Source: an uncultured Bacilli bacterium
GTDB lineage: Bacteria; Bacillota_I; Bacilli_A; RF39; UBA660
NCBI GenBank assembly: GCA_947628235.1
Contig: CANQZC010000003.1
Span: 1 to 64,000, forward strand
Direction of reading: 5' to 3'
Length of the DNA stretch: 64,000 bases
Numbering within the stretch: the stretch's first letter is position 1; every line of letters begins with the position of its first letter. The notes beneath the pieces were generated by a model that ran no database searches, was not told the origin of the DNA, and saw nothing but the letters and a program-made list of their open reading frames with translations. This document shows positions 1 to 64,000 of this stretch, piece after piece. The position numbers and the translations under genes were made by a program.

Positions 1-77
1 GTGGAAGGATTCGAACCCTCAAGGATTTCTCCTACTGGTTTTTGAGACCAGCGTGTAAGCCATTCCACCACACTCTC
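1..77 (-). tRNA. tRNA-Leu(CAA), 3' end cut by the window
   Basis: On the minus strand the acceptor 5' strand is at 77-71, followed by the Leu-type TGGTGGAAT D-arm entry, an anticodon loop CTCAAAA (anticodon CAA at plus 42-44), a long class II variable arm, and a T-arm with loop TTCGAAT. The first three bases of the acceptor 3' strand (plus 1-3) pair with the 5' strand; the rest lies outside the window. It has its own consensus promoter just upstream (95-124). Confidence 0.93.
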
Positions 78-94
78 ATCTCTTTACATTATAT

Positions 95-124
95 ATTATA
101 TCAAAAAACTTAACCTATTGTCAA
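95..124 (-). promoter_or_regulatory. Leftward promoter for tRNA-Leu
   Basis: TTGACA (plus 119-124) and TATAAT (plus 95-100) on the minus strand with an 18 bp spacer, 18 bp before the tRNA-Leu 5' end. Consensus match to a vegetative sigma-A promoter. Confidence 0.8.
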
Positions 125-135
125 GAAAAATTTTT

Positions 136-210
136 TGGCTTAGGGGTAAGAACTCGAATCTTAACTAATAGAGTCAAAGTCTATTGTGCTACCAATTACA
201 CCACCCCTAA
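136..210 (-). tRNA. tRNA-Gln(UUG) with encoded CCA
   Basis: Acceptor TTAGGGG (210-204) pairs with CCCCTAA (146-140); U8 is present; the anticodon loop is CTTTGAC (anticodon TTG, plus 175-177); T-arm TAAGA/TCTTA encloses TTCGAGT. Discriminator G (139), as expected for Gln, is followed by encoded CCA (138-136). Confidence 0.93.
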
Positions 211-213
211 ATA

Positions 214-291
214 TGGCTAAGGGGGGAGACAGATCGAAGTCTCTTTGTCCGGGTCAGAGCCGAAGGTTTTTGCCACTTAAACTACCCCTTA
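214..291 (-). tRNA. tRNA-Gln(CUG) with encoded CCA, unusual T-arm
   Basis: Acceptor TAAGGGG (291-285) pairs with CCCCTTA (224-218); U8-A9 present; anticodon loop CTCTGAC gives CTG (plus 255-257); discriminator G and CCA at 217-214. The T-arm is irregular: GAGAC/GTCTC encloses an 8-nt loop (TTCGATCT) with one extra base before the acceptor, so this copy may be partly degenerate. With the UUG tRNA next door, both Gln codons are covered. Confidence 0.83.
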
Positions 292-303
292 ATATTTCTG
301 GAC

Positions 304-375
304 AGCTCCCATCCGCGCTTGAATCGGATTCTCTGGGTTACAAAGCCAGGGTTTTACCACATAAACTATAGGAGC
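304..375 (-). tRNA. tRNA-Thr(UGU)
   Basis: Acceptor GCTCCTA (375-369) pairs with TGGGAGC (311-305); U8-A9 present; anticodon loop TTTGTAA gives TGT (plus 340-342), with one C-C mismatch closing the anticodon stem; T-loop TTCAAGC. No CCA is encoded. It lies 6 bp beyond the end of the phosphatase gene, so it is probably cotranscribed with it. Confidence 0.87.
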
Positions 376-381
376 ATATTA

Positions 382-1167
382 TTATTGTTTTGATTTAACT
401 TGAAAAATCTTTCCATCTTCAAGCCTATATGCGGTTAACCAACCGTGATAAACACACCCAGTATCAATCATAATTCTATGATTAAATTCAAGAACATATT
501 GTTCACGATTTCTATCTTCTACATATTGAAGTGGAAAACCAATTCTTTCAAGAAACTCTTTCTTTGCAGGAACTTCAATATAATTATCTACATCCTGCCA
601 AACAAATCTAGTTGGTGTATGACCAAAAATTATAAACTCGTTTGCCGCAAACTCTGGATAATCACCAAAGTAAAATTCTTTCCTAGACCAAGTATAGTCA
701 TCTCTTGGATACCAACTATCTGGTCCAGGAAGCCCCGCATGAACAATATGAAAAATCTTATCATCTCGTTCTACAGTAAACTTTAGTTGAAGTTTTTTAT
801 CGTATTCCGCAAAAACTAAATCCATTTCTTCTGGAGTAACACCGGCATCTTCCCAAGAAATACAGGTATTAATAGCACCATTATAAAACCAATCATCATC
901 CACACGACCATAGATGTTATGATAACCTTCATCACGTTTTAATACTTGAAGCATCATATCATCATGGTTACCCATGCAAAAATGAAATTGCGGATTAGAG
1001 ATATTTCTTTTAAGCCAATAGAACATTTCATCAGCTTTATCGCCACGATCAAATAAATCGCCAACAAAGTACAACTCATCTTCTGGTTGAATGTCAATAA
1101 CTTCATATAATAATTTAGCTAATTCACGATAACAATTATGAATATCGCCAATAACATAAGTGCTCAC
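382..1167 (-). CDS. PP2A-like metallophosphatase (lambda phosphatase type)
   Basis: 261 residues from a GTG start preceded by AAAAGGAGTCAACA. The metal-binding motifs of the calcineurin-like/PP2A family are intact and in order: GDIHN (7-11), GDLFDRG (36-42), GNHD (66-69), HAGLPG (about 169) and FGHTPT (about 207). Such enzymes hydrolyse phosphoprotein or phosphate-ester substrates with two metal ions; phage members resemble lambda Ser/Thr phosphatase, and related domains also occur in RNA end-repair enzymes. The substrate cannot be read from sequence. It lies between tRNA-Thr and tRNA-Asn in the leftward RNA-rich arm. The family is secure, the role unknown. Confidence 0.9.
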   Translation of the reverse strand: MSTYVIGDIHNCYRELAKLLYEVIDIQPEDELYFVGDLFDRGDKADEMFYWLKRNISNPQFHFCMGNHDDMMLQVLKRDEGYHNIYGRVDDDWFYNGAINTCISWEDAGVTPEEMDLVFAEYDKKLQLKFTVERDDKIFHIVHAGLPGPDSWYPRDDYTWSRKEFYFGDYPEFAANEFIIFGHTPTRFVWQDVDNYIEVPAKKEFLERIGFPLQYVEDRNREQYVLEFNHRIMIDTGCVYHGWLTAYRLEDGKIFQVKSKQ

Positions 1168-1197
1168 TGTTGACTCCTTTTACTTAAATAGGCTTTG

Positions 1198-1270
1198 CTG
1201 GCCTAGCAGGCATCGAACCTACACTCCCACGGTTAACAGCCGCGTGCTTTGCCAATTAAGCTATAGGCCA
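1198..1270 (-). tRNA. tRNA-Asn(GUU)
   Basis: Acceptor TGGCCTA (1270-1264) pairs with TAGGCCA (1205-1199); U8-A9 present; anticodon loop CTGTTAA gives GTT (plus 1235-1237); T-loop TTCGATG; discriminator G. CCA is not encoded directly. It sits between the phosphatase and a 60-residue protein gene. Confidence 0.94.
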
Positions 1271-1277
1271 GCAAAAC

Positions 1278-1460
1278 CTATTCAAATTTATCTGATGGTA
1301 CAACTAAAACTATTTTATCTTCGTTCTCTTTTATTGCGAAATGTGACACCGTTCCTTTTGGCTCTAAATGTCCATCCTTATCTTGGGTAGAAACTATTAA
1401 GTCACAAGTTTTAGAGATACCATGATCGCTTACTACATTAAGTAGATTTCCTACGTTCAC
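1278..1460 (-). CDS. Small uncharacterised protein (60 aa)
   Basis: The frame stays open into the neighbouring tRNA, but the supported start is GTG at 1460: AGGGAGGAG lies 5 nt upstream, and the longer reading would translate tRNA-Met. The product begins MNVGNLLNVVSD and is acidic and mixed alpha/beta in character, ending LVVPSDKFE. It resembles small phage beta-barrel proteins in its hydrophobic/charged alternation, but no family is recognised. It is squeezed between tRNA-Asn and tRNA-Met, so it is probably translated from a tRNA-containing transcript that is later processed. Confidence 0.7.
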   Translation of the reverse strand: MNVGNLLNVVSDHGISKTCDLIVSTQDKDGHLEPKGTVSHFAIKENEDKIVLVVPSDKFE

Positions 1461-1485
1461 GTAAACTCCTCCCTTGTAAATTACA

Positions 1486-1560
1486 TGGTGGCGGGGAGGG
1501 GATTTGAACCCCCATATCACGGCTTATGAGGCCGTTGAGTTACCAGTACTCTACCCCGCT
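1486..1560 (-). tRNA. tRNA with CAU anticodon (Met or Ile2), encoded CCA
   Basis: Acceptor starts at 1560, U8-A9 present, D-arm GAGT/ACTC, anticodon loop CTCATAA (CAT), T-loop TTCAAAT, 3' strand CCCCGCC (1496-1490), A73 and CCA (1488-1486). The first acceptor pair is A1-C72, a mismatch that recalls the unpaired 1-72 position of bacterial initiator tRNA. A lysidine-modified Ile2 tRNA is the other possibility for CAU. The macro-domain gene's stop codon lies inside its 5' end. Confidence 0.9.
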
Positions 1561-2012
1561 ACATATTTAACAATAGTTAAATTATCAATATGCTCTGATT
1601 TGTCAATAAGATTTGATAATACTGTTGACCAATTTCCGCCCGCAAGTCCGCATCCAATTCCCCAAGGAATATATATAGGCAAATTACTTTCAACGAAACA
1701 ATAACAGGTATGAATAATACTGTCAACAAGTATTTCTTCATTGGTATATTTTATACCAGTTTTTGCAGAATTACCATAATTATATTGAGAAAAGCAGTTT
1801 ACAATACCAACTCCAGAATTAGTCTCAATATACTGGAGTTGACCTAGTTCTACTCCCTCTTCGCATAATTCATGATACTTCTCTGCAACTATGGGATATT
1901 TCTGTATAATTGCGCCAGAAATACCTGCGCCAATAGCATTTTGACAATTAACTTGATGAAGGATAATCCCATGGTCAATATCTAAAATATTTCCTAGTTC
2001 GATTTTAACCAT
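1551..2012 (-). CDS. Macro-domain protein (ADP-ribose-binding fold)
   Basis: 153 residues, about one macro domain with nothing added. Hallmarks: N-terminal strand with ILHQVNCQ (Asn of the ligand site), the glycine loop AIGAGISGAI (about 26-35), and the second loop GIGCGLAGG (about 118-126). Macro domains bind ADP-ribose and related nucleotides and can remove ADP-ribose from proteins or nucleic acids or dephosphorylate ADP-ribose-1''-phosphate from tRNA processing. The length and layout fit ALC1/Poa1p-like members. Start ATG follows GAAAGGTAATTGA. Its TAG stop lies within the first 10 bases of the CAU tRNA. In this neighbourhood either a tRNA-repair or an anti-defence (de-ADP-ribosylating) role is plausible; neither is shown. 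Confidence 0.87.
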   Translation of the reverse strand: MVKIELGNILDIDHGIILHQVNCQNAIGAGISGAIIQKYPIVAEKYHELCEEGVELGQLQYIETNSGVGIVNCFSQYNYGNSAKTGIKYTNEEILVDSIIHTCYCFVESNLPIYIPWGIGCGLAGGNWSTVLSNLIDKSEHIDNLTIVKYVAG

Positions 2013-2036
2013 TCAATTACCTTTCATTAAGTTAAT

Positions 2037-2110
2037 TGGTACCTGCGGGAAGAGTTGAACTTCCTTGACAGCGTTATCAGCACTGCGTTCTACCGTTGAA
2101 CTACGCAGGT
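2037..2110 (-). tRNA. tRNA-Ile(GAU) with encoded CCA
   Basis: Acceptor ACCTGCG (2110-2104) pairs with CGCAGGT (2047-2041); D-arm GTTC/GAAC; anticodon loop CTGATAA gives GAT (plus 2076-2078); T-arm GGAAG/CTTCC with TTCAACT; A73 and CCA at 2040-2037. It ends the transcript that starts at the promoter at 2418-2447. Confidence 0.94.
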
Positions 2111-2410
2111 ATATACCCGGTTAGGTCAGACTACTCTTCACATCTCACCGATCCAAGGTCTGACCCAACCTACTCTTAGTTTTATGCGGGCACTAAGAAG
2201 CCACTTAATAAATGAGACCTGAGTAATCTCATTTCACACTCTCCTGCGGCAACCAAGCCACCTACCCGGCCAAGCGGCCAGGCTGGAATCGAACCAATAA
2301 GGCATCACTAAAGATTAATCACGTCTGATATAATCTTGATTCAGCTACTTTTAAGTGTGGTTCTCAAAGAAACGATCAGAATCCGTCGATCCATCTTTCG
2401 TTCCCTTCGA
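2111..2410 (-). ncRNA. Structured RNA region with a permuted tRNA-like module
   Basis: About 300 nt without a gene, transcribed leftward from a consensus promoter. Reading the minus strand it has an 11-bp hairpin (AAGATTA...TAATCTT arms, plus 2309-2336), then a T-arm with loop TTCGATT (plus 2283-2297), then acceptor-like strands CCTGGCC and GGCCGGG (7 bp with one G.U) closed by the 4-nt loop GCTT (plus 2265-2282), then U8-A9 and a D-arm. That order (T-arm, acceptor, D-arm) is a circularly permuted tRNA, as in bacterial YrlA-type Y RNAs. CACACT before and AGTGTG after the module can close it. Further on are hairpins CTTAGT/ACTAAG and a 13-bp stem, GGTTGGGTCAGAC/GTCTGACCTAACC. Y-RNA identity is inference. 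Confidence 0.6.
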
Positions 2411-2417
2411 TAATAAT

Positions 2418-2447
2418 ATTATAACATAATTTTAAATCTAATGTCAA
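2418..2447 (-). promoter_or_regulatory. Leftward promoter of the ncRNA/tRNA-Ile transcript
   Basis: TTGACA (plus 2442-2447), 18 bp spacer, TATAAT (plus 2418-2423) on the minus strand. No protein gene follows directly, so it appears dedicated to structured RNA and tRNA-Ile. Confidence 0.8.
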
Positions 2448-2462
2448 GAACTTTCTTTTAAA

Positions 2463-2747
2463 CTATTCCAGAAAAGATCTAATCTTATCTGCAAGTTGAG
2501 CTTTAGTCTTGCGACCCGCTTCAAGATCATTTTTAATCTCATATAAAAGTTCAACCATCTCATTGATCTCGCTATTATATTGATCGCATTTCCACTCATA
2601 GCAGTCACGATCTTCGGTCGCTGCATACACTTCGGCTTTAAGATTTTCTATTTCATCTTGACATAAAAATTGCTTGACCTCGTCAATGTCAAACCCTGCT
2701 TCCCGCAAACTTTCTTCACAAGAATATTGGTTATAAATGAAATACAT
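2463..2747 (-). CDS. Coiled-coil protein of unknown function (94 aa)
   Basis: The second ATG (2747) is chosen because AAAGGA lies 6 nt before it, whereas it abuts the first ATG (2753). The product is acidic with a predicted coiled coil covering much of it (residues about 30-75 with heptad-like Leu/Ile spacing, ELLYEIKNDLEAG). No catalytic motif. It has its own promoter (2778-2807) just downstream of the tmRNA terminator. Many phages carry such small coiled-coil proteins; function unknown. Confidence 0.7.
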   Translation of the reverse strand: MYFIYNQYSCEESLREAGFDIDEVKQFLCQDEIENLKAEVYAATEDRDCYEWKCDQYNSEINEMVELLYEIKNDLEAGRKTKAQLADKIRSFLE

Positions 2748-2777
2748 ATTCATTCCTTTCTCTATTGGAATAAATAT

Positions 2778-2807
2778 ATTATATCACTTTTACTAAACAA
2801 GTGTCAA
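2778..2807 (-). promoter_or_regulatory. Leftward promoter of the 94-aa coiled-coil gene
   Basis: TTGACA (plus 2802-2807), 18 bp spacer, TATAAT (plus 2778-2783). It starts within a few bases of the preceding terminator, giving an insulated unit. Confidence 0.78.
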
Positions 2808-2813
2808 GCATTT

Positions 2814-2838
2814 TATTAAAAACAGTCCAAGAGGACTG
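2814..2838 (-). terminator. Rho-independent terminator after the tmRNA
   Basis: Minus-strand hairpin CAGTCC-TCTT-GGACTG followed by TTTTTAATAAAA, 8 nt downstream of the tmRNA CCA end. Confidence 0.85.
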
Positions 2839-2845
2839 GAATATT

Positions 2846-3174
2846 TGGTGGAACCGCGGAGAATTGCACTCCGGTCCTGTCATACTACTTAATTAATATT
2901 CATTCACGACCATAGTTACTTTATCAACTTCGCTATATCCAAAAGCAACAAAGAATATAACTTGTGAACGAACTTATAAGCAGTGCGGCAGGTGATTCGT
3001 TCAAACCTACCGCACCGTTCCACAGAATTTAAAAATCTATAATTTGATATGTGGAGTTCAAATTATAGGCAATGGCTAAGCCGCCATTGGAAGTTCATCA
3101 TAATATTCGTCAATTATTATTTGAAGTTTAGTCGCATATTAATCTTTTGTACCCAGTCGATCCTAATCGGCCCC
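2846..3174 (-). ncRNA. ssrA: Phage-encoded tmRNA
   Basis: 329 nt. The 5' end GGGGCCG pairs with CGGTTCC at the 3' end, including the G3.U70 pair that marks alanine charging, and is followed by A73 and encoded CCA. The 5' region GATTAGGATCGACTGGG matches the conserved tmRNA start. A tag frame ends DEYYDELPMAA then TAG inside the hairpin AATGGC...GCCATT, as in tmRNA helix 5; if GCG is the resume codon the tag is ATKLQIIIDEYYDELPMAA. Downstream, stem CTATAATTTGA/TCAAATTATAG has loop TCCACA pairing with TGTGGA, and stem GTGCGGTAGGT/ACCTGCCGCAC has loop TGAACGAA pairing with TTCGTTCA: two H-type pseudoknots. It rescues stalled ribosomes and tags the nascent protein. The 5' end is 5 nt after the upstream gene's stop codon, so it is probably processed from that transcript. 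Confidence 0.94.
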
Positions 3175-3179
3175 ATGTA

Positions 3180-3695
3180 TTATGGCATAATAAGAAGATA
3201 AATTTCCTCTGCTACCTTTACCTTATCTTCCAAATCTTCAATTTTAATTTCTGCTTCATTTAGTTTCTTACATACGGAAATATAATTTTCTTTCCAAGAC
3301 TGTGTTTCCTCATTTGCGTGATTCGCAGTCTTCATATAAACATCTTTCCAATATTGAATTTCTTCATCTTTATCTTTTAGTTGAGAAGTAAGTTGTTCGT
3401 TTTCTTGGGAAAGATTATATAAATCATCTAAAAGAGATTCACGTTCCTCTTCCCAGCTATCAAAAGTTCCATCGTCAGTATTTTCTTCTGATTCTTTTGT
3501 TTCTGCAAGAAGAGCGCCCGCAAGAATCTGACCAGCAAAATCAGAAATTGATGCAGCTAAAACATCATCAGGATTATTACCACTATGTTCGATACTAACA
3601 TCCGCACCATCTGTATCGGTATAGTGACCACCAACCTGACAGCCATTTTCATTCTCTACGTATGTAAAATTAATGCTAAAGCCTTCTCCGCACAT
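3180..3695 (-). CDS. Uncharacterised protein with coiled-coil C-terminus (171 aa)
   Basis: Residues 1-70 look globular (MCGEGFSINFTYVEN, then an HYTDTDGADVSIEHSG stretch); residues about 75-165 are highly charged with Leu heptads and read as a coiled coil. Start ATG follows AAAGGAAATAGTTAT. No family recognised. Its stop codon lies 5 bp before the tmRNA 5' end, so the two are likely cotranscribed; whether it has anything to do with tmRNA (for example as an SmpB-like partner) is not supported by any motif. Confidence 0.75.
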   Translation of the reverse strand: MCGEGFSINFTYVENENGCQVGGHYTDTDGADVSIEHSGNNPDDVLAASISDFAGQILAGALLAETKESEENTDDGTFDSWEEERESLLDDLYNLSQENEQLTSQLKDKDEEIQYWKDVYMKTANHANEETQSWKENYISVCKKLNEAEIKIEDLEDKVKVAEEIYLLIMP

Positions 3696-3755
3696 ATAAC
3701 TATTTCCTTTCTAGGAATTTTCTATGTAATTATAATGAAAAATAAAAGAGTAAAA

Positions 3756-4598
3756 TTATTCGGTTTCGCCCAAATTTTTTTCTCTTCTTACTCCGATCTG
3801 TTTACTTGCTAGAGATGTAGCGATATTGAACATTTGCTCACATTTTCGACATTTAGAAGTTGCGCGCGCATCGCATCGTCTGCCGCAATGCATTTTAAAA
3901 TTAATCCAATCATCAGTAATTAAGCTATCATTAGGAATTGGAATATTCAATCCATTGATTATCTCTTGAAGATTGCCATGCCAATCTTTTCTTTCAAACC
4001 AAGCACGATAATAGACTCCAAGTCTATGCCAATCAAATGGTTTCCCGCAATCGAACTCCGCAACATCTATATATCTATCCAAGAGATGAACACATTCTGG
4101 TGGAAAGATAGGAGATTTAATATAAGAGCCCGCATCACGAATAACCGACGGTATATTATTTAAAATCATTCTAGTTTGAATACCGTGCTCATGACATAGT
4201 TCATATACATCAGACATATTATAACATAAATCATCTACAATATAAATATCACTTACGCCAAGAGAAAGAAATAATCCTAGTTCACTAAAATTACCCGCCG
4301 GTAAATCGCTATCCATAAACGCGGGAACTCCTTGAGCAATTAATTCTGCGCACTTGGCCATATTACCATCTTTAACGCGACAGTAGACCTCTGGATGTTT
4401 TACTCTTAGTCCTAGAATATCTGGAATCTTTGGATTATTATCTGTATATTCTATGTTAATTCTTTTATTAGGAAACGCTTCACAAAATTCTAATAGTTTT
4501 TCTATAGAATTGCGGTTAGGATTAAATCGGATGTTAAATTCATCGGTACGTTCAGTATAGAACTCATTGTTTAATGCAAATGGTAGAGCCAGTTTCAT
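3756..4598 (-). CDS. Predicted TIM-barrel-like protein with a Cys cluster (280 aa)
   Basis: Start ATG follows GGAGGGTAA. The repeated strand-helix pattern (RINIEYTD, YCRVKDGN, VPAFMDSDL, VSDIYIVDDL, IQTRMILNNIP, IDVAEFDCG) suggests a TIM-barrel-like body of the kind seen in U32-type proteins, but no catalytic signature is recognised. A C-terminal cluster HCGRRCDARATSKCRKCEQ (about 241-259) has five Cys and one His and probably binds a metal. It has its own promoter (4642-4670). Function unknown; fold assignment is inference. Confidence 0.7.
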   Translation of the reverse strand: MKLALPFALNNEFYTERTDEFNIRFNPNRNSIEKLLEFCEAFPNKRINIEYTDNNPKIPDILGLRVKHPEVYCRVKDGNMAKCAELIAQGVPAFMDSDLPAGNFSELGLFLSLGVSDIYIVDDLCYNMSDVYELCHEHGIQTRMILNNIPSVIRDAGSYIKSPIFPPECVHLLDRYIDVAEFDCGKPFDWHRLGVYYRAWFERKDWHGNLQEIINGLNIPIPNDSLITDDWINFKMHCGRRCDARATSKCRKCEQMFNIATSLASKQIGVRREKNLGETE

Positions 4599-4641
4599 TT
4601 ACCCTCCTTTGCACTGTTTCTACTCAAATAATCTTATTTTT

Positions 4642-4670
4642 ATTATATCAAAAAAATTTTTTATTGTCCA
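4642..4670 (-). promoter_or_regulatory. Leftward promoter before the 280-aa gene
   Basis: TGGACA (plus 4665-4670), 17 bp spacer, TATAAT (plus 4642-4647) on the minus strand. The -35 box overlaps the last codons of the upstream gene. Confidence 0.65.
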
Positions 4671-6289
4671 CTTCTTTTTATCAATTTCTTCATTTTTATG
4701 TTCGTATATTTAGTTAGGTCATCTACTTGAATTGGTCGTACATTTAATTTATCTTGAATACCCATCTTATCAAGAACGAAAACTTTAGCACTACTGGTCA
4801 TAAGCAGCAAACAAGGTTCATGTACATCGAACCAATTTAGAGTATTCTTAACGCGGGTAAGCATAGATTCAGACATATCAGAGTCAAAACGCACCCACCT
4901 GTTAATCTGCGGAATGTAGGCAAAGTGTTCGCTGAGGCAACTGCCGCATACTTTCTCAAAGCCCGCAAGATTTTTGATTTGATAAAATTCTTCATCCCAC
5001 TTATATCTGCGGCAACAGTCACACTGATGTTCGGTGCGGCACTTGTAACAAACCTTATGCTCTCCATAGTCATAGTAACTATCCATGCGAGCGCCGCAAT
5101 GAACACAATAAGTAGGTCCTGTTAATGTAACAGACAAATCATGATCTATATAATTCCGCAAACAATAATAGTCAGGTTCATGGTCTTCAAACATATCATG
5201 ATACATACCAAACATTTTTAGGACTATATTATGTCCATCTTTTTTAGGAATAAAATCATCTAGCACATCTTTATCCCAGAAGTTTAAAAGATCACCATAT
5301 TTCTGCGGACCATATTGATATTTCCAACCAATATTCTTAGCTAACATATCTTTGAGAATATTTAGCGCACTAATAATAATATTATTATTATCAAAAGGAT
5401 ATTGTTTTCCAAGTACACAAAACTGTTTATGAAGAAATCCAAGCACCCGCCAACGTTTATTAGGAATTTGGATGTCTTTATAAATATATGGAGTTTTACT
5501 TTCAAGATATACAACAATAGCATTGTTGCTATTAAGCATAGTAAGTACGCCATTAGAGTACATTCCTGAACGAGTCCAAGACATGCAAGAACTCCAGTTA
5601 CAATTATTATCACTCATTGTTAGGAAGTCTAATGGATGGATAGAAAAAACAATATAAGAACTAGGACTTTGCTGCGTATAATAGTTACTAAGCCAATCTC
5701 TAAACTTATAAAACTTCTCCATATTTTTATATTTAATTAGAGTTAGAACCTTATTGATACTTTTGAGAGTTTTGGAAGTCTCACCAAGAGAGAAATGAAT
5801 ACTCTTAAAAGTATAAGGAGCACTAATTTCATTAGTCATTACTGCATCATAAGTAAACAACCGTGTAAAATAACTAAAATCATTGCGTGCTTCTTCGTTT
5901 GTAATTTTTCCTGCTTCTTCTTCTTCAATAAGAAAATCACAAAAAGCTCGATATAACTCTTCAAGAATTCTGTTTATTTCTGTATCTTGATTACGATTAA
6001 AATATCGCATTGCTTCAGGATAATTATAGTGCAAATAATCATATTTATAATATGTAATAGGATAATATTCGTGCTCTAAAGCATTTTGGAATTCCCATTT
6101 ACTAGCACTTAACTCCATAGGAATTTTAACACGGAGTTGACCGCCAAGACATTTAAGTAATGTTCGTTTGTTTTTATTCCAAGAGTCAAGAAAACTAGAG
6201 ATAACAGGTACTCCACCATTTGTTTCAGATACAAACTTTTTAATATCATTAATTTCTTGTTCAGAAAGAAGATCAATAGGATTTGCCAT
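4661..6289 (-). CDS. Large phage protein with two zinc ribbons, function unknown (542 aa)
   Basis: The N-terminal two thirds is mixed alpha/beta with a conserved-looking block PLDFLTMSDNNCNWSSCMSW (about 218-237). The C-terminal third has two treble-Cys segments: CVHCG...CYKC (about 390-412) and CDCC...CGSC (about 417-450), typical zinc ribbons. Similar long zinc-ribbon proteins occur in large phages of Gram-positive bacteria, but the role is not established. The start ATG has only a weak AGAAAGATA ribosome site. It is transcribed with the 72-aa gene upstream. Confidence 0.75.
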   Translation of the reverse strand: MANPIDLLSEQEINDIKKFVSETNGGVPVISSFLDSWNKNKRTLLKCLGGQLRVKIPMELSASKWEFQNALEHEYYPITYYKYDYLHYNYPEAMRYFNRNQDTEINRILEELYRAFCDFLIEEEEAGKITNEEARNDFSYFTRLFTYDAVMTNEISAPYTFKSIHFSLGETSKTLKSINKVLTLIKYKNMEKFYKFRDWLSNYYTQQSPSSYIVFSIHPLDFLTMSDNNCNWSSCMSWTRSGMYSNGVLTMLNSNNAIVVYLESKTPYIYKDIQIPNKRWRVLGFLHKQFCVLGKQYPFDNNNIIISALNILKDMLAKNIGWKYQYGPQKYGDLLNFWDKDVLDDFIPKKDGHNIVLKMFGMYHDMFEDHEPDYYCLRNYIDHDLSVTLTGPTYCVHCGARMDSYYDYGEHKVCYKCRTEHQCDCCRRYKWDEEFYQIKNLAGFEKVCGSCLSEHFAYIPQINRWVRFDSDMSESMLTRVKNTLNWFDVHEPCLLLMTSSAKVFVLDKMGIQDKLNVRPIQVDDLTKYTNIKMKKLIKRSGQ

Positions 6290-6305
6290 AGCTTATATCT
6301 TTCTA

Positions 6306-6524
6306 TTAATATGTATCTATTTCGTTATCAATTCTATCTTTTAAATAGCGCGGAAGCTGATCATAAAATATTCCTAGCTGCCGCATCCGCATTGTAACTA
6401 CATCCGATGGAGTTGGTACATCTCCAAGTTCATTAATTAGATCACTTACTTTTGCCTCTTGGTCATTATCTTCCATTGCCATCATTGTTATTCCAAAATC
6501 AAATAAGTTATCTGTACCAAACAT
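6306..6524 (-). CDS. Small acidic protein (72 aa)
   Basis: Start ATG after AAAGGACTTCTC. Two helices are suggested (KVSDLINELGDVPT; DQLPRYLKDRIDNEIDTY). No family recognised. It is first gene of the unit driven by the promoter at 6549-6578 and precedes the 542-aa zinc-ribbon gene by 16 bp. Confidence 0.7.
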   Translation of the reverse strand: MFGTDNLFDFGITMMAMEDNDQEAKVSDLINELGDVPTPSDVVTMRMRQLGIFYDQLPRYLKDRIDNEIDTY

Positions 6525-6548
6525 GAGAAGTCCTTTCTTTCTGATAAT

Positions 6549-6578
6549 ATTATATCATATTTCTCATGCGGCTGTCAA
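6549..6578 (-). promoter_or_regulatory. Leftward promoter after the Ro gene
   Basis: TTGACA (plus 6573-6578), 18 bp spacer, TATAAT (plus 6549-6554). The -35 box abuts the T-run of the Ro gene terminator. Confidence 0.78.
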
Positions 6579-6609
6579 TAAAAAAGAACCCCGCTTAGTA
6601 GCAGGGTTC
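6578..6609 (-). terminator. Terminator of the Ro gene, overlapping its stop codon
   Basis: Minus-strand stem GAACCCTGC/GCGGGGTTC (9 bp, one U.G) with loop TACTAA that contains the stop codon, followed by TTTTTT. Confidence 0.85.
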
Positions 6610-8079
6610 ATTCTTGTAATATTTACATTGCCAGATCATGTCCTCTAGTTTGCCACCATCTTCCAGGTAAGGAATTAAACTTACCACTTTATCCGTTAGA
6701 CTAGTTAGGAGGTGGACATTCGGATTATTTGGGTTAGCAACTTGTGATTTATAATTGCCAAGATCAAAGGAGTATAGATGGCAAGGACCATATCTCCGGC
6801 AATAGTCATTATATATATCAAGTCCATTGGGATTCCAGCCCCAAAGTGAATGAGTGTCTCCCATAGTTTGCTGATCGCTGACTAAGAGAATGCGGGAGAC
6901 AGGCTGCCGCAACTCTTGAAACGCAGAACTAACACTTGTACCATAATCACAATTATCATTAGCTGCCATCTTGTTAATAAGAGTAAATGGAGATAGCATA
7001 CCAGAATAATGCTGTTCTTTAGCATAGCTACCAAACTTAATGAAGATTGTGTTCTGACGATTCTTTAGATACATAGCTGCCGCATAACAAGCACCAAGTT
7101 GCTTAATAGTCATACGACTATGAGCACTTACTTCACTCTCCATAGAACCACTAACATCTAGCATAATAGCAGTAGTACCAGGTAGTTCTGGCATATTCTG
7201 TACAGAATAAAGAAATGCCTGAGCAAGCGCCGCAAGAATAACAGGTGCCGCATCATTAATATTCAGATAAGCGGTATAAATCTGATAGGGAAATACTAGT
7301 GAGTTTCGTACTGCACCCTCATTAGTAATCTGCGGAATTAGATATTCTTGCACCCAATCAAGATTATAACCTAGTTTATCTGCCGAATCAAGAATGTTGC
7401 GGAGATTGCGCATAAGTGCTAGATAAGCGAGTTTATGTTCTTCTACAAGATTGACCCAGTTAGCTGCCTTTGAAAGATCATCCTCTGCCGCACTAATAGA
7501 AGCACGCCATGTTTCTGCTTCAATGCGTTCATCAGCCTTATAAGCATCAATTACTTTGGAATGTGCATGACAAATATTGATAAGATCATACATATTCCAA
7601 TTCTTCTCTTGGAGCTTATAACGACTAAGCGTATAGCGATCCATACTAGATAGATAATCTCCTGCTCCACGGATAAGAGCATGAGATCGTTTCTGCGGAA
7701 GCGTTGTCTCAAGAATTGCAAAGATCTCCGCAATATCATCAGGACGATGGATAAAATAATTATAATATCCACGCTTTTCCGCAAATGTTTTATTATTTAA
7801 ATAGGCTGCAACCAGTTGTGCGGCTGACCGCATTCCTAGTTCGTTCCTAGCAAATACAGATGCCTTAGCTAGAAACTCTGGGCCAAGGCTATCATATATA
7901 CGATCGGTCAGGTCAATAAATCGTTCAGTCTGCGTTCCCGCATTCTCATAAAAGCCACCTTCTAAATAAGAGGAAAAAAGAAAATTCATCCAATCCTCTA
8001 CTAGCGACTTCTCATATTGCCACGCGTCTTCGTAACTTTTTGCCTTTTGAGGGGAAACCGTTTGATTAAACTTTGACAT
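6595..8079 (-). CDS. rsr: Ro60/Rsr ortholog: TROVE domain plus von Willebrand A domain
   Basis: 494 residues, near the usual 520-540 of Ro60 proteins. Residues 1-295 form the TROVE HEAT-repeat ring, with conserved segments such as LAKASVFARNELGMRSAAQLVAAYL split around residues 69-93 and GAGDYLSSMDRYTLSRYKL around 138-156. Residues 300-494 form a vWA domain with an intact MIDAS: DVSGS (308-312), Thr381 in YGTSV, and Asp402 in LLVSDQQT. Ro proteins bind misfolded RNA in the ring and Y RNA on its rim; in bacteria they act with exoribonucleases in RNA degradation and stress survival. Start ATG follows GAAAGGTTAAGTTAAT. Immediately upstream in the same transcript lie three Y-RNA-like modules. Confidence 0.93.
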   Translation of the reverse strand: MSKFNQTVSPQKAKSYEDAWQYEKSLVEDWMNFLFSSYLEGGFYENAGTQTERFIDLTDRIYDSLGPEFLAKASVFARNELGMRSAAQLVAAYLNNKTFAEKRGYYNYFIHRPDDIAEIFAILETTLPQKRSHALIRGAGDYLSSMDRYTLSRYKLQEKNWNMYDLINICHAHSKVIDAYKADERIEAETWRASISAAEDDLSKAANWVNLVEEHKLAYLALMRNLRNILDSADKLGYNLDWVQEYLIPQITNEGAVRNSLVFPYQIYTAYLNINDAAPVILAALAQAFLYSVQNMPELPGTTAIMLDVSGSMESEVSAHSRMTIKQLGACYAAAMYLKNRQNTIFIKFGSYAKEQHYSGMLSPFTLINKMAANDNCDYGTSVSSAFQELRQPVSRILLVSDQQTMGDTHSLWGWNPNGLDIYNDYCRRYGPCHLYSFDLGNYKSQVANPNNPNVHLLTSLTDKVVSLIPYLEDGGKLEDMIWQCKYYKNEPCY

Positions 8080-8101
8080 ATTAACTTAACCTTTCTTAAC
8101 A

Positions 8102-8233
8102 CGAGGAAATACTGGTGAGAGTATAACTATAACCGCTCTACCGTTGAGCTACCCTCCCAGTGGTGGAAGGGGTTGGATTCGAACCAACAACCTGCGATTT
8201 TCCAGATCGAAGTAACACTCACCCCATCACTCG
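8102..8233 (-). ncRNA. Y-RNA-like module 3 with permuted tRNA mimic (YrlA type)
   Basis: Minus strand: outer stem CGAG/CTCG, internal loop TGATG opposite AGTATTTC, inner stem GGTGAGTGT/ACTCTCACC (one U-U), then TTACTTCG. The loop of this stem holds, in order, an anticodon-like hairpin CGAT-CTGGAAA-ATCG, a T-arm GTTGG-TTCGAAT-CCAAC (plus 8172-8188), the acceptor 3' strand CCCTTCC with A and CCA (8171-8161), two linker bases, the acceptor 5' strand GGGAGGG (8158-8152), U8-A9, and D-arm GCTC-AACGGTA-GAGC (8149-8135). It is a tRNA circularly permuted at the acceptor end, grafted on a Y-RNA stem, as described for bacterial YrlA RNAs. It ends 22 bp before the Ro start codon. Confidence 0.85.
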
Positions 8234-8244
8234 ACATTAACATT

Positions 8245-8325
8245 GCTGGAAATACTAGGAAGAGTATTGTTTTCATGTTTATGCTTAATAGGTATAAAGT
8301 GAAGTAACACTTCCTCCATCACAGC
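8245..8325 (-). ncRNA. Y-RNA-like module 2
   Basis: Same architecture as module 3 with covarying stems: outer GCTG/CAGC, internal loop TGATG opposite AGTATTTC, inner AGGAAGTGT/ACTCTTCCT (one U-U), followed by TTACTTC. The terminal loop is about 40 nt and A/T-rich with no tRNA-like element. The base changes in both stems keep pairing while the internal loop stays constant, which points to selection on RNA structure and a shared protein-binding site. Confidence 0.78.
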
Positions 8326-8340
8326 ATTATTAAGTTGTAC

Positions 8341-8442
8341 ACCGGAAATACTGGAAAGAGTGAAAATATAGATGTTCTTCCAAACACCCTTTACATAATA
8401 ATCCCATTTATTATCTCGAAGTAACTCTTTCCCCATCACGGT
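8341..8442 (-). ncRNA. Y-RNA-like module 1
   Basis: Outer stem ACCG/CGGT, internal loop TGATG opposite AGTATTTC, inner stem GGAAAGAGT/ACTCTTTCC (9 bp, perfect), then TTACTTCG; the terminal loop is about 60 nt with no tRNA-like arms. It begins about 7 nt after the -10 box of the promoter at 8449-8477, so it forms the 5' end of the transcript. Confidence 0.78.
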
Positions 8443-8448
8443 AAAACC

Positions 8449-8477
8449 ATTATAACAAAAAATTTTTTATTTGTCAA
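8449..8477 (-). promoter_or_regulatory. Perfect consensus promoter for the Y-RNA array and Ro gene
   Basis: TTGACA (plus 8472-8477), 17 bp spacer, TATAAT (plus 8449-8454), all consensus. The first transcribed base falls at or next to the outer stem of Y-like module 1. Confidence 0.88.
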
Positions 8478-8534
8478 AATGGAATAAGAATAAATTTTGT
8501 GTTATAATATATTTTAATCAGGAGGTGATTTTAT

Positions 8535-8843
8535 ATGGATGATGAAGTAGCCTATATTAAACTTAAATGTAGAGAATGTGATTGTATATACTTTCCTTGT
8601 GAAAAAATGGGTAAGCTCTGGCCGCCAGAATATTGCGGCTGCTGCCGCAAAGTATCTAGGGATATTGCAGATGAATATTATTTCCGCACAAGAGAGCAGT
8701 ATCCCAATATTTTGCAAAGCAATCGCTACACACAAGAACAGATTACTGCCGCATATCTCGATCTAATGGATTGGCTACATGAAAATATATATACCGCTCC
8801 AATAGTTAAGACATTGCATAGAGCAAAAGATTACACTACCTAG
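8535..8843 (+). CDS. Cys-rich protein of unknown function (102 aa)
   Basis: Rightward, divergent from the Y-RNA/Ro unit. Start ATG follows AGGAGGTGATTTTAT; a TATAAT at 8503-8508 is a probable -10 box. Residues 12-35 hold CRECDCIYFPCEK and CGCCRK, a likely zinc site; the rest is helical. It ends in an 8-bp convergent overlap with the next leftward gene. No family recognised. Confidence 0.75.
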   Translation: MDDEVAYIKLKCRECDCIYFPCEKMGKLWPPEYCGCCRKVSRDIADEYYFRTREQYPNILQSNRYTQEQITAAYLDLMDWLHENIYTAPIVKTLHRAKDYTT

Positions 8844-9063
8844 CCTTTCTAATTTCAAAAATTACACCGGGCTTTGGTCTGCGGTTATCTATGAAATCTT
8901 GTGCATCTTCTCGTGTAGCAAAAGAGAAAGCATCTTTTAGTTTGGTTACTCTTTCACCATTGGCATTAAGTGCTCTAAATGTAGTATCTGGTTCAGTCCA
9001 CGTCTTACTATAGACATCATAGATACGTTCTGTTCTTTTTCCATAAATTAAATATTCAGCCAT
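8836..9063 (-). CDS. Small basic protein (75 aa)
   Basis: Start ATG after AAGGATAGATGG. Sequence MAEYLIYGKRTERIYDVYSK then two short strands and a helix (ATREDAQDFIDNRR). It resembles the small single-domain proteins that phages of Gram-positive bacteria carry in early regions; no function known. Its 3' end overlaps the convergent 102-aa gene. Confidence 0.7.
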   Translation of the reverse strand: MAEYLIYGKRTERIYDVYSKTWTEPDTTFRALNANGERVTKLKDAFSFATREDAQDFIDNRRPKPGVIFEIRKAR

Positions 9064-9082
9064 CCATCTATCCTTAGGTAAA

Positions 9083-9137
9083 AATATAGTCCTAGTATTA
9101 CAGTGATTAATATTGCTGTTACTAGGACTATTTTTAT
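9083..9137 (-). terminator. Terminator after the RNA ligase gene (possibly bidirectional)
   Basis: Inverted repeat TAGTCCTAGTA/TACTAGGACTA flanked by A-run and T-run on both sides, so it can act in either direction. It lies between the RNA ligase stop and the next leftward gene. Confidence 0.8.
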
Positions 9138-9145
9138 ATCATTGT

Positions 9146-10075
9146 TCACAGACCAATAAAATCTCGTGCGGCCTGTTGAGTAAGTTTCCGCAACAGACCA
9201 AAATTAATAGTCGGCATCTTAAAACGTTTAAGAATTGCCTTCATCTCATCGAGAATACAACCATCAAAAACCTCGTTAAGATAGAAACCAATGCAACGAT
9301 GATCTGTAATATTAAACTCATCTAGTTCAAAATAAAGAGTTGTCTTTGCAACCGCTTTACCAAGTTCTGCGTTAGTAACAAACTCTGCTACAATCGCCGC
9401 TTCAACGTCAGTTTCCGCAACTTTAACACGAGGCTTTGGTTTGGACTCTTGGAGAACATACTTACCAATAACATAGTGTCCATATTTATTAATGAACTCT
9501 GGATTACGAATAACTACACCCTCACCAACTTGATCTTGTTGCACCATCAAGAAATGATTATCTTGTGCTAACCGCAGAATATCTTCATTGGTTGGGTTTT
9601 CCATAATAGTATTAGGGATATGCCATTGAGAAAGAGAATATTCATTTAGATATTTCTCAATCTCGTCTGGATGTAGATATTTATTTTCATCCAGATCAAA
9701 GATGTCAAAAATCCATAGAGCTTTCAAAGCACTAGGATCATATGTCTTAATATGACCAACGAATTTGGTGGAACCAAGCCACTCACCAAACACTTGAAAA
9801 TTTGGATGATCAGCCAAGAGACAAGCAATGAAAGAAGCCTCTCCGCTTTCATCAACAGTATCATAAAACCAATTAGCAAAGCCCGCATTGTCGTCCTCTG
9901 GTGTGAGGACTCGTTTGCGGCTGCCGCATACTAGTTCATTAGTATCTTTATCATAATATATACTAGCGTTAGTACCATCAAGTTTAGGAGAGATATAACA
10001 TTTTCCCTCTAGGATACCTTCCGCATCCGGAGTATTAAGTCTCTCTACATGTGTAAAAACATGATAATCTGTCAT
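9146..10075 (-). CDS. RNA ligase, T4 Rnl2-like
   Basis: 309 residues. Nucleotidyltransferase motifs in order: I KLDGTNA (Lys31 is the predicted AMP-accepting residue), Ia SRKR (52-55), III QVFGEW (94-99), IIIa WIFDIFD (121-127), IV EGVVIR (185-190), V GKYVLQES (Lys205). The size and the C-terminal helical domain fit the Rnl2 family, which seals 3'-OH/5'-phosphate nicks in duplex RNA, for example cleaved tRNA anticodon loops. No polynucleotide kinase gene is seen in the window. It lies near the Ro/Y-RNA unit and the tRNA cluster, which favours RNA repair. It has no clear strong ribosome site of its own; the start ATG is the first in frame. Confidence 0.9.
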   Translation of the reverse strand: MTDYHVFTHVERLNTPDAEGILEGKCYISPKLDGTNASIYYDKDTNELVCGSRKRVLTPEDDNAGFANWFYDTVDESGEASFIACLLADHPNFQVFGEWLGSTKFVGHIKTYDPSALKALWIFDIFDLDENKYLHPDEIEKYLNEYSLSQWHIPNTIMENPTNEDILRLAQDNHFLMVQQDQVGEGVVIRNPEFINKYGHYVIGKYVLQESKPKPRVKVAETDVEAAIVAEFVTNAELGKAVAKTTLYFELDEFNITDHRCIGFYLNEVFDGCILDEMKAILKRFKMPTINFGLLRKLTQQAARDFIGL

Positions 10076-10089
10076 TGTATGTCCTATCT

Positions 10090-10485
10090 TTAAATGAGGA
10101 GTTCCATTTCACCTGGGAAAGTAGGCCATTCTTTATCTCCGAAATATGCCTTTTGAGCATCTGGATGAAGAACTGCTTCAGAGTAGCAGGATGCCGCACC
10201 CTTTGGAACAAGTACAAGAAATGGAGCTTCACGATTCTTAAAATCTTCTTTATTAAATGGAGAGTTTCCTCCATAACTAGGATCTTCCGCGGGCTCATAT
10301 ACGTCATAAGTATCAGAGAACCATGTATCGTGGAAACCTATAATGTGTTTATCATATACACATCCCGCGTTATGCTCATAAGGGCGATCATCCCAGTCAT
10401 CACCCCAATATTCAGTATCATCGTCCGCGCCAAGAGCAAAACGAACAAATTAACCGTGTTTTTCCCAATCTATGACCTTTGGCAT
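10090..10485 (-). pseudogene. Small acidic protein gene interrupted by an in-frame TAA at codon 12
   Basis: ATG at 10485 is well placed after AAAGGAAAGTTC and under its own promoter. The frame reads MPKVIDWEKHG, then TAA (10452-10450), then 119 further open codons (FVRFALGADDDTEYW... to ...GEMELLI). No ATG/GTG/TTG lies soon after the stop, so the downstream part cannot easily be started independently. A CAA to TAA change would restore Gln. Either a recent nonsense mutation, stop readthrough, or a sequencing error. The downstream part keeps good codon structure, so any loss is recent. Family unknown. Confidence 0.75.
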
Positions 10486-10518
10486 GAACTTTCCTTTTCT
10501 CTCGCTTTCGATATTTAT

Positions 10519-10548
10519 ATTATAACATAATTATCGGCCAATAGTCAA
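10519..10548 (-). promoter_or_regulatory. Leftward promoter of the interrupted gene and RNA ligase
   Basis: TTGACT (plus 10543-10548), 18 bp spacer, TATAAT (plus 10519-10524). Confidence 0.75.
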
Positions 10549-10598
10549 GAGAAAAATGCGGGGAAGTAGCTCAAAAATTTTTGGACCAGCGTCGCGTG

Positions 10599-11315
10599 TT
10601 ATTTCTTGGGATACACCTGTAAGATCGTATCGTGTAGTGTTAGAATTTTATTGTTCCAAATTTGATCAGTTGGATAACCGCCAGTAAACCATAGATTATA
10701 ATGAAAATTTAAATAGATAACTTCTAAGAAACGTTCGGTGCGGGTGATAGGATAATGTTTATCGAAGAGTACGTTCATTTGATATATAATAGAAGATGGA
10801 AAATTATAGGATAAAATTGTATCAACAGAATTAATTGAAAGCAATAGTTCTTTAAGTTTTTCTGTATTTATTACCGGTCCGTTATTCTTCTTATCTATAT
10901 ATCTTTTTGCCTCTTGAAATGAATTACAAACATTAGATACAGATGATGTTGACGCTCCCGGAATTGTGAGGAACTGTTGCCTATGTATGTTTAGCAGGGA
11001 TGGCTCATTAATAAGATATATTGTTTCATAGGTTTTATTTCCGATAGTAAGCCGCCGCAATGTTGTCCCATACTTTTGAATTTTTGGCATTTGTTGGATG
11101 CGGTCATAATTATTTTGGCATCCCCGCAATATAATAGTGTTCCATTGTTTGTTTTCTAGGAATTGTAATTCATATTTATCTGCATCGAGCGGAAAGTCTC
11201 CTAATATAATAATAGTATCAGTATCATCGAGCTCCCGCAACTTAGGATTAACGTTAAAAGAAAACCTATCTGTCGGATTATGTTCAATAGAGCCAGTTAG
11301 GTATATTTTATTCAT
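10599..11315 (-). CDS. Degenerate calcineurin-like phosphoesterase (active site lost)
   Basis: 238 residues that follow the layout of the small phosphoesterases common in phages and mobile elements, but with key residues replaced: the GDxHG motif reads GSIEHN (8-13), the second Asp motif keeps ILGDF (37-41), GNHE has become RGCQNN (64-69), and the late His motifs read YNFP and TGGYP. The scaffold segment LTIPGASTSS matches the family's FxxGGAxS strand. So it is probably a catalytically dead homolog kept for binding, or a decaying gene. Its start overlaps the end of the 93-aa gene by 8 bp. Confidence 0.7.
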   Translation of the reverse strand: MNKIYLTGSIEHNPTDRFSFNVNPKLRELDDTDTIIILGDFPLDADKYELQFLENKQWNTIILRGCQNNYDRIQQMPKIQKYGTTLRRLTIGNKTYETIYLINEPSLLNIHRQQFLTIPGASTSSVSNVCNSFQEAKRYIDKKNNGPVINTEKLKELLLSINSVDTILSYNFPSSIIYQMNVLFDKHYPITRTERFLEVIYLNFHYNLWFTGGYPTDQIWNNKILTLHDTILQVYPKK

Positions 11316-11589
11316 CTGAATATAAGCCTCTCAACTTTAACCATCTCTTACTTTGTCTTGTTTCTATCTCTTGGTGAAGTTCATTAACGAGAGATAATTC
11401 TAATAGTGCTTCTGTATTTGTTAAAGATAAAGTGCCCACTAATTTATCTCCAATTTTAAAGAAAATACTATTTGCTAAAGTGCGGCCGATGATATAGATT
11501 TGCCAAGGTTCTACTTCGATCAACTCTTCAGCCGCCATTTCTTCTATTATATTCTTTAGGCGCGCATAGGAAATATTATTAATATCCAT
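11308..11589 (-). CDS. Uncharacterised protein (93 aa)
   Basis: Start ATG at 11589 follows GAGAGGAG; an upstream in-frame ATG lacks this. The product is alpha/beta with a helical end (ELHQEIETRQSKRWLKLRGLY). Unknown family. It is the first gene of the unit from the promoter at 11620-11648, with the degenerate phosphoesterase downstream. Confidence 0.7.
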   Translation of the reverse strand: MDINNISYARLKNIIEEMAAEELIEVEPWQIYIIGRTLANSIFFKIGDKLVGTLSLTNTEALLELSLVNELHQEIETRQSKRWLKLRGLYSDE

Positions 11590-11619
11590 TGAACTCCTCT
11601 CAAAACATATCATAGCATT

Positions 11620-11648
11620 ATTATAGTATAATTTTTTATTAGTGTCAA
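11620..11648 (-). promoter_or_regulatory. Leftward consensus promoter
   Basis: TTGACA (plus 11643-11648), 17 bp spacer, TATAAT (plus 11620-11625). Divergent from the rightward promoter at 11660-11688. Confidence 0.82.
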
Positions 11649-11659
11649 CAAGATTTTGA

Positions 11660-11688
11660 TAGACAGTAGATAAAAATTATGATATAAT
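11660..11688 (+). promoter_or_regulatory. Rightward promoter of the small-gene operon
   Basis: TAGACA, 17 bp spacer, TATAAT. The downstream region resembles that of the promoter at 18267-18296 (shared CAGTAGATAAA / CAGCAGATAAA spacer). Confidence 0.75.
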
Positions 11689-11724
11689 ATAATCAACGGA
11701 TGGCGCAATAGAAAGGAATTTTAT

Positions 11725-11898
11725 ATGGGCTTCCGCGCAATGGCTAAGCGAGTTAAAGAATTTCTAGTAGCTGCCGCAGAAACTGACTTGTGGAAGAAGT
11801 ATACCAAATTAAATGTAAAGCCGCAAATTGTTGATGTGCGGGTACGCGAGACTCGCGAAGGCTATGATATTCAAATGAGTATGAAAGTGAAACTCTAA
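11725..11898 (+). CDS. Small basic protein (57 aa)
   Basis: ATG after AAAGGAATTTTAT; sequence MGFRAMAKRVKEFLVAAAET then a beta-like stretch ending MSMKVKL. First gene of the rightward operon. No family recognised. Confidence 0.7.
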   Translation: MGFRAMAKRVKEFLVAAAETDLWKKYTKLNVKPQIVDVRVRETREGYDIQMSMKVKL

Positions 11899-11911
11899 GA
11901 AAGGAAGCAAG

Positions 11912-12220
11912 ATGAATGATGGTATAGCATATATCCTAACTACAATAAATCAAGATGGGTTAGATGTATCCTGCGATAACTTTGATATGGTAATTGGTGA
12001 AGAGACTGAACTCCTTACTACAGAATTTGCTATTATGAAAGTTATTTTTCATGGAGCGTACACAATTGTGCTCTGGAAGAATGGTGAAATAACTACTGTT
12101 AAATGCCAAGACGGTGATTTTTTTGATCGTGAAAAAGGCTTGGCAATGGCTATTATTAAATATATTGTTGACAATAATAGCGGACAATATAATAATATAT
12201 TTAAGCAGTGGTGCCACTAA
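11912..12220 (+). CDS. Small phage protein, copy 1 of a paralogous family (102 aa)
   Basis: ATG after AAGGAAGCAAG. The C-terminal half (VIFHGAYTIVLWKNGEITTV, then CQDGDFFDREKGLAMAIIK) has the pattern of a common phage domain: beta hairpin with xxNGxxTxVxCQxGDxFDxExG followed by a helix. Two further genes downstream (13052 and 13408) carry divergent copies. The role is unknown. TAATG overlap couples it to the next gene. Confidence 0.75.
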   Translation: MNDGIAYILTTINQDGLDVSCDNFDMVIGEETELLTTEFAIMKVIFHGAYTIVLWKNGEITTVKCQDGDFFDREKGLAMAIIKYIVDNNSGQYNNIFKQWCH

Positions 12221-12795
12221 TGTTAGTTATTAATTTATTTGGAGTGCCTGGGAGCGGAAAGAGCACAGGTGCCGCATTTATTTTTAGTCAATTAAAGATG
12301 GCGGGTGTTAATGCAGAGTTAATTACAGAATTTGCTAAGGATAAAGTTTGGGAAGGTAACGATACAGTATTTGAACCTGATAATCAGCTTTATCTTTTTG
12401 GCAAACAGTTTTACCGCATGTCACGTTGTAGAGATAAAGTTGATGCGTTAGTAACTGATAGTCCTTTGCCGCTGTGTGCTTTTTATAATAAGAGTGAAAC
12501 ATTAGGAATGGGTTTTAACATTCTTATTTGGAATGTATTTAATTCATTTAATAATTATAATGTACTATTGGAACGAGTTAAGCCCTATAATGAGAGAGGT
12601 AGACTGCAAACAGAGGAAGAAAGCGATGCAATGGCTTATCCATTAGCTCACTTCTTAGATTGCGGACCAATAGAGTATAAAAAGATACCCGGTGATATAG
12701 TTGGATATGAAAAAATTATCACTGAAACTTTAAGAATTTTACAAAATGGAAATTCAATGAAGCTCTGGGAACAAAGTCCTTTTATCCAAAAGTAG
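12220..12795 (+). CDS. P-loop NTPase/kinase-like protein (191 aa)
   Basis: ATG at 12220 within a TAATG overlap is preferred over upstream in-frame starts. Walker A GVPGSGKST (7-15) sits at the N-terminus; a Walker B-like DALVTDSPL is at about 81-89; LERVKPYNERGR (about 128-139) looks like a lid with arginines. The arrangement resembles phage AAA-type nucleoside/NadR-like kinases. Substrate unknown. Confidence 0.8.
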   Translation: MLVINLFGVPGSGKSTGAAFIFSQLKMAGVNAELITEFAKDKVWEGNDTVFEPDNQLYLFGKQFYRMSRCRDKVDALVTDSPLPLCAFYNKSETLGMGFNILIWNVFNSFNNYNVLLERVKPYNERGRLQTEEESDAMAYPLAHFLDCGPIEYKKIPGDIVGYEKIITETLRILQNGNSMKLWEQSPFIQK

Positions 12796-12807
12796 AAAGG
12801 AAATATA

Positions 12808-13047
12808 ATGGCTGATTATAGTACATTGAAGCCTAATCATTTCGATCCCCGCATTATGGACGATTGCAAAGAGGATATTGAATGGGACGCCTATAAGCGT
12901 TATCGTGAAGAGAAAGCATTTGAGGAAGAGCAGCGCTATCGTGACTATGAAGAACGTTGGCTTGAGAGCGATGCTTATTATAGCTATGAAGAACCATGGG
13001 AGCGTTATCCTGATAATTATAATACCGGCTATGGAGAGGATTGGTAA
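12808..13047 (+). CDS. Tyr/Glu/Arg-rich small protein (79 aa)
   Basis: ATG after AGAAAGGAAATATA. Extremely rich in Tyr, Glu, Asp and Arg (for example EEQRYRDYEERWLESDAYYS) with a single helix and an acidic tail. Low-complexity composition; no family. Lies in the coupled small-gene operon. Confidence 0.7.
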   Translation: MADYSTLKPNHFDPRIMDDCKEDIEWDAYKRYREEKAFEEEQRYRDYEERWLESDAYYSYEEPWERYPDNYNTGYGEDW

Positions 13048-13051
13048 GATT

Positions 13052-13408
13052 ATGAGGGGCTTTGAATGGAATGAGATTCACGACGCAATTGATCAAGTAG
13101 TTCATACACCGGACGCCGCATATATTCTTTGGGAAAGTGGTGCCACGAGCATTGGTAAATTGCGGGATGGAGAAACGTATAATAAACAAATGCTTTTTAA
13201 TCGAGCCTTGATTGTGGGGCTTTGTGAGACTAAAGGTCAACGTGATTTTTATGAATATTGGTGTAAAGAGTTTGATGATGATCGCGCTGTTGTTGAAGTT
13301 ATAAAAAATGAGGATAAGATTGACGCAGATGGCGTCTATTATAGATTAACGCCTAAAGGAGAGGCTTATTTGCGGAACATGCGCGCAGAAGAAGAGTGGT
13401 CATTTTAA
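13052..13408 (+). CDS. Small phage protein, copy 2 of the paralogous family (118 aa)
   Basis: ATG at 13052 after GGAGAGGA; the longer open frame upstream overlaps the previous gene and lacks a ribosome site. Segment AAYILWESGATSIGKLRDGE followed by YNKQMLFNRALIVGLC matches the hairpin-plus-helix pattern of the 11912 gene. The C-terminus adds about 45 residues. Coupled by TAATG to the next gene. Confidence 0.7.
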   Translation: MRGFEWNEIHDAIDQVVHTPDAAYILWESGATSIGKLRDGETYNKQMLFNRALIVGLCETKGQRDFYEYWCKEFDDDRAVVEVIKNEDKIDADGVYYRLTPKGEAYLRNMRAEEEWSF

Positions 13409-13728
13409 TGCGGCAGAGCTTAGAAACGTTAGAAGCTATAGCATTTGACAATCCCGTTACTAGATTACGTTTCAAAGATGGAACCACAACTAGGGTTGTC
13501 TGCCAAGAGAATAGAGAATATGATGCAGAAAGAGAGTTCATGCGGGCTCTCTTATCTGCTATATATGGCGAAGATGTAATTAATGATATATTACGTGAGA
13601 AGTGCGGCGGTTGGTATGAAAAATATTCGGACAAAAATAGATCAGATATTTCTCTGAACGGGTTCCCGCAATTTACTGATGCATTGACCTATATAGATCG
13701 GAGCGCATTTTTAGATGATGGAAGATAG
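13408..13728 (+). CDS. Small phage protein, copy 3 of the paralogous family (106 aa)
   Basis: ATG in a TAATG overlap. VTRLRFKDGTTTRVVCQENR then YDAEREFMRALLSAIYG again shows the hairpin-CQ-helix pattern, the closest of the three to the usual family. Unknown function. Confidence 0.72.
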   Translation: MRQSLETLEAIAFDNPVTRLRFKDGTTTRVVCQENREYDAEREFMRALLSAIYGEDVINDILREKCGGWYEKYSDKNRSDISLNGFPQFTDALTYIDRSAFLDDGR

Positions 13729-13882
13729 GCAGTTTTGTTCACATTGTGGTATGCTCTTGATTAAAAATCAGAGTGGATTACTTTGTCCATCCTACGGCAT
13801 AGAGTACGTAAAGATTAAGAACTGGTATTTTAATAAAGAATATGCAGAGAGGAATTTAGGATATAAAAATGGCAAAATGTAG
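13715..13882 (+). CDS. Tiny zinc-finger-like protein (55 aa)
   Basis: Overlaps the end of the previous gene. FCSHCG (7-12) and LCPSYG (23-28) look like the two knuckles of a zinc ribbon, but the fourth Cys is Tyr. Rest basic and aromatic. GGAG lies 11 nt upstream. Too short for confident assignment, but it fits the overlapping gene string. Confidence 0.6.
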   Translation: MMEDRQFCSHCGMLLIKNQSGLLCPSYGIEYVKIKNWYFNKEYAERNLGYKNGKM

Positions 13883-14069
13883 CTTTTGCGGTAAAATATT
13901 TCGTCCTACAGAACCTATAAAGAAACTTACTATTAAAGAAGGATACGTGCGAAAAAAAGGCGATCTCCTCTTTCCAGATTTTGGAGAAACTATAGCTTAT
14001 ATATGTAAAGACTGTCTTCCGCATATAGATATTCGACGTGTAGAGTATGATAGTGTTAGATTGTCCTAA
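13869..14069 (+). CDS. Small zinc-binding protein (66 aa)
   Basis: CSFCG (4-8) and CKDCLPH (46-52) form a split zinc ribbon around a basic middle. Start ATG overlaps the preceding gene; stop overlaps the next. Probably a nucleic-acid- or protein-binding accessory factor; function unknown. Confidence 0.7.
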   Translation: MAKCSFCGKIFRPTEPIKKLTIKEGYVRKKGDLLFPDFGETIAYICKDCLPHIDIRRVEYDSVRLS

Positions 14070-14274
14070 GTGCGGGAGCTTACTTAAACGAGAGGGATTA
14101 AAATATAGTTGTCCTAATTGTGGTTATAGTAAGTATGGAATGCGACATTATTATCAGACACAGTTTGCTAGGTGCCCTAATTGCGGATGTATGGGTAGTT
14201 GGCGTAGAGATCTAGGTATGTATAAATGTATATACTGCGGGAGGATTTTTAATGGTAGAAGTAACCGGCTCTAG
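14047..14274 (+). CDS. Double zinc-ribbon protein (75 aa)
   Basis: Two complete ribbons: CPKCG...CPNCG (6-26) and CPNCG...CIYCG (43-65), with basic linkers. Overlaps both neighbours. Such proteins in phages are usually regulators or adaptors; no specific family recognised. Confidence 0.75.
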   Translation: MIVLDCPKCGSLLKREGLKYSCPNCGYSKYGMRHYYQTQFARCPNCGCMGSWRRDLGMYKCIYCGRIFNGRSNRL

Positions 14275-14485
14275 TACATATGATATACTTGATCAACTAT
14301 TGGATTGTGCTTGTAATTTAATTAAAAAAGAGATTGATAGATCTACTGTGTTGGCTAGATATTATGCAGATTCTAATGAGTATACATTCTATTGTACACT
14401 ATTAGAAGCCTGCGAAGATATTAACAATGCACGATATACTGTAGGTGATTTAGCTCACCTTGCTGATGAGATAGGGATACTATAA
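14252..14485 (+). CDS. Helical protein of unknown function (77 aa)
   Basis: Overlaps the preceding zinc-ribbon gene by 23 bp. Mostly helical (YDILDQLLDCACNLIKKEID, then LLEACEDINNARYT). TAATG overlap with the following frame. Confidence 0.65.
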   Translation: MVEVTGSSTYDILDQLLDCACNLIKKEIDRSTVLARYYADSNEYTFYCTLLEACEDINNARYTVGDLAHLADEIGIL

Positions 14486-14685
14486 TGTTTTAAGAATATA
14501 ATACTCTTAGATCGTTGCGGAGGATGCGTATACCTGCCGATAAAAAATGTTTTCTAACAGCAGACGGTAAATGTATCTATCCTATGAACACTCTTTGCGA
14601 TGGTTGTACTATTTATCATGATCATCAACCTATATTTGGTAAGAAGTATACGTATAAATATAGAAGTGGTTTGTGTAATGGGTAA
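14485..14685 (+). CDS. Cys-rich small protein; in-frame TAA at codon 3 of the coupled start
   Basis: The ATG expected from the TAATG overlap (14485) is followed by TTT TAA, then the same frame runs open to 14685. A usable start may be TTG 14515 or ATG 14524, but GGAGG abuts that ATG with no spacer. The product from 14524 is 53 aa with four Cys (KCF, GKC, LCDGC). Either a mutated coupled start with reinitiation downstream, or readthrough. Confidence 0.55.
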
Positions 14686-15205
14686 AAGTCTTGATTATCT
14701 CCGCCAAGGAGGATTTGTTTTACCGTATAAATTACGAGGACATGCTCCGGGTGAAGTTCAATTAAATCCAGAACAGATTGAGTTACGTAATTATGCAATG
14801 CGTTTAGCAGATATGATTGAGGCAGAGTCAATCAATCATGCTTTTGATATACCAAGAGTAGTAGATGAAGATATGATTAGACAATGTCCTTTCTGCGGCG
14901 GTCCTGCATCATTACATTGGTCTGAACCAGGTCATGAAGATAGAGTTTGGTGTATTATTAGATGTGATGATTTTAAAAGTGCTTGTCCGGGTAGTAGCTT
15001 AAATACTTGGTATCCTACCAAAGATGAAGCTATTGCCGCATGGAATAGACGTCACGAAAGAACATGTATTCCTGTATGGAAAGATGTTGGGCATGGTGTT
15101 CAATTTCCTTTTTGTTCAGAATGCGGCGGAGAGCTAGAATATCGGTATCCTTATTGTTCGCAATGTGGAGCTCGCAATCTGAAATATAACAATGAGTCTA
15201 TATAA
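14678..15205 (+). CDS. Lar-like zinc-finger protein with extra C-terminal zinc ribbon (175 aa)
   Basis: ATG 14678 is chosen over an upstream ATG that would overlap the previous gene by 86 bp. The middle region has the restriction-alleviation (Lar-like) zinc-finger pattern: CPFCGG (about 69-74), a paired Cys segment, then T-x2-EAIAAWNRR (about 116-126). The C-terminus adds a double ribbon, CSECGG...CSQCG (about 147-166). Lar-like domains are widespread in phages; most are of unknown activity. N-terminal 65 residues are unassigned. Confidence 0.75.
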   Translation: MGKSLDYLRQGGFVLPYKLRGHAPGEVQLNPEQIELRNYAMRLADMIEAESINHAFDIPRVVDEDMIRQCPFCGGPASLHWSEPGHEDRVWCIIRCDDFKSACPGSSLNTWYPTKDEAIAAWNRRHERTCIPVWKDVGHGVQFPFCSECGGELEYRYPYCSQCGARNLKYNNESI

Positions 15206-15545
15206 ATTTAATGTGGTACTTTTTTTATTAAAAGACTCATGAGATGCGGGAACTAGGTATTAAAAAAAGTACCACAATATTAAAAAGTGGTATTTTTTTA
15301 TTGGAAGGGTAATGTAAGTGTAAAGACCATGCCTGCTAAAAATATGTAATTTTCTACCACTTTTATTGGAAGGGTAATGAAAATTCATTAGGCAGCGGCC
15401 GCAGGTAAGGGGAGTGTAAATTTCAACATTAAAAAAAAGTACCACAATATTTAAAAAAAGTACCACATTCCGCCGAAAAAAGTACCACATTCCGCCGAAA
15501 AAAGTACCACCCTAAAAGATAAAGATAAAGATATATATATAAGTA
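15206..15545. other. Iteron array and AT-rich DNA: putative replication origin
   Basis: Direct repeats of A6-8GTACCAC end at 15445, 15466, 15488 and 15510 (spacing 21-22 bp), the last two within identical CATTCCGCCG-flanked units; another direct copy ends at 15275 and inverted copies start at 15213 and 15287. TTTTATTGGAAGGGTAATG occurs twice (about 15297 and 15361). The array is followed by AAAGATAAAGATAAAGATATATATAT split over 15514-15540, a plausible melting region. It lies directly before the putative initiator gene, the usual layout of iteron replicons. I did not find a clear DnaA box. Confidence 0.75.
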
Positions 15546-15546
15546 G

Positions 15547-15579
15547 GGGAAGAAAACCCTGTTAGGGTTTCCTTCCTAG
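15547..15579 (+). repeat. Inverted repeat between origin and initiator promoter
   Basis: GGAAGAAAACCCT-GTT-AGGGTTTCCTTCC: an almost perfect hairpin without a T-run, so an operator or regulatory RNA hairpin rather than a standard terminator. Confidence 0.6.
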
Positions 15580-15607
15580 GCTACTATTGGTTAAATATAT
15601 TTATACC

Positions 15608-15636
15608 TTGACTTTATTAATAATTTTTGATATAAT
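15608..15636 (+). promoter_or_regulatory. Promoter of the putative initiator gene
   Basis: TTGACT, 17 bp spacer, TATAAT, followed by AAGGAGGTAG and a GTG start 21 bp downstream. Confidence 0.8.
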
Positions 15637-15656
15637 ATATTAAGGAGGTAGTATTA

Positions 15657-16430
15657 GTGGAAGAGCCATCTAGTATTTTAGTAAGTGTGGCTGAAGATCA
15701 CATGCAAATTAGAAATTACGAACCCGGTGTCGCCGCTCTGGCTTCTACTTTTGGTAGAGTAGAAGATGATAGAAGAATAATTAATAGAACAGAACTTACA
15801 GACAACATGAAAAAGCTGTTTGGTTTATCTAAATATAAATGTAAACAAATTATTGATGTACTTTTGGAAACAGGATTGTTTGAACAAGGGGAGAGTGTTA
15901 ATGAGCTATATGTAGTTCAATTAACTACTAACTTTTTAAAGATGTTTGTAACTACTGTACGTTTTTGTTGTGAACATTTGTCTACATTTACATTTAAGGT
16001 ATATTGTTATTTATTTAATAAATATAATATGCATATATATTATCAGTATAATGATAATTATTTTTTTAGTGAGAAAGAAATTCTTGAATCTATTGGATAT
16101 AGTCGTAATGTGAATATTAGACGTAGGTTAAAAGAGAGTTTAAAGATACTCAAAAAGCTAGGATTAATTGAGTATAGCGAAGAAGCTGCGGGTAGACCTG
16201 GTAAACATGGCGTTTATCATGAATTATATGCTGTATATAATTATAGCCCAATTCAGAAGAATGCATTACAGGAATTGGTTGATGAGGGTGAAAAATTAAG
16301 TCCTAATATTGTTAGTGAAGCAGCTGCTATGGAAGTAGAGATTCCTAAGAAGCTAGAACCTGATAAAGAAGAAATGAAATTATTCCAAGAATTTCTTGAA
16401 TTTAAAAAATGGAAAGAGCTACATGAATAA
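15657..16430 (+). CDS. Putative iteron-binding replication initiator / replisome organiser (257 aa)
   Basis: GTG start after AAGGAGGTAGTATTA. The predicted structure has two winged-helix-like parts: residues 40-75 (TELTDNMKKLFGLSKYKCKQIIDVLLETG, split here in description) and residues 125-185 (SEKEILESIGYSRN, then a basic helix RRRLKESLKILKKLGLIEYSEE and a wing). Two DNA-binding domains, position after an iteron array, and an acidic/helical C-terminus fit plasmid and phage initiator proteins of the Rep/DnaD-like type. The exact family is not recognised. Overlaps the next gene by 8 bp. Confidence 0.7.
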   Translation: MEEPSSILVSVAEDHMQIRNYEPGVAALASTFGRVEDDRRIINRTELTDNMKKLFGLSKYKCKQIIDVLLETGLFEQGESVNELYVVQLTTNFLKMFVTTVRFCCEHLSTFTFKVYCYLFNKYNMHIYYQYNDNYFFSEKEILESIGYSRNVNIRRRLKESLKILKKLGLIEYSEEAAGRPGKHGVYHELYAVYNYSPIQKNALQELVDEGEKLSPNIVSEAAAMEVEIPKKLEPDKEEMKLFQEFLEFKKWKELHE

Positions 16431-16599
16431 AGAAACATGCTCTACTTGTATATATTATGCGGGAGGTAGTTGTCACCGTTATCCAGAAACTATTGTGAAG
16501 AGAAAGAGCGATTGGTGCGGGGAACATCGTAAAGAAAATAAATATGATACCACAATTACCTATAACCGTCCATTAGAAGTTAGTACTGTTCTATTATAG
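16423..16599 (+). CDS. Small Cys-rich protein (58 aa)
   Basis: ATG 16423 overlaps the initiator stop. CSTC, GGSC, YPET, DWCGEH give a four-Cys pattern (C-x2-C-x7-C-x14-C) seen in many small phage proteins, probably metal-binding. Unknown function. Confidence 0.7.
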   Translation: MNKETCSTCIYYAGGSCHRYPETIVKRKSDWCGEHRKENKYDTTITYNRPLEVSTVLL

Positions 16600-16610
16600 T
16601 TAGGATAATA

Positions 16611-16892
16611 ATGGAGTTTTGGGAAATAGTTTTAATGGTTTTAGATTTTATGTTCTTAGCTGCGGCTATTGGTGTATGTGTGGCAGGTAGACATAATTCT
16701 AATTTATATAGCTTGTATAGAACAGACTTTTTAATTAATTTATTGCTTGGAATTGCTAATACTTTCTTAACTATTAGTAATTATGATAACGTAGCATTTT
16801 TCTGGTTTTGTTTAATTTTTACAGGTTGGTTATTTGGTTGTTCTACCTATTCTTTTGTTAAAATGTTAGATGTGAAAGATAATAATGAATAA
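16611..16892 (+). CDS. Multi-pass membrane protein (93 aa)
   Basis: ATG after TTAGGATAATA. Hydrophobic segments at about 5-25, 38-55 and 60-83 with short charged links; no signal peptide cleavage site evident. Function unknown. First of a run of membrane-protein genes coupled by overlaps. Confidence 0.72.
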   Translation: MEFWEIVLMVLDFMFLAAAIGVCVAGRHNSNLYSLYRTDFLINLLLGIANTFLTISNYDNVAFFWFCLIFTGWLFGCSTYSFVKMLDVKDNNE

Positions 16893-17256
16893 AGATATAG
16901 AAAAATTTACTATAGCTGGTTTTTTGATTTGTTTATTTGTGGGTATTGGAATTGGACTATTTATTGGATGGGGTGTTGGTCAAGGATTAGCACAGAACCA
17001 AGAACAACAAAAGGTAGAAAATATTACTAACGTAGAACAACGTTGGGGTGGAGTTGAATCTGAATTTGACTATGATATAATTTTTGATAAAGCTAGTGGT
17101 GTATACTATGCTATTATTAAGATAGATAATGATATTGCTATGACTCCGCTGTATAATGTAGATGGTCTACCTCTTTGTGTAGATGATATTAATCACGGTG
17201 ATATTAATATGGCTCTGCAGGACGTGAAAACTAATTTAAAGAGGTTAGAAGAATAA
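16885..17256 (+). CDS. Membrane-anchored protein (123 aa)
   Basis: A single Gly-rich hydrophobic segment at 10-35 (AGFLICLFVGIGIGLFIGW) followed by a soluble alpha/beta domain with strands around YDIIFDKASGVYYAIIKID. Type II anchor likely. Overlaps the preceding gene by 8 bp and shares TAATG with the next. Function unknown. Confidence 0.72.
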   Translation: MNKDIEKFTIAGFLICLFVGIGIGLFIGWGVGQGLAQNQEQQKVENITNVEQRWGGVESEFDYDIIFDKASGVYYAIIKIDNDIAMTPLYNVDGLPLCVDDINHGDINMALQDVKTNLKRLEE

Positions 17257-17309
17257 TGGAAACATTGTTTTTATATTTAGCTATAGGCTTTGTATTAGCG
17301 AGGACATAA
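17256..17309 (+). CDS. Possible 17-aa hydrophobic peptide
   Basis: METLFLYLAIGFVLART, bounded by TAATG on both sides. It may be a translated micro-membrane peptide or only a coupling frame. No ribosome site other than the overlap. Confidence 0.4.
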   Translation: METLFLYLAIGFVLART

Positions 17310-17419
17310 TGGATTTTACATTTATTATCTTAATTATTATATTTGTGTTCTTCTTTATCTTCTTTGGTATACCTCTATTATGTATGTTTGTTGACTATTT
17401 GGAGAAATACTGGCTATGA
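17309..17419 (+). CDS. Single-pass membrane peptide (36 aa)
   Basis: MDFTFIILIIIFVFFFIFFG then a short hydrophilic tail ending EKYWL. ATG in a TAATG overlap, stop in an ATGA overlap with the next gene. Confidence 0.6.
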   Translation: MDFTFIILIIIFVFFFIFFGIPLLCMFVDYLEKYWL

Positions 17420-17642
17420 TAGTATTTATTATAATTTTTGTTCTTATAATTCTTGCTTATGGTAGTTTTATAGTGTTCTTATACTTTAAACGTAAGCAAA
17501 GAGAGAAAGTTGCAGAGGAAGAAAAAAAGAAATAATAGAAGAGGAACGAAAGAAAAGGATTGCTAGAGAAACACAACGTGAATATGATTTATGGTCACGT
17601 ATTATGTTTGAACGTGGCGGTCCTGATGATGATTTTATGTAG
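17416..17642 (+). CDS. Membrane protein with predicted -1 frameshift at A AAA AAG
   Basis: Zero frame encodes 39 aa: a hydrophobic segment (IIIFVLIILAYGSFIVFLYF) and a charged tail ending EEEKKK-stop at 17535. The heptamer A AAA AAG (17523-17529) followed by GAAATAATAG permits a -1 shift; the -1 frame then runs open through EIIEEERKKRIARETQREYD and ends PDDDFM at 17642, continuing the same charged-helix character. A AAA AAG is the classic dnaX-type slippery site. A one-base indel in the A7 run would look the same. Confidence 0.6.
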
Positions 17643-17727
17643 AGATTAAACTATAAATATATTTAGATGATTAGATATGAAAGAATATTAACTATGGACC
17701 TAAACGATGTAGATTTTATAGCATGCT
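17643..17727. other. AT-rich spacer before tandem repeats
   Basis: No gene or clear signal seen; leads into the repeat array. Confidence 0.5.
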
Positions 17728-17887
17728 AGTGAATTTCCTGTGATATTAATGAATTTGATGTTGTGCCAGTGAATTTCATAGTATACCAATAAATTTGATA
17801 CTGTGTTAGTGAATTTCATAGTATGTCAATGAATTTCATAGTATACCAGTGAATTTCATAGTATATCAGTGAAACTGGGTGTCACAT
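17728..17887 (+). repeat. Eight tandem 20-bp repeats
   Basis: Units begin exactly every 20 bp at 17728, 17748, 17768, 17788, 17808, 17828, 17848 and 17868. The core is AGTGAATTTCATAGTATACC with variants; the last unit is degenerate (AGTGAAACTG). A strict two-helical-turn period suggests a protein-binding array such as a plasmid centromere, iteron or repressor array. No open frame crosses it usefully. Confidence 0.85.
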
Positions 17888-18035
17888 TATACAACCAGCA
17901 GTCAAGAAAAATTTTTGAAACAAAAACCAAGACCGAGAAATTTATGTCTTTGCGAATTTTGAGTCTCCCTTGTACAATATCTTGTATTTTTGAGATAACA
18001 TCTTTTTCACATATTTTGTATCACTTCCGATACGT

Positions 18036-18114
18036 TAATCGGAAATTTTTACGAGACGAGTATTTGTCCGTCTTAACTAAAAAGTGCAAAATTTCCGATT
18101 AAACCTGCTCGTCT
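18036..18114. other. Interleaved inverted repeats (possible H-type pseudoknot)
   Basis: TAATCGGAAATTTT (18036-18049) pairs with AAAATTTCCGATTA (18088-18101), and AGACGAG (18054-18060), inside that loop, pairs with CTCGTCT (18108-18114), outside it. The A-B-A'-B' order is that of an H-type pseudoknot if transcribed. No gene lies here. Confidence 0.6.
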
Positions 18115-18149
18115 AAGGGAATGTCAAAGGCAACCGCCGCAGTCACATC

Positions 18150-18250
18150 TCAGAATTTTCATTTTGGAATCTTAAAATAAAATTTTCATTTTTGAGTCTC
18201 GCATATAAATTTTCATTTCTAAACAAAACTCATTTTCACTTTCACTCTTG
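18150..18250. repeat. Imperfect AATTTTCATTT repeats
   Basis: Copies at about 18154, 18180 and 18207, roughly 26 bp apart, and a CATTTTCACTTTCACTC tail at 18230. A similar run is at about 22928. Probably AT-rich binding repeats; function unknown. Confidence 0.45.
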
Positions 18251-18266
18251 GTTATAATAAATATTG

Positions 18267-18296
18267 TTGACAGCAGATAAATCACTATGTTATAAT
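18267..18296 (+). promoter_or_regulatory. Rightward consensus promoter (first of two)
   Basis: TTGACA, 18 bp spacer, TATAAT. A GGGAGAGG sequence follows but no gene starts there; about 200 nt of leader precede the next gene. Confidence 0.8.
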
Positions 18297-18389
18297 ATAT
18301 AATGTCAAGAGGGAGAGGTAATTAAAACTTTTCCGAGTTCCGCCGGCAGAGCTTAAAAATCTTGACACCAACTGTTAAGAAGTTTATTC

Positions 18390-18419
18390 TTGACAATAGC
18401 ATCAAAGATATGCTATAAT
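18390..18419 (+). promoter_or_regulatory. Second rightward consensus promoter for the winged-helix gene
   Basis: TTGACA, 18 bp spacer, TATAAT. The leader then holds the hairpins AGGGGA-TGGCC-TCCCCT (about 18434-18451) and GCCC-TTGCTA-GGGC (18463-18476) before the ribosome site, features that could control translation. Confidence 0.8.
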
Positions 18420-18499
18420 ATAAATATAGAAAAGAGGGGATGGCCTCCCCTTAAAACAACGAGCCCTTGCTAGGGCAGGATTGCAAAGGAGCAAGTAAA

Positions 18500-18880
18500 A
18501 TGGCTGAGGTTAAAGTTACGCGCAAGGATCTGTTCACCTGGATGCGGGATGTGCTTAACGAGATTTCTTGTAATGATGAAGAGGACGAAGCAAAGCGTGG
18601 TCAGGCTATCGCTATGTGCGAGAAGTATGTTGAGCAGCTTAGCAAGGCCCGCAAGCCCACTGTGAACAAAGAGGCGGAAAAGACCGCTGATGAAGTTGCG
18701 GAGCTCATTGCGGCAGGTGGCCCTGACAAGGCTTGGACCGCTAAGGATATTGCGGCAGCTGCTGGTGAGATTTCTGTGCAGAAGGCTGCGGCGGCACTGC
18801 GGAAGCTCGTGCAGCGTGGTACTGTGACGATGCTGGAGAAGGAGCATAAGAGCGATCCTAACTCCTACCAGATGGCTTAG
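18500..18880 (+). CDS. Winged-helix DNA-binding protein, paralog A (126 aa)
   Basis: ATG 18500 after AAAGGAGCAAGTAAA. N-terminus TRKDLFTWMRDVLNE and a helical region, a Lys/Pro-rich linker (about 52-62), then a winged helix (residues about 75-120: KAWTAKDIAAAAGEISVQ, ALRKLVQRGTV, wing). The N-terminal motif and layout match the leftward gene at 20058, so they are paralogs. GC-rich, host-like codon use and two strong promoters suggest high expression. A regulator or chromatin-like protein acting on the nearby repeats is a reasonable guess, not shown. Confidence 0.75.
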   Translation: MAEVKVTRKDLFTWMRDVLNEISCNDEEDEAKRGQAIAMCEKYVEQLSKARKPTVNKEAEKTADEVAELIAAGGPDKAWTAKDIAAAAGEISVQKAAAALRKLVQRGTVTMLEKEHKSDPNSYQMA

Positions 18881-18903
18881 TAGCTATCTGACTTACTTTA
18901 GAG

Positions 18904-18931
18904 GTGGGGCTCGCAATGCGGCGGGCCCCAA
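18904..18931 (+). promoter_or_regulatory. Intergenic hairpin
   Basis: TGGGGC and GCCCCA arms enclose about 12 nt; no T-run, so attenuation or mRNA end protection rather than full termination. Confidence 0.5.
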
Positions 18932-18962
18932 TAGAGATTAGATAAGAGGGTTGGAGTATTGA

Positions 18963-19424
18963 GTGAAGTATACTTTTGTAGATGATGCTGGTCATAAAAG
19001 AACAGTTAATATTCCGCAGGAGTATATTACTCTGAATACTCATGCTTTAGGTATTACTGAGCAAGAAGCTATTGATATGTGGCTTAGTGATGAAGGATAT
19101 ATAGTTAATCCGGTCGTCCAAGAGCTAACAGAAAAAGCTAAACAAAATGGTGTAGGTAGCGCGGGAGTGGCTAGTAGACCTAAGAATACACGAAGACAGG
19201 TCGCCCGCAAACCAGACTATGAAAAACGATGGTTGATTGAATACGCGGCAGAAGCCCTTAAGAATGTCGTTAACGGTGAGCCCGCGTATTGGAATAGTGA
19301 TGAAAAGATCGAGCTGCCGCACTTAGATAATATCGAGATTACCAATCCAGAGCGTATAATCTCTTTCACTCTTGGTGAGAATGATTACAGCTTTACTCTT
19401 ACAAAACATCGTAAGAAAAAATAA
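18963..19424 (+). CDS. Uncharacterised protein with basic middle (153 aa)
   Basis: GTG start after GGAGTATTGA. N-terminal alpha/beta (MKYTFVDDAGHKRTVNIPQE), a basic disordered linker with GVASRPKNTRRQVARKP (about 69-85), and a C-terminal beta-rich part (IISFTLGENDYSFTLTKHRKKK). The N-terminal MKYTF...VNIPxxYI...EAIxMWLSDEGYI pattern occurs in Clostridial phage proteins; function unknown. Strong terminator follows. Confidence 0.7.
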   Translation: MKYTFVDDAGHKRTVNIPQEYITLNTHALGITEQEAIDMWLSDEGYIVNPVVQELTEKAKQNGVGSAGVASRPKNTRRQVARKPDYEKRWLIEYAAEALKNVVNGEPAYWNSDEKIELPHLDNIEITNPERIISFTLGENDYSFTLTKHRKKK

Positions 19425-19455
19425 TATAATAAATTCACATTCTTTCCTTTCTCTT

Positions 19456-19493
19456 GGAGCCTTACTTTGTGGTGGAGTAAGGCTCTTTTTTTT
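19456..19493 (+). terminator. Strong rho-independent terminator
   Basis: GAGCCTTACT / AGTAAGGCTC (10 bp) followed by TTTTTTTT. Confidence 0.92.
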
Positions 19494-19528
19494 ATGCGGC
19501 GACCTGTTCAAATATTTTTTTAAACAGA

Positions 19529-20008
19529 AGTTAGCTTAGGTTAACTTTTTAAAAGCGTATATTAGGTTTTAGGAAAATTTATGCGGCTAGAGCGTATAGG
19601 CCCTGATTAACAAAAATTGGGCGTATAGGTGAGCGACCGACCTCACCGCCGTAAACGGCGGGTTTACGAACATCTGTTCTATAGTTAACCATGGTAAACT
19701 TTTTAATAAAAAAATGTTAACTTTGACTAACTTTTAATAGTTAACCGCAGTAAACTTTGTTAGGTTTTAGGAAAATTGTGAATTTTTTGTGAAAATTGCG
19801 GATTTCGCTTGATTTTTTCGTGCATGTGTGGTAAAATCGCCGGCAATTGTGGAAATTTTGTGAATTTTTTGTGAAGATACTTGACAAAATGCGCGTTTTG
19901 TGCTATGAAAAGTTAACTATGACTAATTTACAATAATTAACTGCGGTTTACTTTTTCTTGGAAGAGTTAACCTTGACTAACTCACTCATTGTTAACCTTG
20001 GTTAACTT
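19529..20008. promoter_or_regulatory. Cluster of eight palindromic GTTAACC-type sites
   Basis: Sites near AGTTAACC-NN-GGTTAACT at 19529-19547, 19683-19700, 19714-19733, 19739-19757, 19911-19929, 19936-19953, 19964-19982 and 19991-20008 in 480 bp without any gene. Between them are a probable promoter (19809-19837) and repeated phrases such as GGTTTTAGGAAAATT (19565, 19758) and TTGTGAATTTTTTGTGAA (about 19783 and 19856). Confidence 0.8.
19809..19837 (+). promoter_or_regulatory. Rightward promoter-like element, copy 1 of 3
   Basis: TTGATT, 17 bp spacer with CGTGCATGTGTGG, TAAAAT, then CCGGC. Homologous to the elements at 21381-21410 and 21795-21823. No gene follows on this strand. Confidence 0.5.
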
Positions 20009-20026
20009 GGGTGCATAGGAAAAGCC

Positions 20027-20047
20027 CGCATTGCGCGGACTAATCCT
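20027..20047 (-). terminator. Terminator of the leftward winged-helix gene
   Basis: Minus strand GTCCGC-GCAAT-GCGGGC followed by TTTT, just past the stop at 20058. Confidence 0.7.
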
Positions 20048-20057
20048 AAATTTTAAT

Positions 20058-20459
20058 TTAATCGGTATCCGCTCCCATCATCTCGGGCGTTCCATAGACC
20101 GTCGTTTTCTTTGTGGCGTCACTTACAAGCAAACCGCGCTTTACACCACGCCGAAGCAGTCCCGTGGCTTTCTGAACAGTCCGCACAAAAGGAAAGTTTT
20201 CAAGCACTTCACGAGCGGAAACCGGCTCCCCATGTTGACGCACCCATTCGACAATTTTATCAATATCATTGTCGTTTTGAATCTGCTCTTTTGTGCGGCT
20301 GTCCCCGCTCTTCTTTACGGGTTTGTTCATTGCGGTTTCCCATTTTGTGAGGGTTTCCACCATATCGGCGGGCATATTATCCGCGAAGTTCTCACGGATA
20401 TACGCAAGCAGTTCTTTACGTGTAGGGTTTTTCGTGGTGGTGGTGGTGTTCTCGGTCAT
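20058..20459 (-). CDS. Winged-helix DNA-binding protein, paralog B (133 aa)
   Basis: ATG after AAGGAAAGAAC. A Thr-rich N-terminus, then TRKELLAYIRENF, matching TRKDLFTWMRDVL of the 18500 gene, a helical segment, a Lys-rich linker, and a winged helix (about 70-120: VEWVRQHGEPVSAREVLENF, ATGLLRRGVKRGLLV). GC-rich codon use like paralog A. The upstream region carries the inverted repeat GGATAA-N7-TTATCC that could be an autoregulatory operator. Confidence 0.75.
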   Translation of the reverse strand: MTENTTTTTKNPTRKELLAYIRENFADNMPADMVETLTKWETAMNKPVKKSGDSRTKEQIQNDNDIDKIVEWVRQHGEPVSAREVLENFPFVRTVQKATGLLRRGVKRGLLVSDATKKTTVYGTPEMMGADTD

Positions 20460-20522
20460 GTTCTTTCCTTTCCTTGACCGTGGAGGATAATCTTTTGTTA
20501 TCCCCTCTTGACAACTATTATA

Positions 20523-21266
20523 TTACTCGCTTTCGTTTGACTTGTCAATACTTTTTTGAAACTTTTTTAGCCATTCTTGAAACTTTTTTTGCGGGCGTTG
20601 CCACGCGCCACGAGCAGGAATAGTTGTAGCTTTTTTATGCTTTCTACGTTTTCCCTCTTGTAAAATCTTAAGTTCTATGATACAATCAGAAAGTGCGGTG
20701 TGCTCTTCTTGAAAACTTGCATCATTGATAAGAAAACCGTAAACCGCTTGTGCGTTAGTTGGCAATTTTCCCGTTTCAGTAAGCAATTTATTTTCAACAC
20801 AAAATTGAAAATATTTTTGTAGCTTGCAAATAGTTTCAGCTGCTAGCGCTTGCGTACAATGCCATTGCACACCATAGGGAACAAAGAAACCGCAAAACCC
20901 ATTAGAGTATAATTTAATCGTGTTATTGAGTGCTTTACGATCAAATACCGCATTATGCGCCCAAACTTCTCTAATCTTGTAAGTTTCACAATCCCTTGCA
21001 AACTCACGCCATATTGTGATAAGCGGTTCAATAGTTAGACTACGGTTTGCAAGTTCAGCATAATAAAGCGGCAACTTTTCAGCATAATAGCACGTTTTCA
21101 TTAAATCGGCGTTACCGTGCCACGTTTCACTAACTAAAGCCTGATAAGATTTAACTATATTAAAATCTTTATCGGCTACAACCCATCCAATATCGTACAC
21201 AATAGGCGCGTCAGTTGTTCCCGCGGTTTCAGTGTCAATGAGAATACGATACAAAACCCAATCCAT
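20523..21266 (-). CDS. DEDD-family 3'-5' exonuclease (DnaQ-like)
   Basis: 247 residues. Exo I DTETAG (Asp11, Glu13), Exo II VWAHNAVFD (Asp109), Exo III EEHTALSD (His189, Asp194): all catalytic acidic residues and the DEDDh His are present. Proteins of this type proofread DNA or trim RNA; a stand-alone phage copy may support replication. The basic C-terminus (about 205-247) is extra. AAAGG abuts the ATG, so initiation may use the TTG at codon 5. Upstream lies a 650-bp regulatory region. Confidence 0.88.
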   Translation of the reverse strand: MDWVLYRILIDTETAGTTDAPIVYDIGWVVADKDFNIVKSYQALVSETWHGNADLMKTCYYAEKLPLYYAELANRSLTIEPLITIWREFARDCETYKIREVWAHNAVFDRKALNNTIKLYSNGFCGFFVPYGVQWHCTQALAAETICKLQKYFQFCVENKLLTETGKLPTNAQAVYGFLINDASFQEEHTALSDCIIELKILQEGKRRKHKKATTIPARGAWQRPQKKFQEWLKKFQKSIDKSNESE

Positions 21267-21380
21267 CCTTTACTATCGTTTTGCCTTGCCAACGTTGACA
21301 AGTATTATATTAAGGGATGCGGCCACCATTGTCAAGCGTCAATAGCAAAGTTTTTTAAAAATCTTTTTTCAAAAAAGTTG

Positions 21381-21410
21381 TTGACAATAGGTTGCGGGCT
21401 ATGGTACAAT
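21381..21410 (+). promoter_or_regulatory. Rightward promoter-like element, copy 2 of 3
   Basis: TTGACA, 18 bp spacer ending GCGGGCTATGG, TACAAT. Followed by AGGGAGG and a 20-codon frame, then the palindrome at 21502 with a T-run, which would act as a terminator or operator. Confidence 0.65.
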
Positions 21411-21679
21411 AGAAATATAGAAGGGAGGATGAAAGATAAGGAACATAAAATGCGGCTGCGGGATGCTGTTACCCGTTGCAAGACAGTGTAGAATAATTTT
21501 AAGTTAACCACGGCTAACTTTTTTGAAAGTATCACTTCCATTATATCATAGTGGGCTGTGGCAGTCAAGCTCTGTTACTATTTTGTAATAAGTTAACCTA
21601 GGTTAACTCGTGGGCAGTTTTCACTCTCCCGCAATGAGTTGTCAACTTGGGGATGGCCTTGCTTGACCTCACGATTAGA

Positions 21680-21708
21680 ATAATACTACTATGCAAACCA
21701 AAAGTCAA
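21680..21708 (-). promoter_or_regulatory. Leftward promoter with duplicated leader, copy 1
   Basis: TTGACT (plus 21703-21708), 17 bp spacer, TATTAT (plus 21680-21685). The promoter and following leader (21638-21692) match 23123-23178. Confidence 0.6.
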
Positions 21709-21794
21709 TAGAAAAATGCGGCTGTTACCTTTTTGTAATAAGTTAACCTAGGTTTTAGGAATTGTGAAGATGTTGTGAAGATTACAATTTGTCC

Positions 21795-21823
21795 TTGACT
21801 TTTTTGCGGGCGTGTGGTACAAT
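21795..21823 (+). promoter_or_regulatory. Rightward promoter-like element, copy 3 of 3
   Basis: TTGACT, 17 bp spacer TTTTTGCGGGCGTGTGG, TACAAT, then an inverted pair around CCGGC. No gene follows on this strand. Confidence 0.6.
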
Positions 21824-21902
21824 TTTCACCGGCTCACACGCGCGTTTTGATAAACTTTCATTATATCATGCGGCGGTTGTGCTGTCAAGTACTTTTTTAC
21901 AA

Positions 21903-21932
21903 AAAAATAAGCGGCCATTACTGACCGCTTAC
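21903..21932 (-). terminator. Terminator overlapping the stop of the 70-aa gene
   Basis: Minus strand TAAGCGG / CCGCTTA arms followed by TTTTTTT; the stop codon lies in the loop. Confidence 0.85.
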
Positions 21933-22130
21933 AAGAATAGATGATCGAATATTAACATTTGATGAACCGTCAATAATATAAGTAATACACTCATCATCAT
22001 AATCTGATTGACTGTAATTTAAACGCAAAATATTTTCTATTATATCTTCAATATTATCAAGGTCTGACAATGCGTTTTCTTCGTTTGGGTCTATTACTTC
22101 AATAGTAAGTTGATAGATTTCTCTAGTCAT
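21918..22130 (-). CDS. Small acidic protein (70 aa)
   Basis: Overlaps the nucleotidase gene end by 8 bp. Beta-alpha-beta-like (EIYQLTIEVIDPNEENAL ... DDECITYIIDGSSNVNIRSS). No family recognised; cotranscribed with the nucleotidase. Confidence 0.68.
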   Translation of the reverse strand: MTREIYQLTIEVIDPNEENALSDLDNIEDIIENILRLNYSQSDYDDECITYIIDGSSNVNIRSSILVSGQ

Positions 22131-22575
22131 TGTAGCACAACCTTTCTAATGATGCAAGCATTCCGTTAAAATTAGTTGCGTCGATAGTTTCCCCTTTCCA
22201 TTGCTTGCGCACGTCCGCGTTATCGTCTACTAAAATAGCATCTTTAATTTTACAATAGCGACGTTTGGGTGTTCCATATTTAATTATATGGCATTCTGAT
22301 ACCATAGGCAAGTGTTTTTTTAACCAACCTTTCTTTACTTGCCTTACTCGCCAGTCATAAGCATAGCTACTATTTTTAGCTAACCAACTAACTACTCCGA
22401 TAGTGTACCCTAGTTCAATGAGTTTGTCAAGCACTTTTTTAAGTTTTTTCATACTGCCTAATGGGCGTGCTTCACAATAAGGCATTGCATCATGATTATT
22501 TAATCGTTGCTCCCATTGTGGCACGTCATACAAGCCCGCTAATGTTCCATCCATATCAAAATAAATTGCTTTCAT
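22123..22575 (-). CDS. HAD-type hydrolase, 5'(3')-nucleotidase-like (150 aa)
   Basis: HAD motif I DMDGTLAG (Asp7, Asp9), motif II VVSW (Ser63), motif III Lys about 104, motif IV ILVDDN (Asp117, Asp118). The size and single small cap resemble deoxyribonucleotidase-like phage enzymes that dephosphorylate nucleoside monophosphates. Start ATG is in an overlap with the membrane protein gene upstream. Substrate not determined. Confidence 0.85.
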   Translation of the reverse strand: MKAIYFDMDGTLAGLYDVPQWEQRLNNHDAMPYCEARPLGSMKKLKKVLDKLIELGYTIGVVSWLAKNSSYAYDWRVRQVKKGWLKKHLPMVSECHIIKYGTPKRRYCKIKDAILVDDNADVRKQWKGETIDATNFNGMLASLERLCYND

Positions 22576-22823
22576 TATAGCACACCTACCAAAAAATAGC
22601 TAGAGATAATTCCAACCGTGATAGCGGTCATTGAAGCGTTTTTAATTTTATCCGCGTGCGGGCGTCCTAATTTAAAGTCTCTTATTAGAGCGATAGCATT
22701 CGATACTAGCCAAATACCCTGACCCAACAAAAACCATGCACCTACTACACACTGACCGACAATTGTCAAGGCCAAAACAACTAATTGAAGTTGCTCCCAT
22801 ATTTTTCTATGCTGCTCCCGCAT
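22575..22823 (-). CDS. Small membrane protein (82 aa)
   Basis: Two to three hydrophobic segments (about 12-32, 33-46 and 64-82) with basic loop DFKLGRPHADKIKNA. ATG after AAAGGAAAC. Upstream TTGACA (plus 22872-22877) with TATCCT 17 bp away is a probable promoter. Function unknown. Confidence 0.7.
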   Translation of the reverse strand: MREQHRKIWEQLQLVVLALTIVGQCVVGAWFLLGQGIWLVSNAIALIRDFKLGRPHADKIKNASMTAITVGIISSYFLVGVL

Positions 22824-23165
22824 TTCAGTTTCCTTTCTTTTGGTGAGATAAGGATACTACCATTTTAATTTTTTGTCAAGCGGAATCCCAAAAATATTTT
22901 TTCAATTTCAAAAGTGAGTCTCGGTTTACAATTTTCATTTTCATTTTTACTAGTCACAATTTTAAACTTTCAATTCTAACATAAAAATTAAATATTATGC
23001 GGCAGTAGCATAAAAATATATTTTGTCAAGGGTTAGCATGAAAAATTATTTTGTCAAGTAAAATTAGAAACTTTCATAAAATCTTCATAAAATAAAAAAC
23101 AGAATTATCTATCTTGCAATCAGTAGTTAACTTGGGATATTGTCTTGCTCAACCTGACAATTAGA

Positions 23166-23194
23166 ATAATACTACTATCATTCTAGTTTGTCAA
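23166..23194 (-). promoter_or_regulatory. Leftward promoter with duplicated leader, copy 2
   Basis: TTGACA (plus 23189-23194), 17 bp spacer, TATTAT (plus 23166-23171). The leader matches copy 1 at 21638-21692 (about 80% by eye). Confidence 0.65.
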
Positions 23195-23212
23195 ATACTT
23201 TTTTTAGAAAAT

Positions 23213-23262
23213 AAAAAAAATGAGCGGCAGGACTGTCTGTCTACCACCGCTCACCTTTGTCT
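23213..23262 (-). terminator. Terminator of the leftward unit at 23284-23430
   Basis: Minus strand TGAGCGG...CCGCTCA with loop of about 20 nt and a following run of eight T. Confidence 0.85.
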
Positions 23263-23283
23263 AATATTATTGTAGCATACTTT

Positions 23284-23430
23284 TTAGAGTGTCGCAAGTA
23301 TTAAACCACAATTTAATAACGCGGCTGCTGCTATTTTCTTTCCTACTGAACACGGATAACAGAATAAAATATAAGCACCTCCCATTATCATACAACCGCT
23401 AATAATTACGCTTGCCAACAATGCTAACAT
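23284..23430 (-). CDS. Small membrane protein (48 aa)
   Basis: MLALLASVIISGCMIMGGAY... then a second hydrophobic stretch (KKIAAAALLNCGLILATL). Two short membrane segments. Weak ribosome site AAAGAAAGAA. Follows the 100-aa gene. Confidence 0.6.
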   Translation of the reverse strand: MLALLASVIISGCMIMGGAYILFCYPCSVGKKIAAAALLNCGLILATL

Positions 23431-23448
23431 GATACTATTATTCTTTCT

Positions 23449-23751
23449 TTAGATAATATCGTTTTGTTCATCCTCCCGCCATTCATTATAACAAATAATA
23501 GCTATCTCAATACAATCATCAATAGACAATGCGGGGATATTATTACGACCGTGGAGTAATTGCGCGCAAGTTTGCACCATTAAAAAGACTTCCATCAAAC
23601 GAGCTTTTTTATTATCTGACTTACTTATCTCAATATTTTTGTAAGTCATAATACTTTCAAGCCAGTAATAATATTCTTCCGTGTTCCAAATATGATAATA
23701 CACTTCTTTTTGATCGTCCGTCAAGTCCTCAAAGATAAGTTGCGAACTCAT
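23449..23751 (-). CDS. Uncharacterised acidic helical protein (100 aa)
   Basis: Mostly helical, Trp/Tyr-rich (HIWNTEEYYYWLESIMTY; CIEIAIICYNEWREDEQ). ATG in MSSQLIFEDLTDDQK; AAAGGTTCTAATT upstream. A TTGACA/TAACCT pair (plus 23791-23819) is the likely promoter. Unknown function. Confidence 0.68.
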   Translation of the reverse strand: MSSQLIFEDLTDDQKEVYYHIWNTEEYYYWLESIMTYKNIEISKSDNKKARLMEVFLMVQTCAQLLHGRNNIPALSIDDCIEIAIICYNEWREDEQNDII

Positions 23752-23834
23752 AATTAGAACCTTTCTGTTAGGTGTCTTTCTCTTACTGCTATTAGGTTAT
23801 CATAGGTGTTTTATTTTGTCAAGCACTTTTTTAA

Positions 23835-23924
23835 TTAAAGCAGTAATTTAATAAGTGCATAGGATACACAAACAACAAATGACAATCCCGTGATAATTGC
23901 GAGGATGATATACAATACTAACAT
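23835..23924 (-). CDS. Single-pass membrane peptide (29 aa)
   Basis: MLVLYIILAIITGLSFVVCV then a short tail. Strong ribosome site GGGAGG 8 nt before ATG. Lies between two soluble-protein genes. Confidence 0.6.
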   Translation of the reverse strand: MLVLYIILAIITGLSFVVCVSYALIKLLL

Positions 23925-23941
23925 TTTAGAAGCCTCCCGCA

Positions 23942-24208
23942 TTACGTGAGGCGTCGCCCGCACCACGGGCAATAATCTACTTTAGTATCAATGAATACAG
24001 GTTTGGTAACAAGCATGTTTAAGTGACCGCCAAACAACGGCACGGTTTCGTTCACAACTTTGTTAGTGGCAACTTCAAGGTACCAACCATGACGAGAATG
24101 CGTCACGCCAAAATAGATAAGTACGCCCTTATCCCCATAGGGATTGTCCATCGTAGGATAGCTGATCGAAGTATCGGCGCTAGTGTCATTATCGCAGTGA
24201 CAGCACAT
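23942..24208 (-). CDS. Zinc-finger protein (88 aa)
   Basis: ATG 24208 (MCCHCDND) after GAAAGGAAAAAC is preferred over an upstream in-frame ATG. Cys pairs CCHC at the N-terminus and CPWCGRRL at the C-terminus close one zinc site around a beta-rich core (IYFGVTHSRHGWYLEVATNK). Typical of Firmicute phage proteins of unknown role. Confidence 0.72.
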   Translation of the reverse strand: MCCHCDNDTSADTSISYPTMDNPYGDKGVLIYFGVTHSRHGWYLEVATNKVVNETVPLFGGHLNMLVTKPVFIDTKVDYCPWCGRRLT

Positions 24209-24768
24209 TGTTTTTCCTTTCTCTATTGGATGATTATAGATTATCATCTTTGTTAGTTTTTGTCAAGAACTTTTTTTATTTTATTTTGTAAGATTTTTTA
24301 ATGGCCGTAATTCACAGGATTTTCTATTATAGCGTGATTAACAGAATAATGCAATATATATTAGTAGACAAATGTTACTCATGAATATATGTTCACGTGT
24401 CCAAATGAACATATGAACAGACGTTCATAAGTACAAATGTTCGTTTGTCAACCGTGGCTTACTTTACAAACAAATGTTCGATAGAACAAATGTTCGTTTG
24501 TTTACCATAATTAACAGTTCGTACAAATGTTCTGTTGTTAACCGTAGTTAACTATGACCGCATTACTCAAAGTTAACTATAGTTTACTTTCTCCTTTCTA
24601 GCCTATTCCCATACGGTACCCATGTTACTACGCAATTGTGGAGATTGGGTAACGGGAAGGTAACGGCGCTAGTTTCTCGTCGGTTTCGTGCCTTGTGCGT
24701 GCTAATATACATAGTGTCAGAAACGACAAGGGACGTTGATATAACGGAATAGAGAGGGAGTGTTTCAC
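24209..24768. other. 560-bp noncoding control region upstream of parS
   Basis: From left to right: a leftward promoter (TTGACA at plus 24256-24261), then the ACAAATGTTC/G-type box cluster (24361-24535), GTTAACC palindromes at 24448-24465, 24500-24515, 24537-24553 and 24571-24588, direct repeats GGTAACGG (about 24646 and 24657), and the parS palindrome. No gene on either strand is supported. Confidence 0.65.
24361..24535. promoter_or_regulatory. Cluster of GAAC/GTTC operator-like boxes
   Basis: GAACAGACGTTC (24415-24426) and GAACAAATGTTC (24484-24495) fit GAAC-N4-GTTC, the core of the Gram-positive LexA (DinR) box. ACAAATGTTC occurs five times or nearly so (about 24367, 24432, 24470, 24486, 24522). 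ATATGTTC...GAACATAT makes a wider palindrome at 24387-24414. Could be bound by host LexA or a phage repressor. Confidence 0.65.
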
Positions 24769-24776
24769 GTGAAACA
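24761..24776. promoter_or_regulatory. Perfect parS site
   Basis: TGTTTCACGTGAAACA, the exact 16-bp palindrome bound by chromosomal ParB/Spo0J. It lies between the ribosome site GGGAG and the GTG (24769) of the first gene of a GC-rich island and overlaps that start codon, so ParB binding could also block this gene. Confidence 0.85.
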
Positions 24777-25134
24777 ACTTGGAAGCATCACCGTTAAAGC
24801 AACTAACGGAAGCATTACCGCACAAGTTGTGGCGATCAGTGGTGAGGGCGTGGCCTTGGACGTGCAAGCCCATGTAAACGGATACGGCGCGGGAGGTTTC
24901 CACCGTGTCGAATTGGTACCGATTGAAGCAACCGCCGCAGAGTTGGCCGTTAGTGTTGGTACAATAGATAGTAGTGATATATGGGACGCACTCGCAAGCA
25001 TCGAACGCGCCGCCCTTGGTAAGATGAGACAAGCCGCGCAAGCCGCGCAAGTGCTCCGCAGTCAGGCGTTGACCGCCATAGTCCGAGAGTTTGGCAAGTG
25101 CTCCCGAGCATGCCCATGCTATAACGTCTTGTAA
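24769..25134 (+). CDS. Uncharacterised protein of the GC-rich island, gene 1 (121 aa)
   Basis: GTG 24769 has GGGAG 8 nt upstream; an alternative GTG at 24760 would place parS inside the gene. Beta-rich N-terminus (KQLGSITVKATNGSITAQVV) then an Ala-rich helical C-terminus (IERAALGKMRQAAQAAQVLR) ending CSRACPCYNVL. Codons are strongly GC-rich, unlike the phage body. No family recognised. The start codon lies in the parS palindrome. Confidence 0.65.
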   Translation: MKQLGSITVKATNGSITAQVVAISGEGVALDVQAHVNGYGAGGFHRVELVPIEATAAELAVSVGTIDSSDIWDALASIERAALGKMRQAAQAAQVLRSQALTAIVREFGKCSRACPCYNVL

Positions 25135-25189
25135 TAACCCATAGGAAACGCGCCCACTATTCCAACTTGAAACTAAAGGAGTTTCAGCC

Positions 25190-25582
25190 ATGATTAAGAC
25201 GATCAAAAACAGCGACGGAATTATCACCCTTGGCATCCTCGCAGTTCGCGAAGATCCCCACTCGCTCCCCTCGCAAATGCTCCGTGTTCATGCTGAAATT
25301 ATTATGAACGATACACTAGCCGCCTTGTACTTGGTGGCCGATAATGGAGCCATGAAACGCGCCGCCGCGTTTCTCACCGATGAAATGACGGAAGCGGAAA
25401 CGTTCGACCGGCTCGCCCGATATTGTAAACCGGAGTGTATCGCCCATCACTTGGAAGCATGGGCGGAAGCTGACCCGTATCGCGTCGATTGGGCAACGTG
25501 TGACGGATGCAATCAGGCCGCCGCCGCGCTCCGAGCTGAAGCGGACGCGCTAGAGCTCCAACGTTTCGCCCGCATTGCTTAA
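25190..25582 (+). CDS. Uncharacterised protein of the GC-rich island, gene 2 (130 aa)
   Basis: ATG after AAAGGAGTTTCAGCC. Helical and Ala-rich, with CKPEC (about 80-86) and CDGC (about 105-108) that could bind a metal. GC-rich codons as in gene 1. Terminator follows. Unknown function; probably acquired with gene 1. Confidence 0.7.
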   Translation: MIKTIKNSDGIITLGILAVREDPHSLPSQMLRVHAEIIMNDTLAALYLVADNGAMKRAAAFLTDEMTEAETFDRLARYCKPECIAHHLEAWAEADPYRVDWATCDGCNQAAAALRAEADALELQRFARIA

Positions 25583-25598
25583 GCTATAGGCCATGGAA

Positions 25599-25642
25599 TC
25601 CCCGCCCACTGAAGGGAGAAAAAACGTGAGCGGGGTACTTTT
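25599..25642 (+). terminator. Terminator of the GC-rich island
   Basis: CCCCGCCCAC and GTGAGCGGGG arms enclosing about 17 nt, followed by TACTTTT. Confidence 0.75.
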
Positions 25643-25721
25643 AGGAATTGCGCGAGGCTACGAAAAAAATTGTGTTCGCTCTCGACAAACACACGTTCAT
25701 ACCATTTTTCTAAAACCGTAA

Positions 25722-25913
25722 TCACATATCTTCAAAAAAGATCATGTAAATTGCACCAACCAATGCTCCAAAGATACCTACTGCAAAACATGTTCCAAAA
25801 ATAGTGGCAGCTATATTAGGAAAAGCGATACTAAAACATACAAACCCTATTATTAACCCAAATACTGCAGCCGCTATTCCAATAGAACATAAAACCTTTA
25901 CTGTTGTACACAT
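25722..25913 (-). CDS. Membrane protein (63 aa)
   Basis: Two hydrophobic segments (about 7-30 and 34-58) rich in Gly/Ala/Phe. Start overlaps the stop of the 56-aa gene. Last gene of the leftward membrane cluster. Confidence 0.65.
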   Translation of the reverse strand: MCTTVKVLCSIGIAAAVFGLIIGFVCFSIAFPNIAATIFGTCFAVGIFGALVGAIYMIFFEDM

Positions 25914-26083
25914 TAGTCACTACAAACCGCTAGAGCAATAATAAATGCTACTGAAACAATAGGAGCACCAATCCAACAACACACTGTAGCTACATCAGGA
26001 ACGGGAACAAACGTAAATATGACTGCTCCAGCTATCCATAGCGCAGTACAAATTATCATAGGGATTAAACTTTTATAACTCAT
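25913..26083 (-). CDS. Membrane protein (56 aa)
   Basis: ATG after AAAGGAATCTTAGT. Hydrophobic segments IIC..WIAGAVIFTFVP and APIVSVAFIIALAVC. Coupled to its neighbours by short overlaps. Confidence 0.65.
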   Translation of the reverse strand: MSYKSLIPMIICTALWIAGAVIFTFVPVPDVATVCCWIGAPIVSVAFIIALAVCSD

Positions 26084-26084
26084 A

Positions 26085-26282
26085 CTAAGATTCCTTTTTG
26101 ACTAATATACTATATAAAAACCATGCACTTACAGTAGTAACAGCTAAGAAAGCAACGATAGCCAAAATCATTGCTGCTACTGTCCAACTAACAAACACCC
26201 CAATACAGACAAATGCTGGTATTCCACCTACTATTAAAGCACTTAGAAGCCAGCATCCAATAATCTTTAAAATCTTCATCAA
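26085..26282 (-). CDS. Membrane protein (65 aa)
   Basis: Two hydrophobic segments: IIGCWLLSALIVGGIPAFVC and TVAAMILAIVAFLAVTTVSA; short basic C-terminus VKKES. Same cluster. Confidence 0.65.
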   Translation of the reverse strand: MMKILKIIGCWLLSALIVGGIPAFVCIGVFVSWTVAAMILAIVAFLAVTTVSAWFLYSILVKKES

Positions 26283-26291
26283 TAATATTTA

Positions 26292-26417
26292 CTATTTCTT
26301 CTCTCTACCCTTCTTAGATTTAGATGGACTAAATAAACTATATGTACTCCGCACTGCATATTGTCCGCATCGTCTGGCCATCTTACTACCAAAAGATTTT
26401 GCAAATCCCTTACTCAT
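26292..26417 (-). CDS. Small basic protein (41 aa)
   Basis: MSKGFAKSFGSKMARRCGQY... ending SKSKKGREKK; 12 Lys/Arg of 41. ATG follows GGGAAGAAGTAGG and overlaps the preceding frame. Possibly nucleic-acid binding or an amphipathic membrane peptide. Confidence 0.55.
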   Translation of the reverse strand: MSKGFAKSFGSKMARRCGQYAVRSTYSLFSPSKSKKGREKK

Positions 26418-26588
26418 CCTACTTCTTCCCTTTCTTTTACAGTAATCTTTTGCCACTTATTTGTCTTATGCTGCTCTATAATCATTTTTGCCATATCAAT
26501 ACTACTACAAATAAAATTTTCTTCTTTATCACTTTTAATATCTCTGATAGTCAAATCATACCAAATCGGTTGCTTTTGACATTGCATG
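26414..26588 (-). pseudogene. Small gene with an apparent frameshift near its start
   Basis: An ATG at 26588 has an excellent ribosome site (GGGAGG, 7 nt), but its frame stops after 10 codons. The next frame runs open to 26414 with gene-like content (PIWYDLTIRDIKSDKEENFI) yet lacks a start. Removing one base near 26580 would join them into a 57-aa protein. A mutation or sequencing slip is likely. Confidence 0.45.
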
Positions 26589-26591
26589 AGG

Positions 26592-26774
26592 CTACCTCCC
26601 GCGGAATAACCACAAATAAATATAATAAGATGTCATTCCTATTAAAAATATACCTATAATAATAAGCAAGATAATAGCAAATACTAATGGATTCATTATA
26701 ATAGACCATCCAAGTAAAACTATTAATCCAACAACTAAAGTACCAAGTAGAATACTAATTATAATTTCTTTCAC
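26592..26774 (-). CDS. Membrane protein (60 aa)
   Basis: Two hydrophobic segments (about 4-24 and 31-55), C-terminus LWLFRGR. Weak ribosome site GAAAG before the ATG. Leftward membrane cluster. Confidence 0.62.
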   Translation of the reverse strand: MKEIIISILLGTLVVGLIVLLGWSIIMNPLVFAIILLIIIGIFLIGMTSYYIYLWLFRGR

Positions 26775-26776
26775 AA

Positions 26777-26947
26777 CTATAAATCTCCAATATATATTAG
26801 ATAAAGGAACGATGCTATAACTAAAACTGTTGATGCTATTAATCCAATAAGAATTATTACACCCATTGTCTCTGGCATTAAAATTCCTATAATCATAGGA
26901 ACTCCAACAACTACCGCAGCTATCAAAACATAGATTACAAATTCCAT
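26777..26947 (-). CDS. Membrane protein (56 aa)
   Basis: MEFVIYVLIAAVVVGVPMII and a second segment TMGVIILIGLIASTVLVIAS; acidic end GDL. Its start abuts the end of the 78-aa gene. Confidence 0.62.
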   Translation of the reverse strand: MEFVIYVLIAAVVVGVPMIIGILMPETMGVIILIGLIASTVLVIASFLYLIYIGDL

Positions 26948-26949
26948 TA

Positions 26950-27186
26950 CTACCAATCTACTGTTAACATCTGTGTCTCTTTATTATAGCGTGGATGGTA
27001 TCCAAATCGTTCTAATTGCGGGACGATAATTTCTTCTACATCTCTTGGAAAAACACCACCCAAGTACCAAACCAAACGATTTTGTCCAAGAGCAGATTGA
27101 GCTCTAATATGAGTAAGAACCTGTCTTACTACTGGATGACGTTGACGAAAAATTGCGTTATCTACTTTTGCTTTATTTTTTCCCAT
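26950..27186 (-). CDS. Small basic soluble protein (78 aa)
   Basis: ATG after AAAGGAGTATAT. Basic N-terminus then FRQRHPVVRQVLTHIRAQSA and VEEIIVPQLERFGYHPRYN: one alpha/beta domain. The only clearly soluble, non-tiny product of this cluster. Unknown function. Confidence 0.68.
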   Translation of the reverse strand: MGKNKAKVDNAIFRQRHPVVRQVLTHIRAQSALGQNRLVWYLGGVFPRDVEEIIVPQLERFGYHPRYNKETQMLTVDW

Positions 27187-27197
27187 ATATACTCCTT

Positions 27198-27389
27198 TTA
27201 TGCGGGTCTTATTGGAGGTTGAATTTTAAAACAAAGAGAGGTATAAAGAACTGCTATACATGAATATATTAAAGATGTGCATTTTACTAATTCATCGGAA
27301 ATACCTATAGTTGCTAAGATAATTGTTGTAAAGATATATACAGAAAATCCTATTACTATCATAAATAAAATTTTTATGTGAGTATTCAT
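27198..27389 (-). CDS. Membrane protein (63 aa)
   Basis: ATG after AAGGGAGGTGCTTT. Hydrophobic segments at about 6-27 and 36-55. First gene of the leftward membrane cluster, directly under a perfect promoter. Confidence 0.7.
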   Translation of the reverse strand: MNTHIKILFMIVIGFSVYIFTTIILATIGISDELVKCTSLIYSCIAVLYTSLCFKIQPPIRPA

Positions 27390-27415
27390 AAAGCACCTCC
27401 CTTTTCATTAATTAT

Positions 27416-27444
27416 ATTATATCACAAATAAGAAAAATTGTCAA
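27416..27444 (-). promoter_or_regulatory. Perfect consensus promoter of the leftward membrane cluster
   Basis: TTGACA (plus 27439-27444), 17 bp spacer, TATAAT (plus 27416-27421). Confidence 0.88.
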
Positions 27445-27573
27445 TAATAAATAATGCGGCAGCCCGTAATTTCTTATATCACTTAGCAAATATTATATGA
27501 AATTTCGGGGTAAAATTGAATAAAAATATCATTATATTTTTTACATATAATAGAAAAATTTTTCTCTTAGAGC

Positions 27574-27603
27574 TTGACAGTGTATTATACGATGTGTTAT
27601 AAT
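27574..27603 (+). promoter_or_regulatory. Promoter of the late (packaging/structural) operon
   Basis: TTGACA, 18 bp spacer, TATAAT. The leader holds two AAGGAG sequences (27614-27621 and 27637-27644); the second serves the first gene. Confidence 0.85.
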
Positions 27604-27649
27604 ATAAATATCAAAAGGAAGGAGTTTTCTGCGTTAAGAAAGGAGTTCT

Positions 27650-28750
27650 ATGTTAATATTATCTAATGATTTACAAACCGCAGAAGAACGCTCCGCCTAT
27701 GTCCAAGATTATCTGGATAAACATCCTCACGAATATCTCTCTCAAAGAGATTTATCTTATATAAGTGACTATATTTTAATGGTAAGCCAGAAAGATCAAA
27801 CTAAAAGAGAAAAACAATCAAATGCACCAATATTAACATATAATAGAGAATGTACTGTAAACAAACGGGAGAAGTCATTAGAAGAAATCGTATCTGGACT
27901 TGAAAACGGAGAAGACGGTTTATATGCCTTAATTAACAATGATAAAGATCAAAAACTGGATCATAAACAAAAATTAACAGAATGGGATTTTGAAAATATA
28001 CCTGGACTTAAAGAACAACAAGAAATTATTGATAAACTAGAAGAGCAGAAGAAAACTGCGACTGGTAGAAAACGTAGTAGTTTACAGAATCAAATTATTG
28101 AAACATATCAACAGATGTATGTTATCAAAAATAGTTATAGAAATCCATCAATTAAGAAGAAATCTAATGCTTATTTAAAGATATTTGCGCATCTCACCAT
28201 CCCAGAAGATGACGAAGATATTTATATTGATGAAAAAGGTTATGCGCGATCAAATGCGGCAGTCAGCCTTTTGAATCCCTCACACATATCATTTTTACTA
28301 AGAAACTATGTTCAGTTAAAAGAAGAAACTACAGATGACTTACAAAGTGATATGCGGTATATACTTATGGATTTAGAGAATTTAGTAGAAAAGGCATTAG
28401 AACATGATGAGTTATTATACAATCTTCTTATTTGGAAAATAGATGGTCTAAGTGTTAAAGAAATCCAAGAGAAAATGGACAGTCAGTTTGGGGAAATACA
28501 TAGCGAACCTTATTATAGTACGCTATGGCGGAAACGCATCCCTAAATTAATAGCAGAGCAAGCACAAAAAGATTATCTTATTTGGTATTATACTAATATT
28601 GAAAAGGGTAATTGGAAACGCTGCAGTAAATGCGGCGAGATAAAATTAGCACATCCTTTATTCTTTAGTAAGAATACAAATAAACAAGGATGGTATAGTC
28701 ATTGTAAAGACTGTAAAAATAAAAAAGATAATGATCAAAGGCCCGCATAG
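27650..28750 (+). CDS. Packaging-region protein with C-terminal zinc ribbon (366 aa)
   Basis: ATG after AAAGGAGTTCT. A long helical, charged protein; residues about 175-300 are mostly helices, and the C-terminus has a zinc ribbon CSKCG...HCKDC (about 330-357). Position directly before the terminase genes and the nucleic-acid-type ribbon suggest a terminase small subunit-like or regulatory role; not proven. A small terminator overlaps its stop. Confidence 0.65.
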   Translation: MLILSNDLQTAEERSAYVQDYLDKHPHEYLSQRDLSYISDYILMVSQKDQTKREKQSNAPILTYNRECTVNKREKSLEEIVSGLENGEDGLYALINNDKDQKLDHKQKLTEWDFENIPGLKEQQEIIDKLEEQKKTATGRKRSSLQNQIIETYQQMYVIKNSYRNPSIKKKSNAYLKIFAHLTIPEDDEDIYIDEKGYARSNAAVSLLNPSHISFLLRNYVQLKEETTDDLQSDMRYILMDLENLVEKALEHDELLYNLLIWKIDGLSVKEIQEKMDSQFGEIHSEPYYSTLWRKRIPKLIAEQAQKDYLIWYYTNIEKGNWKRCSKCGEIKLAHPLFFSKNTNKQGWYSHCKDCKNKKDNDQRPA

Positions 28751-28764
28751 ACGGGCTTTTCTCA
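28741..28764 (+). terminator. Terminator/attenuator after the first late gene
   Basis: GCCCG-CATAGA-CGGGC followed by TTTTCTC; partial read-through would set the ratio of first to later genes. Confidence 0.65.
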
Positions 28765-28779
28765 TATAAGGAGGTGTTT

Positions 28780-29976
28780 ATGGCAAGATTAGTTTGTACT
28801 AAATGCGGACGAGAAAAAGCAGAAACCGATTTTTTTAAAATGAAAGACGGAGAACGCTGTGACATGTGTAAGCAGTGTTTAACAATGCACATTGATAATA
28901 GAAAACCTGAAACATTTACTTGGATTCTTGAAAAATTTGATGTTCCATATATTGAGAAGAAATGGATAGAACTTAGTAATAAAATTTATTCAAAAAATCC
29001 GTCTAAATTTGGTCCGAGTTCTGTAATTGGACAATATATCCGTACCATGAATATGGTACAGTATGCGGACTATTGTTATGCGGATACGGATAGACTTAAT
29101 TTTAAAGATCAAAAAACCGAAGAAGACGCAGCCCGCAGACGAGCGCAGGCTGGCCGCAACGAAGAGTTTGAGCAAGAATTAAAAGGTAGGCTTGAAAGAG
29201 GGGAAATTAGTCAAGCTGAATATGATACTCTTACAACGACTAATATAGAAATAGAAGCAACCCCGCTTACTTTTGCAATGCCTGATACTAACGCTCAAGA
29301 AGATAAAATATTGTCAGAGTTAACAGAAGAAGATCAGTTATATCTGATTAATAAATGGGGAGCTCTTTATAAGCCTTCTGAATGGGTGCGGATGGAGCAG
29401 ACATATACCAGATATGCTAATGAATATGATATGAATGTTGACCGCGAAGAAACATTGAAGAAAATTTGTAAAGTATCTCTCAAACTGGATAACGCGGTTG
29501 ACAGTGGGGATATGACTGCCGCGAAGAACTATAATACAATGCTAGATACCCTCCGCAAATCCGCAGCCTTTACTGCCGCACAAAATAAAGAAGAAAAAGA
29601 TAAAGAACTCGATACCATTGGAGAGCTTGTAGCGTTATGTGAGCGCGATGGCGGTATTATAGAACAATTTCCTGTTAATCCAGATGAATATCCACAAGAT
29701 AAAATAGACTTTACTATTAAAGATTTAAAAGCATATAATTACAATCTTGTTGTTAATGAACTTGGCCTTGGCGATCTGATTGAATCTTATATGCAGAAAC
29801 TCGATCAAGCAGAGCAAGCTGATAATGATATGTTTGATGACTTAATCACAAATAAAGAAGAAGAAGCGGCACAAGAATTAACAGATGCGGAAGCCGCGGA
29901 GTTTCAAGAGTTTATGCTTGAACAAGAAATTGAGGATGAAGCTGATCGCCTTTTGGAGGAATTAGGAGGTGAATAA
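28780..29976 (+). CDS. Zinc-ribbon protein next to terminase, candidate small terminase (398 aa)
   Basis: ATG 28780 (MARLVCTKCG) is 3 nt after AAGGAGGTG, preferred to the ATG 6 bp upstream. N-terminal ribbon CTKCGREK...CDMCKQC (about 6-33), echoing the ribbon at the end of the previous gene, then long acidic helical regions. It overlaps the large terminase start (TAATG). Gene order supports a role in DNA recognition for packaging; homology is not recognised. Confidence 0.65.
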   Translation: MARLVCTKCGREKAETDFFKMKDGERCDMCKQCLTMHIDNRKPETFTWILEKFDVPYIEKKWIELSNKIYSKNPSKFGPSSVIGQYIRTMNMVQYADYCYADTDRLNFKDQKTEEDAARRRAQAGRNEEFEQELKGRLERGEISQAEYDTLTTTNIEIEATPLTFAMPDTNAQEDKILSELTEEDQLYLINKWGALYKPSEWVRMEQTYTRYANEYDMNVDREETLKKICKVSLKLDNAVDSGDMTAAKNYNTMLDTLRKSAAFTAAQNKEEKDKELDTIGELVALCERDGGIIEQFPVNPDEYPQDKIDFTIKDLKAYNYNLVVNELGLGDLIESYMQKLDQAEQADNDMFDDLITNKEEEAAQELTDAEAAEFQEFMLEQEIEDEADRLLEELGGE

Positions 29977-31742
29977 TGGCATTAGACAGTTTACTTTCTA
30001 TTGGAGAATCCAAGAAATCAGAATTAAAAGAGTTTGAAGAAAAGAAACAAAAGATTGAACAAAATTCAGAAAAATTGCGGCAGCTTATTGCGTATTGGAG
30101 AGTATATCCTGATCGTTTTATAGATTATTTGTGTAGTTTAAATCCGCATAACACTTTTCACTTTTTCTTTTATCAGCGTTTGTTTCTGCGGGTAGCTATG
30201 CGGCATCAGTATGTATATGCAACATTTGTTCGTGCATGGTCTAAATCATTTATGTCAGTTATGTGTTTAATGATTAAAGCTATTCTTTATCCAAGAGCAA
30301 AGTTGTTTGTTGTATCTGGTGGTAAGGAACAGTCTGCATCAATTCTTAGTTCTAAGGTCCAAGAAATCTGTGGGCTGATTCCCGCACTTGAGAAAGAAAT
30401 TATTTGGGATACTCGTGGTACAACAGCACGCACATCACAAACAAAAGATAGTGTTATTTATACATTTAAAAATGGTTCTACACTTGAAAATATTGCGGCA
30501 ACCGAGCGATCGAGAGGTCGTCGTTTTCAGGCTGGTTTGATGGAAGAGTGTGTAGGTATTGATCAGGAGATACTAAATAATGTAATACTCCCTACAATGA
30601 ACGTTAGTCGTATGGTTAATGGTAAGATTGATCCTAATGAAAAGTTAAATCAATCAAGTATCTTTGTTACAACTGCAGGATATAAAAACACATTTAGTTA
30701 TGAAAAACTGATTCAATTTCTTTGCCAGATGGCAGCTCGTCCAGACAATACCATGATTTTAGGTGGAACTTGGCGTGTTCCAATGGTCGAAGGTCTATTG
30801 GCTAAAGATTTTATTCGACAACTAAAAATGGACGGAACATATAATGAGGCATCATTTGAACGTGAGTATGAAAGTCAATGGACAGGTGACGTAGAATCCG
30901 CATTCTTTAATTCTGAAAAATTTGATAGGCTCCGCAAACTCAATCTTGCAGAAGTTAAGTATAATAATAAGACTAATGCTAAAGGCTATTATCTACTTGG
31001 TGTTGACGTTGGTAGGTTTGATTGTACTACTGAAATTATAGTAATTAAAGTTACTCCAAGTGCAACTGGGGTACCAACTAAACAAATAGTTAATATATAT
31101 ACTATTGATGCAGATAATTTTATTCTTCAAGCAGTAAAAATTAAACAAATATTTCGCCAATTTAAATGTCGTGCGGCGGTTGTTGATGGAAATGGTCTTG
31201 GAGCAGGTCTTATTGACCTCTTGGTAGTAGATACAACCGATCCAGATACAGGCGAAACACTTCCTGGTTGGGGAGTTATTAATGACGAAAAGAAAGATGA
31301 TGGGCGTTGGCGTTATAAGCAGCTACAAACTGCGGATACTATTTTAGATGCTTTATATATTATGAAAGCCAATGCTCCATTAAACTCTGAAATGTATGCT
31401 TATTGTCAATCTCAGATCACGAATGGTAAACTTCGTTTCTTAATCAACGAAAACATAGCTAAAGAAAAATTATTAAGTATGGAAAAAGGTAAAAAGATGA
31501 GTGCAATTCAGCGTGCGGAATACCTTAAACCTTACACCCAAACGTCTATTCTTAGAGATCAAATGTTAAATCTTGTTGAAGAAACAGAAGGTGTGAACAT
31601 TATTTTGAAGCAGTCCTCTCGCAAAATTCGCAAGGACAAATTTTCTGCTTTAATTTATGGTCTATATTATTGTAAATTAGAAGAGGAAAAACATGGAAAA
31701 CGCAAGAAGAGAAATATTGCGGACTGGATGTTTTTTAGCTAA
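29976..31742 (+). CDS. terL: Large terminase subunit
   Basis: 588 residues. ATPase: adenine/Walker A-like RAWSKS (86-91) and Walker B GLMEE (187-191), followed by the coupling motif VTTAG (about 231-235). RNase H-like nuclease: GVDVGRFD (Asp344), VVDGNGLG (Asp404) and the late Asp in KDKFSAL (about 560). It packages DNA into the prohead through the portal. TAATG coupling to the zinc-ribbon gene upstream. Confidence 0.94.
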   Translation: MALDSLLSIGESKKSELKEFEEKKQKIEQNSEKLRQLIAYWRVYPDRFIDYLCSLNPHNTFHFFFYQRLFLRVAMRHQYVYATFVRAWSKSFMSVMCLMIKAILYPRAKLFVVSGGKEQSASILSSKVQEICGLIPALEKEIIWDTRGTTARTSQTKDSVIYTFKNGSTLENIAATERSRGRRFQAGLMEECVGIDQEILNNVILPTMNVSRMVNGKIDPNEKLNQSSIFVTTAGYKNTFSYEKLIQFLCQMAARPDNTMILGGTWRVPMVEGLLAKDFIRQLKMDGTYNEASFEREYESQWTGDVESAFFNSEKFDRLRKLNLAEVKYNNKTNAKGYYLLGVDVGRFDCTTEIIVIKVTPSATGVPTKQIVNIYTIDADNFILQAVKIKQIFRQFKCRAAVVDGNGLGAGLIDLLVVDTTDPDTGETLPGWGVINDEKKDDGRWRYKQLQTADTILDALYIMKANAPLNSEMYAYCQSQITNGKLRFLINENIAKEKLLSMEKGKKMSAIQRAEYLKPYTQTSILRDQMLNLVEETEGVNIILKQSSRKIRKDKFSALIYGLYYCKLEEEKHGKRKKRNIADWMFFS

Positions 31743-31803
31743 AAATCTGGGTAAAAATGGATAATTTTAGTTGGTTATTTTTTATATATAATAGGTGATG
31801 TTT

Positions 31804-32160
31804 ATGCAAGCAAGTTCGTTAGAATGTAGAATACATGATGTTTTAAAAGAAGCGGATATTCCTTTTGCAGAAGAGTACACATTTGATGATCTTAAGAGTT
31901 CTTCTGGTAGAAGCCTCCGCTTTGACTTCGCAGTGTTTGACGACGCGGGACAGCTAGATTATTTAATTGAAGCACAGGGTGAGCAACACTATCATCCTGT
32001 TAAAAGATTTGGCGGAAGTCGCGGTTACCATCGTCAACAATATAATGATGATCTAAAACGCCGTTATTGCTTTGATCATAATATAAAGTTAATTGCAATT
32101 CCTTATTTTGATGAGGACAAGATTAATCCTGAATATATTATGCGGGCGGCAGGATATTAG
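31804..32160 (+). CDS. PD-(D/E)XK-type nuclease, possible intron-less homing or VSR-like enzyme (118 aa)
   Basis: Starts GTG 31795, ATG 31798 and ATG 31804 compete; AGGTGATG favours 31804. Motif pattern: a conserved Glu in LECRIHDVL, then LRFDFAVFDD and LIEAQGEQHYHP (Asp...ExQG-x-QH), then DDLKRRYCFDHNIKLIAIPY. This is the VSR-like/DUF-type endonuclease pattern. Inserted between terminase and portal, where free-standing nucleases are common, so homing activity is possible. Confidence 0.8.
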   Translation: MQASSLECRIHDVLKEADIPFAEEYTFDDLKSSSGRSLRFDFAVFDDAGQLDYLIEAQGEQHYHPVKRFGGSRGYHRQQYNDDLKRRYCFDHNIKLIAIPYFDEDKINPEYIMRAAGY

Positions 32161-32174
32161 AAGGAGGGACGTGT

Positions 32175-33779
32175 TTGGCTAATATCAGATCAAAAGCGGA
32201 GCGCAATTTCAGACTCGTCTCTTCAAATTCAGAGCAGCGCCCGCAAACTTTAGACTTTAATTCTATTACTGTAGATGGAAAACGTATTACTGATAATATT
32301 TCTGTTTTAACTAGTAGTATTAAAGATAAATATTCTCATCCTACTCTTGGAAAAATAACTAAAGATATGGTAACAAGAGCTTTACAAGAGCATGATGTAA
32401 AACAACTTAGAGTATTGTCAAATTTCTTTTTTGAGACAGATGGTATTTATTCACGGTTATGTCGTTATTTAGCTTATCTTTATAGATATGATTATTTTAT
32501 TACTCCAATTATTTTAGATGATAAAATCAAGGACAATAAAGTAATTGAAGGCTGGATGAAATCTGCGGCACTCTTGGATAGATGTAATCTTAAGAAAACA
32601 TTTGGTGATATAGCCTTAACAATCTTAAAAAATGGTTGCTACTATGGTTATATGATGGAAAATAAAGATGGCGTTTATCTCCAAGAACTACCAGCTGATT
32701 ATTGCCGTTCTCGATATAAGATGCGTGATACCTATGTAGTTGAATTTAATGTAAAGTATTTTGATGAATGCTTCAGAGATATACAATATCGCTTACGAGT
32801 TTTAAGACTATTTCCAAAAGAAATTCAAAGAGCTTATGTGGCTTTTAAGAAAGGTACGCTAAAACAAGATTATAATGGTGATGATCTTGGTTGGGTATTA
32901 CTTAATCCTGATCTTGGAGTTAAATTCGCTATTGGCGGTAATGGTGACGTACCTTTTTTTGCAGCTATCATTCCTGCTTTAATGGATTTAGATGAAGCTC
33001 AAGAACTTGACAAAGAAAAAATGAAGCAGCAACTTCTCCGCATTATTATTCAAAAGATGCCTATTGATAAAAATGGAGATTTGATTTTTGACCTAGATGA
33101 ATCAAGAGCACTTCATAATAATGCTGTTAAAATGTTAGGTAAAGCTATTGGTGTTAATGTCTTAACTACATTTGCGGACGTTGATGTTGCGGATATGTCT
33201 GATAAAAGTAATGTCTCATCTGTAGACCAGCTTGATAAGGTTGAACGTACAGTTTACAATGAAGCTGGTGTAAGTCAGATGCAATTCAATACTAGCGGTA
33301 ATTTAGCACTTGAAAAATCTATTGCTAACGATGAAGCCACAATGACTTCACTATTATTACAATTTGAGGCTTATGCAAATGCTTTATTAAAACCATTTAA
33401 TAAAAATCCTAAACGATTATTGTATAAGGTTCAGATGTTACCTACTACTATTTATAACTATAAAGATTTATCAAAGATATATAAAGAGCAAACACAAATA
33501 GGTTTCTCTAAATTACTTCCTCAAGTTGCTCTTGGACATTCGCAATTAGCTGTTATGTCTACTGCATACTTTGAGAATAAGTTAATGAATCTTGATGAAT
33601 TATTTGTTGCTCCACAAATGTCTTCAACTATGAGTAATAAAGATAACAATAATAATAATGCTAACCAAGAGAATGAAGAAGGTGGAGAACCATCGGCGGG
33701 AGAGGAAGGCGGACGTCCAGAATTACCCGAGGATGAAAAATCAGAAAAAACTATTCAGAACGAGGAAAGCGGGCAGTAA
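32175..33779 (+). CDS. Portal protein
   Basis: 534 residues from TTG 32175, 6 nt after AAGGAGGG. Assignment rests on position (between terminase and protease), size, the clip/stem-like helical region (ALMDLDEAQELDKEKMKQQL), a crown-like end, and SNVSSVDQLDKVERTVYNEAG, typical of phage portals. A Ser/Glu/Asn-rich tail (from about residue 488). It forms the dodecameric vertex for DNA entry. Confidence 0.85.
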   Translation: MANIRSKAERNFRLVSSNSEQRPQTLDFNSITVDGKRITDNISVLTSSIKDKYSHPTLGKITKDMVTRALQEHDVKQLRVLSNFFFETDGIYSRLCRYLAYLYRYDYFITPIILDDKIKDNKVIEGWMKSAALLDRCNLKKTFGDIALTILKNGCYYGYMMENKDGVYLQELPADYCRSRYKMRDTYVVEFNVKYFDECFRDIQYRLRVLRLFPKEIQRAYVAFKKGTLKQDYNGDDLGWVLLNPDLGVKFAIGGNGDVPFFAAIIPALMDLDEAQELDKEKMKQQLLRIIIQKMPIDKNGDLIFDLDESRALHNNAVKMLGKAIGVNVLTTFADVDVADMSDKSNVSSVDQLDKVERTVYNEAGVSQMQFNTSGNLALEKSIANDEATMTSLLLQFEAYANALLKPFNKNPKRLLYKVQMLPTTIYNYKDLSKIYKEQTQIGFSKLLPQVALGHSQLAVMSTAYFENKLMNLDELFVAPQMSSTMSNKDNNNNNANQENEEGGEPSAGEEGGRPELPEDEKSEKTIQNEESGQ

Positions 33780-35150
33780 ATGAATGGAAATCGTAGTGTA
33801 GCAACTATTGATGCACCTGAATTTATTAACGTTGAACCTTATAATCCGCTAATCTCTCAATGTGAAATCAAAGTTCTATATCTTGGAAAGAATCGTAATG
33901 GTTCTTATATTGATAAGAATACGGCTATTCAAATGGCTAATTCTTTACCAGGTTGCCCTATTGTAGGAGCCTATAGAAAAGATATTGATGATTTTGGTGA
34001 CCATGGTCATGTAATTCGCATCGAGGATGGAGAAATTAGTTTTAGCTGTAAAACAGTTCCTTATGGCTTTGTTGCTCCTAACGCGAAAATATGGTTCAAA
34101 AAGTTTATAGATACTGATGATTTTAATAACGAAATCGAACGTGAGTATCTAATGACACAAGGTTATCTTTGGACTGGACAATATGAAGAAGCACTTTCTG
34201 CTGTCCAAGAAGGCAAAGGACAGTCCATGGAACTTGATGAAGAAACTTTAGATGGAAAGTGGGCAGAAGATAATAATTCCGGTATGAGTTTTTTCATTAT
34301 AAATGACGCAATTTTTTCTAAATTGTGTATTCTCGGTGACGACGTAGAACCTTGTTTTGAGGGTGCGTCAGTCACAGCTCCAGACGTAAGCAAGAACTTT
34401 ACGAAAGACCCAGAGTTTGCTCAGACTCTATTTACGATGCTTACAGAGTTGAAAGACGCACTAGATAAAGAAGGAGGGTCGCAAGTGGATAAATATGAAT
34501 TAGAAGATATCAATGAAGCTACTGAAGATGCTATTGAAGAAACTGAACATGTAGCTGATAACGCAGAAGATACCGCAACAGATGTAGATACTACATCTGA
34601 AGAATCTGCGGACGAAGAAGCAGAAACTCTAATTGATACTGATGAATCCGATGACGCGGCAGATGATGATAATGCGGTCGCCACTTTGTCACTAGAAGCT
34701 GAAGCCACTGACCTAGGTGATAACGATGTCAATGATGCGGCTAATGATACAGATAGTGACGATATTTCCCGTCGTTTAATCCCACGTCTTGATATGACTG
34801 TTGAAGAAGCTGCGGATGAGCTTGAAAACCTTCGCGCAGAGGTCCAGAGCCTTCGTGACTTCAAACTTTCTATTGAAAATCAACAGAAAGACGCGTTGAT
34901 TAATAAATTTTATATGCTTAGTGATGAAGACAAGGCAAATATCATTGAGCACAAAGAAGAGTACAGTCTTAAAGAACTTGAGGCGCAGTTATCAGTACTT
35001 TATGTACAGAAGAACGTAGATTTTAATGCGGATGAAAGTAATGATGAAGATAGCGATAATGCCGATCCTATTCTACAGTTCAGCTTAGAAGATACTGAAA
35101 CAAGTGTTCCCGCTATTGTTGGTGCTCTTCGTAAAACGGTACATGAGTAA
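33780..35150 (+). CDS. Prohead protease fused to scaffold-like region
   Basis: 456 residues. Residues 1-215 look like a capsid maturation protease: a Ser/His-type fold with GHVIRIED, FSCKTVPYGFVAP, and GKGQSMELDEET motifs seen in Gram-positive phage protease/scaffold proteins. Residues 235-345 are a very acidic low-complexity stretch, and the C-terminus (about 345-456) has a coiled coil (ENLRAEVQSLRDFKL), as in scaffolds. The catalytic residues are not assigned with certainty. Confidence 0.75.
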   Translation: MNGNRSVATIDAPEFINVEPYNPLISQCEIKVLYLGKNRNGSYIDKNTAIQMANSLPGCPIVGAYRKDIDDFGDHGHVIRIEDGEISFSCKTVPYGFVAPNAKIWFKKFIDTDDFNNEIEREYLMTQGYLWTGQYEEALSAVQEGKGQSMELDEETLDGKWAEDNNSGMSFFIINDAIFSKLCILGDDVEPCFEGASVTAPDVSKNFTKDPEFAQTLFTMLTELKDALDKEGGSQVDKYELEDINEATEDAIEETEHVADNAEDTATDVDTTSEESADEEAETLIDTDESDDAADDDNAVATLSLEAEATDLGDNDVNDAANDTDSDDISRRLIPRLDMTVEEAADELENLRAEVQSLRDFKLSIENQQKDALINKFYMLSDEDKANIIEHKEEYSLKELEAQLSVLYVQKNVDFNADESNDEDSDNADPILQFSLEDTETSVPAIVGALRKTVHE

Positions 35151-35173
35151 TACAGAAGGAGGAATAAGCTGAT

Positions 35174-35677
35174 ATGTCTGTAACAATTAAACGCGATGGC
35201 TATGGACAGGTTGAACCAAATCATCTATCTGCTCCACGTAACGGCCAAGTTTATGCACAGCTTCCTGCTAACTCTGCTATTGATGTACTAGAGAATGGTG
35301 TGTTCGTAAAATATGACTATGAAAATGGCGAGTGTAACTTCACTGGCGACGGCGAATGGATGCTAGTCTTCAATGAAGAAAAACTCTATGACGAGCGCAA
35401 GCAAATGCACAAGGATTATGCACAGAAGAAGACAGATGCTTATGACGGCGTAATCGTCCCTCGTGTATTCCGTGTACAGCCTGGTGATATTTACACTACT
35501 AACATGGTCAAAGAAGCCGACTACAATAAGGGTGATGATCTAAAGGTCGGCGAACAGGGCGTGCTAGAATCTGGTACATCTACAGAAGCTCCTGGCTTTA
35601 AGGTAGTAGCTGAAACTACAATGCCTGATGGTCAGCCAGCTGTTAAAATTCAAGTTGTTCCTGTAGCGTCTGCTTAA
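35174..35677 (+). CDS. Probable head decoration protein (167 aa)
   Basis: ATG after AAGGAGGAATAAGCTGAT. Beta-rich with acidic loops; the segment PGFKVVAETTMPDGQPAVKIQV recalls capsid-stabilising proteins. Codon use switches here to a highly expressed pattern shared with the capsid gene next to it. Assignment is by position and expression signals. Confidence 0.65.
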   Translation: MSVTIKRDGYGQVEPNHLSAPRNGQVYAQLPANSAIDVLENGVFVKYDYENGECNFTGDGEWMLVFNEEKLYDERKQMHKDYAQKKTDAYDGVIVPRVFRVQPGDIYTTNMVKEADYNKGDDLKVGEQGVLESGTSTEAPGFKVVAETTMPDGQPAVKIQVVPVASA

Positions 35678-35697
35678 TTTGAAAGGAGGAAAGTATA

Positions 35698-36738
35698 ATG
35701 GAATTTAAAGATCTAGTACAACTAGCAAAGATTGCTGCTCGTAATGATACTTCTACTCCAGTTGCTTACTCCTACGGAGACGAGAAATTCTCTCTAAGTC
35801 AGGTTAACGCAGCTCTTATGGAGGAACTAAATAGTCTTGCTAAGGACTATGCGACTTATCGTGAAAATAAAAATGTTATCTTCCGTCTAATTGAGGAAGT
35901 TATTGAGGACGTACTACCCACTCAGGTAGAGCAAATGTACGAGCAATTTGCGGACGTTCGTCGTGTTGCACAAGGTGACAAGGCCATCTTCCGTCAACGT
36001 ATCAGTGATACTGCTCGCGAACGTGCTAAGAAACTATTCGTGACCCGTGTTGGTCTAGCTGGCCGTTATGAAACATTCATGCTAGATGGACGTGAGTTAG
36101 AAGTTGGCACAAGCGCAATCGGTGGTGCGGCTCGCATCGGCTTTGAGGAAATGCTTGATGGCCGCATTCAGTTCTCCGAACTAACAGAGATCGTTCTTGA
36201 AGGTATGAACGAATATATCTACAAGGAGATTGCAAAGGCTTTTGTTGCTATGGCAGAAAATGTACCTGAGGTACAAATGGCTACAGAGGCTGGGTTTGAT
36301 GAAGAGACAATGGATGAACTTCTAACTATCTCTGATTCTTATGGTCACTCTGCTATTTATTGTACACAGGAATTTGCTGCAAAAATGAAGCCAGCAGAAG
36401 GTTGGGCTTCTGGTGACATTAAGGATACTCTATGGCGTGATGGTTATCTTGGATTCTATAAGGGCCATGACGTTATTATCCTTCCACAGTCTATGGTTGA
36501 TATTACCAACAAGGAAAAGGTAATTGATCCTGCTCTTGCTTTCATTATTCCTGCTGGACGTGAAAAGCCAGTCAAGCTAGTCTTTGAAGGCTCTGCTTGT
36601 GTCCGCGAAGTCGAGGACAACGATGATTGGTCTCGTGACTTCCAGACATATCAGAAGTTTGGTATTGCTACTATTGCTTCTAACTGGATGTGCGTTTACA
36701 AGAATACAAATCTTAAGACTCAAACTCGTGGAGAGTAA
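35698..36738 (+). CDS. Major capsid protein (HK97 fold)
   Basis: 346 residues, start ATG after AAAGGAGGAAAGTATA. Long N-terminal helices (the E-loop/N-arm region), a central P-domain-like part, and A-domain signature near the C-terminus (FIIPAGREKPVKLVFEG, then DDWSRDFQTYQKFGIA). Codon choice (CTA/CTT Leu, CGT Arg, GCT Ala) is that of a highly expressed gene and TGCGG words are rarer here. A terminator follows. Confidence 0.88.
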   Translation: MEFKDLVQLAKIAARNDTSTPVAYSYGDEKFSLSQVNAALMEELNSLAKDYATYRENKNVIFRLIEEVIEDVLPTQVEQMYEQFADVRRVAQGDKAIFRQRISDTARERAKKLFVTRVGLAGRYETFMLDGRELEVGTSAIGGAARIGFEEMLDGRIQFSELTEIVLEGMNEYIYKEIAKAFVAMAENVPEVQMATEAGFDEETMDELLTISDSYGHSAIYCTQEFAAKMKPAEGWASGDIKDTLWRDGYLGFYKGHDVIILPQSMVDITNKEKVIDPALAFIIPAGREKPVKLVFEGSACVREVEDNDDWSRDFQTYQKFGIATIASNWMCVYKNTNLKTQTRGE

Positions 36739-36760
36739 TTTAGCTTAAGATACAACAAAT

Positions 36761-36801
36761 ATGGGTAGGGCGACTACAAAATAGTTGCCCTACCTATTTT
36801 A
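36761..36801 (+). terminator. Terminator after the capsid gene
   Basis: GGTAGGGCGACT / AGTTGCCCTACC arms, then TATTTT. It would raise capsid mRNA relative to downstream genes. Confidence 0.85.
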
Positions 36802-36821
36802 AGAGTTACAAGGAGAAATAA

Positions 36822-37382
36822 ATGTTAAATGATACTGATAGAGTTAAAGTTCGTAATCTAACGGATCAATATGTTATTTATAGAGATCCCGATACGAATT
36901 ATAGGGTTGAATTTCAACCACACCAAGAGCGCGAGTTACAAGTAGGCGGGCTCCGCAAGTATTTTACTATGAAGGGCGGCCGCATTATTCTACAGAATTA
37001 TTTAAGTGTAGAAAACGATGAACTCCGCGATGAATTTGAAATTCCAGCAGATCAAGTTGAATATGATTGGGATCGTGATAAGATTGTTTCTGTTCTTCTA
37101 AATGAAGATATTGCTGTGTTAAAAGATGCTCTTGATTTTGGTCCAGATGGTATTAAAGATCAGATTGCATCTCTAGCAGTTGAACTACGCATCCCTGATA
37201 ATAATAAACGAGAAGCCATCTCTAATGCTCTTGGTATTAGCATTACCAATAAAATTAATCTTGCTGATCAAATGGCAGCAAAAGATGGCACTGAAGAAAA
37301 ACCGGCTGAAAAGCCTACTCGACGTATTCAAACAAACGGTAGAAGACTTAATTCTGAAAATAATAAGAGTAGTGCTTCTTAA
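36822..37382 (+). CDS. Head-associated protein of unknown detail (186 aa)
   Basis: ATG after AAGGAGAAATAA. N-terminal beta region (DRVKVRNLTDQYVIYRDPDT), then helical, with a C-terminal basic Asn/Ser tail. It follows the capsid gene, where head fibre, head-tail or capsid accessory proteins are encoded. No family recognised. Confidence 0.62.
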   Translation: MLNDTDRVKVRNLTDQYVIYRDPDTNYRVEFQPHQERELQVGGLRKYFTMKGGRIILQNYLSVENDELRDEFEIPADQVEYDWDRDKIVSVLLNEDIAVLKDALDFGPDGIKDQIASLAVELRIPDNNKREAISNALGISITNKINLADQMAAKDGTEEKPAEKPTRRIQTNGRRLNSENNKSSAS

Positions 37383-37399
37383 AAGAGAAAGGAGCTATT

Positions 37400-37903
37400 G
37401 TGGGTAATAAAGATTTAGAGACTCCTCTAGTTCCAGAAGAAAAGAGCACTAGCTTTACAGATATATATAGTTTCTTCTTTGATGGTATTACAGATGATAT
37501 GTTTCTTGAATTAACGAAAGAGGATACACTAAGCATCTTAGAAGATATTATGTTAGCCGCAATTCCTTATTTTGAATTTCCAAGACATGATATGTTTGAT
37601 TATGACCTTGAAAATAAATGTTTTAACTTTGAAATGTCTTTAGAAGAAAAAATGATTCTTAGACAATATATGATTGCTCAATGGATTGGTCAGCAACTTG
37701 CTACTATTGATCTTATCAAGCAAAAATATAGTGGTTCTGATTTTAAATTCACTTCACAAGCAAGTCATATTAGACAACTTCAAAGTATGAAAGAAAATTA
37801 TGAAAAGCAAGGTTTCCATCTGCAAAGACTATACTGCCGCAGAAAGAAAGCAGATGATGGATCGTATCGTTCTACTTTTGATAAACTCATGGAGATTGAA
37901 TAA
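37400..37903 (+). CDS. Probable head-tail adaptor (167 aa)
   Basis: GTG start after AAAGGAGCTATT. Helical protein with EEKMILRQYMIAQWIGQQLA (about 93-112) and a basic C-terminal helix, the usual shape of gp6-type adaptors binding below the portal. Position supports this; sequence alone does not prove it. Confidence 0.65.
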   Translation: MGNKDLETPLVPEEKSTSFTDIYSFFFDGITDDMFLELTKEDTLSILEDIMLAAIPYFEFPRHDMFDYDLENKCFNFEMSLEEKMILRQYMIAQWIGQQLATIDLIKQKYSGSDFKFTSQASHIRQLQSMKENYEKQGFHLQRLYCRRKKADDGSYRSTFDKLMEIE

Positions 37904-38217
37904 TGATAACGGCATATGATATAGAAATAGACAATCAACTTTTAGATCAAACTCTAAAAAGAATGATTGATTCTACTTTTAAACTCTTACCTTTGCGGGA
38001 AGAAGAAAAAGAATGGGTTAAACCTCTAAAAACATTAAAGGTTGAATTACTAGGATTTGCTAATTTATTTCCTGATCATCCAATATTGCTCCAAGCAGTA
38101 ACCAAGATGGAAGGAATGAGTGCTCTCGGTAATGATCTTGAGTTTTTTGAGTTTAGACGTACAATCTTTGAAATCTGCGGCTTATTAGCAAAGGTTAAAG
38201 AAGCTATTGAGGAGTGA
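37903..38217 (+). CDS. Small connector-region protein (104 aa)
   Basis: TAATG-coupled start. Entirely helical, with hydrophobic faces (LLDQTLKRMIDSTFKLLPLR). Lies between adaptor and stopper candidates; role unknown. Confidence 0.65.
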   Translation: MITAYDIEIDNQLLDQTLKRMIDSTFKLLPLREEEKEWVKPLKTLKVELLGFANLFPDHPILLQAVTKMEGMSALGNDLEFFEFRRTIFEICGLLAKVKEAIEE

Positions 38218-38231
38218 AAAGAGGTGAATCA

Positions 38232-39368
38232 ATGTCATTAAGTAATCTTAGAGCAAGACTTAACTATGACGGAGGATTCACTTCCAACGAACGTATAAAA
38301 ATGCAAAAATATCGTTCTTTTAGAGCGGCATTAAAAAATGATTATCAAACACGAATTATTAAAACTCCTAAGCAAGCCGCATGGCCTGCTTTGATTAATA
38401 GTAATAATATTAAAAGTGATTATGATAAAAAGTATATCTCTGTTGATTTTGATTCTGAACTGGAACAAGGAGATGTATTTGAAATTTTAGATGATCATAC
38501 TCATTGGATGATCTATTTACCAGTATTAACTGAAACTGCTTATCTAAGAGCAGAGATTGTTCGATGTGATCATACTCTTAATATAGATGGTACTGAATAT
38601 TGGATTTATTTACAAGGTCCAACAGAAACAGATCTAAGATGGTTTATTAAATCTGGAACTAATTATAATGAACTAAATCTTTCTGGTACTATTTATATTA
38701 AGAAAACTAAACAAACTAAAGAATATTTTGAACGATTTACCCATATAAAAATTGATGGTCACATGTGGGAAGTACAAGTTACTGATAGTTTAACGCTTCC
38801 TGGTATTATCGAACTAGAAATTCAAGAATACTATGATAATACTCCTGCGGAGCTTCCGCAAATTAAAAGACAGCCGCAAGAACAAATTATATATGGAGAC
38901 ACAGAAGTTAAACAAGATACTATTGTTGGATATGAAATTAATCCATTGTATTATGATCCAAAAGCAGAGTGGAGTATTGAAGGTAATGATCGTGTAAAGA
39001 TTGCGGAAACCTTTGATGACAATCGCATGTGTAAGGTGAAAGTATACGATGGCGCTGTCCGCAATTTCTTTGTAAAATATGGTGAGCAATCCATTGAAGT
39101 ATGGATTGATATTAGAGAACCGTATATTAAAGGACCTCAAAATGTTGGTCCTTATGATTCTAACACCTATTGGATTAAAAAACCTGCGGGAGACGATGAA
39201 TTTTCAATTCAATTTTCTATTGATTCTCCATTAGCTAAGGTTGTTCCTATTGATAATTTATCTTGTGAAGTTAAAGTTCTTAGCGGTCGCAAAGGCAAAT
39301 TTGTTTTATATGGTGTAACATCTGATGGTAAAGAATATAATCTTCCTATTCAGATTAGTTCTTTTTAG
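38232..39368 (+). CDS. Head-closure/stopper-like protein with Ig-like extension (378 aa)
   Basis: ATG 38232 after AGAGGTGAATCA is preferred over an upstream in-frame start. Residues 1-195 are beta-rich with the layout of head-closure proteins (YISVDFDSELEQGDVFEILDD, MWEVQVTDSLT). Residues about 215-378 look like one or two Ig-like beta domains (WSIEGNDRVKIAETFDDNRM; FSIQFSIDSPLAKVVPID), unusual at this connector. Role by position. Confidence 0.6.
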   Translation: MSLSNLRARLNYDGGFTSNERIKMQKYRSFRAALKNDYQTRIIKTPKQAAWPALINSNNIKSDYDKKYISVDFDSELEQGDVFEILDDHTHWMIYLPVLTETAYLRAEIVRCDHTLNIDGTEYWIYLQGPTETDLRWFIKSGTNYNELNLSGTIYIKKTKQTKEYFERFTHIKIDGHMWEVQVTDSLTLPGIIELEIQEYYDNTPAELPQIKRQPQEQIIYGDTEVKQDTIVGYEINPLYYDPKAEWSIEGNDRVKIAETFDDNRMCKVKVYDGAVRNFFVKYGEQSIEVWIDIREPYIKGPQNVGPYDSNTYWIKKPAGDDEFSIQFSIDSPLAKVVPIDNLSCEVKVLSGRKGKFVLYGVTSDGKEYNLPIQISSF

Positions 39369-39377
39369 GAGGATAAT

Positions 39378-40019
39378 ATGAGATTTGTAAGTCATAAATT
39401 AGCACAAAACTTTAAAAGTTCGTTTATGTCCTGTGGTAAAGACCAACAGACTATATGGAAGCGGCTGTTTATTGAAAGTCAGCCTTATAGTAATAAATTA
39501 AAACGCTTATTAATAATTAATACCCCAGATTGCCTGGATGAAACTAACAAACAATGGGATAGCCGCATTGAACATGCGACTTTAAAAAGTTTACATGAAC
39601 AAAATTATATCAGAGCTGTCCCTAAGTTGCCATTTGGCGAGCATGAAGAGGTAAAAGCCTATATCATGCTTGAATTTGATAGTTTTATTCCAACAGAAAA
39701 TCCGGAATATCGAGATACCGTTATTAGTTTTACAATTATTTGTCATTTAGACTATTGGGAACTTGAAGATTATCAGTTGCGGCCGCACCTTATCGCGGGC
39801 TACATTGATGGTATCCTTAATAATAGTCGTTTGACTGGTATTGGTACTTTACAGTTCTTAGGAGCTAGCCAGGTTGTATTAAATGAATATCTTGGTGGTA
39901 TTAATTTACAATATGTCGCTACACATGGACATGATGATGAAGAAGCTATAGATCCTCAATTACCATCTCCAGAAAAACTTGGAGATAGAGACTATGGTAG
40001 TGATTTGGTTGTTACTTAG
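39378..40019 (+). CDS. Probable tail-completion/terminator protein (213 aa)
   Basis: ATG after AGGAGGATAAT. Mixed alpha/beta with a strand-rich core (EVKAYIMLEFDSFIPTE, VISFTIICHLDYWELE) and a Gly/Asp-rich end. Position between head closure and tail tube suggests the tail terminator; not confirmed. Confidence 0.6.
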   Translation: MRFVSHKLAQNFKSSFMSCGKDQQTIWKRLFIESQPYSNKLKRLLIINTPDCLDETNKQWDSRIEHATLKSLHEQNYIRAVPKLPFGEHEEVKAYIMLEFDSFIPTENPEYRDTVISFTIICHLDYWELEDYQLRPHLIAGYIDGILNNSRLTGIGTLQFLGASQVVLNEYLGGINLQYVATHGHDDEEAIDPQLPSPEKLGDRDYGSDLVVT

Positions 40020-40030
40020 TCGGTGATCTT

Positions 40031-40780
40031 ATGGCGATAAAAGGAGATAGAGTTGGTCTATATCTAGCTTCTAGGGATATTGCGGTACAGCAGTGTGGTA
40101 TACTTATTAAACAACCAACAGTGCGGGAAGTGCTTATGTTTGGCGAAGAAGATTTTTTAAGTGTACTTCAACTTTTTAACCAATTACCTATGTTTGCGGA
40201 TACATTAAAAAAGGATAATCCGGTACTTCAAGAAGCGCCAGATTTCCAAATTCTTTTACTTATGTGTCAGCAAGATGCCATGGTGCGGCATCAGCTAGAA
40301 AATTTTTTTGAGCTAGTTTGTCCTGATTATGAAGTAAAATTTGCGGACGCCGCGATAGAATTTCAGCAGGAGAAGCAATTAAGAGGTCAATTACATCCTT
40401 TTAATTTTGAATTTTTTCAAAAAACTATTAAAGAATTATTTGATCCTTATTCTGCTCAAAAAGAAGAGTATAATCCTAAATCTGATAAAGCGAAAGAAAT
40501 TGCACGAAAGTTAAAAGAAGGTAAAGAGAGAAAAGCTAAGCAACAACAAGGGGACACTTCACAATCTTTATTTGGTACTTATCTTTCTATTCTTTCTATT
40601 GGTATACAAACCGATATTAATGTATTATTGGAGTATACTCCTTTTCAATTGTACGATGCTTTTGAACGATTTGCTTTGAAAGAAAGTCAGGATTATTACA
40701 AGATGTTAAGTTCTTCTGGTTTCTTGGATACTTCTAAAGTTGAAGAACCGGAATCTTGGTTAAAGAACTTATATGATTAA
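40031..40780 (+). CDS. Probable tail assembly protein/chaperone-like (249 aa)
   Basis: ATG after GGTGATCTT. Helical with a charged linker (KSDKAKEIARKLKEGKERKA, about 150-170). The C-terminal half (LSILSIGIQTDINVLLEYTPF, then QLYDAFERFALKES) has the hydrophobic-helix pattern of phage tail chaperone-like proteins. Gene order before the tail tube is unusual for chaperones, so the label is tentative. Confidence 0.55.
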   Translation: MAIKGDRVGLYLASRDIAVQQCGILIKQPTVREVLMFGEEDFLSVLQLFNQLPMFADTLKKDNPVLQEAPDFQILLLMCQQDAMVRHQLENFFELVCPDYEVKFADAAIEFQQEKQLRGQLHPFNFEFFQKTIKELFDPYSAQKEEYNPKSDKAKEIARKLKEGKERKAKQQQGDTSQSLFGTYLSILSIGIQTDINVLLEYTPFQLYDAFERFALKESQDYYKMLSSSGFLDTSKVEEPESWLKNLYD

Positions 40781-40860
40781 TAATAACAGGAGCCTTGCCT
40801 GTTTATTATACAAAGAGGTATTTTTGTTGCGCGACAAAAATCTCAAAGGAAAAAATGTAC
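40781..40860 (+). promoter_or_regulatory. Hairpins before the tail tube gene
   Basis: ACAGG-AGCCTTG-CCTGT with AT-rich flanks (about 40785-40812) and ATTTTTGT...ACAAAAAT (about 40819-40841). Either a weak terminator or mRNA-stabilising leader for the highly expressed tube gene. Confidence 0.5.
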
Positions 40861-40902
40861 GGTACAGTTTTTCTATTGTTTTAGAAGAAGGAGGAAACAC
40901 AT

Positions 40903-41976
40903 ATGCGTTTTGGCGTGCGTGAGATTTGTGATGTAGTCTTCAAACCTCTTACTTCAGTAGACATTGGGAATCAGCACTTTGATGCTTACCAGCCTGTACT
41001 ATTCTTAGATACTGCTAAAACATCTTCACTAGAAGGTGCGGCAACTACAGTATATGCACAGGGTGGTCGTGGTAACCCTCGCCTAATTGCGTGGGACGGT
41101 GAGAAAACTCTTACATTCACCGTAGAAGATGCTCTAATGTCTCCAATTAGTTTTGCTATGCTTTCTGGTGCGGGTGTCATCCAAGGTTCTGGAGCCCTTA
41201 CTGATGAAAAAGCACAGAAAGTTTATGTACATACAACTTATGACCTAACTGTCGAAAAAGAAGGCGAAAAGTTTGTTGCAAAACTAACAGATGAAGAGCG
41301 TGATGGTGCTACTCTTGTAGTAACTCGCGAAGCTCCTGTATATCCTGTTCTACTAGACTCTGCTGGTGGACAGGCTCAGTTCCTATCTGCTATCACAGAT
41401 GATCAGATTACTGTTGAAGGTGAAAAGCCAGTGGGGGCTACAGAGGTTAATACTGAACGTGGCGAGATTGATGCGGCAGGTCGTACAATTGTATTTGAGC
41501 TAGGTGAAGATACCCCTGGCGATAGTCGCCTTGATACTGGTATTTCCGTTGGTCAGGCCGTCCGTATTGACTGCTATACAGTTCATACAGAGGGTGCTCA
41601 TGAAATGACCATTGATGCAACCACATTCGCTGGTTACTACTACATTGAGGCTTCTACACTATTCCGTGATGAAGCTACTGGTGAAGATATGGCCGCTGAA
41701 TTTATTATTCCTCGTGGCAAGATTCAGTCCAACTTCACATTTAGTATGGCTAACAGCGGCGATCCATCTACATTTACATTTACCATTGATGCTATGCCTG
41801 CTTATACCAAGTTCAACAAGAACAAGAAGGTAATGGCTATTCTTCAGGTACTTGATACCGAAGGTGAAGGTCACAATTACGACAATGAGGATATTCTTGG
41901 TCACCAGGGTCGTGAAAGTGATGAGGATATAAACGAATGGTACGCTAAGTCCATTTTTGCTGACTCGGGGGAATAA
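40903..41976 (+). CDS. Tail tube protein (short form)
   Basis: 357 residues from an ATG after GAAGGAGGAAACACAT. Beta-rich, high-expression codon use. Features of Gram-positive siphophage tubes: LIAWDGEKTLTFTVEDALMS (about 62-81) and EFIIPRGKIQSNFTFSMANS (about 266-285) with PSTFTFTIDAMPAY. It ends at TAA 41974 next to a GGGGG run (41967-41971), from which a -1 shift opens a long extension. Confidence 0.8.
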   Translation: MRFGVREICDVVFKPLTSVDIGNQHFDAYQPVLFLDTAKTSSLEGAATTVYAQGGRGNPRLIAWDGEKTLTFTVEDALMSPISFAMLSGAGVIQGSGALTDEKAQKVYVHTTYDLTVEKEGEKFVAKLTDEERDGATLVVTREAPVYPVLLDSAGGQAQFLSAITDDQITVEGEKPVGATEVNTERGEIDAAGRTIVFELGEDTPGDSRLDTGISVGQAVRIDCYTVHTEGAHEMTIDATTFAGYYYIEASTLFRDEATGEDMAAEFIIPRGKIQSNFTFSMANSGDPSTFTFTIDAMPAYTKFNKNKKVMAILQVLDTEGEGHNYDNEDILGHQGRESDEDINEWYAKSIFADSGE

Positions 41977-44057
41977 CAGCCGACCCTGTCGCTCCAGAAT
42001 TGCGCAAGGCGGCAGTGGCATCCGGCGTCAGTCTTGACGGCTATAATGCGAGTGACGGATTCTCTGGGTCTGTCACTCTAGCAGCCAACAAGATTTCCGT
42101 AACAGGTACTTTCCAAAAGCAACCTGATGAAATTGGAGAGAAGCTAGGATTTGTGGGAGATGCGAATACCGGATTCTACCTCCCTGTTAAACTAACTGGT
42201 ATCAGAGGTCAGGCTCTAAAGCGTATATCTAATGGTAGGATTAATGTGTTTGGTAAAACAGGAGATACTAGTAATGTTATGAACATGATTCTTTCTGTTG
42301 ACCCTGAAAGTCCAATTATTGCATTTAAGTTGTATAGCACATTAGAAGATGCGCAAAATGATACCGATGGCCTTGATATTACTATTGATTGTAATGAGTG
42401 CGAATTTAATATACCAATGGCTGAACCATTTAGTCCAACAGAATTAGAATCTATTGAAGCTGGTAGTCATAAACTAGCAGATTTAGTTGGCGAAGACTAT
42501 GGGGTAAGTATTGATGAAGCTGCTCATACAATTACTGCAACGGGTGAGTTGAAGAAAATTGATGACTATGAGGATATGTTCCCCGGTGAATCTAAATTAA
42601 CTTCATATTATCTACCCGTGAAACTCTTAGGTGAAAATGGAACAACTGTTAAAAGTACAACGTTACTTGGGACAGAAAAAACTTTGACATTTGGTCAGAC
42701 TGGCGATGAAGAAGGAACCATGGTTCTAATCATGGCTATTGATCCTGCATCACCAACAAGAGAATTAACTATTACTCCAGCTGCTGTTGGATATAGTTTA
42801 GACGCGGAAACCGTATATACAGTTGACGCGGCAGCTTGTGATTTTGAAGGATATGTACCTCCTGTAGTAAATGTTACCGCTCCAGCGGGTGATAAGATTT
42901 ATTGCGGAAAACAGGCTAACAACATTCAGCAAAATGTTGTTGTAGGGGATTCTGAGATTACTGGTCAACTATTCTACTTCGATAGTTTCCCAGAAGCATT
43001 CCCTGCTAATGTATCACTACAACATGGTAATTATTTAGTTCTTGATTTCAGTGCGGAGCCCGCAGATACTACCATTAAGGTAGAACTGCAGGGTGACGAA
43101 ACTGTTATGAAGGAACCTGTTGTTGTAGATGATGGCTGGTGCATTTTCCATGTTACAAGCAAAGAACAAAAACTTCATGTAATTGGTGAATATAATCATC
43201 AGACTTATGATAAGATCTATAATTTAAATAATCTTAGTTTAAGTCCACATATTCCTAAGTTTACATCTATTGATGTGAGAGACCCACAGGGTGTTCCTTA
43301 CTTACATTATGTAAAAGACTTAGGTGACTATGTAGAAGATGCAGCATGTACTGTAGATGGTCAACATATTACACTTAATAATGGAACTACATTAAAGCAA
43401 TTCTCAAAGGCTTATGGTGGTAAAAATGCTTATGCGGTACCTTTCACAATGACAGGTGCGGCAGGCAAGTATGTTACTTGGAAACAATTAGATGGTCAGT
43501 GGGAGACAGAAGGAACTTTAATTGAAGATCCTTATCAACCTATTGTTCAATGCGGCCCAGATAAATATACAGAGCGTCGCTTTAAACTCTGGGATACTGC
43601 GGAAGCGGTAAAGGCTACTGAAGATACTAGCTACATGTATATTATTGATGCAAGTAAATGTACTTTTATTCCTTATGACGATGCGGCATATCTTAAGTTA
43701 GCAAATAGTACCATCTATAATCATGATGTAAAAGAATTTGGTGATTTTGATGTTCAAGCAACTTCTATCACAGGTACAGCAAAATATTGTGAAGATGTAA
43801 CTCCATTTACAGAGGAATATCCTGATCGTAAAGATGGTTACTATCTACCACTAGATATTTTTGGTGATAAGTGGGAAGGTAGTCAGTTCCGTGTAAAGTG
43901 GACTGACAATGATTGGTCTGAATGGATGCCATTAGATGACAAAGGTCTATTACTATGGTTAGGTAAAGACAATATTATATTAACTAATATTGAAACCAAG
44001 AATACTACTGAAACAGTACAGCAATATACTGTTAATATCCAAAAGGAATCTAATTAG
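41970..44057 (+). CDS. Tail tube C-terminal extension with Ig-like repeats, reached by -1 frameshift
   Basis: From the last codons of the tube gene (TCG GGG GAA TAA) a -1 slip on GGGGG gives GGA ATA ACA and continues as GITADPVAPELRKAAVASGV without a stop to 44057 (about 695 residues). A TTG at 42000 could be a start but has no ribosome site. The extension holds repeated beta modules of about 120-150 residues sharing the phrase GDxxxxFYLPVKLxGxxGxxxK (around 42140, 42590, 43430, 43830), Ig-like in character. Tail tubes of some siphophages carry such surface domains through frameshifting. Confidence 0.72.
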   Translation, partial: GITADPVAPELRKAAVASGVSLDGYNASDGFSGSVTLAANKISVTGTFQKQPDEIGEKLGFVGDANTGFYLPVKLTGIRGQALKRISNGRINVFGKTGDTSNVMNMILSVDPESPIIAFKLYSTLEDAQNDTDGLDITIDCNECEFNIPMAEPFSPTELESIEAGSHKLADLVGEDYGVSIDEAAHTITATGELKKIDDYEDMFPGESKLTSYYLPVKLLGENGTTVKSTTLLGTEKTLTFGQTGDEEGTMVLIMAIDPASPTRELTITPAAVGYSLDAETVYTVDAAACDFEGYVPPVVNVTAPAGDKIYCGKQANNIQQNVVVGDSEITGQLFYFDSFPEAFPANVSLQHGNYLVLDFSAEPADTTIKVELQGDETVMKEPVVVDDGWCIFHVTSKEQKLHVIGEYNHQTYDKIYNLNNLSLSPHIPKFTSIDVRDPQGVPYLHYVKDLGDYVEDAACTVDGQHITLNNGTTLKQFSKAYGGKNAYAVPFTMTGAAGKYVTWKQLDGQWETEGTLIEDPYQPIVQCGPDKYTERRFKLWDTAEAVKATEDTSYMYIIDASKCTFIPYDDAAYLKLANSTIYNHDVKEFGDFDVQATSITGTAKYCEDVTPFTEEYPDRKDGYYLPLDIFGDKWEGSQFRVKWTDNDWSEWMPLDDKGLLLWLGKDNIILTNIETKNTTETVQQYTVNIQKESN

Positions 44058-44066
44058 TTAATGCGC

Positions 44067-44103
44067 GGGAGCGTGGTACAAATGTGCCCGCTCCCATTTT
44101 TTT
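44067..44103 (+). terminator. Terminator after the tube extension
   Basis: GGGAGCG / CGCTCCC arms, loop about 15 nt, then ATTTTTTTT. Confidence 0.9.
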
Positions 44104-44131
44104 TGTATGCGGGAGAGAGAGGTGATAATTT

Positions 44132-45661
44132 TTGGCTACTTATTTCCATTATTGGGCTAGTAATATGGAGCGTAATGCGGGCGCCGCATTAAATGTTCAA
44201 TTGGAACAAATGAAACAAGAAGCTACTATGCAATTACTCTCTCATATGAGTTCTAACTTTGTTCAGCCAAGTGGTACTGTATTATCAATGGATATTGCTA
44301 AAGATGTAGAAGATTTATTATCAGGTAAGTTATTTGATAATTTACAATCTATTAATATTAGGAATGAAATTAGTCCTGATGTTACAGTAGCAGATAGCGT
44401 ATCTGCCGCGCAAGCAATTATTGATGCGGGGCTGCGAGAAGCGCAAACACTTGGACAAATTTCTAGTACACTACAATCTTATATGAAAAATTTTTTTGGG
44501 GCTAATTTAAAACAAATTACTTGTGATTATGCGGGTGCTATTATAAATGCTTTAGCCCAAAAGAATGAAGTAAGTTATGGTACGATAGCTACTTCAATTA
44601 GAAGAATGATTTTGACAACGACGAACGATAAGTTCTTTAAAATAAATGATACAGGAGACCCTACTCAAAATATAACCAATGCTATTGAAAAGATTCTATT
44701 AACCATTGATTCATTGCCCGATGGCTTATATGGAGGAGGAGGTCCCGCAGGTGGAGAATCAAGAATTGCTCAAAAAGTAGGGCAGAAAATATCTTCTTTT
44801 CTGCAATCTCTACAAGCAACTATTGCTAAAACTGCGGTGGGTAGAGGATTTATTAGCGGAATGCGAAAGTTTAAAGATTTAATAACTCCTGTACATGAAA
44901 AAATTAATAAACCACTAAAAGCAAGCGGTAAACAAATTTCTATTACTAAAATTGCTTCTGATAGTTATTTAGAAGAATTGTTTGGTGGTTTAGATTCTGC
45001 GGGTTCTGCTGGTATTAATACATCAACAGTTAATGTAGTAACTTCAGATGATACGGTTATAGGTAGATTAGATTTAATTTATAGTAATAATATGGTTAAT
45101 AGTGCGTCTATTAACTCTATGATTACAATACTACCAGATAAAACCTCTGAATCATTATTGTCACTGCCGCAATTACTTTCAGGACAAGCGTCTGCCGCAT
45201 CCACTGTAGAAGATTTGATTGCTCTCTTGGGTGCGCATGATGAGTATGAAGAATCCGCAGGAGAGTATATATTTAATGATTTAAAATATGCGGCAGCTTA
45301 TAAAAATTATATTGCTTGTATAATTCAAGTATTAACCGGATTAACAGGTGATTATTATTTATCTGCTAATGGTAAAATTCATACAATGGGAGATTTTCAA
45401 CTAGCATTGTATAATGCTTTAGCCAATCCTGACAATATTGATAGCATTAAGCAGCTTGTAATGGGGCAAGATGCAAATTCATTCGCGGAACTTAATGCTT
45501 GGATTGGAGATAAAAAACGTAGAAGTATTGCTTTGGCTCAACAGCGTTCTGCACTGTATGGATCAAGCGCTTCCGCTATGCTAAATGAAATTAGAATGGA
45601 TAGTAAAATTAGTTTATATAAACTAGTTGCATTGGCAAAAATGAATGGTGGATTAGCCTAA
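44132..45661 (+). CDS. Tail-region protein of unknown function (509 aa)
   Basis: TTG start after GAGAGGTGATAATTT. Helical N-terminus rich in Gln/Met/Ala, a Gly-rich loop (GGGGPAGGESR, about 203), then alternating regions. Lies between tube and tape measure, where assembly or completion proteins sit. No family recognised. Confidence 0.65.
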   Translation: MATYFHYWASNMERNAGAALNVQLEQMKQEATMQLLSHMSSNFVQPSGTVLSMDIAKDVEDLLSGKLFDNLQSINIRNEISPDVTVADSVSAAQAIIDAGLREAQTLGQISSTLQSYMKNFFGANLKQITCDYAGAIINALAQKNEVSYGTIATSIRRMILTTTNDKFFKINDTGDPTQNITNAIEKILLTIDSLPDGLYGGGGPAGGESRIAQKVGQKISSFLQSLQATIAKTAVGRGFISGMRKFKDLITPVHEKINKPLKASGKQISITKIASDSYLEELFGGLDSAGSAGINTSTVNVVTSDDTVIGRLDLIYSNNMVNSASINSMITILPDKTSESLLSLPQLLSGQASAASTVEDLIALLGAHDEYEESAGEYIFNDLKYAAAYKNYIACIIQVLTGLTGDYYLSANGKIHTMGDFQLALYNALANPDNIDSIKQLVMGQDANSFAELNAWIGDKKRRSIALAQQRSALYGSSASAMLNEIRMDSKISLYKLVALAKMNGGLA

Positions 45662-45667
45662 AAAATT

Positions 45668-45697
45668 TGACATTATTTCTGATTGTATGATATAATA
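45668..45697 (+). promoter_or_regulatory. Internal late promoter
   Basis: TTGACA, 18 bp spacer, TATAAT, 29 bp before the 197-aa gene. It divides the structural operon. Confidence 0.82.
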
Positions 45698-45725
45698 AAA
45701 AGAAAAAGAGAAAAAAGGAGTTAAT

Positions 45726-46319
45726 ATGCCAAATATTAATATAGACGTAGAAAAGAATCGTATTCTATCTGCAAGACAGCGATATGACATTATTGCGGAT
45801 GCGGTGGAATCTGCTTATGATGATGGTTTTATGAATGAATTTATTTTCATTCGTGCTTTATATCTTGGAGCAGCTGCCGCGCTATTTGAAGATTTTAAAT
45901 ATGATGAAGATACTTATATGGATGCTCGTTTAGCTATCAAATCTGATCCTCTTGGTCTATGGGATGAAAGAGTACAAGATGATACTATGAATCATCTAGT
46001 TGTTGAATTTGTTGATGAATTAAATGAACTTGGCAACGAAGCAGAAGCATGGTATTCAGATTATGAAGAGTATGCGTATAGTTTACGTGGACTACTTGAT
46101 AATATTAGTGGTATAATGGATGGTGTTACTCAACGAGCAGATGAAGAGTTAAATCGAATACGTGAATCTGGTGATCTTCAGAATGTAATTGATATTGCAG
46201 ATGACTGGGGTGCTCATCGAGGAGAAAAGCTAGATGGAGATTGGCGTCCGTCAGATGATATTTCAAATGGACTAGGAACAATAAAAGCAAATTCAGAAAG
46301 TCTTTTTGAAACAGCATAG
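45726..46319 (+). CDS. Probable tail assembly chaperone (197 aa)
   Basis: ATG after AAAAAGGAGTTAAT. Acidic helical protein (MNEFIFIRALYLGAAAALFE, DELNELGNEAEAWYSDYEEY) immediately before the tape measure gene, the usual place and character of tape-measure chaperones. No frameshift product is evident, unlike the classic G/GT pair. Confidence 0.6.
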   Translation: MPNINIDVEKNRILSARQRYDIIADAVESAYDDGFMNEFIFIRALYLGAAAALFEDFKYDEDTYMDARLAIKSDPLGLWDERVQDDTMNHLVVEFVDELNELGNEAEAWYSDYEEYAYSLRGLLDNISGIMDGVTQRADEELNRIRESGDLQNVIDIADDWGAHRGEKLDGDWRPSDDISNGLGTIKANSESLFETA

Positions 46320-46349
46320 CCTTAACGAGGGCAAATAACAATAATTTTA

Positions 46350-46385
46350 TCCCTACTATTTTCATATAATAGTAGGGATTTTTTA
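46350..46385 (+). terminator. Terminator before the tape measure gene
   Basis: ATCCCTACTAT / ATAGTAGGGAT (11 bp) then TTTTTTATTTT. Confidence 0.9.
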
Positions 46386-46431
46386 TTTTAGAGTAAGTCC
46401 AAGTTATACTTGGAAGGAGGCAGAAGGAATC

Positions 46432-49400
46432 GTGGCGAAGTATAGCTCAACAATACAGTATAATATTAAGACTAACTTAGATGCGGGAGGTTTCTCGCAA
46501 TTATTAAGTCAGGTCGAAGCTGTTGATAGTGCATTGACTAGATTAGCTTCTAAGCAAATCATTCCACAAAGTCAAATTGACAGTGCAAAACAACAAGTAG
46601 CTACATTAAGTACCGCACTATCCAGATCATACGACTCTGCCTTTAAAACTATAAATTCTGGTAAGTTTTTTAATATTTTAGAGAATGGTAATACTACATT
46701 ATCTAAACTTTCTCAAAGTTTTTCTTTAGTTGGGGCTAAGGGACAAGTAGCATTTAACAACGTCGTTGGTTCTTTGAGTAAATTAGATACTAGATTAAAT
46801 TCTACTAGTAAAACTACAGAAAAAATTTTTAACACTATTGGAAATACAGTTCGATGGGGTGTAATTGCAAGTGTATTCCAAGAGGTAATGAATGGTATCC
46901 ATGGCGCTGTAACCTATATGCAAGATTTAGATAGATCATTAACTGATATTATGTTAGTTAGTGATTATACTAAAGACGATATGCGGGAGTTTGCTCAATA
47001 TGCAAATGAAGCCGCCGCGTCATTAGGTAATACAACAACAGCGTATACAGATGCTGCTATGATTTTCGCACAACAGGGTTATGATCTTGAGAATCAGAAG
47101 AAGTTAGCAGATATAACCTTAAAAGTTTCTAATGTTACAGGACAAGAAGCATCGAAAGTATCTGAAGAATTAACATCTATTATTAATGGTTATCAATTAA
47201 CCGTGGATGATCTTTCTACTTCAATGGATCAAATTGCTAAGATTGCTAATATTTCTGCGGCTGACGTAGAAGAATTAGCAGTTGCTGCATCTCGTGTAGC
47301 AGCTACAGCTAATACTCTTGGTGTAGATCAAGCACAGCTATATTCACAAATTGGTACAATCGTATCTGTTACTCGTGAAGCACCAGAAGTCGTAGGTAAC
47401 GCTCTTAAAACTATCTATGCTCGTTTGGGCGATCTTAAACTTGGTGAAAGTCTTGAAGATGGTACTACTCTTGGTAGCTTTTCTGGAGCACTTGAAAAAA
47501 TTGGTGTTCATGTTATGGATGCCAATGGTGATCTCCGTGAAATGGGTAGTATTGTTGAAGATTTAATGGTACGTTGGCGTGATCTTGATGAAGCTGAAAA
47601 ACAAGCTACCGTAGTAACTCTTGCTGGTAAGTTCCAATCTAACCGTTTGATGACCTTAATGGAAAATCAAGATATGTATTATGATTATTTGGAACAAGCA
47701 GAAAATGAATCTCTTGGCACATTAGATACAATGGAATCAGAACATCTTGATTCTCTTGCTGGAAAAGGCGCTAAGCTACAAGCAACCTTTGAAGGATTAT
47801 TAACTAGTTTATTTAACCAAGATGATTTTGGTCCAGTATTAGATGGATTAACTGGTTTATTAGGATTAATTCAGAATCTAGTATCAGCAGTTGGTGGCGG
47901 TACACCAATTATTACTGCTTTTGGTGCAGCACTTACAAAAGCATTTAGTGCTAATATCGCTCGTAGTATTGCTAACTTTACAGGGAATAGAACTTCTGGT
48001 ATTTTAGCAGAACAAAATGCGGCTGATAGTAAACAAAAATTAGCAGAATATGCGGGTACCCTTGGTTCTGATACAGAAACTAGCAAAACAATTCAAGCTA
48101 TTGATTCTGTTCTTGGTAACCGTGCTAGTATGAATAACAAACAAATTCAACAATGGAATACTTTGGTCGATAGTTTAGTTGCTTCTACTAATGATGCGGT
48201 TCGCGCACAAGAAGCATATAACTCAGAAGTAAAGCGTACTATTGAATTATATGCGGCGGCTCAACGCGAATCTACAGACACTATTAAACAACGTTATGAA
48301 GAAAAAGGATTAAAAGATGTTGGCAAAGTTGTTACTAGTGAGGCCGCCAAAAAAAATATCGCTACTTCTGTTGTAGAGAACGAAGAACAAGTTAAGTTAA
48401 TTAAGACTATTCAAGGTAGCAGTGCTGCCATTGAACAGTATCAAGCAAATCTTGGTACGTTGAGAGAGACATATCAAAGTCTCGCGGCAGAAGGCCAAAT
48501 TAGTGCAGAGGCTAATAGCAAATTACAAGAATCTATTTTAGCTCTTGAAAATGCTGCATTAGAAGGTACTACAAGTGTAGACCAGTTAGAAGAACAACTT
48601 CTTCAATTAGCTCAAGCTACATTAAGAGATAGGGAACTTTTATTAGAAGAGGCTAGTAATCCTAATAGAGCTCGCACTACAAACGAGTCTATGGATCAAG
48701 CTAGAGAACGTCAATTAAGTACACAGCAGATGGCTGAAGGTAGCGGAGAAAATGTACAACAATATGCTGAAAGTATTGATAAACAAGTACAATATCAAAA
48801 CATTATAGAAATAGTAGCCGCAGTAGGCCAATTAGCATTTGCGTGGCAGTCATTTCAATCATTAGGTTCGTTATGGGCTAATGCTGATATGGATACCGGT
48901 GAAAAATTACAACAAACAATACTAAATTTAAGTATGACTGTTCCGATGTTAGTTATGTCATTAAGTCAATTAAATAAAACTAAACTAACCGTTGGTCTAG
49001 TAAGTGGATTAACTACTCTTTCAGCAGAGATGAAAAGCTATGCTTCTAGAACCGCTCCAGCTGTAATTAGTTCATCCAATATTATCGCTCAACGTTTCAC
49101 GACTATGGGCGGAGCAGCTTCTCGTTCTGCTGCAGCTATGGGATTTCTATCGAATGCCGCGAGAGTAGGTTCTGTTGCTATATCAGGACTAAGTAAAGTC
49201 ATTGGCGCTTTGGGTGGTCCTATTGGTGTTGCTATGTTAGCATTAACCGCTATTTCTACGGTTATTAGTGGGGTGACAACTGCAGCAGAAGAAGCTCAAC
49301 GTAAAATTGTTGAAGATGCTCAAGAAACTCAAGAAAAGGCTCAAACTAATTTAGATTCTATTGATAATTGGGATCAATTATATCAAAAATATCGCCAAAC

Positions 49401-52400
49401 TGGAGAAGTAACAGAAGAGCTAACTTCTGCCTCTTATGATTTATCTACCACTTTAGGTATTACAGGCGGTTCAGCATTAACCGCAGCAGAAAATTTTGAA
49501 ACCCTGGCTCAAAAAATTAAAAAAGCTAGAGATGCTGAATTAGATGCTCAAATAGAAGCATCTGACAAAATTATTGATGCTAATAAAGATGCATTTACTG
49601 GGACTTGGAACAATGGTTCTATACTCAAAGATGTAAAAGATGCTTATTCAAATGTTGCTAAAACTCAAACGAAAGAGTCTCAAGCAATCATAGATTTACA
49701 AGATAAAATTTTAGGTGGTGTTGATGAAAAAGATATTTATGCGGTCATTAACGCTATTGAAACCTATAAACAAGCCTTAATAGATTTACAAAACACAGGG
49801 ACAGATTTTCAAAAAGAACGTGCTACCGCTCAATTAGATGAATTAAATAAAACTTTAGCCAATCAAGCTGAATATCAAACTATTGTTGATGAAACTCAAA
49901 AGAAAGCTGAAGCAGCTGCCCAAAACTCGGATTTTCAAGAACAAATTTCTAAAATTACTAATTTACAAGATTTAATAGATGCATATGCTAATAATCCTGC
50001 CATTGCAGATTGGTGGCGAAGTGCGACAACAGAAGCTGAAAAGTATGCTTTTATTGCGAAAACCGCAGCAGAAGAACAAGCAAAACTAGCAGATGCAGCT
50101 TCGATGTTAGATGAACGTAAGGACCTTTTTGATGCCACTAAATATAAGCAAGCTGATTTAAATGGTGCAACGGTTGATGGAAAATTATTAACTACAGATA
50201 TTACTGATATATTTGATGATAGCCATATGCAACTTCAAGAGTTTTTAAACAATTTAAAAGATAGTATCAAAAGTTTACCTGAAGATATGCAAATTAAACT
50301 ATTGGCTACATTAGATGAAGATGCTTCTTTAGATGAAATTCTTGCTTCCTTAAATGATATTGTTAATCAAGCAGAGGATGATGCTAAGATTGCCTTAAGT
50401 AAAAGTATCGAAAAAATGAGTGATGCAGATTTTCAAGGAAAAATTGATACTGATGTTGACACTGAAGAACTTAAAGATGTTATGGAATATCTTGAAGATA
50501 ATGTCGATAGTTCAGATAAGGCAGCTAAAGGTCTTGAAGATTACAACGAAGCTATTAAAGGTGATGTTGATGCTCTTGAAGATTTAGCAGAAGCTCAATT
50601 ACGATATGATTCTGCAGTAGAAGATTCGGTCGATAATCTGGATGATTGGGAAGATGCTTTAAATTCTAAAAGCATTAAAAAACGTGCCCAAGCAGTGGAA
50701 GAGCTTGAAAATACATATCAAGATTTATTAGATCTAGATCCATCGGTTAATTTAAGTGATGATTTTACTGGTAGCATTGATAATCTTAATTTATTAAGAA
50801 AAGCAATTAATGGCAGCGAAGAAGCCTATGAAGAATTGCAGAAAAGAGCTGCAAAAGATATATGGATTCAAGCAGGACTTGATCCAATGTCATTTGATTC
50901 TGTATGGAAAGATATGCAAGCTATTCTTGATGCGAATTCTTATAATGAAATACCTATTGGTGCTACATTAGATGATATGCCTTTCTTACAAGGTTTAGCT
51001 GAAATGTTATCGGAAGCTGGATTAACTGTATCACAAATTGAAGGCGTTCTAAGTTCGATGGGAATTGATGCAACTGTTACTACTGGAGAAGGCACTGCAG
51101 TAGATACTACAACAGTTACAGATTTAGTTCCAGAAATTACAACTGAATCTAGGACAGTTACTTATCCTATGGGTCCAGGAGAAGAAACTAGTACAACTAT
51201 TGAAATTCCTACTGTAAGATATAAAACAGTTCCATCATCTATTGATAACACAAAAACTATGACGGGATTTGGCTTACAAGTAACCTCATCTGGTAGTGGA
51301 CAAACTTCTGGTGGTGGAGTTACAGTTACTGAAGCTCGTAAAGTTGGAAATATGGGTGGGGGTAGTAAATCAAGAGGCACTTCTGCGCGCCCCTCTGGCG
51401 GCTCCGGTGGAGGCGGCGGAGGTGGAGGTGGAAAAGGAAAATCTCCGAAGGGCTCTGGCGGCGGTGGTAGCGGTTCTGGAAAGACATATGAGCCAAAGAA
51501 AAAAGATGCTAAAGAAGATGAGATTGATCGTTATGAACGAGTAAACACTCTTCTCAAAGCTATCGAGGGTGATTTTGATGTAATTGCCGAAGAGCAAGAT
51601 AGATTAGCTGGATGGAATCAAGTTGATAATATGAATAAGCAAATTGGTTTGTTACAAAGACAAATTAGTTTGCATAAAGAAAAACTAGAAATTCAGAAAC
51701 AAGAAGCAAAAGAATTACAAGATGAATTATCAAGTCAATATGGTATAACATTTGATAATGAAGGATTTATTGCTAATTATGCTCAGATACACCAAGGATT
51801 AATTGATGAAGTTAACAATTTAATTAATCAATATAATGCTACAGGGACTGAAGAAGGTCAAGAAGTATTAGAAGAACAAATTGATGCAGCAGAAAAACGC
51901 TTAGATAAATTTGCAGATAAATATGAACGATATGATGAGTTGTGGTCAGAAGAACTTCGAGAAAGCATGAAAGATCTTGAAGATTTAGAAGATCAAATTG
52001 AAGATTTACGCATTGAGGCATTTGAGTCATCTACCGAAGCTGTTAATGATATTAAAGATTTACAAGAAAGTTTAATTGATTTTAATGCTGTATTTAGTGG
52101 ATTACGTAAAGGTGATCCATTTAGAGATATGGCAACTTCCGCAGAAAAACTTGTTAATTATTTTGATGTAGCTGGAGATCACCTCGATGATTTCTATAAT
52201 AAATTATATCAGCGTACTAAAGAGCAAAGAGATGCGGCAACTAATGACGCCGCCCGCAATTGGTATGATAAGCAATTAGAAGCTATTACCCAAGCACAGA
52301 ATGCATTAGGTCAAGGTACTATTGAAGCTCATGGTACTGGTTATCTCGATATGGCTATGAAAAACATGGAATATATGATGGAACAAATCCAGCAATTCCA

Positions 52401-54738
52401 AGAAACTGGTTCATCTATGATCTTTGGCGAAGACGAAGGTGACATGTATGAAATAGCTAGAGATGTATACGAGACTGCCGCGGAATTAATTATGGACTTT
52501 GAAGATGAAATTGAAGAACTCCATGATGCTATTCTCGATGCTATTGATGATATTGGTGATCGTATAGATGAACGCCGTGAATCTTATGAACAAATTACTG
52601 ATGAACTAGATCATCAAAGAGAAATATTAGAGCTTCTACGTGGTGATGAAAATTACTATGAAATTAATCAACTATTAGATGCACAACAATATAATTACAA
52701 GGCTTCTATTGGTGAACTTAATGAACAAATGAAAGTTCTTAAAGATTTACAATCTGGACTTGTTGAAAATTCAGAAGAGTGGAAAAAAGTTCAAGAGATG
52801 ATTGTAGATACTCAAGAAGAATTAAATGATCTTGTTGAAGCATCCTTAGAAGCATTAGCAGAAAAGTATGAAAATACTGTTTATGCTATTGGTGATAAAT
52901 GGATTAAAGGTGCATTAGGTACTGATCTTGATTGGATGGAAGAGCAGTGGGAAATGCTTAACCGCAATGAAGATTATTACCTAGATGAAGTTAATGCTTC
53001 TTATGAAGTTGATAAACTAAGACGTCAATATCAGCAACTACTTGATGACGCTGGAAATGATCTTAGTATACAACAAAAGATTTCTTCTCAAATGCAAGAA
53101 CAGCTAACTTACTTGCGGGAGAAGGAAAAACTTTCTGAATATGATGTAGCTTATGCTCAAGCACAGTTAGAAATCTTACAAAAACAGATTGCTCTTGAAG
53201 AAGCTCAACGTAATAAGGCACAGCTCAAATTACGTAGAGATAGTCAAGGTAATTACAACTATGTATATACTGCCAATCCAGAAGATCAAGAAGAAGCTGG
53301 TCAAGACTTGGCAAATGCTCAAAATAATGCTTATAATCTAAGTAAAGAGCAAATGCGGCAGACACAGGAAGATTCACTTTCTGCTCTACAGGACGCCCGC
53401 AGTTTAATTGATGATATTTGGACAAATGCTAATTTAACTCTCGAAGAAAAACAACAACGTACTCGTGAAGTTATTGATAGTTTAAATGAATATCTAGCGG
53501 GAACTTCTGAACAGCTTGCTACTTCTGAAAAGAATATTATTAATGATTTCTTAGGAATGTGTGAGTTATTACTAGATGAAAATCTTGGTAATACAGAATT
53601 TGTACGGGATCGCCTAAGCGATGTTCGTCAAGAAATTATTGATGGCAACTTAGCTGCCTTTGATGAAATTGATACTCGTTATGACGATAGTTTAACTCAC
53701 TGGTTATATGATATTGATGAATTTACCGCTAGTTCAGAGTCGATGTTCCAAGATCTAATTGCAAATGCAGAAGATTATGCGGCCGCCACAGATGAGGTTG
53801 CCGCGCTTGTGGAACAAAACTTTGATACTATCACTGATGCGGTGAATCGTGCTAAAGATGCTACCGATGATCTTGCTAACAGTCAAGCGGACTTTATTCA
53901 ACAGTTAAAATCTGATGCTGGTGTAATTCAAAATTATGAAAGCACTATGCAAGGATATATTAATAAATTGTCTGATGCTTCTAATCAAATGCGTGCTTAT
54001 CAAGAGCATGTAAATGATTTACAGAATCAGATTGTTGATAAAGACCGCGAGATTGCTGAAAAAGATACTACCATTCAATACTACGAAAATGGTGGAAATA
54101 ATGGTGGCGGCGGAGGTGGCGGCAATGCTGGTGGCGGTGGAGGCGGTATGGACACCGGCCAAATTGCTGAAGGTATTGCTGGTAACATCTGGACTTTTGG
54201 TAGTTGGGGTGATGATCCTTATCGTTTGAATCTAATGATTCAAAAGTTCGGTCCAGACCAAGGTCGTGCTATCCATGATGCTGTACAATCTCTGTTCAAT
54301 GGTCATCCTGCTTATGGTTATCAATATAATCCAAGCAAGTGGGCATCTGAAGGTTACGGTTATTATTCACAATTCGGCCCTGATAGATTTGATACAGGTG
54401 GTTATACTGGTGATTGGGGTAGTGAAAATGGCAAACTTGCTATGCTTCACTCCAAAGAGTTAGTTCTAAATGATACAGATACTCAAAATATCCTTGCGGC
54501 GGTTTCCGCAGTAAGAGATATGGCTTTATTATTACGAACTGGTGCTCTTGCTGGTATTACTTCTCAATTTGCGGGAGCTGGGTATGCGGTAACACGAGAC
54601 AGCTCGAGTGTTGAACAAAATGTTCATATCACCGCAGAATTTCCTAATGTGTCTGATTCAAGAGAAATTGAAGAAGCATTGCTTGGTCTTAATGATCGAG
54701 CCTTCCAATATGCCAATCGTGCTTCTCTTGGACATTAG
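46432..54738 (+). CDS. Tail tape measure protein (2,768 aa)
   Basis: GTG start after AAGGAGGCAGAAGGAATC. Sets tail length and helps DNA entry. N-terminus has the TMP core (MQDLDRSLTDIMLVSDYTKD... ASRVAATANTLG... LYSQIGTIVSVTRE), a hydrophobic middle around residues 800-960, long coiled-coil stretches, a Gly/Ser linker near residues 1640-1685, and the C-terminal signature FDTGGYTGDWG...AMLHSKELVLN (about 2650-2690) typical of Gram-positive phage tape measures. By the usual 1.5 A per residue rule the tail would be roughly 400 nm, unusually long. Confidence 0.93.
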   Translation: MAKYSSTIQYNIKTNLDAGGFSQLLSQVEAVDSALTRLASKQIIPQSQIDSAKQQVATLSTALSRSYDSAFKTINSGKFFNILENGNTTLSKLSQSFSLVGAKGQVAFNNVVGSLSKLDTRLNSTSKTTEKIFNTIGNTVRWGVIASVFQEVMNGIHGAVTYMQDLDRSLTDIMLVSDYTKDDMREFAQYANEAAASLGNTTTAYTDAAMIFAQQGYDLENQKKLADITLKVSNVTGQEASKVSEELTSIINGYQLTVDDLSTSMDQIAKIANISAADVEELAVAASRVAATANTLGVDQAQLYSQIGTIVSVTREAPEVVGNALKTIYARLGDLKLGESLEDGTTLGSFSGALEKIGVHVMDANGDLREMGSIVEDLMVRWRDLDEAEKQATVVTLAGKFQSNRLMTLMENQDMYYDYLEQAENESLGTLDTMESEHLDSLAGKGAKLQATFEGLLTSLFNQDDFGPVLDGLTGLLGLIQNLVSAVGGGTPIITAFGAALTKAFSANIARSIANFTGNRTSGILAEQNAADSKQKLAEYAGTLGSDTETSKTIQAIDSVLGNRASMNNKQIQQWNTLVDSLVASTNDAVRAQEAYNSEVKRTIELYAAAQRESTDTIKQRYEEKGLKDVGKVVTSEAAKKNIATSVVENEEQVKLIKTIQGSSAAIEQYQANLGTLRETYQSLAAEGQISAEANSKLQESILALENAALEGTTSVDQLEEQLLQLAQATLRDRELLLEEASNPNRARTTNESMDQARERQLSTQQMAEGSGENVQQYAESIDKQVQYQNIIEIVAAVGQLAFAWQSFQSLGSLWANADMDTGEKLQQTILNLSMTVPMLVMSLSQLNKTKLTVGLVSGLTTLSAEMKSYASRTAPAVISSSNIIAQRFTTMGGAASRSAAAMGFLSNAARVGSVAISGLSKVIGALGGPIGVAMLALTAISTVISGVTTAAEEAQRKIVEDAQETQEKAQTNLDSIDNWDQLYQKYRQTGEVTEELTSASYDLSTTLGITGGSALTAAENFETLAQKIKKARDAELDAQIEASDKIIDANKDAFTGTWNNGSILKDVKDAYSNVAKTQTKESQAIIDLQDKILGGVDEKDIYAVINAIETYKQALIDLQNTGTDFQKERATAQLDELNKTLANQAEYQTIVDETQKKAEAAAQNSDFQEQISKITNLQDLIDAYANNPAIADWWRSATTEAEKYAFIAKTAAEEQAKLADAASMLDERKDLFDATKYKQADLNGATVDGKLLTTDITDIFDDSHMQLQEFLNNLKDSIKSLPEDMQIKLLATLDEDASLDEILASLNDIVNQAEDDAKIALSKSIEKMSDADFQGKIDTDVDTEELKDVMEYLEDNVDSSDKAAKGLEDYNEAIKGDVDALEDLAEAQLRYDSAVEDSVDNLDDWEDALNSKSIKKRAQAVEELENTYQDLLDLDPSVNLSDDFTGSIDNLNLLRKAINGSEEAYEELQKRAAKDIWIQAGLDPMSFDSVWKDMQAILDANSYNEIPIGATLDDMPFLQGLAEMLSEAGLTVSQIEGVLSSMGIDATVTTGEGTAVDTTTVTDLVPEITTESRTVTYPMGPGEETSTTIEIPTVRYKTVPSSIDNTKTMTGFGLQVTSSGSGQTSGGGVTVTEARKVGNMGGGSKSRGTSARPSGGSGGGGGGGGGKGKSPKGSGGGGSGSGKTYEPKKKDAKEDEIDRYERVNTLLKAIEGDFDVIAEEQDRLAGWNQVDNMNKQIGLLQRQISLHKEKLEIQKQEAKELQDELSSQYGITFDNEGFIANYAQIHQGLIDEVNNLINQYNATGTEEGQEVLEEQIDAAEKRLDKFADKYERYDELWSEELRESMKDLEDLEDQIEDLRIEAFESSTEAVNDIKDLQESLIDFNAVFSGLRKGDPFRDMATSAEKLVNYFDVAGDHLDDFYNKLYQRTKEQRDAATNDAARNWYDKQLEAITQAQNALGQGTIEAHGTGYLDMAMKNMEYMMEQIQQFQETGSSMIFGEDEGDMYEIARDVYETAAELIMDFEDEIEELHDAILDAIDDIGDRIDERRESYEQITDELDHQREILELLRGDENYYEINQLLDAQQYNYKASIGELNEQMKVLKDLQSGLVENSEEWKKVQEMIVDTQEELNDLVEASLEALAEKYENTVYAIGDKWIKGALGTDLDWMEEQWEMLNRNEDYYLDEVNASYEVDKLRRQYQQLLDDAGNDLSIQQKISSQMQEQLTYLREKEKLSEYDVAYAQAQLEILQKQIALEEAQRNKAQLKLRRDSQGNYNYVYTANPEDQEEAGQDLANAQNNAYNLSKEQMRQTQEDSLSALQDARSLIDDIWTNANLTLEEKQQRTREVIDSLNEYLAGTSEQLATSEKNIINDFLGMCELLLDENLGNTEFVRDRLSDVRQEIIDGNLAAFDEIDTRYDDSLTHWLYDIDEFTASSESMFQDLIANAEDYAAATDEVAALVEQNFDTITDAVNRAKDATDDLANSQADFIQQLKSDAGVIQNYESTMQGYINKLSDASNQMRAYQEHVNDLQNQIVDKDREIAEKDTTIQYYENGGNNGGGGGGGNAGGGGGGMDTGQIAEGIAGNIWTFGSWGDDPYRLNLMIQKFGPDQGRAIHDAVQSLFNGHPAYGYQYNPSKWASEGYGYYSQFGPDRFDTGGYTGDWGSENGKLAMLHSKELVLNDTDTQNILAAVSAVRDMALLLRTGALAGITSQFAGAGYAVTRDSSSVEQNVHITAEFPNVSDSREIEEALLGLNDRAFQYANRASLGH

Positions 54739-54808
54739 GGCAAAATCCAATAATTTTCCTATTTTCATTTTCATATATATATGAGTATGTGAAAAAAGGA
54801 ATGTTTTA

Positions 54809-54841
54809 GGGAGAGTATTTTCATATACTCTCCCTATTTTT
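54809..54841 (+). terminator. Terminator after the tape measure gene
   Basis: GGGAGAGTAT / ATACTCTCCC followed by TATTTTTG. Confidence 0.9.
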
Positions 54842-54864
54842 GTTTTTAAGGAAGAGGTGGTAAA

Positions 54865-57800
54865 GTGCCAGAAAGAAATCAGATTCAAGAATCTGTATTA
54901 AAAGCTATTGATTCTTTGGTAAATGACCGCCTAAATAGATATGCAACAGATAAGACAATTACAGGTGTTATTGTTAAATGTAATAATAGTTTAACAGGTG
55001 AATATACTGTCAATTATCAGGGTGGCAATTTAATTGCATTTGCGGATGAAGGTGTTGCGTATAGCAAAAGCACTTCTGTATATGTTTTAGTACCAGAAGG
55101 TAACTTTAGTAATAAAAAAATTATTCTTGGAAAAGCATCAACTATCGAGGATGATCAAAATATTACTTTTGTGTCTTCTATGGTAAGCGATTATAATCCC
55201 GTCGGCCGCAATACGTTAACAACTAAAGAGGGTTTTTCTAACTTTGGTTTACACAGTTATTTGCGGGAAGATTATTATTTAATTTATGATTATGATAATC
55301 AAGAAAACAGCGCAGTTGATTTCAATGTTGAAGAGTTTCAGAATTATCTTAAAGAATCTGAAGCAATAATGATTGAAGCTAGCTTCCGCACTAGATTACC
55401 AGTAGCTCATAGAAATACTAAAACTGGTATATATGGATTACAATTTGTCTTAGCTTTTAAAGATAGATCAACAGACGAAGAAGTATATAAGACTTGGTCT
55501 TATGTGCTAGATACTAATAGTATGACTGGTAATCCTTATGCTTATAATAATTGGGCTGATCAGTATGCTATCTTTCCAATAGATATACCAAATTTCTCTC
55601 ATATTCAATCTATTATGTTCTATTCACAAGGTTTTGTAGAACAAGATGATCTAGCTAACGATGCTTTAACTGGAGCAGACATTTGGTGTAAAGAACTAGA
55701 GATACATGGATTAAGAAAGATTACTGCGATCAATGGAGATTATTCATTACGTATCTCTACGCCGCATGGTGCTACTTTTAGAACTTCTACTCCTAATGAA
55801 TCGTTAGATGTTATAGCGGAAACTCGTTATCAAAATGTAATATCTGACGGTTGGATGTTCTATTGGTTTAGACAAGATGCGCGAGTAACGACCGCATCTA
55901 ACAATTATAAAATGTATGGTGGTACAGGTTGGGCAAGTTTAGAAGCTGATAAAGGTACTACTAAAACAATTACATTGTATGAACGAGAAAATAGGGCTTT
56001 TGAAAACAAATATCTTTGCGTAGCTGTATATAAAGAAGAAATTATTCTTAAAGAATATTTTACTTTATATAATGATACCGCCCGCAGAGAACTTGAAATT
56101 GTTTCTAATTTGGGAAATAAATTTAGCTTTGATCGTGGTACTCCTACTCTTACTTGTCAAATAGATGGTAAACAAAGTGATTTTGATGCGGATAGTGCTA
56201 CACATCGTCCTGATTCATGGTTTACCTTCGTATGGAGTAAGATAGATGCTTATGGTCAGGTTAGTACATTTGATAAGACAAAAGAAGAATTACAAAAAGA
56301 ATATGACGATGCTCTAGTAGGTAATGCAGGCTATATGGAGCTAAGCGCCTTAAAAAATCAAATTATGTTGATGGAAGGTGTTGAGTTCAACCGCAATGTA
56401 TTAACTTATCCTGTGCGGAGTATCGAAAATACTACGACATTTAGATGTTCAGTATATTTAAAAGATAGAGAAGATGAAGAGTCTTACTCTATTGGTTCTG
56501 CTGATATTGTTTTACAGAATGAGAATGCGGCTATTCCAAGCGATTACTATATTTTAATTGAAAATGGAGATCAGGTTTTTCAATATAGTGAATCTGGTGT
56601 AACTCCTGCAAGTGATCGTTATCGAGACCCGCAAGATATTTTACCTTTACAATGTCATTTTTATGATCCTGCTGGATTAGAAGTTAATAATAATACTTAT
56701 GAAGTTAAATGGTTAGTACCATTAGAAGGAACACTTCTAGTACCTCCTGCGTCTCTTCATTTGAATCCTTCTACTGGTAAGATAGAATGGTTCTTAGAAA
56801 AGATTTATCCTACAGAGATTGCAGAGAACTTTGATTATCAAGCATTAAATAATCAAATTACATGTATAGTTAATTATAACGGCCAAGAGTATACAAAAGA
56901 TACCAGATTTTCTTTTGTAAAAATTGGCGATAATGGTACTAATGGTACTGATATTGCAGTTAAAATTTCACCAACAAGTGAATCAAATATTTTAGATAAA
57001 GATTTACTTACTCTTTGGATGCACAATAATGATACGTTCTGGAATACTGGTCAAGCTATTAATGAAAAAGTATTAGACTTTGATATTTATCAAAGAGAAC
57101 AAAAACTACTTCCTAATACTGTTACATGGACAATAGCTGGTAGTACAAGTTCTATTCTTGTTACTAATATGTATGAGGGTGAAGATGGCCGCGATGGAGT
57201 GCGACTGGCTGTCACAGGCAATGCAAGAGCTCAGCGAAATCAGATTGTAAAAGGACAGACTACATTAGAAGTAACTTTACAAGGTAACGATGATGGAGTA
57301 TCAGATATTCAAAGAAATAGAACTACTTACTATGGTTTCTATGGTATTCCTATTATTAAATCTTACGCAGGAGTAACATATCCTCTACATATTGATAATA
57401 AATATACATTGAAACAAATTGTATATAATGCGGATGGCCGCAATCCATTATATAATAAGAATCAAGGTGTGAAGATTCGATATGATGGGGCAGACGCCGC
57501 AAATAAGATGATTACTTTTCAGGCTCTTGGTGGAGAGTATGAAAATGTTGCGGGAGATGGTAATACTTGTGCATTTAAATTGATGCAAAATCGTGATGAT
57601 TATAAAGATAGTGATCTAGTAAGTGGGCAACTTACATTGCGATTTGATGAAAATGGAGAATGCTTAGTTTATATTCTTCCTGAAGATGTTTATAGTGGAT
57701 TATACACAAATAATCTTGTTCATGGTTCAATTTATTCAAGCGGTCAACTAGAAGCTGAATTTTGGGTACCTATTCACATGCAGCTTAATACAGTTGGATT

Positions 57801-60003
57801 AGCTTCATTAAATGCGTGGGATGGTAATCATATTGAGATCAACGAAGAAGATAATTATATCTTAGCTCCACAGGTAGGTGCGGGTGAAAAAGATAAAGAC
57901 AACAGATTTAGTGGCGTAGTAATCGGTAAGGCACAAACTTACGATCAGAAGAGTGCTTCACTAGGTCTGTTAGGATATAGCCATGGAAAACAATCTATTT
58001 TCTTAGATGCTATGACTGGCAATGCTATATTTGGTCTTACAGAGGATGATGCTCTTGATCCAAACAATCCATTAACAGAGGGCCGCATTGAACTTATTCC
58101 AGGTGGCGTAAGTTCTATTGCAAGATGGAAGATTGACAGTAGATCTTTTTATAATGTTGTTGATGGAAATATTGGTTCAGAATATAGCGATGCTCCAACA
58201 GGAGCACAAAGAAGTATTCCGCATGACAAACAAGGGGTTTTATTAAACGCTGATCCCGCGTACTTATCAATTAAGGGCCGTTTACTTACTGCCCGAGATG
58301 TTGATCCTAATGCGGCAAATACTATTGTTGAACCTGGAGACGCATTAGAATTACAACTTGATCCTAATGATATGTCTATTTTTACTATTTATAGACATTT
58401 TAAACAAGGTGATAGATGGTATCGTAAGCCATTAGTAGGTATTAATGGTATTGGTCAATTTTATGCTAATACTCTTGAAATGCCACTGGGTAATTCTAGT
58501 TCGTCTACTCAAACCACTGCTCTTACTATTGGATATATTGGGGCATTTGGAGTAAAAGCTGCTGCTGGTCTGTTTGCGGGAGCTAATATAGATATTAATG
58601 GTGTGTCATTATTTAAGATGTTTACTGATGTAGGTGATACTCGTGGAGGGACATTATATTTAAGTGGTTCTAACAACGTTAATAATGAATATGTAAGACC
58701 TATGTCATTACATGGTGATACTATTTCATTATATGCAGGAGTTAGTTCAGCTGATAGGACTTCTCCAAATAGTGTTATAGTACAGAGAAATGAAGTAGAC
58801 TTAGATGTTAATGGCGGGATTCAACTTCATCTGTTGGGAATAGGTGAAAGTACATTAATAACAAAAGCGTTTAAACGTAATATTAATGGTAACTATACGA
58901 ATACTATTACTGGAACAGAAGATACTACTGTTAAAGGAAATGTGACTAAATTATATGGTCATAGTTACACAAGAACAGTTGGTATGGAAGGTACTGGTAA
59001 TACTGCTATTACTACTCATGGTACTCATACTGAAACAGTAGACAAAGATGTTACTTTTACTTTTGGTGGTAAAGAAACAAGAACCATTACCGGTAATCTT
59101 TTAGTTAATACAGCATCTGCCGCGGATGGCTTTACTATAGAAGCAAGTAATGGCTCTTTTGGTCATATGAAACTTGGTTCTCGTGACAGTGGTAATCAGG
59201 CTTTCTTAGATTTAAAGCGTGGTAATGCCCGTACAGAATTAAGAAGTCACTATGGTTTAAATATTTATGCAGCCGCTACAGGTGGTATGAATAGTACTGG
59301 CAATGGCATTGAAATGGTTGCTGGTAATAATGGACAAATTAGATTGTCTAGTACAACTGGTAGTTCTCCAAGTAATGTTAATGAAGTAATGTTATCATTA
59401 CTCTCACAAAATGGTAACACAGGTGACTGGAAATTAAGTAGTCCACAACACGGTAGTATTATTAGTGATGGTAATATTAATATTGGAGGTATTGGAATTC
59501 GAGCTGGCGTTCATGCTACGCCCGGTTTTGCTTCTCCATGGATTTTAGCCGATGGTGCTATTAATGGTACTAATAATGTAGGATTATTAGTAGGCCAAAA
59601 TGCTCATGTTAACGGACATATTTTTTCTCAAACATTGGTTGATACAGGAGTAAGAAGTGATGCTTCTGTAACACAGTGGATTATTGACCATAATAAATGG
59701 GCCGGTGATTTAGAGAAAAAAGTTATAGATGCGCTTGATAGAGTTGGTAAACTAGAGGGACGTATGACAACAGCCGAGAATAATATTAGTGCTGCACAAC
59801 AAACAGCCAATAATGCTCTTAATGTTGCTAATAGTAAAGCTGATGCAAACCACAGCCACAGTGGATACGCAAGTAGTAGTCATGCTCACAATGTCTACTA
59901 TAGTATTATGCGTGCTAACTCTGGCGTCGGTATTAATAACGCATCAATTAATAGTGTCGGTAGTAGCGGTCATCATTCTGCTAGAACAAGTGGACCTGCA
60001 TAA
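54865..60003 (+). CDS. Large tail fibre/baseplate protein (1,712 aa)
   Basis: GTG after AAGAGGTGGTAAA. N-terminal module (IDSLVNDRLNRYATDKTITG...) with an OB-like beta region, several beta-sandwich-like segments (TFRTSTPNESLDVIAETRYQ), then fibre-like repeats rich in Gly/Asn/Thr near residues 1350-1560 (NTITGTEDTTVKGNVTKLYG), a short coiled coil (VGKLEGRMTTAENNISAAQQ) and a His/Ser-rich C-terminus with HSGYASSSHAH, common in phage fibres. Likely a host-contact component. Only the broad role is inferred. Confidence 0.75.
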   Translation: MPERNQIQESVLKAIDSLVNDRLNRYATDKTITGVIVKCNNSLTGEYTVNYQGGNLIAFADEGVAYSKSTSVYVLVPEGNFSNKKIILGKASTIEDDQNITFVSSMVSDYNPVGRNTLTTKEGFSNFGLHSYLREDYYLIYDYDNQENSAVDFNVEEFQNYLKESEAIMIEASFRTRLPVAHRNTKTGIYGLQFVLAFKDRSTDEEVYKTWSYVLDTNSMTGNPYAYNNWADQYAIFPIDIPNFSHIQSIMFYSQGFVEQDDLANDALTGADIWCKELEIHGLRKITAINGDYSLRISTPHGATFRTSTPNESLDVIAETRYQNVISDGWMFYWFRQDARVTTASNNYKMYGGTGWASLEADKGTTKTITLYERENRAFENKYLCVAVYKEEIILKEYFTLYNDTARRELEIVSNLGNKFSFDRGTPTLTCQIDGKQSDFDADSATHRPDSWFTFVWSKIDAYGQVSTFDKTKEELQKEYDDALVGNAGYMELSALKNQIMLMEGVEFNRNVLTYPVRSIENTTTFRCSVYLKDREDEESYSIGSADIVLQNENAAIPSDYYILIENGDQVFQYSESGVTPASDRYRDPQDILPLQCHFYDPAGLEVNNNTYEVKWLVPLEGTLLVPPASLHLNPSTGKIEWFLEKIYPTEIAENFDYQALNNQITCIVNYNGQEYTKDTRFSFVKIGDNGTNGTDIAVKISPTSESNILDKDLLTLWMHNNDTFWNTGQAINEKVLDFDIYQREQKLLPNTVTWTIAGSTSSILVTNMYEGEDGRDGVRLAVTGNARAQRNQIVKGQTTLEVTLQGNDDGVSDIQRNRTTYYGFYGIPIIKSYAGVTYPLHIDNKYTLKQIVYNADGRNPLYNKNQGVKIRYDGADAANKMITFQALGGEYENVAGDGNTCAFKLMQNRDDYKDSDLVSGQLTLRFDENGECLVYILPEDVYSGLYTNNLVHGSIYSSGQLEAEFWVPIHMQLNTVGLASLNAWDGNHIEINEEDNYILAPQVGAGEKDKDNRFSGVVIGKAQTYDQKSASLGLLGYSHGKQSIFLDAMTGNAIFGLTEDDALDPNNPLTEGRIELIPGGVSSIARWKIDSRSFYNVVDGNIGSEYSDAPTGAQRSIPHDKQGVLLNADPAYLSIKGRLLTARDVDPNAANTIVEPGDALELQLDPNDMSIFTIYRHFKQGDRWYRKPLVGINGIGQFYANTLEMPLGNSSSSTQTTALTIGYIGAFGVKAAAGLFAGANIDINGVSLFKMFTDVGDTRGGTLYLSGSNNVNNEYVRPMSLHGDTISLYAGVSSADRTSPNSVIVQRNEVDLDVNGGIQLHLLGIGESTLITKAFKRNINGNYTNTITGTEDTTVKGNVTKLYGHSYTRTVGMEGTGNTAITTHGTHTETVDKDVTFTFGGKETRTITGNLLVNTASAADGFTIEASNGSFGHMKLGSRDSGNQAFLDLKRGNARTELRSHYGLNIYAAATGGMNSTGNGIEMVAGNNGQIRLSSTTGSSPSNVNEVMLSLLSQNGNTGDWKLSSPQHGSIISDGNINIGGIGIRAGVHATPGFASPWILADGAINGTNNVGLLVGQNAHVNGHIFSQTLVDTGVRSDASVTQWIIDHNKWAGDLEKKVIDALDRVGKLEGRMTTAENNISAAQQTANNALNVANSKADANHSHSGYASSSHAHNVYYSIMRANSGVGINNASINSVGSSGHHSARTSGPA

Positions 60004-60023
60004 AAGAGATACAAGGAGACATA

Positions 60024-60245
60024 ATGAACGAAATTCAATTAAGAACGCAGCTTAGAGCTACGTTAATGAATCAAGTAGAACAGATCATGGCAGGGAATAA
60101 TATCTCTGCCATGATGATGGAAGATGCACTAGTATATGTGCTCAATACTATAAAAGATTTAACCTTACAAGACTATGTTAGTGCTAATATCCAAAAGGAA
60201 CAAGAAGCACTTGAACAGGTAGAAGAGGTTGACGAAGGAGAATAA
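60024..60245 (+). CDS. Small acidic helical protein (73 aa)
   Basis: ATG after AAGGAGACATA. Entirely helical (MNEIQLRTQLRATLMNQVEQ; VEEVDEGE end). It lies after the fibre gene where fibre chaperones or small tail proteins are encoded; unknown. Confidence 0.65.
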   Translation: MNEIQLRTQLRATLMNQVEQIMAGNNISAMMMEDALVYVLNTIKDLTLQDYVSANIQKEQEALEQVEEVDEGE

Positions 60246-60248
60246 GGT

Positions 60249-60515
60249 ATGCCTGATAAAGTAACACGCACTTATATAAAAGATGTTGCGGAAAAGCAAG
60301 ATACCGGTGTAATGGGGCAAACTCTTGATATAGGCGTTCCATTTGAAAATGTCTTCGATCAGCGTTTAGATAAAAATGGCTACAATCTAGCTCAATTCTT
60401 TGATAACTACATGGACTTTATTACTAGTGCATATTTTATGTACTATGGCGCGGAAGAGCCAACAAATTCCCATATAAAAATTTGGATTGATACATCTAAA
60501 ACAAATCAAGATTAG
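60249..60515 (+). CDS. Small tail-region protein (88 aa)
   Basis: ATG after GAAGGAGAATAAGGT. VTRTYIKDVAEKQDTGVMGQ then DNYMDFITSAYFMYYGAEEP. Unknown; coupled to neighbours by short gaps. Confidence 0.65.
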   Translation: MPDKVTRTYIKDVAEKQDTGVMGQTLDIGVPFENVFDQRLDKNGYNLAQFFDNYMDFITSAYFMYYGAEEPTNSHIKIWIDTSKTNQD

Positions 60516-60530
60516 TAAGGAGGGGAGAAT

Positions 60531-63374
60531 ATGGCAGGGCTATTAACAAATACTTTATATGCTCCGCTAGTTTCTACATTTATGCGGGCGTTCCCTAATA
60601 ACACTGATGCAGTTGTGTACTTTTCTTATTCTCCCCTTAATGATAGTTCACAAGTTGCAAAAGTTCATGTTAGTGTAGTTAATCAAGAGAACAATGAGAA
60701 TGCTTTAGAAGATGCCACCGGTATATTAATTTATGAAACAGAAAACACTGTTGGTACAATTCATAATGCGGTAGGCTTTGATACTAAAAGCGGATTATAC
60801 TATATTATCATTCCACACAGTGCTTTAAAAGGTTCTACTGATTGGAATATTAATCAATTTTATAAAGTTCAATTACGTTTAGATTCTACCAAAGAGGGTT
60901 CTTATGTTGATGTAAAAGCAAAAATGAACTATCTTACAGAGAATCAAAATAATTTTTCTGAATGGTCAACGGTATGTTTGTTAAGACCAATTTTACAACC
61001 ATACATTGCATTAAAACCGTGGGATGCCCAATCAGGTGATGAACCTTATGTAGCTAAGCTAAATAAAGGTATCGTTAATCTTAGTGGACGAGTTATCTTT
61101 GGAGAAATGGGGTCTTTAGAAACAGAAACGTTGCAGTCATATGTTTTAGAGCTACTGCCGCAAGGAAGTGATCAAGTAGTTTGGTCAAGTGGAAATGTTT
61201 ATACAGGTGATTTACTAGACCCAAATGTAATTAATTATCAATTAACTCTACAAGGTATTAATACTAATGATACTTCTTTATTTACATTGCGGGTGACCAT
61301 TACAACTGAAAATCTTTACGTAACATCTAAAGACTTTGATTTGTCTATTAATGATTATGTTGAAATGACAGATTTCCATCCTATTGGTTATCATGAAAAT
61401 GATCCTATGAATACTGACCTTACTGTAAGTATTAATCAGGAAGAAGGTATCGCTAGTTTCCGTTTTAGAAATTTAGTAGCTGTATATGGTAAAATATATG
61501 TAAAACGTTCTTCAAGCATTTCTCAATTTAAAGATTGGGAAACTATTTATGAAGCCAATGTATCAGATGTAATCGACGTATCTATTGTAGATAATACTAT
61601 TAGTAGTTTTGTTTGGTATAGATATTCAATTCAATTTGAAAATTCTGTTGGGGCATTTTCAAACGTATATTATACCGGTCAATTTATGGCAAAGTTTTAC
61701 GATGCTTTCATTTCAAGATTAGACAAACAGCTTGATCTTAGATATGATTTTAAGATTTCAAGTGTAAAACCTGTGGTTAACCGCACTAAGATTGACACTC
61801 TTGGTGGTAGGTATCCTAAGTTTGCGGAAAACGCTATTCTCAACTACAAACAATTCAGTGTTACAGGTGTTATTTCTGCAGAAGCTGACTATAACCAATT
61901 ATTCCTTAATAAGCAACAATATTATGGCGAAGAATATCAGAACTATCGCGTTTATTTATCTGATGAAGGTATTAAAAGTATAGTTCGTAACGATGCACAG
62001 AACTATGATCAAACTAATGATTATCTTACTACAACTCAAGATGACTGGTTTTGGGAAAGAGAATTTCGTGAAGCAGTAGTAGCTTGGTTAAATGATGGTG
62101 AACCTAAATTATTTAGATCAGCATCAGAAGGTTCTGTTCCTGTTATGGTAACAGATATTTCATTAACACCAAAAGCACAATTAGGTAGACGATTGTATGA
62201 TTTTAGTGCTACTATGTATGAGGTTGGAAAAGGAGAATCATTAGCTGATCTTGAAGCCCTTGGTATATATCATGTACCTCGTATTGCGGAAGCTATTGGA
62301 GATGGAAATCCCGGAATAGGCGGAGATGTATTACCAGACGACCACCGTACTGTAGAAATGATTAGTCAAGTATATGCCTATTCACCTACGAATAATAATA
62401 ATATTATTACTTCTGGTGGTATCCAAGAGACAATTATAAATAGATATAAAATGGGCGGTGTTTATAGTGAAAGAGAAGCCTATGATCTATATATAAAGAA
62501 TGTTAAAATTTTCTTTCATAATAAACCACATTTATTTTTAATTGGAACTAATAACAATATTCAATTAGTTGAAAATCCAACATCCGCACAAGTACAGACT
62601 AATAGACTGCGGCTGGGCTATACGTTCCAACTACAAACAGATAATAGTAGCGCTTGGCGAACAATCTTTGTTAATGAACGCGGATATTATCAACTACCAG
62701 ATGATTTAAATATTACTGGTTTAGCTTTTAACCAATATACTGATGCGGGCTCTGGTACAATCGGAGATACTGTGACCATTGAATATATTGCAGTGTTTAA
62801 CGAACGTTCAAGTTCTGGTTCACTTGTTACAGGTAGTAATGTTGAAAGAACAGTGCTCGGACAATATGAAGGTATTTATACTCCGATGGAATATCTCGGC
62901 GATAGAATCAGATCTAAATATAGTTATATTACTTCTCAATATCAACAGCGTATGCGTTCATGGAAAGGTATATGTTTAGATGTTACTCCTTATGCGGTAG
63001 TAGCTATTCGATATACTAATAGTTCTCAATATAATGAATATAGAGTTGGAGCTACAGGGGTTCTTCACATGCTTCAAGATTTTGCGGTTGAGAATTTATA
63101 TTTCTTAGGGCGATTCATGGTTGAGCGGCCTATAGAACGGCAAGAGTTTGTTGATCCTTGGGAATACGTGCGGTCGGAAGAGTCTGCGAATGCAACAGCT
63201 GACATCCGCAAACCAATCAATAACACTGTATACTCTATTGGCGGAAGTGACATGATTTATTATCAAGATAACTGGTATAGCTTTGATGATAAAGGAGATG
63301 GAACTGGTATTGCGGCAGTTAACATAGAGGGACAAATCAACTTTATCGGTGACGTTGTAAGAAACGAATATTAA
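60531..63374 (+). CDS. Large tail-tip protein, distal-tail-like (947 aa)
   Basis: ATG after AAGGAGGGGAGAAT. N-terminal half consists of beta sandwich domains resembling fibronectin/Ig folds (DFHPIGYHENDPMNTDLTVS, YRYSIQFENSVGAFSNVYYT). Residues about 410-590 hold a Dit-like block (KQFSVTGVISAEADYN, DWFWEREFREAVVAWLNDGE, LGRRLYDFSATMYEVG). Likely a baseplate hub component with added binding domains. Specific partner unknown. Confidence 0.7.
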   Translation: MAGLLTNTLYAPLVSTFMRAFPNNTDAVVYFSYSPLNDSSQVAKVHVSVVNQENNENALEDATGILIYETENTVGTIHNAVGFDTKSGLYYIIIPHSALKGSTDWNINQFYKVQLRLDSTKEGSYVDVKAKMNYLTENQNNFSEWSTVCLLRPILQPYIALKPWDAQSGDEPYVAKLNKGIVNLSGRVIFGEMGSLETETLQSYVLELLPQGSDQVVWSSGNVYTGDLLDPNVINYQLTLQGINTNDTSLFTLRVTITTENLYVTSKDFDLSINDYVEMTDFHPIGYHENDPMNTDLTVSINQEEGIASFRFRNLVAVYGKIYVKRSSSISQFKDWETIYEANVSDVIDVSIVDNTISSFVWYRYSIQFENSVGAFSNVYYTGQFMAKFYDAFISRLDKQLDLRYDFKISSVKPVVNRTKIDTLGGRYPKFAENAILNYKQFSVTGVISAEADYNQLFLNKQQYYGEEYQNYRVYLSDEGIKSIVRNDAQNYDQTNDYLTTTQDDWFWEREFREAVVAWLNDGEPKLFRSASEGSVPVMVTDISLTPKAQLGRRLYDFSATMYEVGKGESLADLEALGIYHVPRIAEAIGDGNPGIGGDVLPDDHRTVEMISQVYAYSPTNNNNIITSGGIQETIINRYKMGGVYSEREAYDLYIKNVKIFFHNKPHLFLIGTNNNIQLVENPTSAQVQTNRLRLGYTFQLQTDNSSAWRTIFVNERGYYQLPDDLNITGLAFNQYTDAGSGTIGDTVTIEYIAVFNERSSSGSLVTGSNVERTVLGQYEGIYTPMEYLGDRIRSKYSYITSQYQQRMRSWKGICLDVTPYAVVAIRYTNSSQYNEYRVGATGVLHMLQDFAVENLYFLGRFMVERPIERQEFVDPWEYVRSEESANATADIRKPINNTVYSIGGSDMIYYQDNWYSFDDKGDGTGIAAVNIEGQINFIGDVVRNEY

Positions 63375-63390
63375 TATCTAAGGAGGGCTT

Positions 63391-64000
63391 ATGAGAAAAT
63401 TATATCCTTACTTAGATAATCCTTGGGGTATTAATTATAATGACCAACAGGAAGATAGAAATTTCTTAAAACAGATTGATAATTTTGTTAATCAAAAACA
63501 ATATGTGCGGATTACATTACTTAATTGGAATGAGGACGGTATTAAAGAGATTGAAGGAGAACTTACTAACGGTTCTATCACTAAAGATTCTGCAAGTACC
63601 GTCCGCCGCACTTGTACATTGTCTTGTAGTGTTAATGGTGGAGAATATACTGCGGAAGATGCAGAAATGGACTTCGCCATTAACAAAAAGATTTACCTAG
63701 AAATAGGTATTAAAAATTATACAGACCAATATCCTGAATATCCTTTCTTGTGGTTCCCGCAAGGAGTATTTTTTATTAGTACATTTAATATTCAAACATC
63801 ATCTAACTCTGCTGTTAATATTAGTTTACAACTAAAAGATAAAATGGCAGGTTTAAATGGTGAAGTTGGAGGAACTATTCCAGCTACAACTATTTTAGAT
63901 GAAATGGATACTCAAGCTCCTTCTGGCGAATATATCACAGAAAAGGTATTAATTTACGATATTATTGTAGAGGTAGTCAATCATTTTGGTGGAGAAATAT
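63391..64000 (+). CDS. Tail-tip/baseplate protein, truncated by the window end
   Basis: ATG after AAGGAGGGCTT. 203 codons, open to the end: MRKLYPYLDNPWGINYNDQQ, beta-rich, with VRITLLNWNEDGIKEIEGEL and WFPQGVFFISTFNIQTSSNS, ending in a helix (YDIIVEVVNHFGGEI). The last segment (TITTEKV-like helix after a GGTIP loop) resembles the start of tail-associated hub proteins. C-terminus outside the window. Confidence 0.72.
   Translation, partial: MRKLYPYLDNPWGINYNDQQEDRNFLKQIDNFVNQKQYVRITLLNWNEDGIKEIEGELTNGSITKDSASTVRRTCTLSCSVNGGEYTAEDAEMDFAINKKIYLEIGIKNYTDQYPEYPFLWFPQGVFFISTFNIQTSSNSAVNISLQLKDKMAGLNGEVGGTIPATTILDEMDTQAPSGEYITEKVLIYDIIVEVVNHFGGEI

Follow-up and report, generated by a model that had tools for sequence, protein, structure and literature searches.

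Introduction

Repeated operators are a known kind of control element in phage genomes. In Bacillus phage SPBeta, the master repressor MrpR binds promoter regions at a repeated element, SPBRE (PMC10516654). The stoperators of cluster A mycobacteriophages are asymmetric sites spread genome-wide at which the repressor stops elongation (PMC9283540). Here we describe a palindromic word, AGTTAACC-NN-GGTTAACT, that recurs between genes within a single block of a contig that we read as a large gut phage. Two other kinds of site also invite comparison: OmpR/PhoP-type activator sites are direct repeats with a period of 11 bp that lie immediately upstream of promoters, and the LexA/SOS boxes of Firmicutes have the form CGAAC-N4-GTTCG.

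The stretch of DNA analysed (the window, 64,000 nucleotides) is the first 64 kb of contig C3, which comprises 113,259 bases within the 1.6 Mb genome bin of an uncultured Bacilli bacterium. Judged by its sequence, C3 is a large gut phage with a terminase like those of Enterococcus phage EF1 and Geobacillus virus E3: the large terminase is 42-53% identical to those of a fecal phage fragment, EF1 and its relatives, Geobacillus virus E3, an Alicyclobacillus phage and phAss-1, and genes for replication and nucleotide metabolism are present on the contig, as are tRNAs and a tmRNA. We looked for an end repeat on C3 and found none, so the contig may be incomplete.

The C3 word resembles SPBRE in that a large Firmicutes phage has many copies of a single word in promoter regions between its genes, and the C3 terminase is distantly related to YonF-type terminases. 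It differs in that SPBRE is a 15-bp motif with a recombinase-fold repressor of a prophage, whereas the C3 word is an 18-bp palindrome, its copies in the C3 group prefer upstream positions, and neither recombinase type was found on C3. The integrase or recombinase expected of a temperate phage with SPBRE-type operators is thus not seen on this possibly incomplete contig; the genome's matches to tyrosine (PF00589) and serine (PF00239) recombinases all lie on other contigs. An MrpR-like repressor likewise gave no PF00589 match on C3, although a degenerate recombinase fold could escape this model. Stoperators likewise reuse one binding word at many positions of a phage genome, but they are asymmetric and genome-wide, where the C3-group sites are palindromes that keep to a single block of 5-10 kb. 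TGTGRA repeats in C3 share their 11-bp period and promoter-upstream position with OmpR/PhoP-type sites, but no response regulator was identified in C3 and the palindromes are an element distinct from these repeats. Finally, a second palindrome class in C3, GAACA-NN-TGTTC, resembles the LexA/SOS box but is distinct from the AGTTAACC word; we rejected an SOS-box identity for it, as the host bin has no such box (CGAACnnnnGTTCG) outside C3.

Results

The block contains the following features, in window coordinates.

18467..18880, plus strand: winged-helix protein, plus-type paralog, candidate reader; first of a conserved gene pair with 18963
18963..19424, plus strand: 153-aa protein (p18963); relatives adjoin a winged-helix gene in C3 and other large phages
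19529..20007, no strand: cluster A, eight palindromes in the gap between two convergent genes
19668..19679, no strand: second palindrome class GAACA-NN-TGTTC, also at 24484; GAAC-N4-GTTC at 24415
19777..19837, plus strand: TGTGAA direct repeat (11-bp period), then rightward promoter-like TTGATT-17-TAAAAT
19848..19910, plus strand: three TGTGRA repeats (11-bp period), then TTGACA-17-TATGAA; palindrome 19911 directly after
20058..20459, minus strand: winged-helix protein, minus-type paralog, candidate reader (AlphaFold2 pLDDT 90)
20523..21266, minus strand: DnaQ-like exonuclease gene; both leftward promoter-like sites (palindromes at -66 and -76) point at it
21502..21519, no strand: palindrome AGTTAACCACGGCTAACT, centre about +22 from the predicted start of leftward promoter 21568-21540
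21540..21568, minus strand: leftward promoter-like TTGACT-17-TATAAT
21591..21608, no strand: perfect palindrome AGTTAACCTAGGTTAACT, centre about -66 from the predicted start of leftward promoter 21568-21540
21680..21708, minus strand: leftward promoter-like TTGACT-17-TATTAT
21741..21758, no strand: half-site AGTTAACCTAGG-TTTTAG, about -76 from leftward promoter 21708-21680 by our own arithmetic
21763..21823, plus strand: TGTGAA 11-bp direct repeat, then rightward promoter-like TTGACT-17-TACAAT
23126..23133, no strand: remnant half-site GTTAACTT
24446..24588, no strand: cluster C, palindromes 24446, 24499, 24536 and 24571, interleaved with ACAAATGTTC repeats

The word is an 18-letter palindrome; C3 has 14 full-length, imperfect copies of it and, in addition, two half-sites. 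The full-length copies begin at 19529, 19683, 19715, 19739, 19911, 19935, 19965, 19990, 21502, 21591, 24446, 24499, 24536 and 24571 and fall into three groups (19529-20007, 21502-21608 and 24446-24588); the half-sites are at 21741, which shares 94% identity over 33 nt with a stretch at 21572, and at 23126. All copies lie between genes, at 19.5-24.6 kb of C3, and none of the 14 overlaps a coding region even though the block scored 61% coding. A preliminary description of this DNA had listed at least 14 such palindromes, eight of them in noncoding sequence at 19529-20008 and none well inside a gene; each of these observations held, with its coordinates right within 2 bp.

Allowing up to 3 mismatches over 16 positions, the window holds 10 copies, against a mean of 0.30 and a maximum of 2 in 100 dinucleotide shuffles, so the equal frequency in shuffled sequence that would speak against a regulon was not seen. 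The whole-contig count, also 10, was reached by none of 199 control palindromes with a permuted half-site, and the rest of the 113 kb contig holds zero further copies at the same threshold. A motif search over the whole genome, as the preliminary description had proposed, returned two matches with 2 mismatches in the 1.6 Mb genome outside C3, which is chance level (a backwards-read control pattern gives 5 in all), and a scan that allowed up to 1 mismatch found none in 192 further genomes from the host family. Because the word is absent from these family genomes and at chance level on the bin's other contigs, it is unlikely to serve a host regulator, and we set that candidate aside. Over-represented, near-identical and intergenic, the sites in these respects resemble repeated phage operators.

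If the palindromes acted as RNA, either as bidirectional transcription terminators or as other hairpins, one might expect stable folding and compensatory change between the halves. There are features that would fit: A/T flanks lengthen the palindrome, and T-runs follow some copies, such as 21502 and most of those in the relative G2. But four or more T lie directly downstream of only 5 of the 14 C3 copies, which bears out the earlier remark that T-runs are absent at several sites and that these are not terminators in general, and predicted folding energies mostly range from 0 to -8 kcal/mol, whereas three GC-rich hairpins from the same phages reach -13 to -16. A total of 59 copies, which together give AAAAGTTAnCCNNGGnTAACTTTT, pair between their halves no better than when right halves are shuffled among copies (n=59, P = 0.94). 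As the halves do not covary across these copies, RNA hairpins or terminators are unlikely; taken with the weak energies, which do not match intrinsic terminators, this led us to reject that explanation as very improbable. Weak hairpins and absent covariation form the pattern expected of half-sites contacted independently by a protein dimer. Variation had also been said to fall mostly in the right half, which is true weakly in C3 (14 mismatches vs 20) and reversed in one relative (26 vs 9).

Relatives of C3 were found by an exact IMG/VR scan, which gave G2 (130.6 kb, colinear with C3), and by alignment of capsid-region genes, which gave more. The word is kept at corresponding loci, as had been asked of a genuine regulon: there are 12 copies in G2, 19 (up to about 20) in G203, 6 in G201, 5 in G197 and, weakly, 3 in G200. 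All five keep it in a syntenic block, with the p15657, winged-helix and p18963 genes on one side and sigma-factor and terminase genes on the other, over which the copies spread for 5 kb in C3 and 10 kb in G203. The count beats all 199 permuted-half controls in C3, G2, G203, G197 and G200, and in G201 one control equals it. G203 has six palindrome pairs at a spacing of exactly 36 bp, and AGATCT or GCCGGC occupies the midpoint. Three phages, G1, G202 and G199, lack the word beyond chance level. In place of it, G202 has six copies of ACCGAAG-NN-CTTCGGT in the corresponding block, with the same geometry and the same NN centre, and this second word was not found elsewhere on its 104 kb contig at up to 2 mismatches.

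The exact scan also gave G003 and G004, each with 10-12 scattered copies and T7-like on the few proteins read. Credible relatives of the winged-helix genes were not found in them, and we treat these cases as independent use of the same word.

We compared palindrome positions with predicted transcription starts in seven phages including G202. In bins chosen after inspecting the numbers, nine palindrome centres fall between -92 and -74 relative to predicted starts, where jittering leads one to expect 1.5 (0/2000), and seven of the nine come from G202 and G203. Between -50 and -5, the promoter core, there is one site against 4.7 expected (4.7-8.5 over estimates). A smaller group lies just downstream, at +16 to +36 (C3 21502, G2 21761, G197 2192 and G200 4958), and palindrome 19911 sits on a predicted start. 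With the bins post hoc, the relation to predicted promoters is strong in G202 and G203 and mixed in the window, where the only sites upstream of strong predicted promoters are 21591 (-66), the half-site 21741 (-76) and 19739 (-96), and for several copies of clusters A and C no strong promoter is predicted close by. The order of palindrome, 11-bp TGTGAA/TATGAA-type repeats and promoter is apparent by eye in G202 and G203. TGTGRA pairs recur at 11-bp spacing only (4 in C3, 11 in G203 and 3 in G202; none in shuffles).

This placement bears on the sign of regulation. The palindromes could be classical repressor operators, similar to SPBRE or stoperators, that shut early promoters for immunity and lysogeny or for a middle/late switch-off; this amounts to the operator reading with another sign and lifestyle. 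The copies just downstream of starts in several phages and the one at 19911 would suit repression, as would the MrpR precedent in SPBeta. The avoidance of promoter cores argues against it, and on C3, which may be incomplete, we found neither a tyrosine or serine recombinase nor an HTH_3 (CI-type) repressor gene. With no integrase or CI-type gene found, repression in lysogeny is for us only a rival, and we consider the repressor variant rather unlikely. Alicyclobacillus phage KKP 3916, a distant relative, is described as temperate (PMC10297869), so lysogeny may nevertheless occur in the phage group. The preliminary description had proposed operators for a phage repressor: conservation, word replacement and placement favor the operator half of that proposal, while the avoidance of promoter cores, the upstream enrichment and the failure to find an integrase or HTH_3 gene on C3 do not favor the repressor half.

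Placement also bears on two readings that involve DNA maintenance. Cluster A might be a replication origin with the palindromes as initiator sites: the array is compact, it lies in a convergent non-coding gap beside a conserved GCGTATAG-containing element that aligns in several relatives, and the phage carries its own replication genes. But the copies track promoters of separate operons over 5-10 kb and reach about 20 in G203, many in the 36-bp pairs, and we regard an origin as improbable. A repeated palindrome cluster near one locus could likewise suggest parS-like partition or spreading sites, as had been offered earlier. That suggestion found no support: no ParA-type AAA_31 (PF13614) gene was found on C3, which makes partition unlikely, and placement follows promoters instead, so that we give this reading almost no credence.

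Which protein might read the word? The products of 18467 and 20058 are members of a single family and stand in the same alignment. An AlphaFold2 model of 20058 has a winged helix at about 57-125 (pLDDT 90), with best Z 9-10 over about 60-75 residues against winged-helix chains; a winged-helix fold is thus supported for the family, by the model for 20058 and through the alignment for 18467. Searches of Pfam and PHROGs gave one weak match for 18467, to a PHROG of unknown function, and no match for 20058 or 18963. In each of the six phages that carry the word, a single plus-type gene precedes a p18963 relative, and there are also one to four minus-type copies; the G202 contig, which may be incomplete, has neither a plus-type copy nor p18963. 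The family also occurs in phages that lack the word, often beside a p18963 relative, and the minus-type recognition helix of G202 is near-identical to that of phages with the word despite the different palindrome, so paralogs and palindrome are linked only putatively. The earlier suggestion of these paralogs as readers therefore stands on their fold and on their presence in every phage with the word, and is weakened by their presence in phages without it. We put them forward tentatively, as a family, with the plus-type 18467 the likeliest reader within it. Genes confined to the motif phages were also inspected for a reader, and no regulator was seen among the conserved ones; window 10599-11315 looks metallophosphoesterase-like in relatives and L005:18504-19046 radical-SAM-like.

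Discussion

We think it likely that the palindromes are operators of a phage-encoded regulator. This reading is supported by their conservation in relatives, the replacement of the word in G202, the lack of covariation between palindromic halves, their location between genes and where they lie with respect to promoters; from these we infer protein binding, a dimeric state and the phage origin of the regulator. Each palindrome would be a double-stranded DNA site for one dimer, and the regulator might coordinate small early genes: leftward operons, including that of the DnaQ-like exonuclease, with short promoters between them. Copies 66-120 bp upstream of starts may act together with the TGTGRA direct repeats of 11-bp period found between them and the promoter, in an activator-like manner or by looping, and copies just downstream of starts may damp transcription. 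Activator-like action from upstream is our best guess.

Apart from the word itself, what is new is that its copies keep to a single control block, that they lie upstream of predicted starts in some relatives, and that one relative has exchanged it outright for another. We find it tempting to speculate, with more doubt than conviction, that these phages represent a gut/rumen promoter class in which a palindrome about 80 bp upstream, 11-bp repeats and an often weak -35 are read through the winged-helix paralogs. The exchange of GTTAACC-NN-GGTTAAC for ACCGAAG-NN-CTTCGGT at fixed geometry would then represent specificity switching, in phages where a lysogeny module is apparently absent.

If the operator reading is correct, the word would be a master control word for a group of large gut phages that has been little studied, and the genes switched together could be predicted from it. 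The swap of one word for another with unchanged geometry would be a natural experiment on how a regulator and its operator change specificity, and the upstream position of the sites points to activation and away from immunity.

Additional palindrome classes

A second palindrome class, GAACA-NN-TGTTC, is interspersed with copies of the main palindrome, AGTTAACC, and the NN centre is common to both. Among the relatives that carry the main word, G197 has 7-8 copies of this class; its positions in the window and in relative G2 are listed below.

Positions of GAACA-NN-TGTTC palindromes
Window: 19668, 24415, 24484
G2: 16419, 16436, 18158, 21919, 25466

Additional palindromes, TTTACA-NN-TGTAAA and ACTCTACTGYGGTGGAGT, occur in G2 (L036/L035 joined) at 16468-16605 and 17673-19978, with part of the TTTACA-NN-TGTAAA copies lying within a 32-bp tandem array. 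In another relative, G203 (L061/L062), the main palindrome forms six pairs whose members are spaced by exactly 36 bp, and the midpoint of these pairs is AGATCT or GCCGGC, giving alternating sites, one per 18 bp.

Occurrence in other phages

The main word, as GTTAACC-NN-GGTTAAC, is also dispersed genome-wide in 10-12 copies in G003 and G004 (L037-L041), a pair of related phages of T7-like appearance; credible relatives of the candidate winged-helix/p18963 regulators were absent from both. Two-gene modules of a winged-helix gene and a p18963-like gene are found in other large phages (L103-L110), often in multiple copies.

Other features of the window

A phage-encoded tmRNA gene lies at 2846-3174, adjoined by several tRNA genes. 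At 21429-21491 there is an open frame of 21-codon scale with a ribosome-binding-like site, preceded by the predicted promoter TTGACA-18-TACAAT; this promoter region shares 75% identity over 51 nt with that of the winged-helix gene at 18467. The gap flanked by p18963 and the minus-type winged-helix gene holds a non-coding element (19563-19680) in which GTTTTAGGAAAA and GCGTATAG are repeated. It is conserved in the corresponding gap of G2, G201, G197, G200 and G203, and it is possible that this element is an origin or a small RNA.

Follow-up and report, generated by a model that had tools for sequence, protein, structure and literature searches.

A perfect host-type parS at a gene start in a large Bacilli phage: candidate recruitment of host ParB and recurrence in unrelated phages

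Introduction

What does a perfect host-type parS do on a phage contig that encodes no ParB, and which protein would bind it? To our knowledge, the use of host ParB by a phage has been argued experimentally for phi29 only. The genome of this virulent phage is reported to be entrapped in spores in a Spo0J-dependent manner, with the lytic cycle arrested by Spo0A (PMC9437464, citing Meijer et al. 2005). A full-text search, with preprints and most subscription papers outside its scope, found no literature on orphan parS across phages.

Results

A perfect parS overlaps the start of an orphan gene

The window, meaning the whole 64,000-nucleotide stretch of DNA analysed, covers bases 1-64000 of a contig 113,259 bp long, which was binned into the 1.6-Mb metagenome-assembled genome (MAG) of an uncultured gut Bacilli bacterium. 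At 24761-24776 it contains the perfect 16-bp palindrome TGTTTCACGTGAAACA, and all 16/16 bases agree with the host-type ParB/Spo0J consensus, as an earlier reading made without database searches (hereafter the sequence-only reading) had stated. The number of exact parS sites expected in the window is 2.4e-5, 1.6e-5 and 1.1e-5 under order-0, order-1 and order-2 Markov models, respectively. These values, about 1-2e-5, agree with the same reading's estimate of a chance far below one in a thousand per 64 kb. The parS match is genuine and lies well beyond chance expectation. The features of the locus are as follows.

24415..24553, no strand assigned: AT-rich repeats upstream of the island, comprising four copies of ACAAATGTTCG and two GAACN4GTTC motifs
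24600..25690, plus strand: GC-rich foreign island with parS, P0001 and P0002
24753..24760, plus strand: ribosome-binding-like AGAGGGAG, directly abutting parS, recognised by its sequence
24761..24776, no strand assigned: parS palindrome TGTTTCACGTGAAACA, 16/16 consensus match
24769..25134, plus strand: orphan ORF P0001, 121 aa, with its GTG start inside parS
25190..25582, plus strand: orphan ORF P0002, 130 aa, second ORF of the island

Five perfect 16-bp palindromes occur in the window, one of which is parS. A search of the genome for other parS sites, as had been proposed, gave no second exact copy in the 1.6-Mb assembly but a near-perfect pair on a host contig (see below). The rest of the 113-kb contig has no further site at ≤2 mismatches, and the sole other site within 3 mismatches, at position 47367 with 3 mismatches, is at chance level. 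Noc-type sites are likewise absent at ≤2 mismatches.

The site had been placed between a ribosome site and a GTG. It does abut AGAGGGAG, but the likely P0001 start, the GTG at 24769-24771, lies within the palindrome itself, 8 nt after AGAGGGAG; a second GTG in the same frame, at 24760, overlaps as well, though it lies too near the ribosome site. Homologues of P0001 were found neither in phages and plasmids nor in 193 genomes of the host family and the genome contigs, and P0002 has none in phages or plasmids. The sole viral-contig match to P0001 was judged spurious (36 matching residues on a GC-rich contig of unrelated content). A ferritin identity was rejected after a PDB sequence search that gave weak matches only (E ~0.08), and the AlphaFold model of P0001 alone was unusable (pLDDT 54.6).

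The phage contig has no detectable par genes and the host carries ParAB and near-perfect parS

The contig encodes a YonF-type large terminase, a portal and virion structural proteins, together with DNA polymerase III alpha, DnaB, RecJ, ligase and GyrB for replication. The contig also carries tRNA genes and genes for TROVE/Ro60 and RNA ligase, and its relatives include large phages that infect Gram-positive hosts, such as Geobacillus E3, Enterococcus EF1 and Lactococcus 949. The window, as part of this longer contig, does not represent a complete phage. Neither ParB_N (PF02195) nor ParA/AAA_31 (PF13614) matches the 113-kb contig, which may be incomplete; both match other contigs of the assembly only. 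A plasmid-prophage setting, raised in the sequence-only reading, finds no positive support, as the contig has its own replication genes and neither par genes nor a tyrosine integrase.

In the rest of the genome, where that reading had proposed to look for parA and parB, both genes are present and adjacent on host contig C22. Among the matches listed, the closest ParB homologues are 64-88% identical and derive mostly from uncultured Bacilli MAGs, many of which belong to the 'Lapin' series (rabbit, by name). Host contig C7 holds a parS-like pair, TGTTTCAtGTGAAACA and TGTTTCACaTGAAACt, with one and two mismatches, respectively, between gyrA and tadA/dnaX (gene names from reading translations), and perfect parS copies are present in relatives within the host family. 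The host ParB therefore probably uses the parS motif. Spo0A is also present (Spo0A_C, 136.9 bits), and sporulation was judged by Spo0A alone. The host assignment itself is based on binning and on family-level relatives of the phage: terminase matches in six other genomes of the host family, some of them weak, support it but do not prove it.

Orphan parS recurs in unrelated phages

Exact parS is found in at least 120 stretches of IMG/VR, compared to 1, 54 and 9 stretches for three composition-matched control palindromes in full IMG/VR scans. Requiring GGAG at most 4 nt upstream of parS still leaves 79 stretches. Viral contigs were sampled in the order of the scan, gene calls follow a simple longest-ORF heuristic, and some IMG/VR contigs could be host DNA. 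Counting the first site of each locus, 44 of 107 parS sites (41%) are intergenic versus 0 of 52 control sites (p 7e-10), with random positions being intergenic in 8.3% of cases. Two or more sites occur at 17/120 parS loci versus 0/54 control loci, and a single copy is the commonest state (103/120). By a cautious figure, ParB_N gives no match in 25 of the 30 long parS records (26 of 30 strictly by record); four of the others match above or close to the cut-off and one weakly. The matches listed are in G288 (below the cut-off), G291, G298 and G308, and one of the 20 control records, G319, also has a match.

Among annotated phages, the parS query matches 401 records versus 9 for the control query; because these include short and imperfect matches, they are not a tally of perfect sites. 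Bacillus phage vB_BcoS-136 (MH884508) has four perfect parS in two intergenic regions. Perfect sites were also read directly in Lactobacillus phage Lpa804, Enterococcus phage Revolver, Butyrivibrio virus Arian, Hungatella phage CH17P1 and the microvirus phi-CA82, and a 5.9-kb inovirus (PQ006135.1, locus L407) carries six, mostly between genes. Among phi29 relatives, the parS of B103 deviates at one base, and PZA has a parS-like match. The records 'Listeria phage LM 4-11-1 / LM 4-14-1' were set aside, as they consist of many unannotated fragments and may be contaminated; further Listeria matches observed span 19 bp with 94.7% identity, close to the E-value limit.

Recruitment of host ParB is the best reading

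Since the phage carries a host-type parS and no ParB, it most likely recruits the ParB of its host. We hold with moderate confidence that the palindrome is a functional parS acting in positioning or segregation of the phage genome. That the phage may hitch to host ParB was among the original suggestions, and it emerges as the best reading on indirect evidence: neither ParB_N nor ParA was found on the phage contig, the host has ParAB and near-identical parS, and orphan parS is strongly enriched in unrelated phages, often in intergenic DNA.

From parS, where it loads, ParB spreads in the form of a CTP clamp (PMC12704722). Host ParB of the Spo0J type would accordingly be expected to load at the phage site in this form and slide into the adjoining phage DNA, and the ParA/SMC machinery might then handle the phage genome as it does the origin region of the host. 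The phage would probably benefit by having its genome positioned and inherited during delayed lysis, which in a Spo0A-bearing host could include capture of the phage genome in the forespore. As a secondary effect, ParB may lower transcription of P0001, which begins inside parS. ParB binding, positioning and benefit to the phage are all predicted steps.

The closest parallel in kind is phi29 with B103 and PZA, where a phage reportedly uses host ParB/Spo0J (here a prediction) in a Spo0A-bearing host. phi29 is a small podovirus with reported Spo0A control sites, whereas the phage described here is a large siphovirus-type whose single perfect parS marks the start of a gene within an acquired island. 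The exact long Spo0A box TTTGTCGAA occurs 0 times in the 64-kb window, so phi29-style Spo0A control is not supported. With the chromosomal Spo0J sites of Bacilli, the phage site shares all 16 consensus bases, and near-identical copies next to gyrA/dnaX accompany ParAB in the host; unlike those sites, it is phage-borne and distant from oriC and parAB. Phage vB_BcoS-136 is also large and terminase-related, with perfect parS beside small genes, but its four sites are clustered in intergenic DNA. Plasmid prophages of the P1, N15 and mycobacteriophage type similarly have a centromere site in use, but each brings its own ParA/ParB together with a parS of its own, in contrast to the 113-kb contig, on which no par genes were found.

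Alternative roles of the site

The overlap of parS with the GTG of P0001 would also fit a ParB-dependent switch, in which host ParB occupying the gene start would obstruct RNA polymerase, and P0001 would stay off until ParB is diluted by the replicated phage copies. In some bacteria, genes close to parS are described as being silenced by ParB (PMC7022226), and the same order of ribosome-binding site, parS and GTG is found in other viral contigs, including at a gp16-type packaging ATPase gene. This layout is in the minority, however: of the 292 oriented sites at the first 120 loci, 13 show it (GTG frame of at least 60 aa plus a short upstream frame). Most intergenic parS of other phages have no start-codon overlap, and P0001 has no known function. 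We regard such a switch as rather unlikely.

Titration is a further candidate: the site could act as a decoy that sequesters or misdirects host ParB/SMC, disturbing host segregation or division to the advantage of the phage. The occurrence of sites in seemingly virulent phages (Lactobacillus Herelleviridae and phi29 relatives) and of many copies in an inovirus would agree with this. One 16-bp site per genome is nonetheless a weak sponge before replication, and one copy is what 103 of the 120 loci have; filamentous phages, which usually do not kill their host, carry sites too. A decoy function appears quite unlikely.

The island that holds the site raises another question, namely whether parS came along as part of it, from some chromosome or other element, and does nothing for the phage. 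About 1 kb long with a GC content of ~0.42-0.62 per 100 bp, the island has a GC3 of 0.53-0.59 versus 0.21-0.24 for core phage genes, and no homologues were found for its genes. The nearest syntenic phage, a partial contig (G109:C4) whose terminase is 72-78% identical over two segments, matches the window at 18.5-23.2 kb and again from 27.6 kb. The region between is variable and has no parS in that phage, which has no site at ≤2 mismatches; the same holds for almost all of the further terminase relatives analysed, whether whole or partial. The sequence-only reading had made conservation of the palindrome in relatives a test of its proposal; in the nearest relatives parS is not conserved, because the entire island is absent there. 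Missing from nearly all terminase relatives analysed, parS is therefore dispensable in this clade, and the recurrence of orphan parS is convergent rather than clade-wide. Composition and absence from relatives thus favour a passenger, but the palindrome is intact and the same site is strongly enriched in intergenic DNA of unrelated phages, making a passenger origin without function improbable.

Finally, an RNA hairpin that hides the GTG start and matches parS by accident is highly improbable: the stem does fold over the start (MFE -13.6, z -1.78, 11/200 shuffles as good), but all 16 parS bases would arise by chance at ~1e-5, a hairpin would not require exactly these letters, and the same 16-mer lies between genes in other phages.

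Breadth of orphan parS

Phage use of host ParB has a reported precedent in phi29, and the interesting part is the breadth of orphan parS in unrelated phages. We tentatively propose, as possible rather than probable, that centromere mimicry is a general convergent phage strategy: tailed dsDNA phages, ssDNA microviruses and filamentous inoviruses whose hosts have ParABS would independently carry orphan parS of the host consensus, sometimes fused to a start codon, with host ParB sorting the genome and gating the gene. Phages may commonly borrow the chromosome-sorting machinery of their hosts. If orphan parS is as frequent as the survey suggests, it becomes possible to test directly how non-integrating phages persist, how they enter spores and where they reside in the cell, and ParB/SMC turn into phage-facing host factors.

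Further features of the phage contig

The AT-rich repeats upstream of the island are possible operators or iterons. The two GAACN4GTTC motifs among them (24415-24426 and 24484-24495) are LexA/DinR-like and lie within 80 bp upstream of the island; the window contains five such motifs versus 0.46 expected. Near-identical 14-mers, AACA(G/C)ACGTTCATA, are found on both sides of the island (24416-24429 and 25688-25701) and may be an insertion trace or due to chance.

Elsewhere in the window, the genes for TROVE/Ro60 and RNA ligase (6595-8079 and 9146-10075, both on the minus strand) lie near five tRNA genes and resemble an RNA-repair module. In the nearest syntenic phage, the terminase gene (L319:12100-14753) is interrupted by ~0.9 kb, possibly an intron or homing element. 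Related terminases contain in-frame stops, with 12 TAG in L308 (G275:C1) and 7 stops in L157 in the frame tried, which suggests that stop codons are reassigned among these phages, as in Phass-1.
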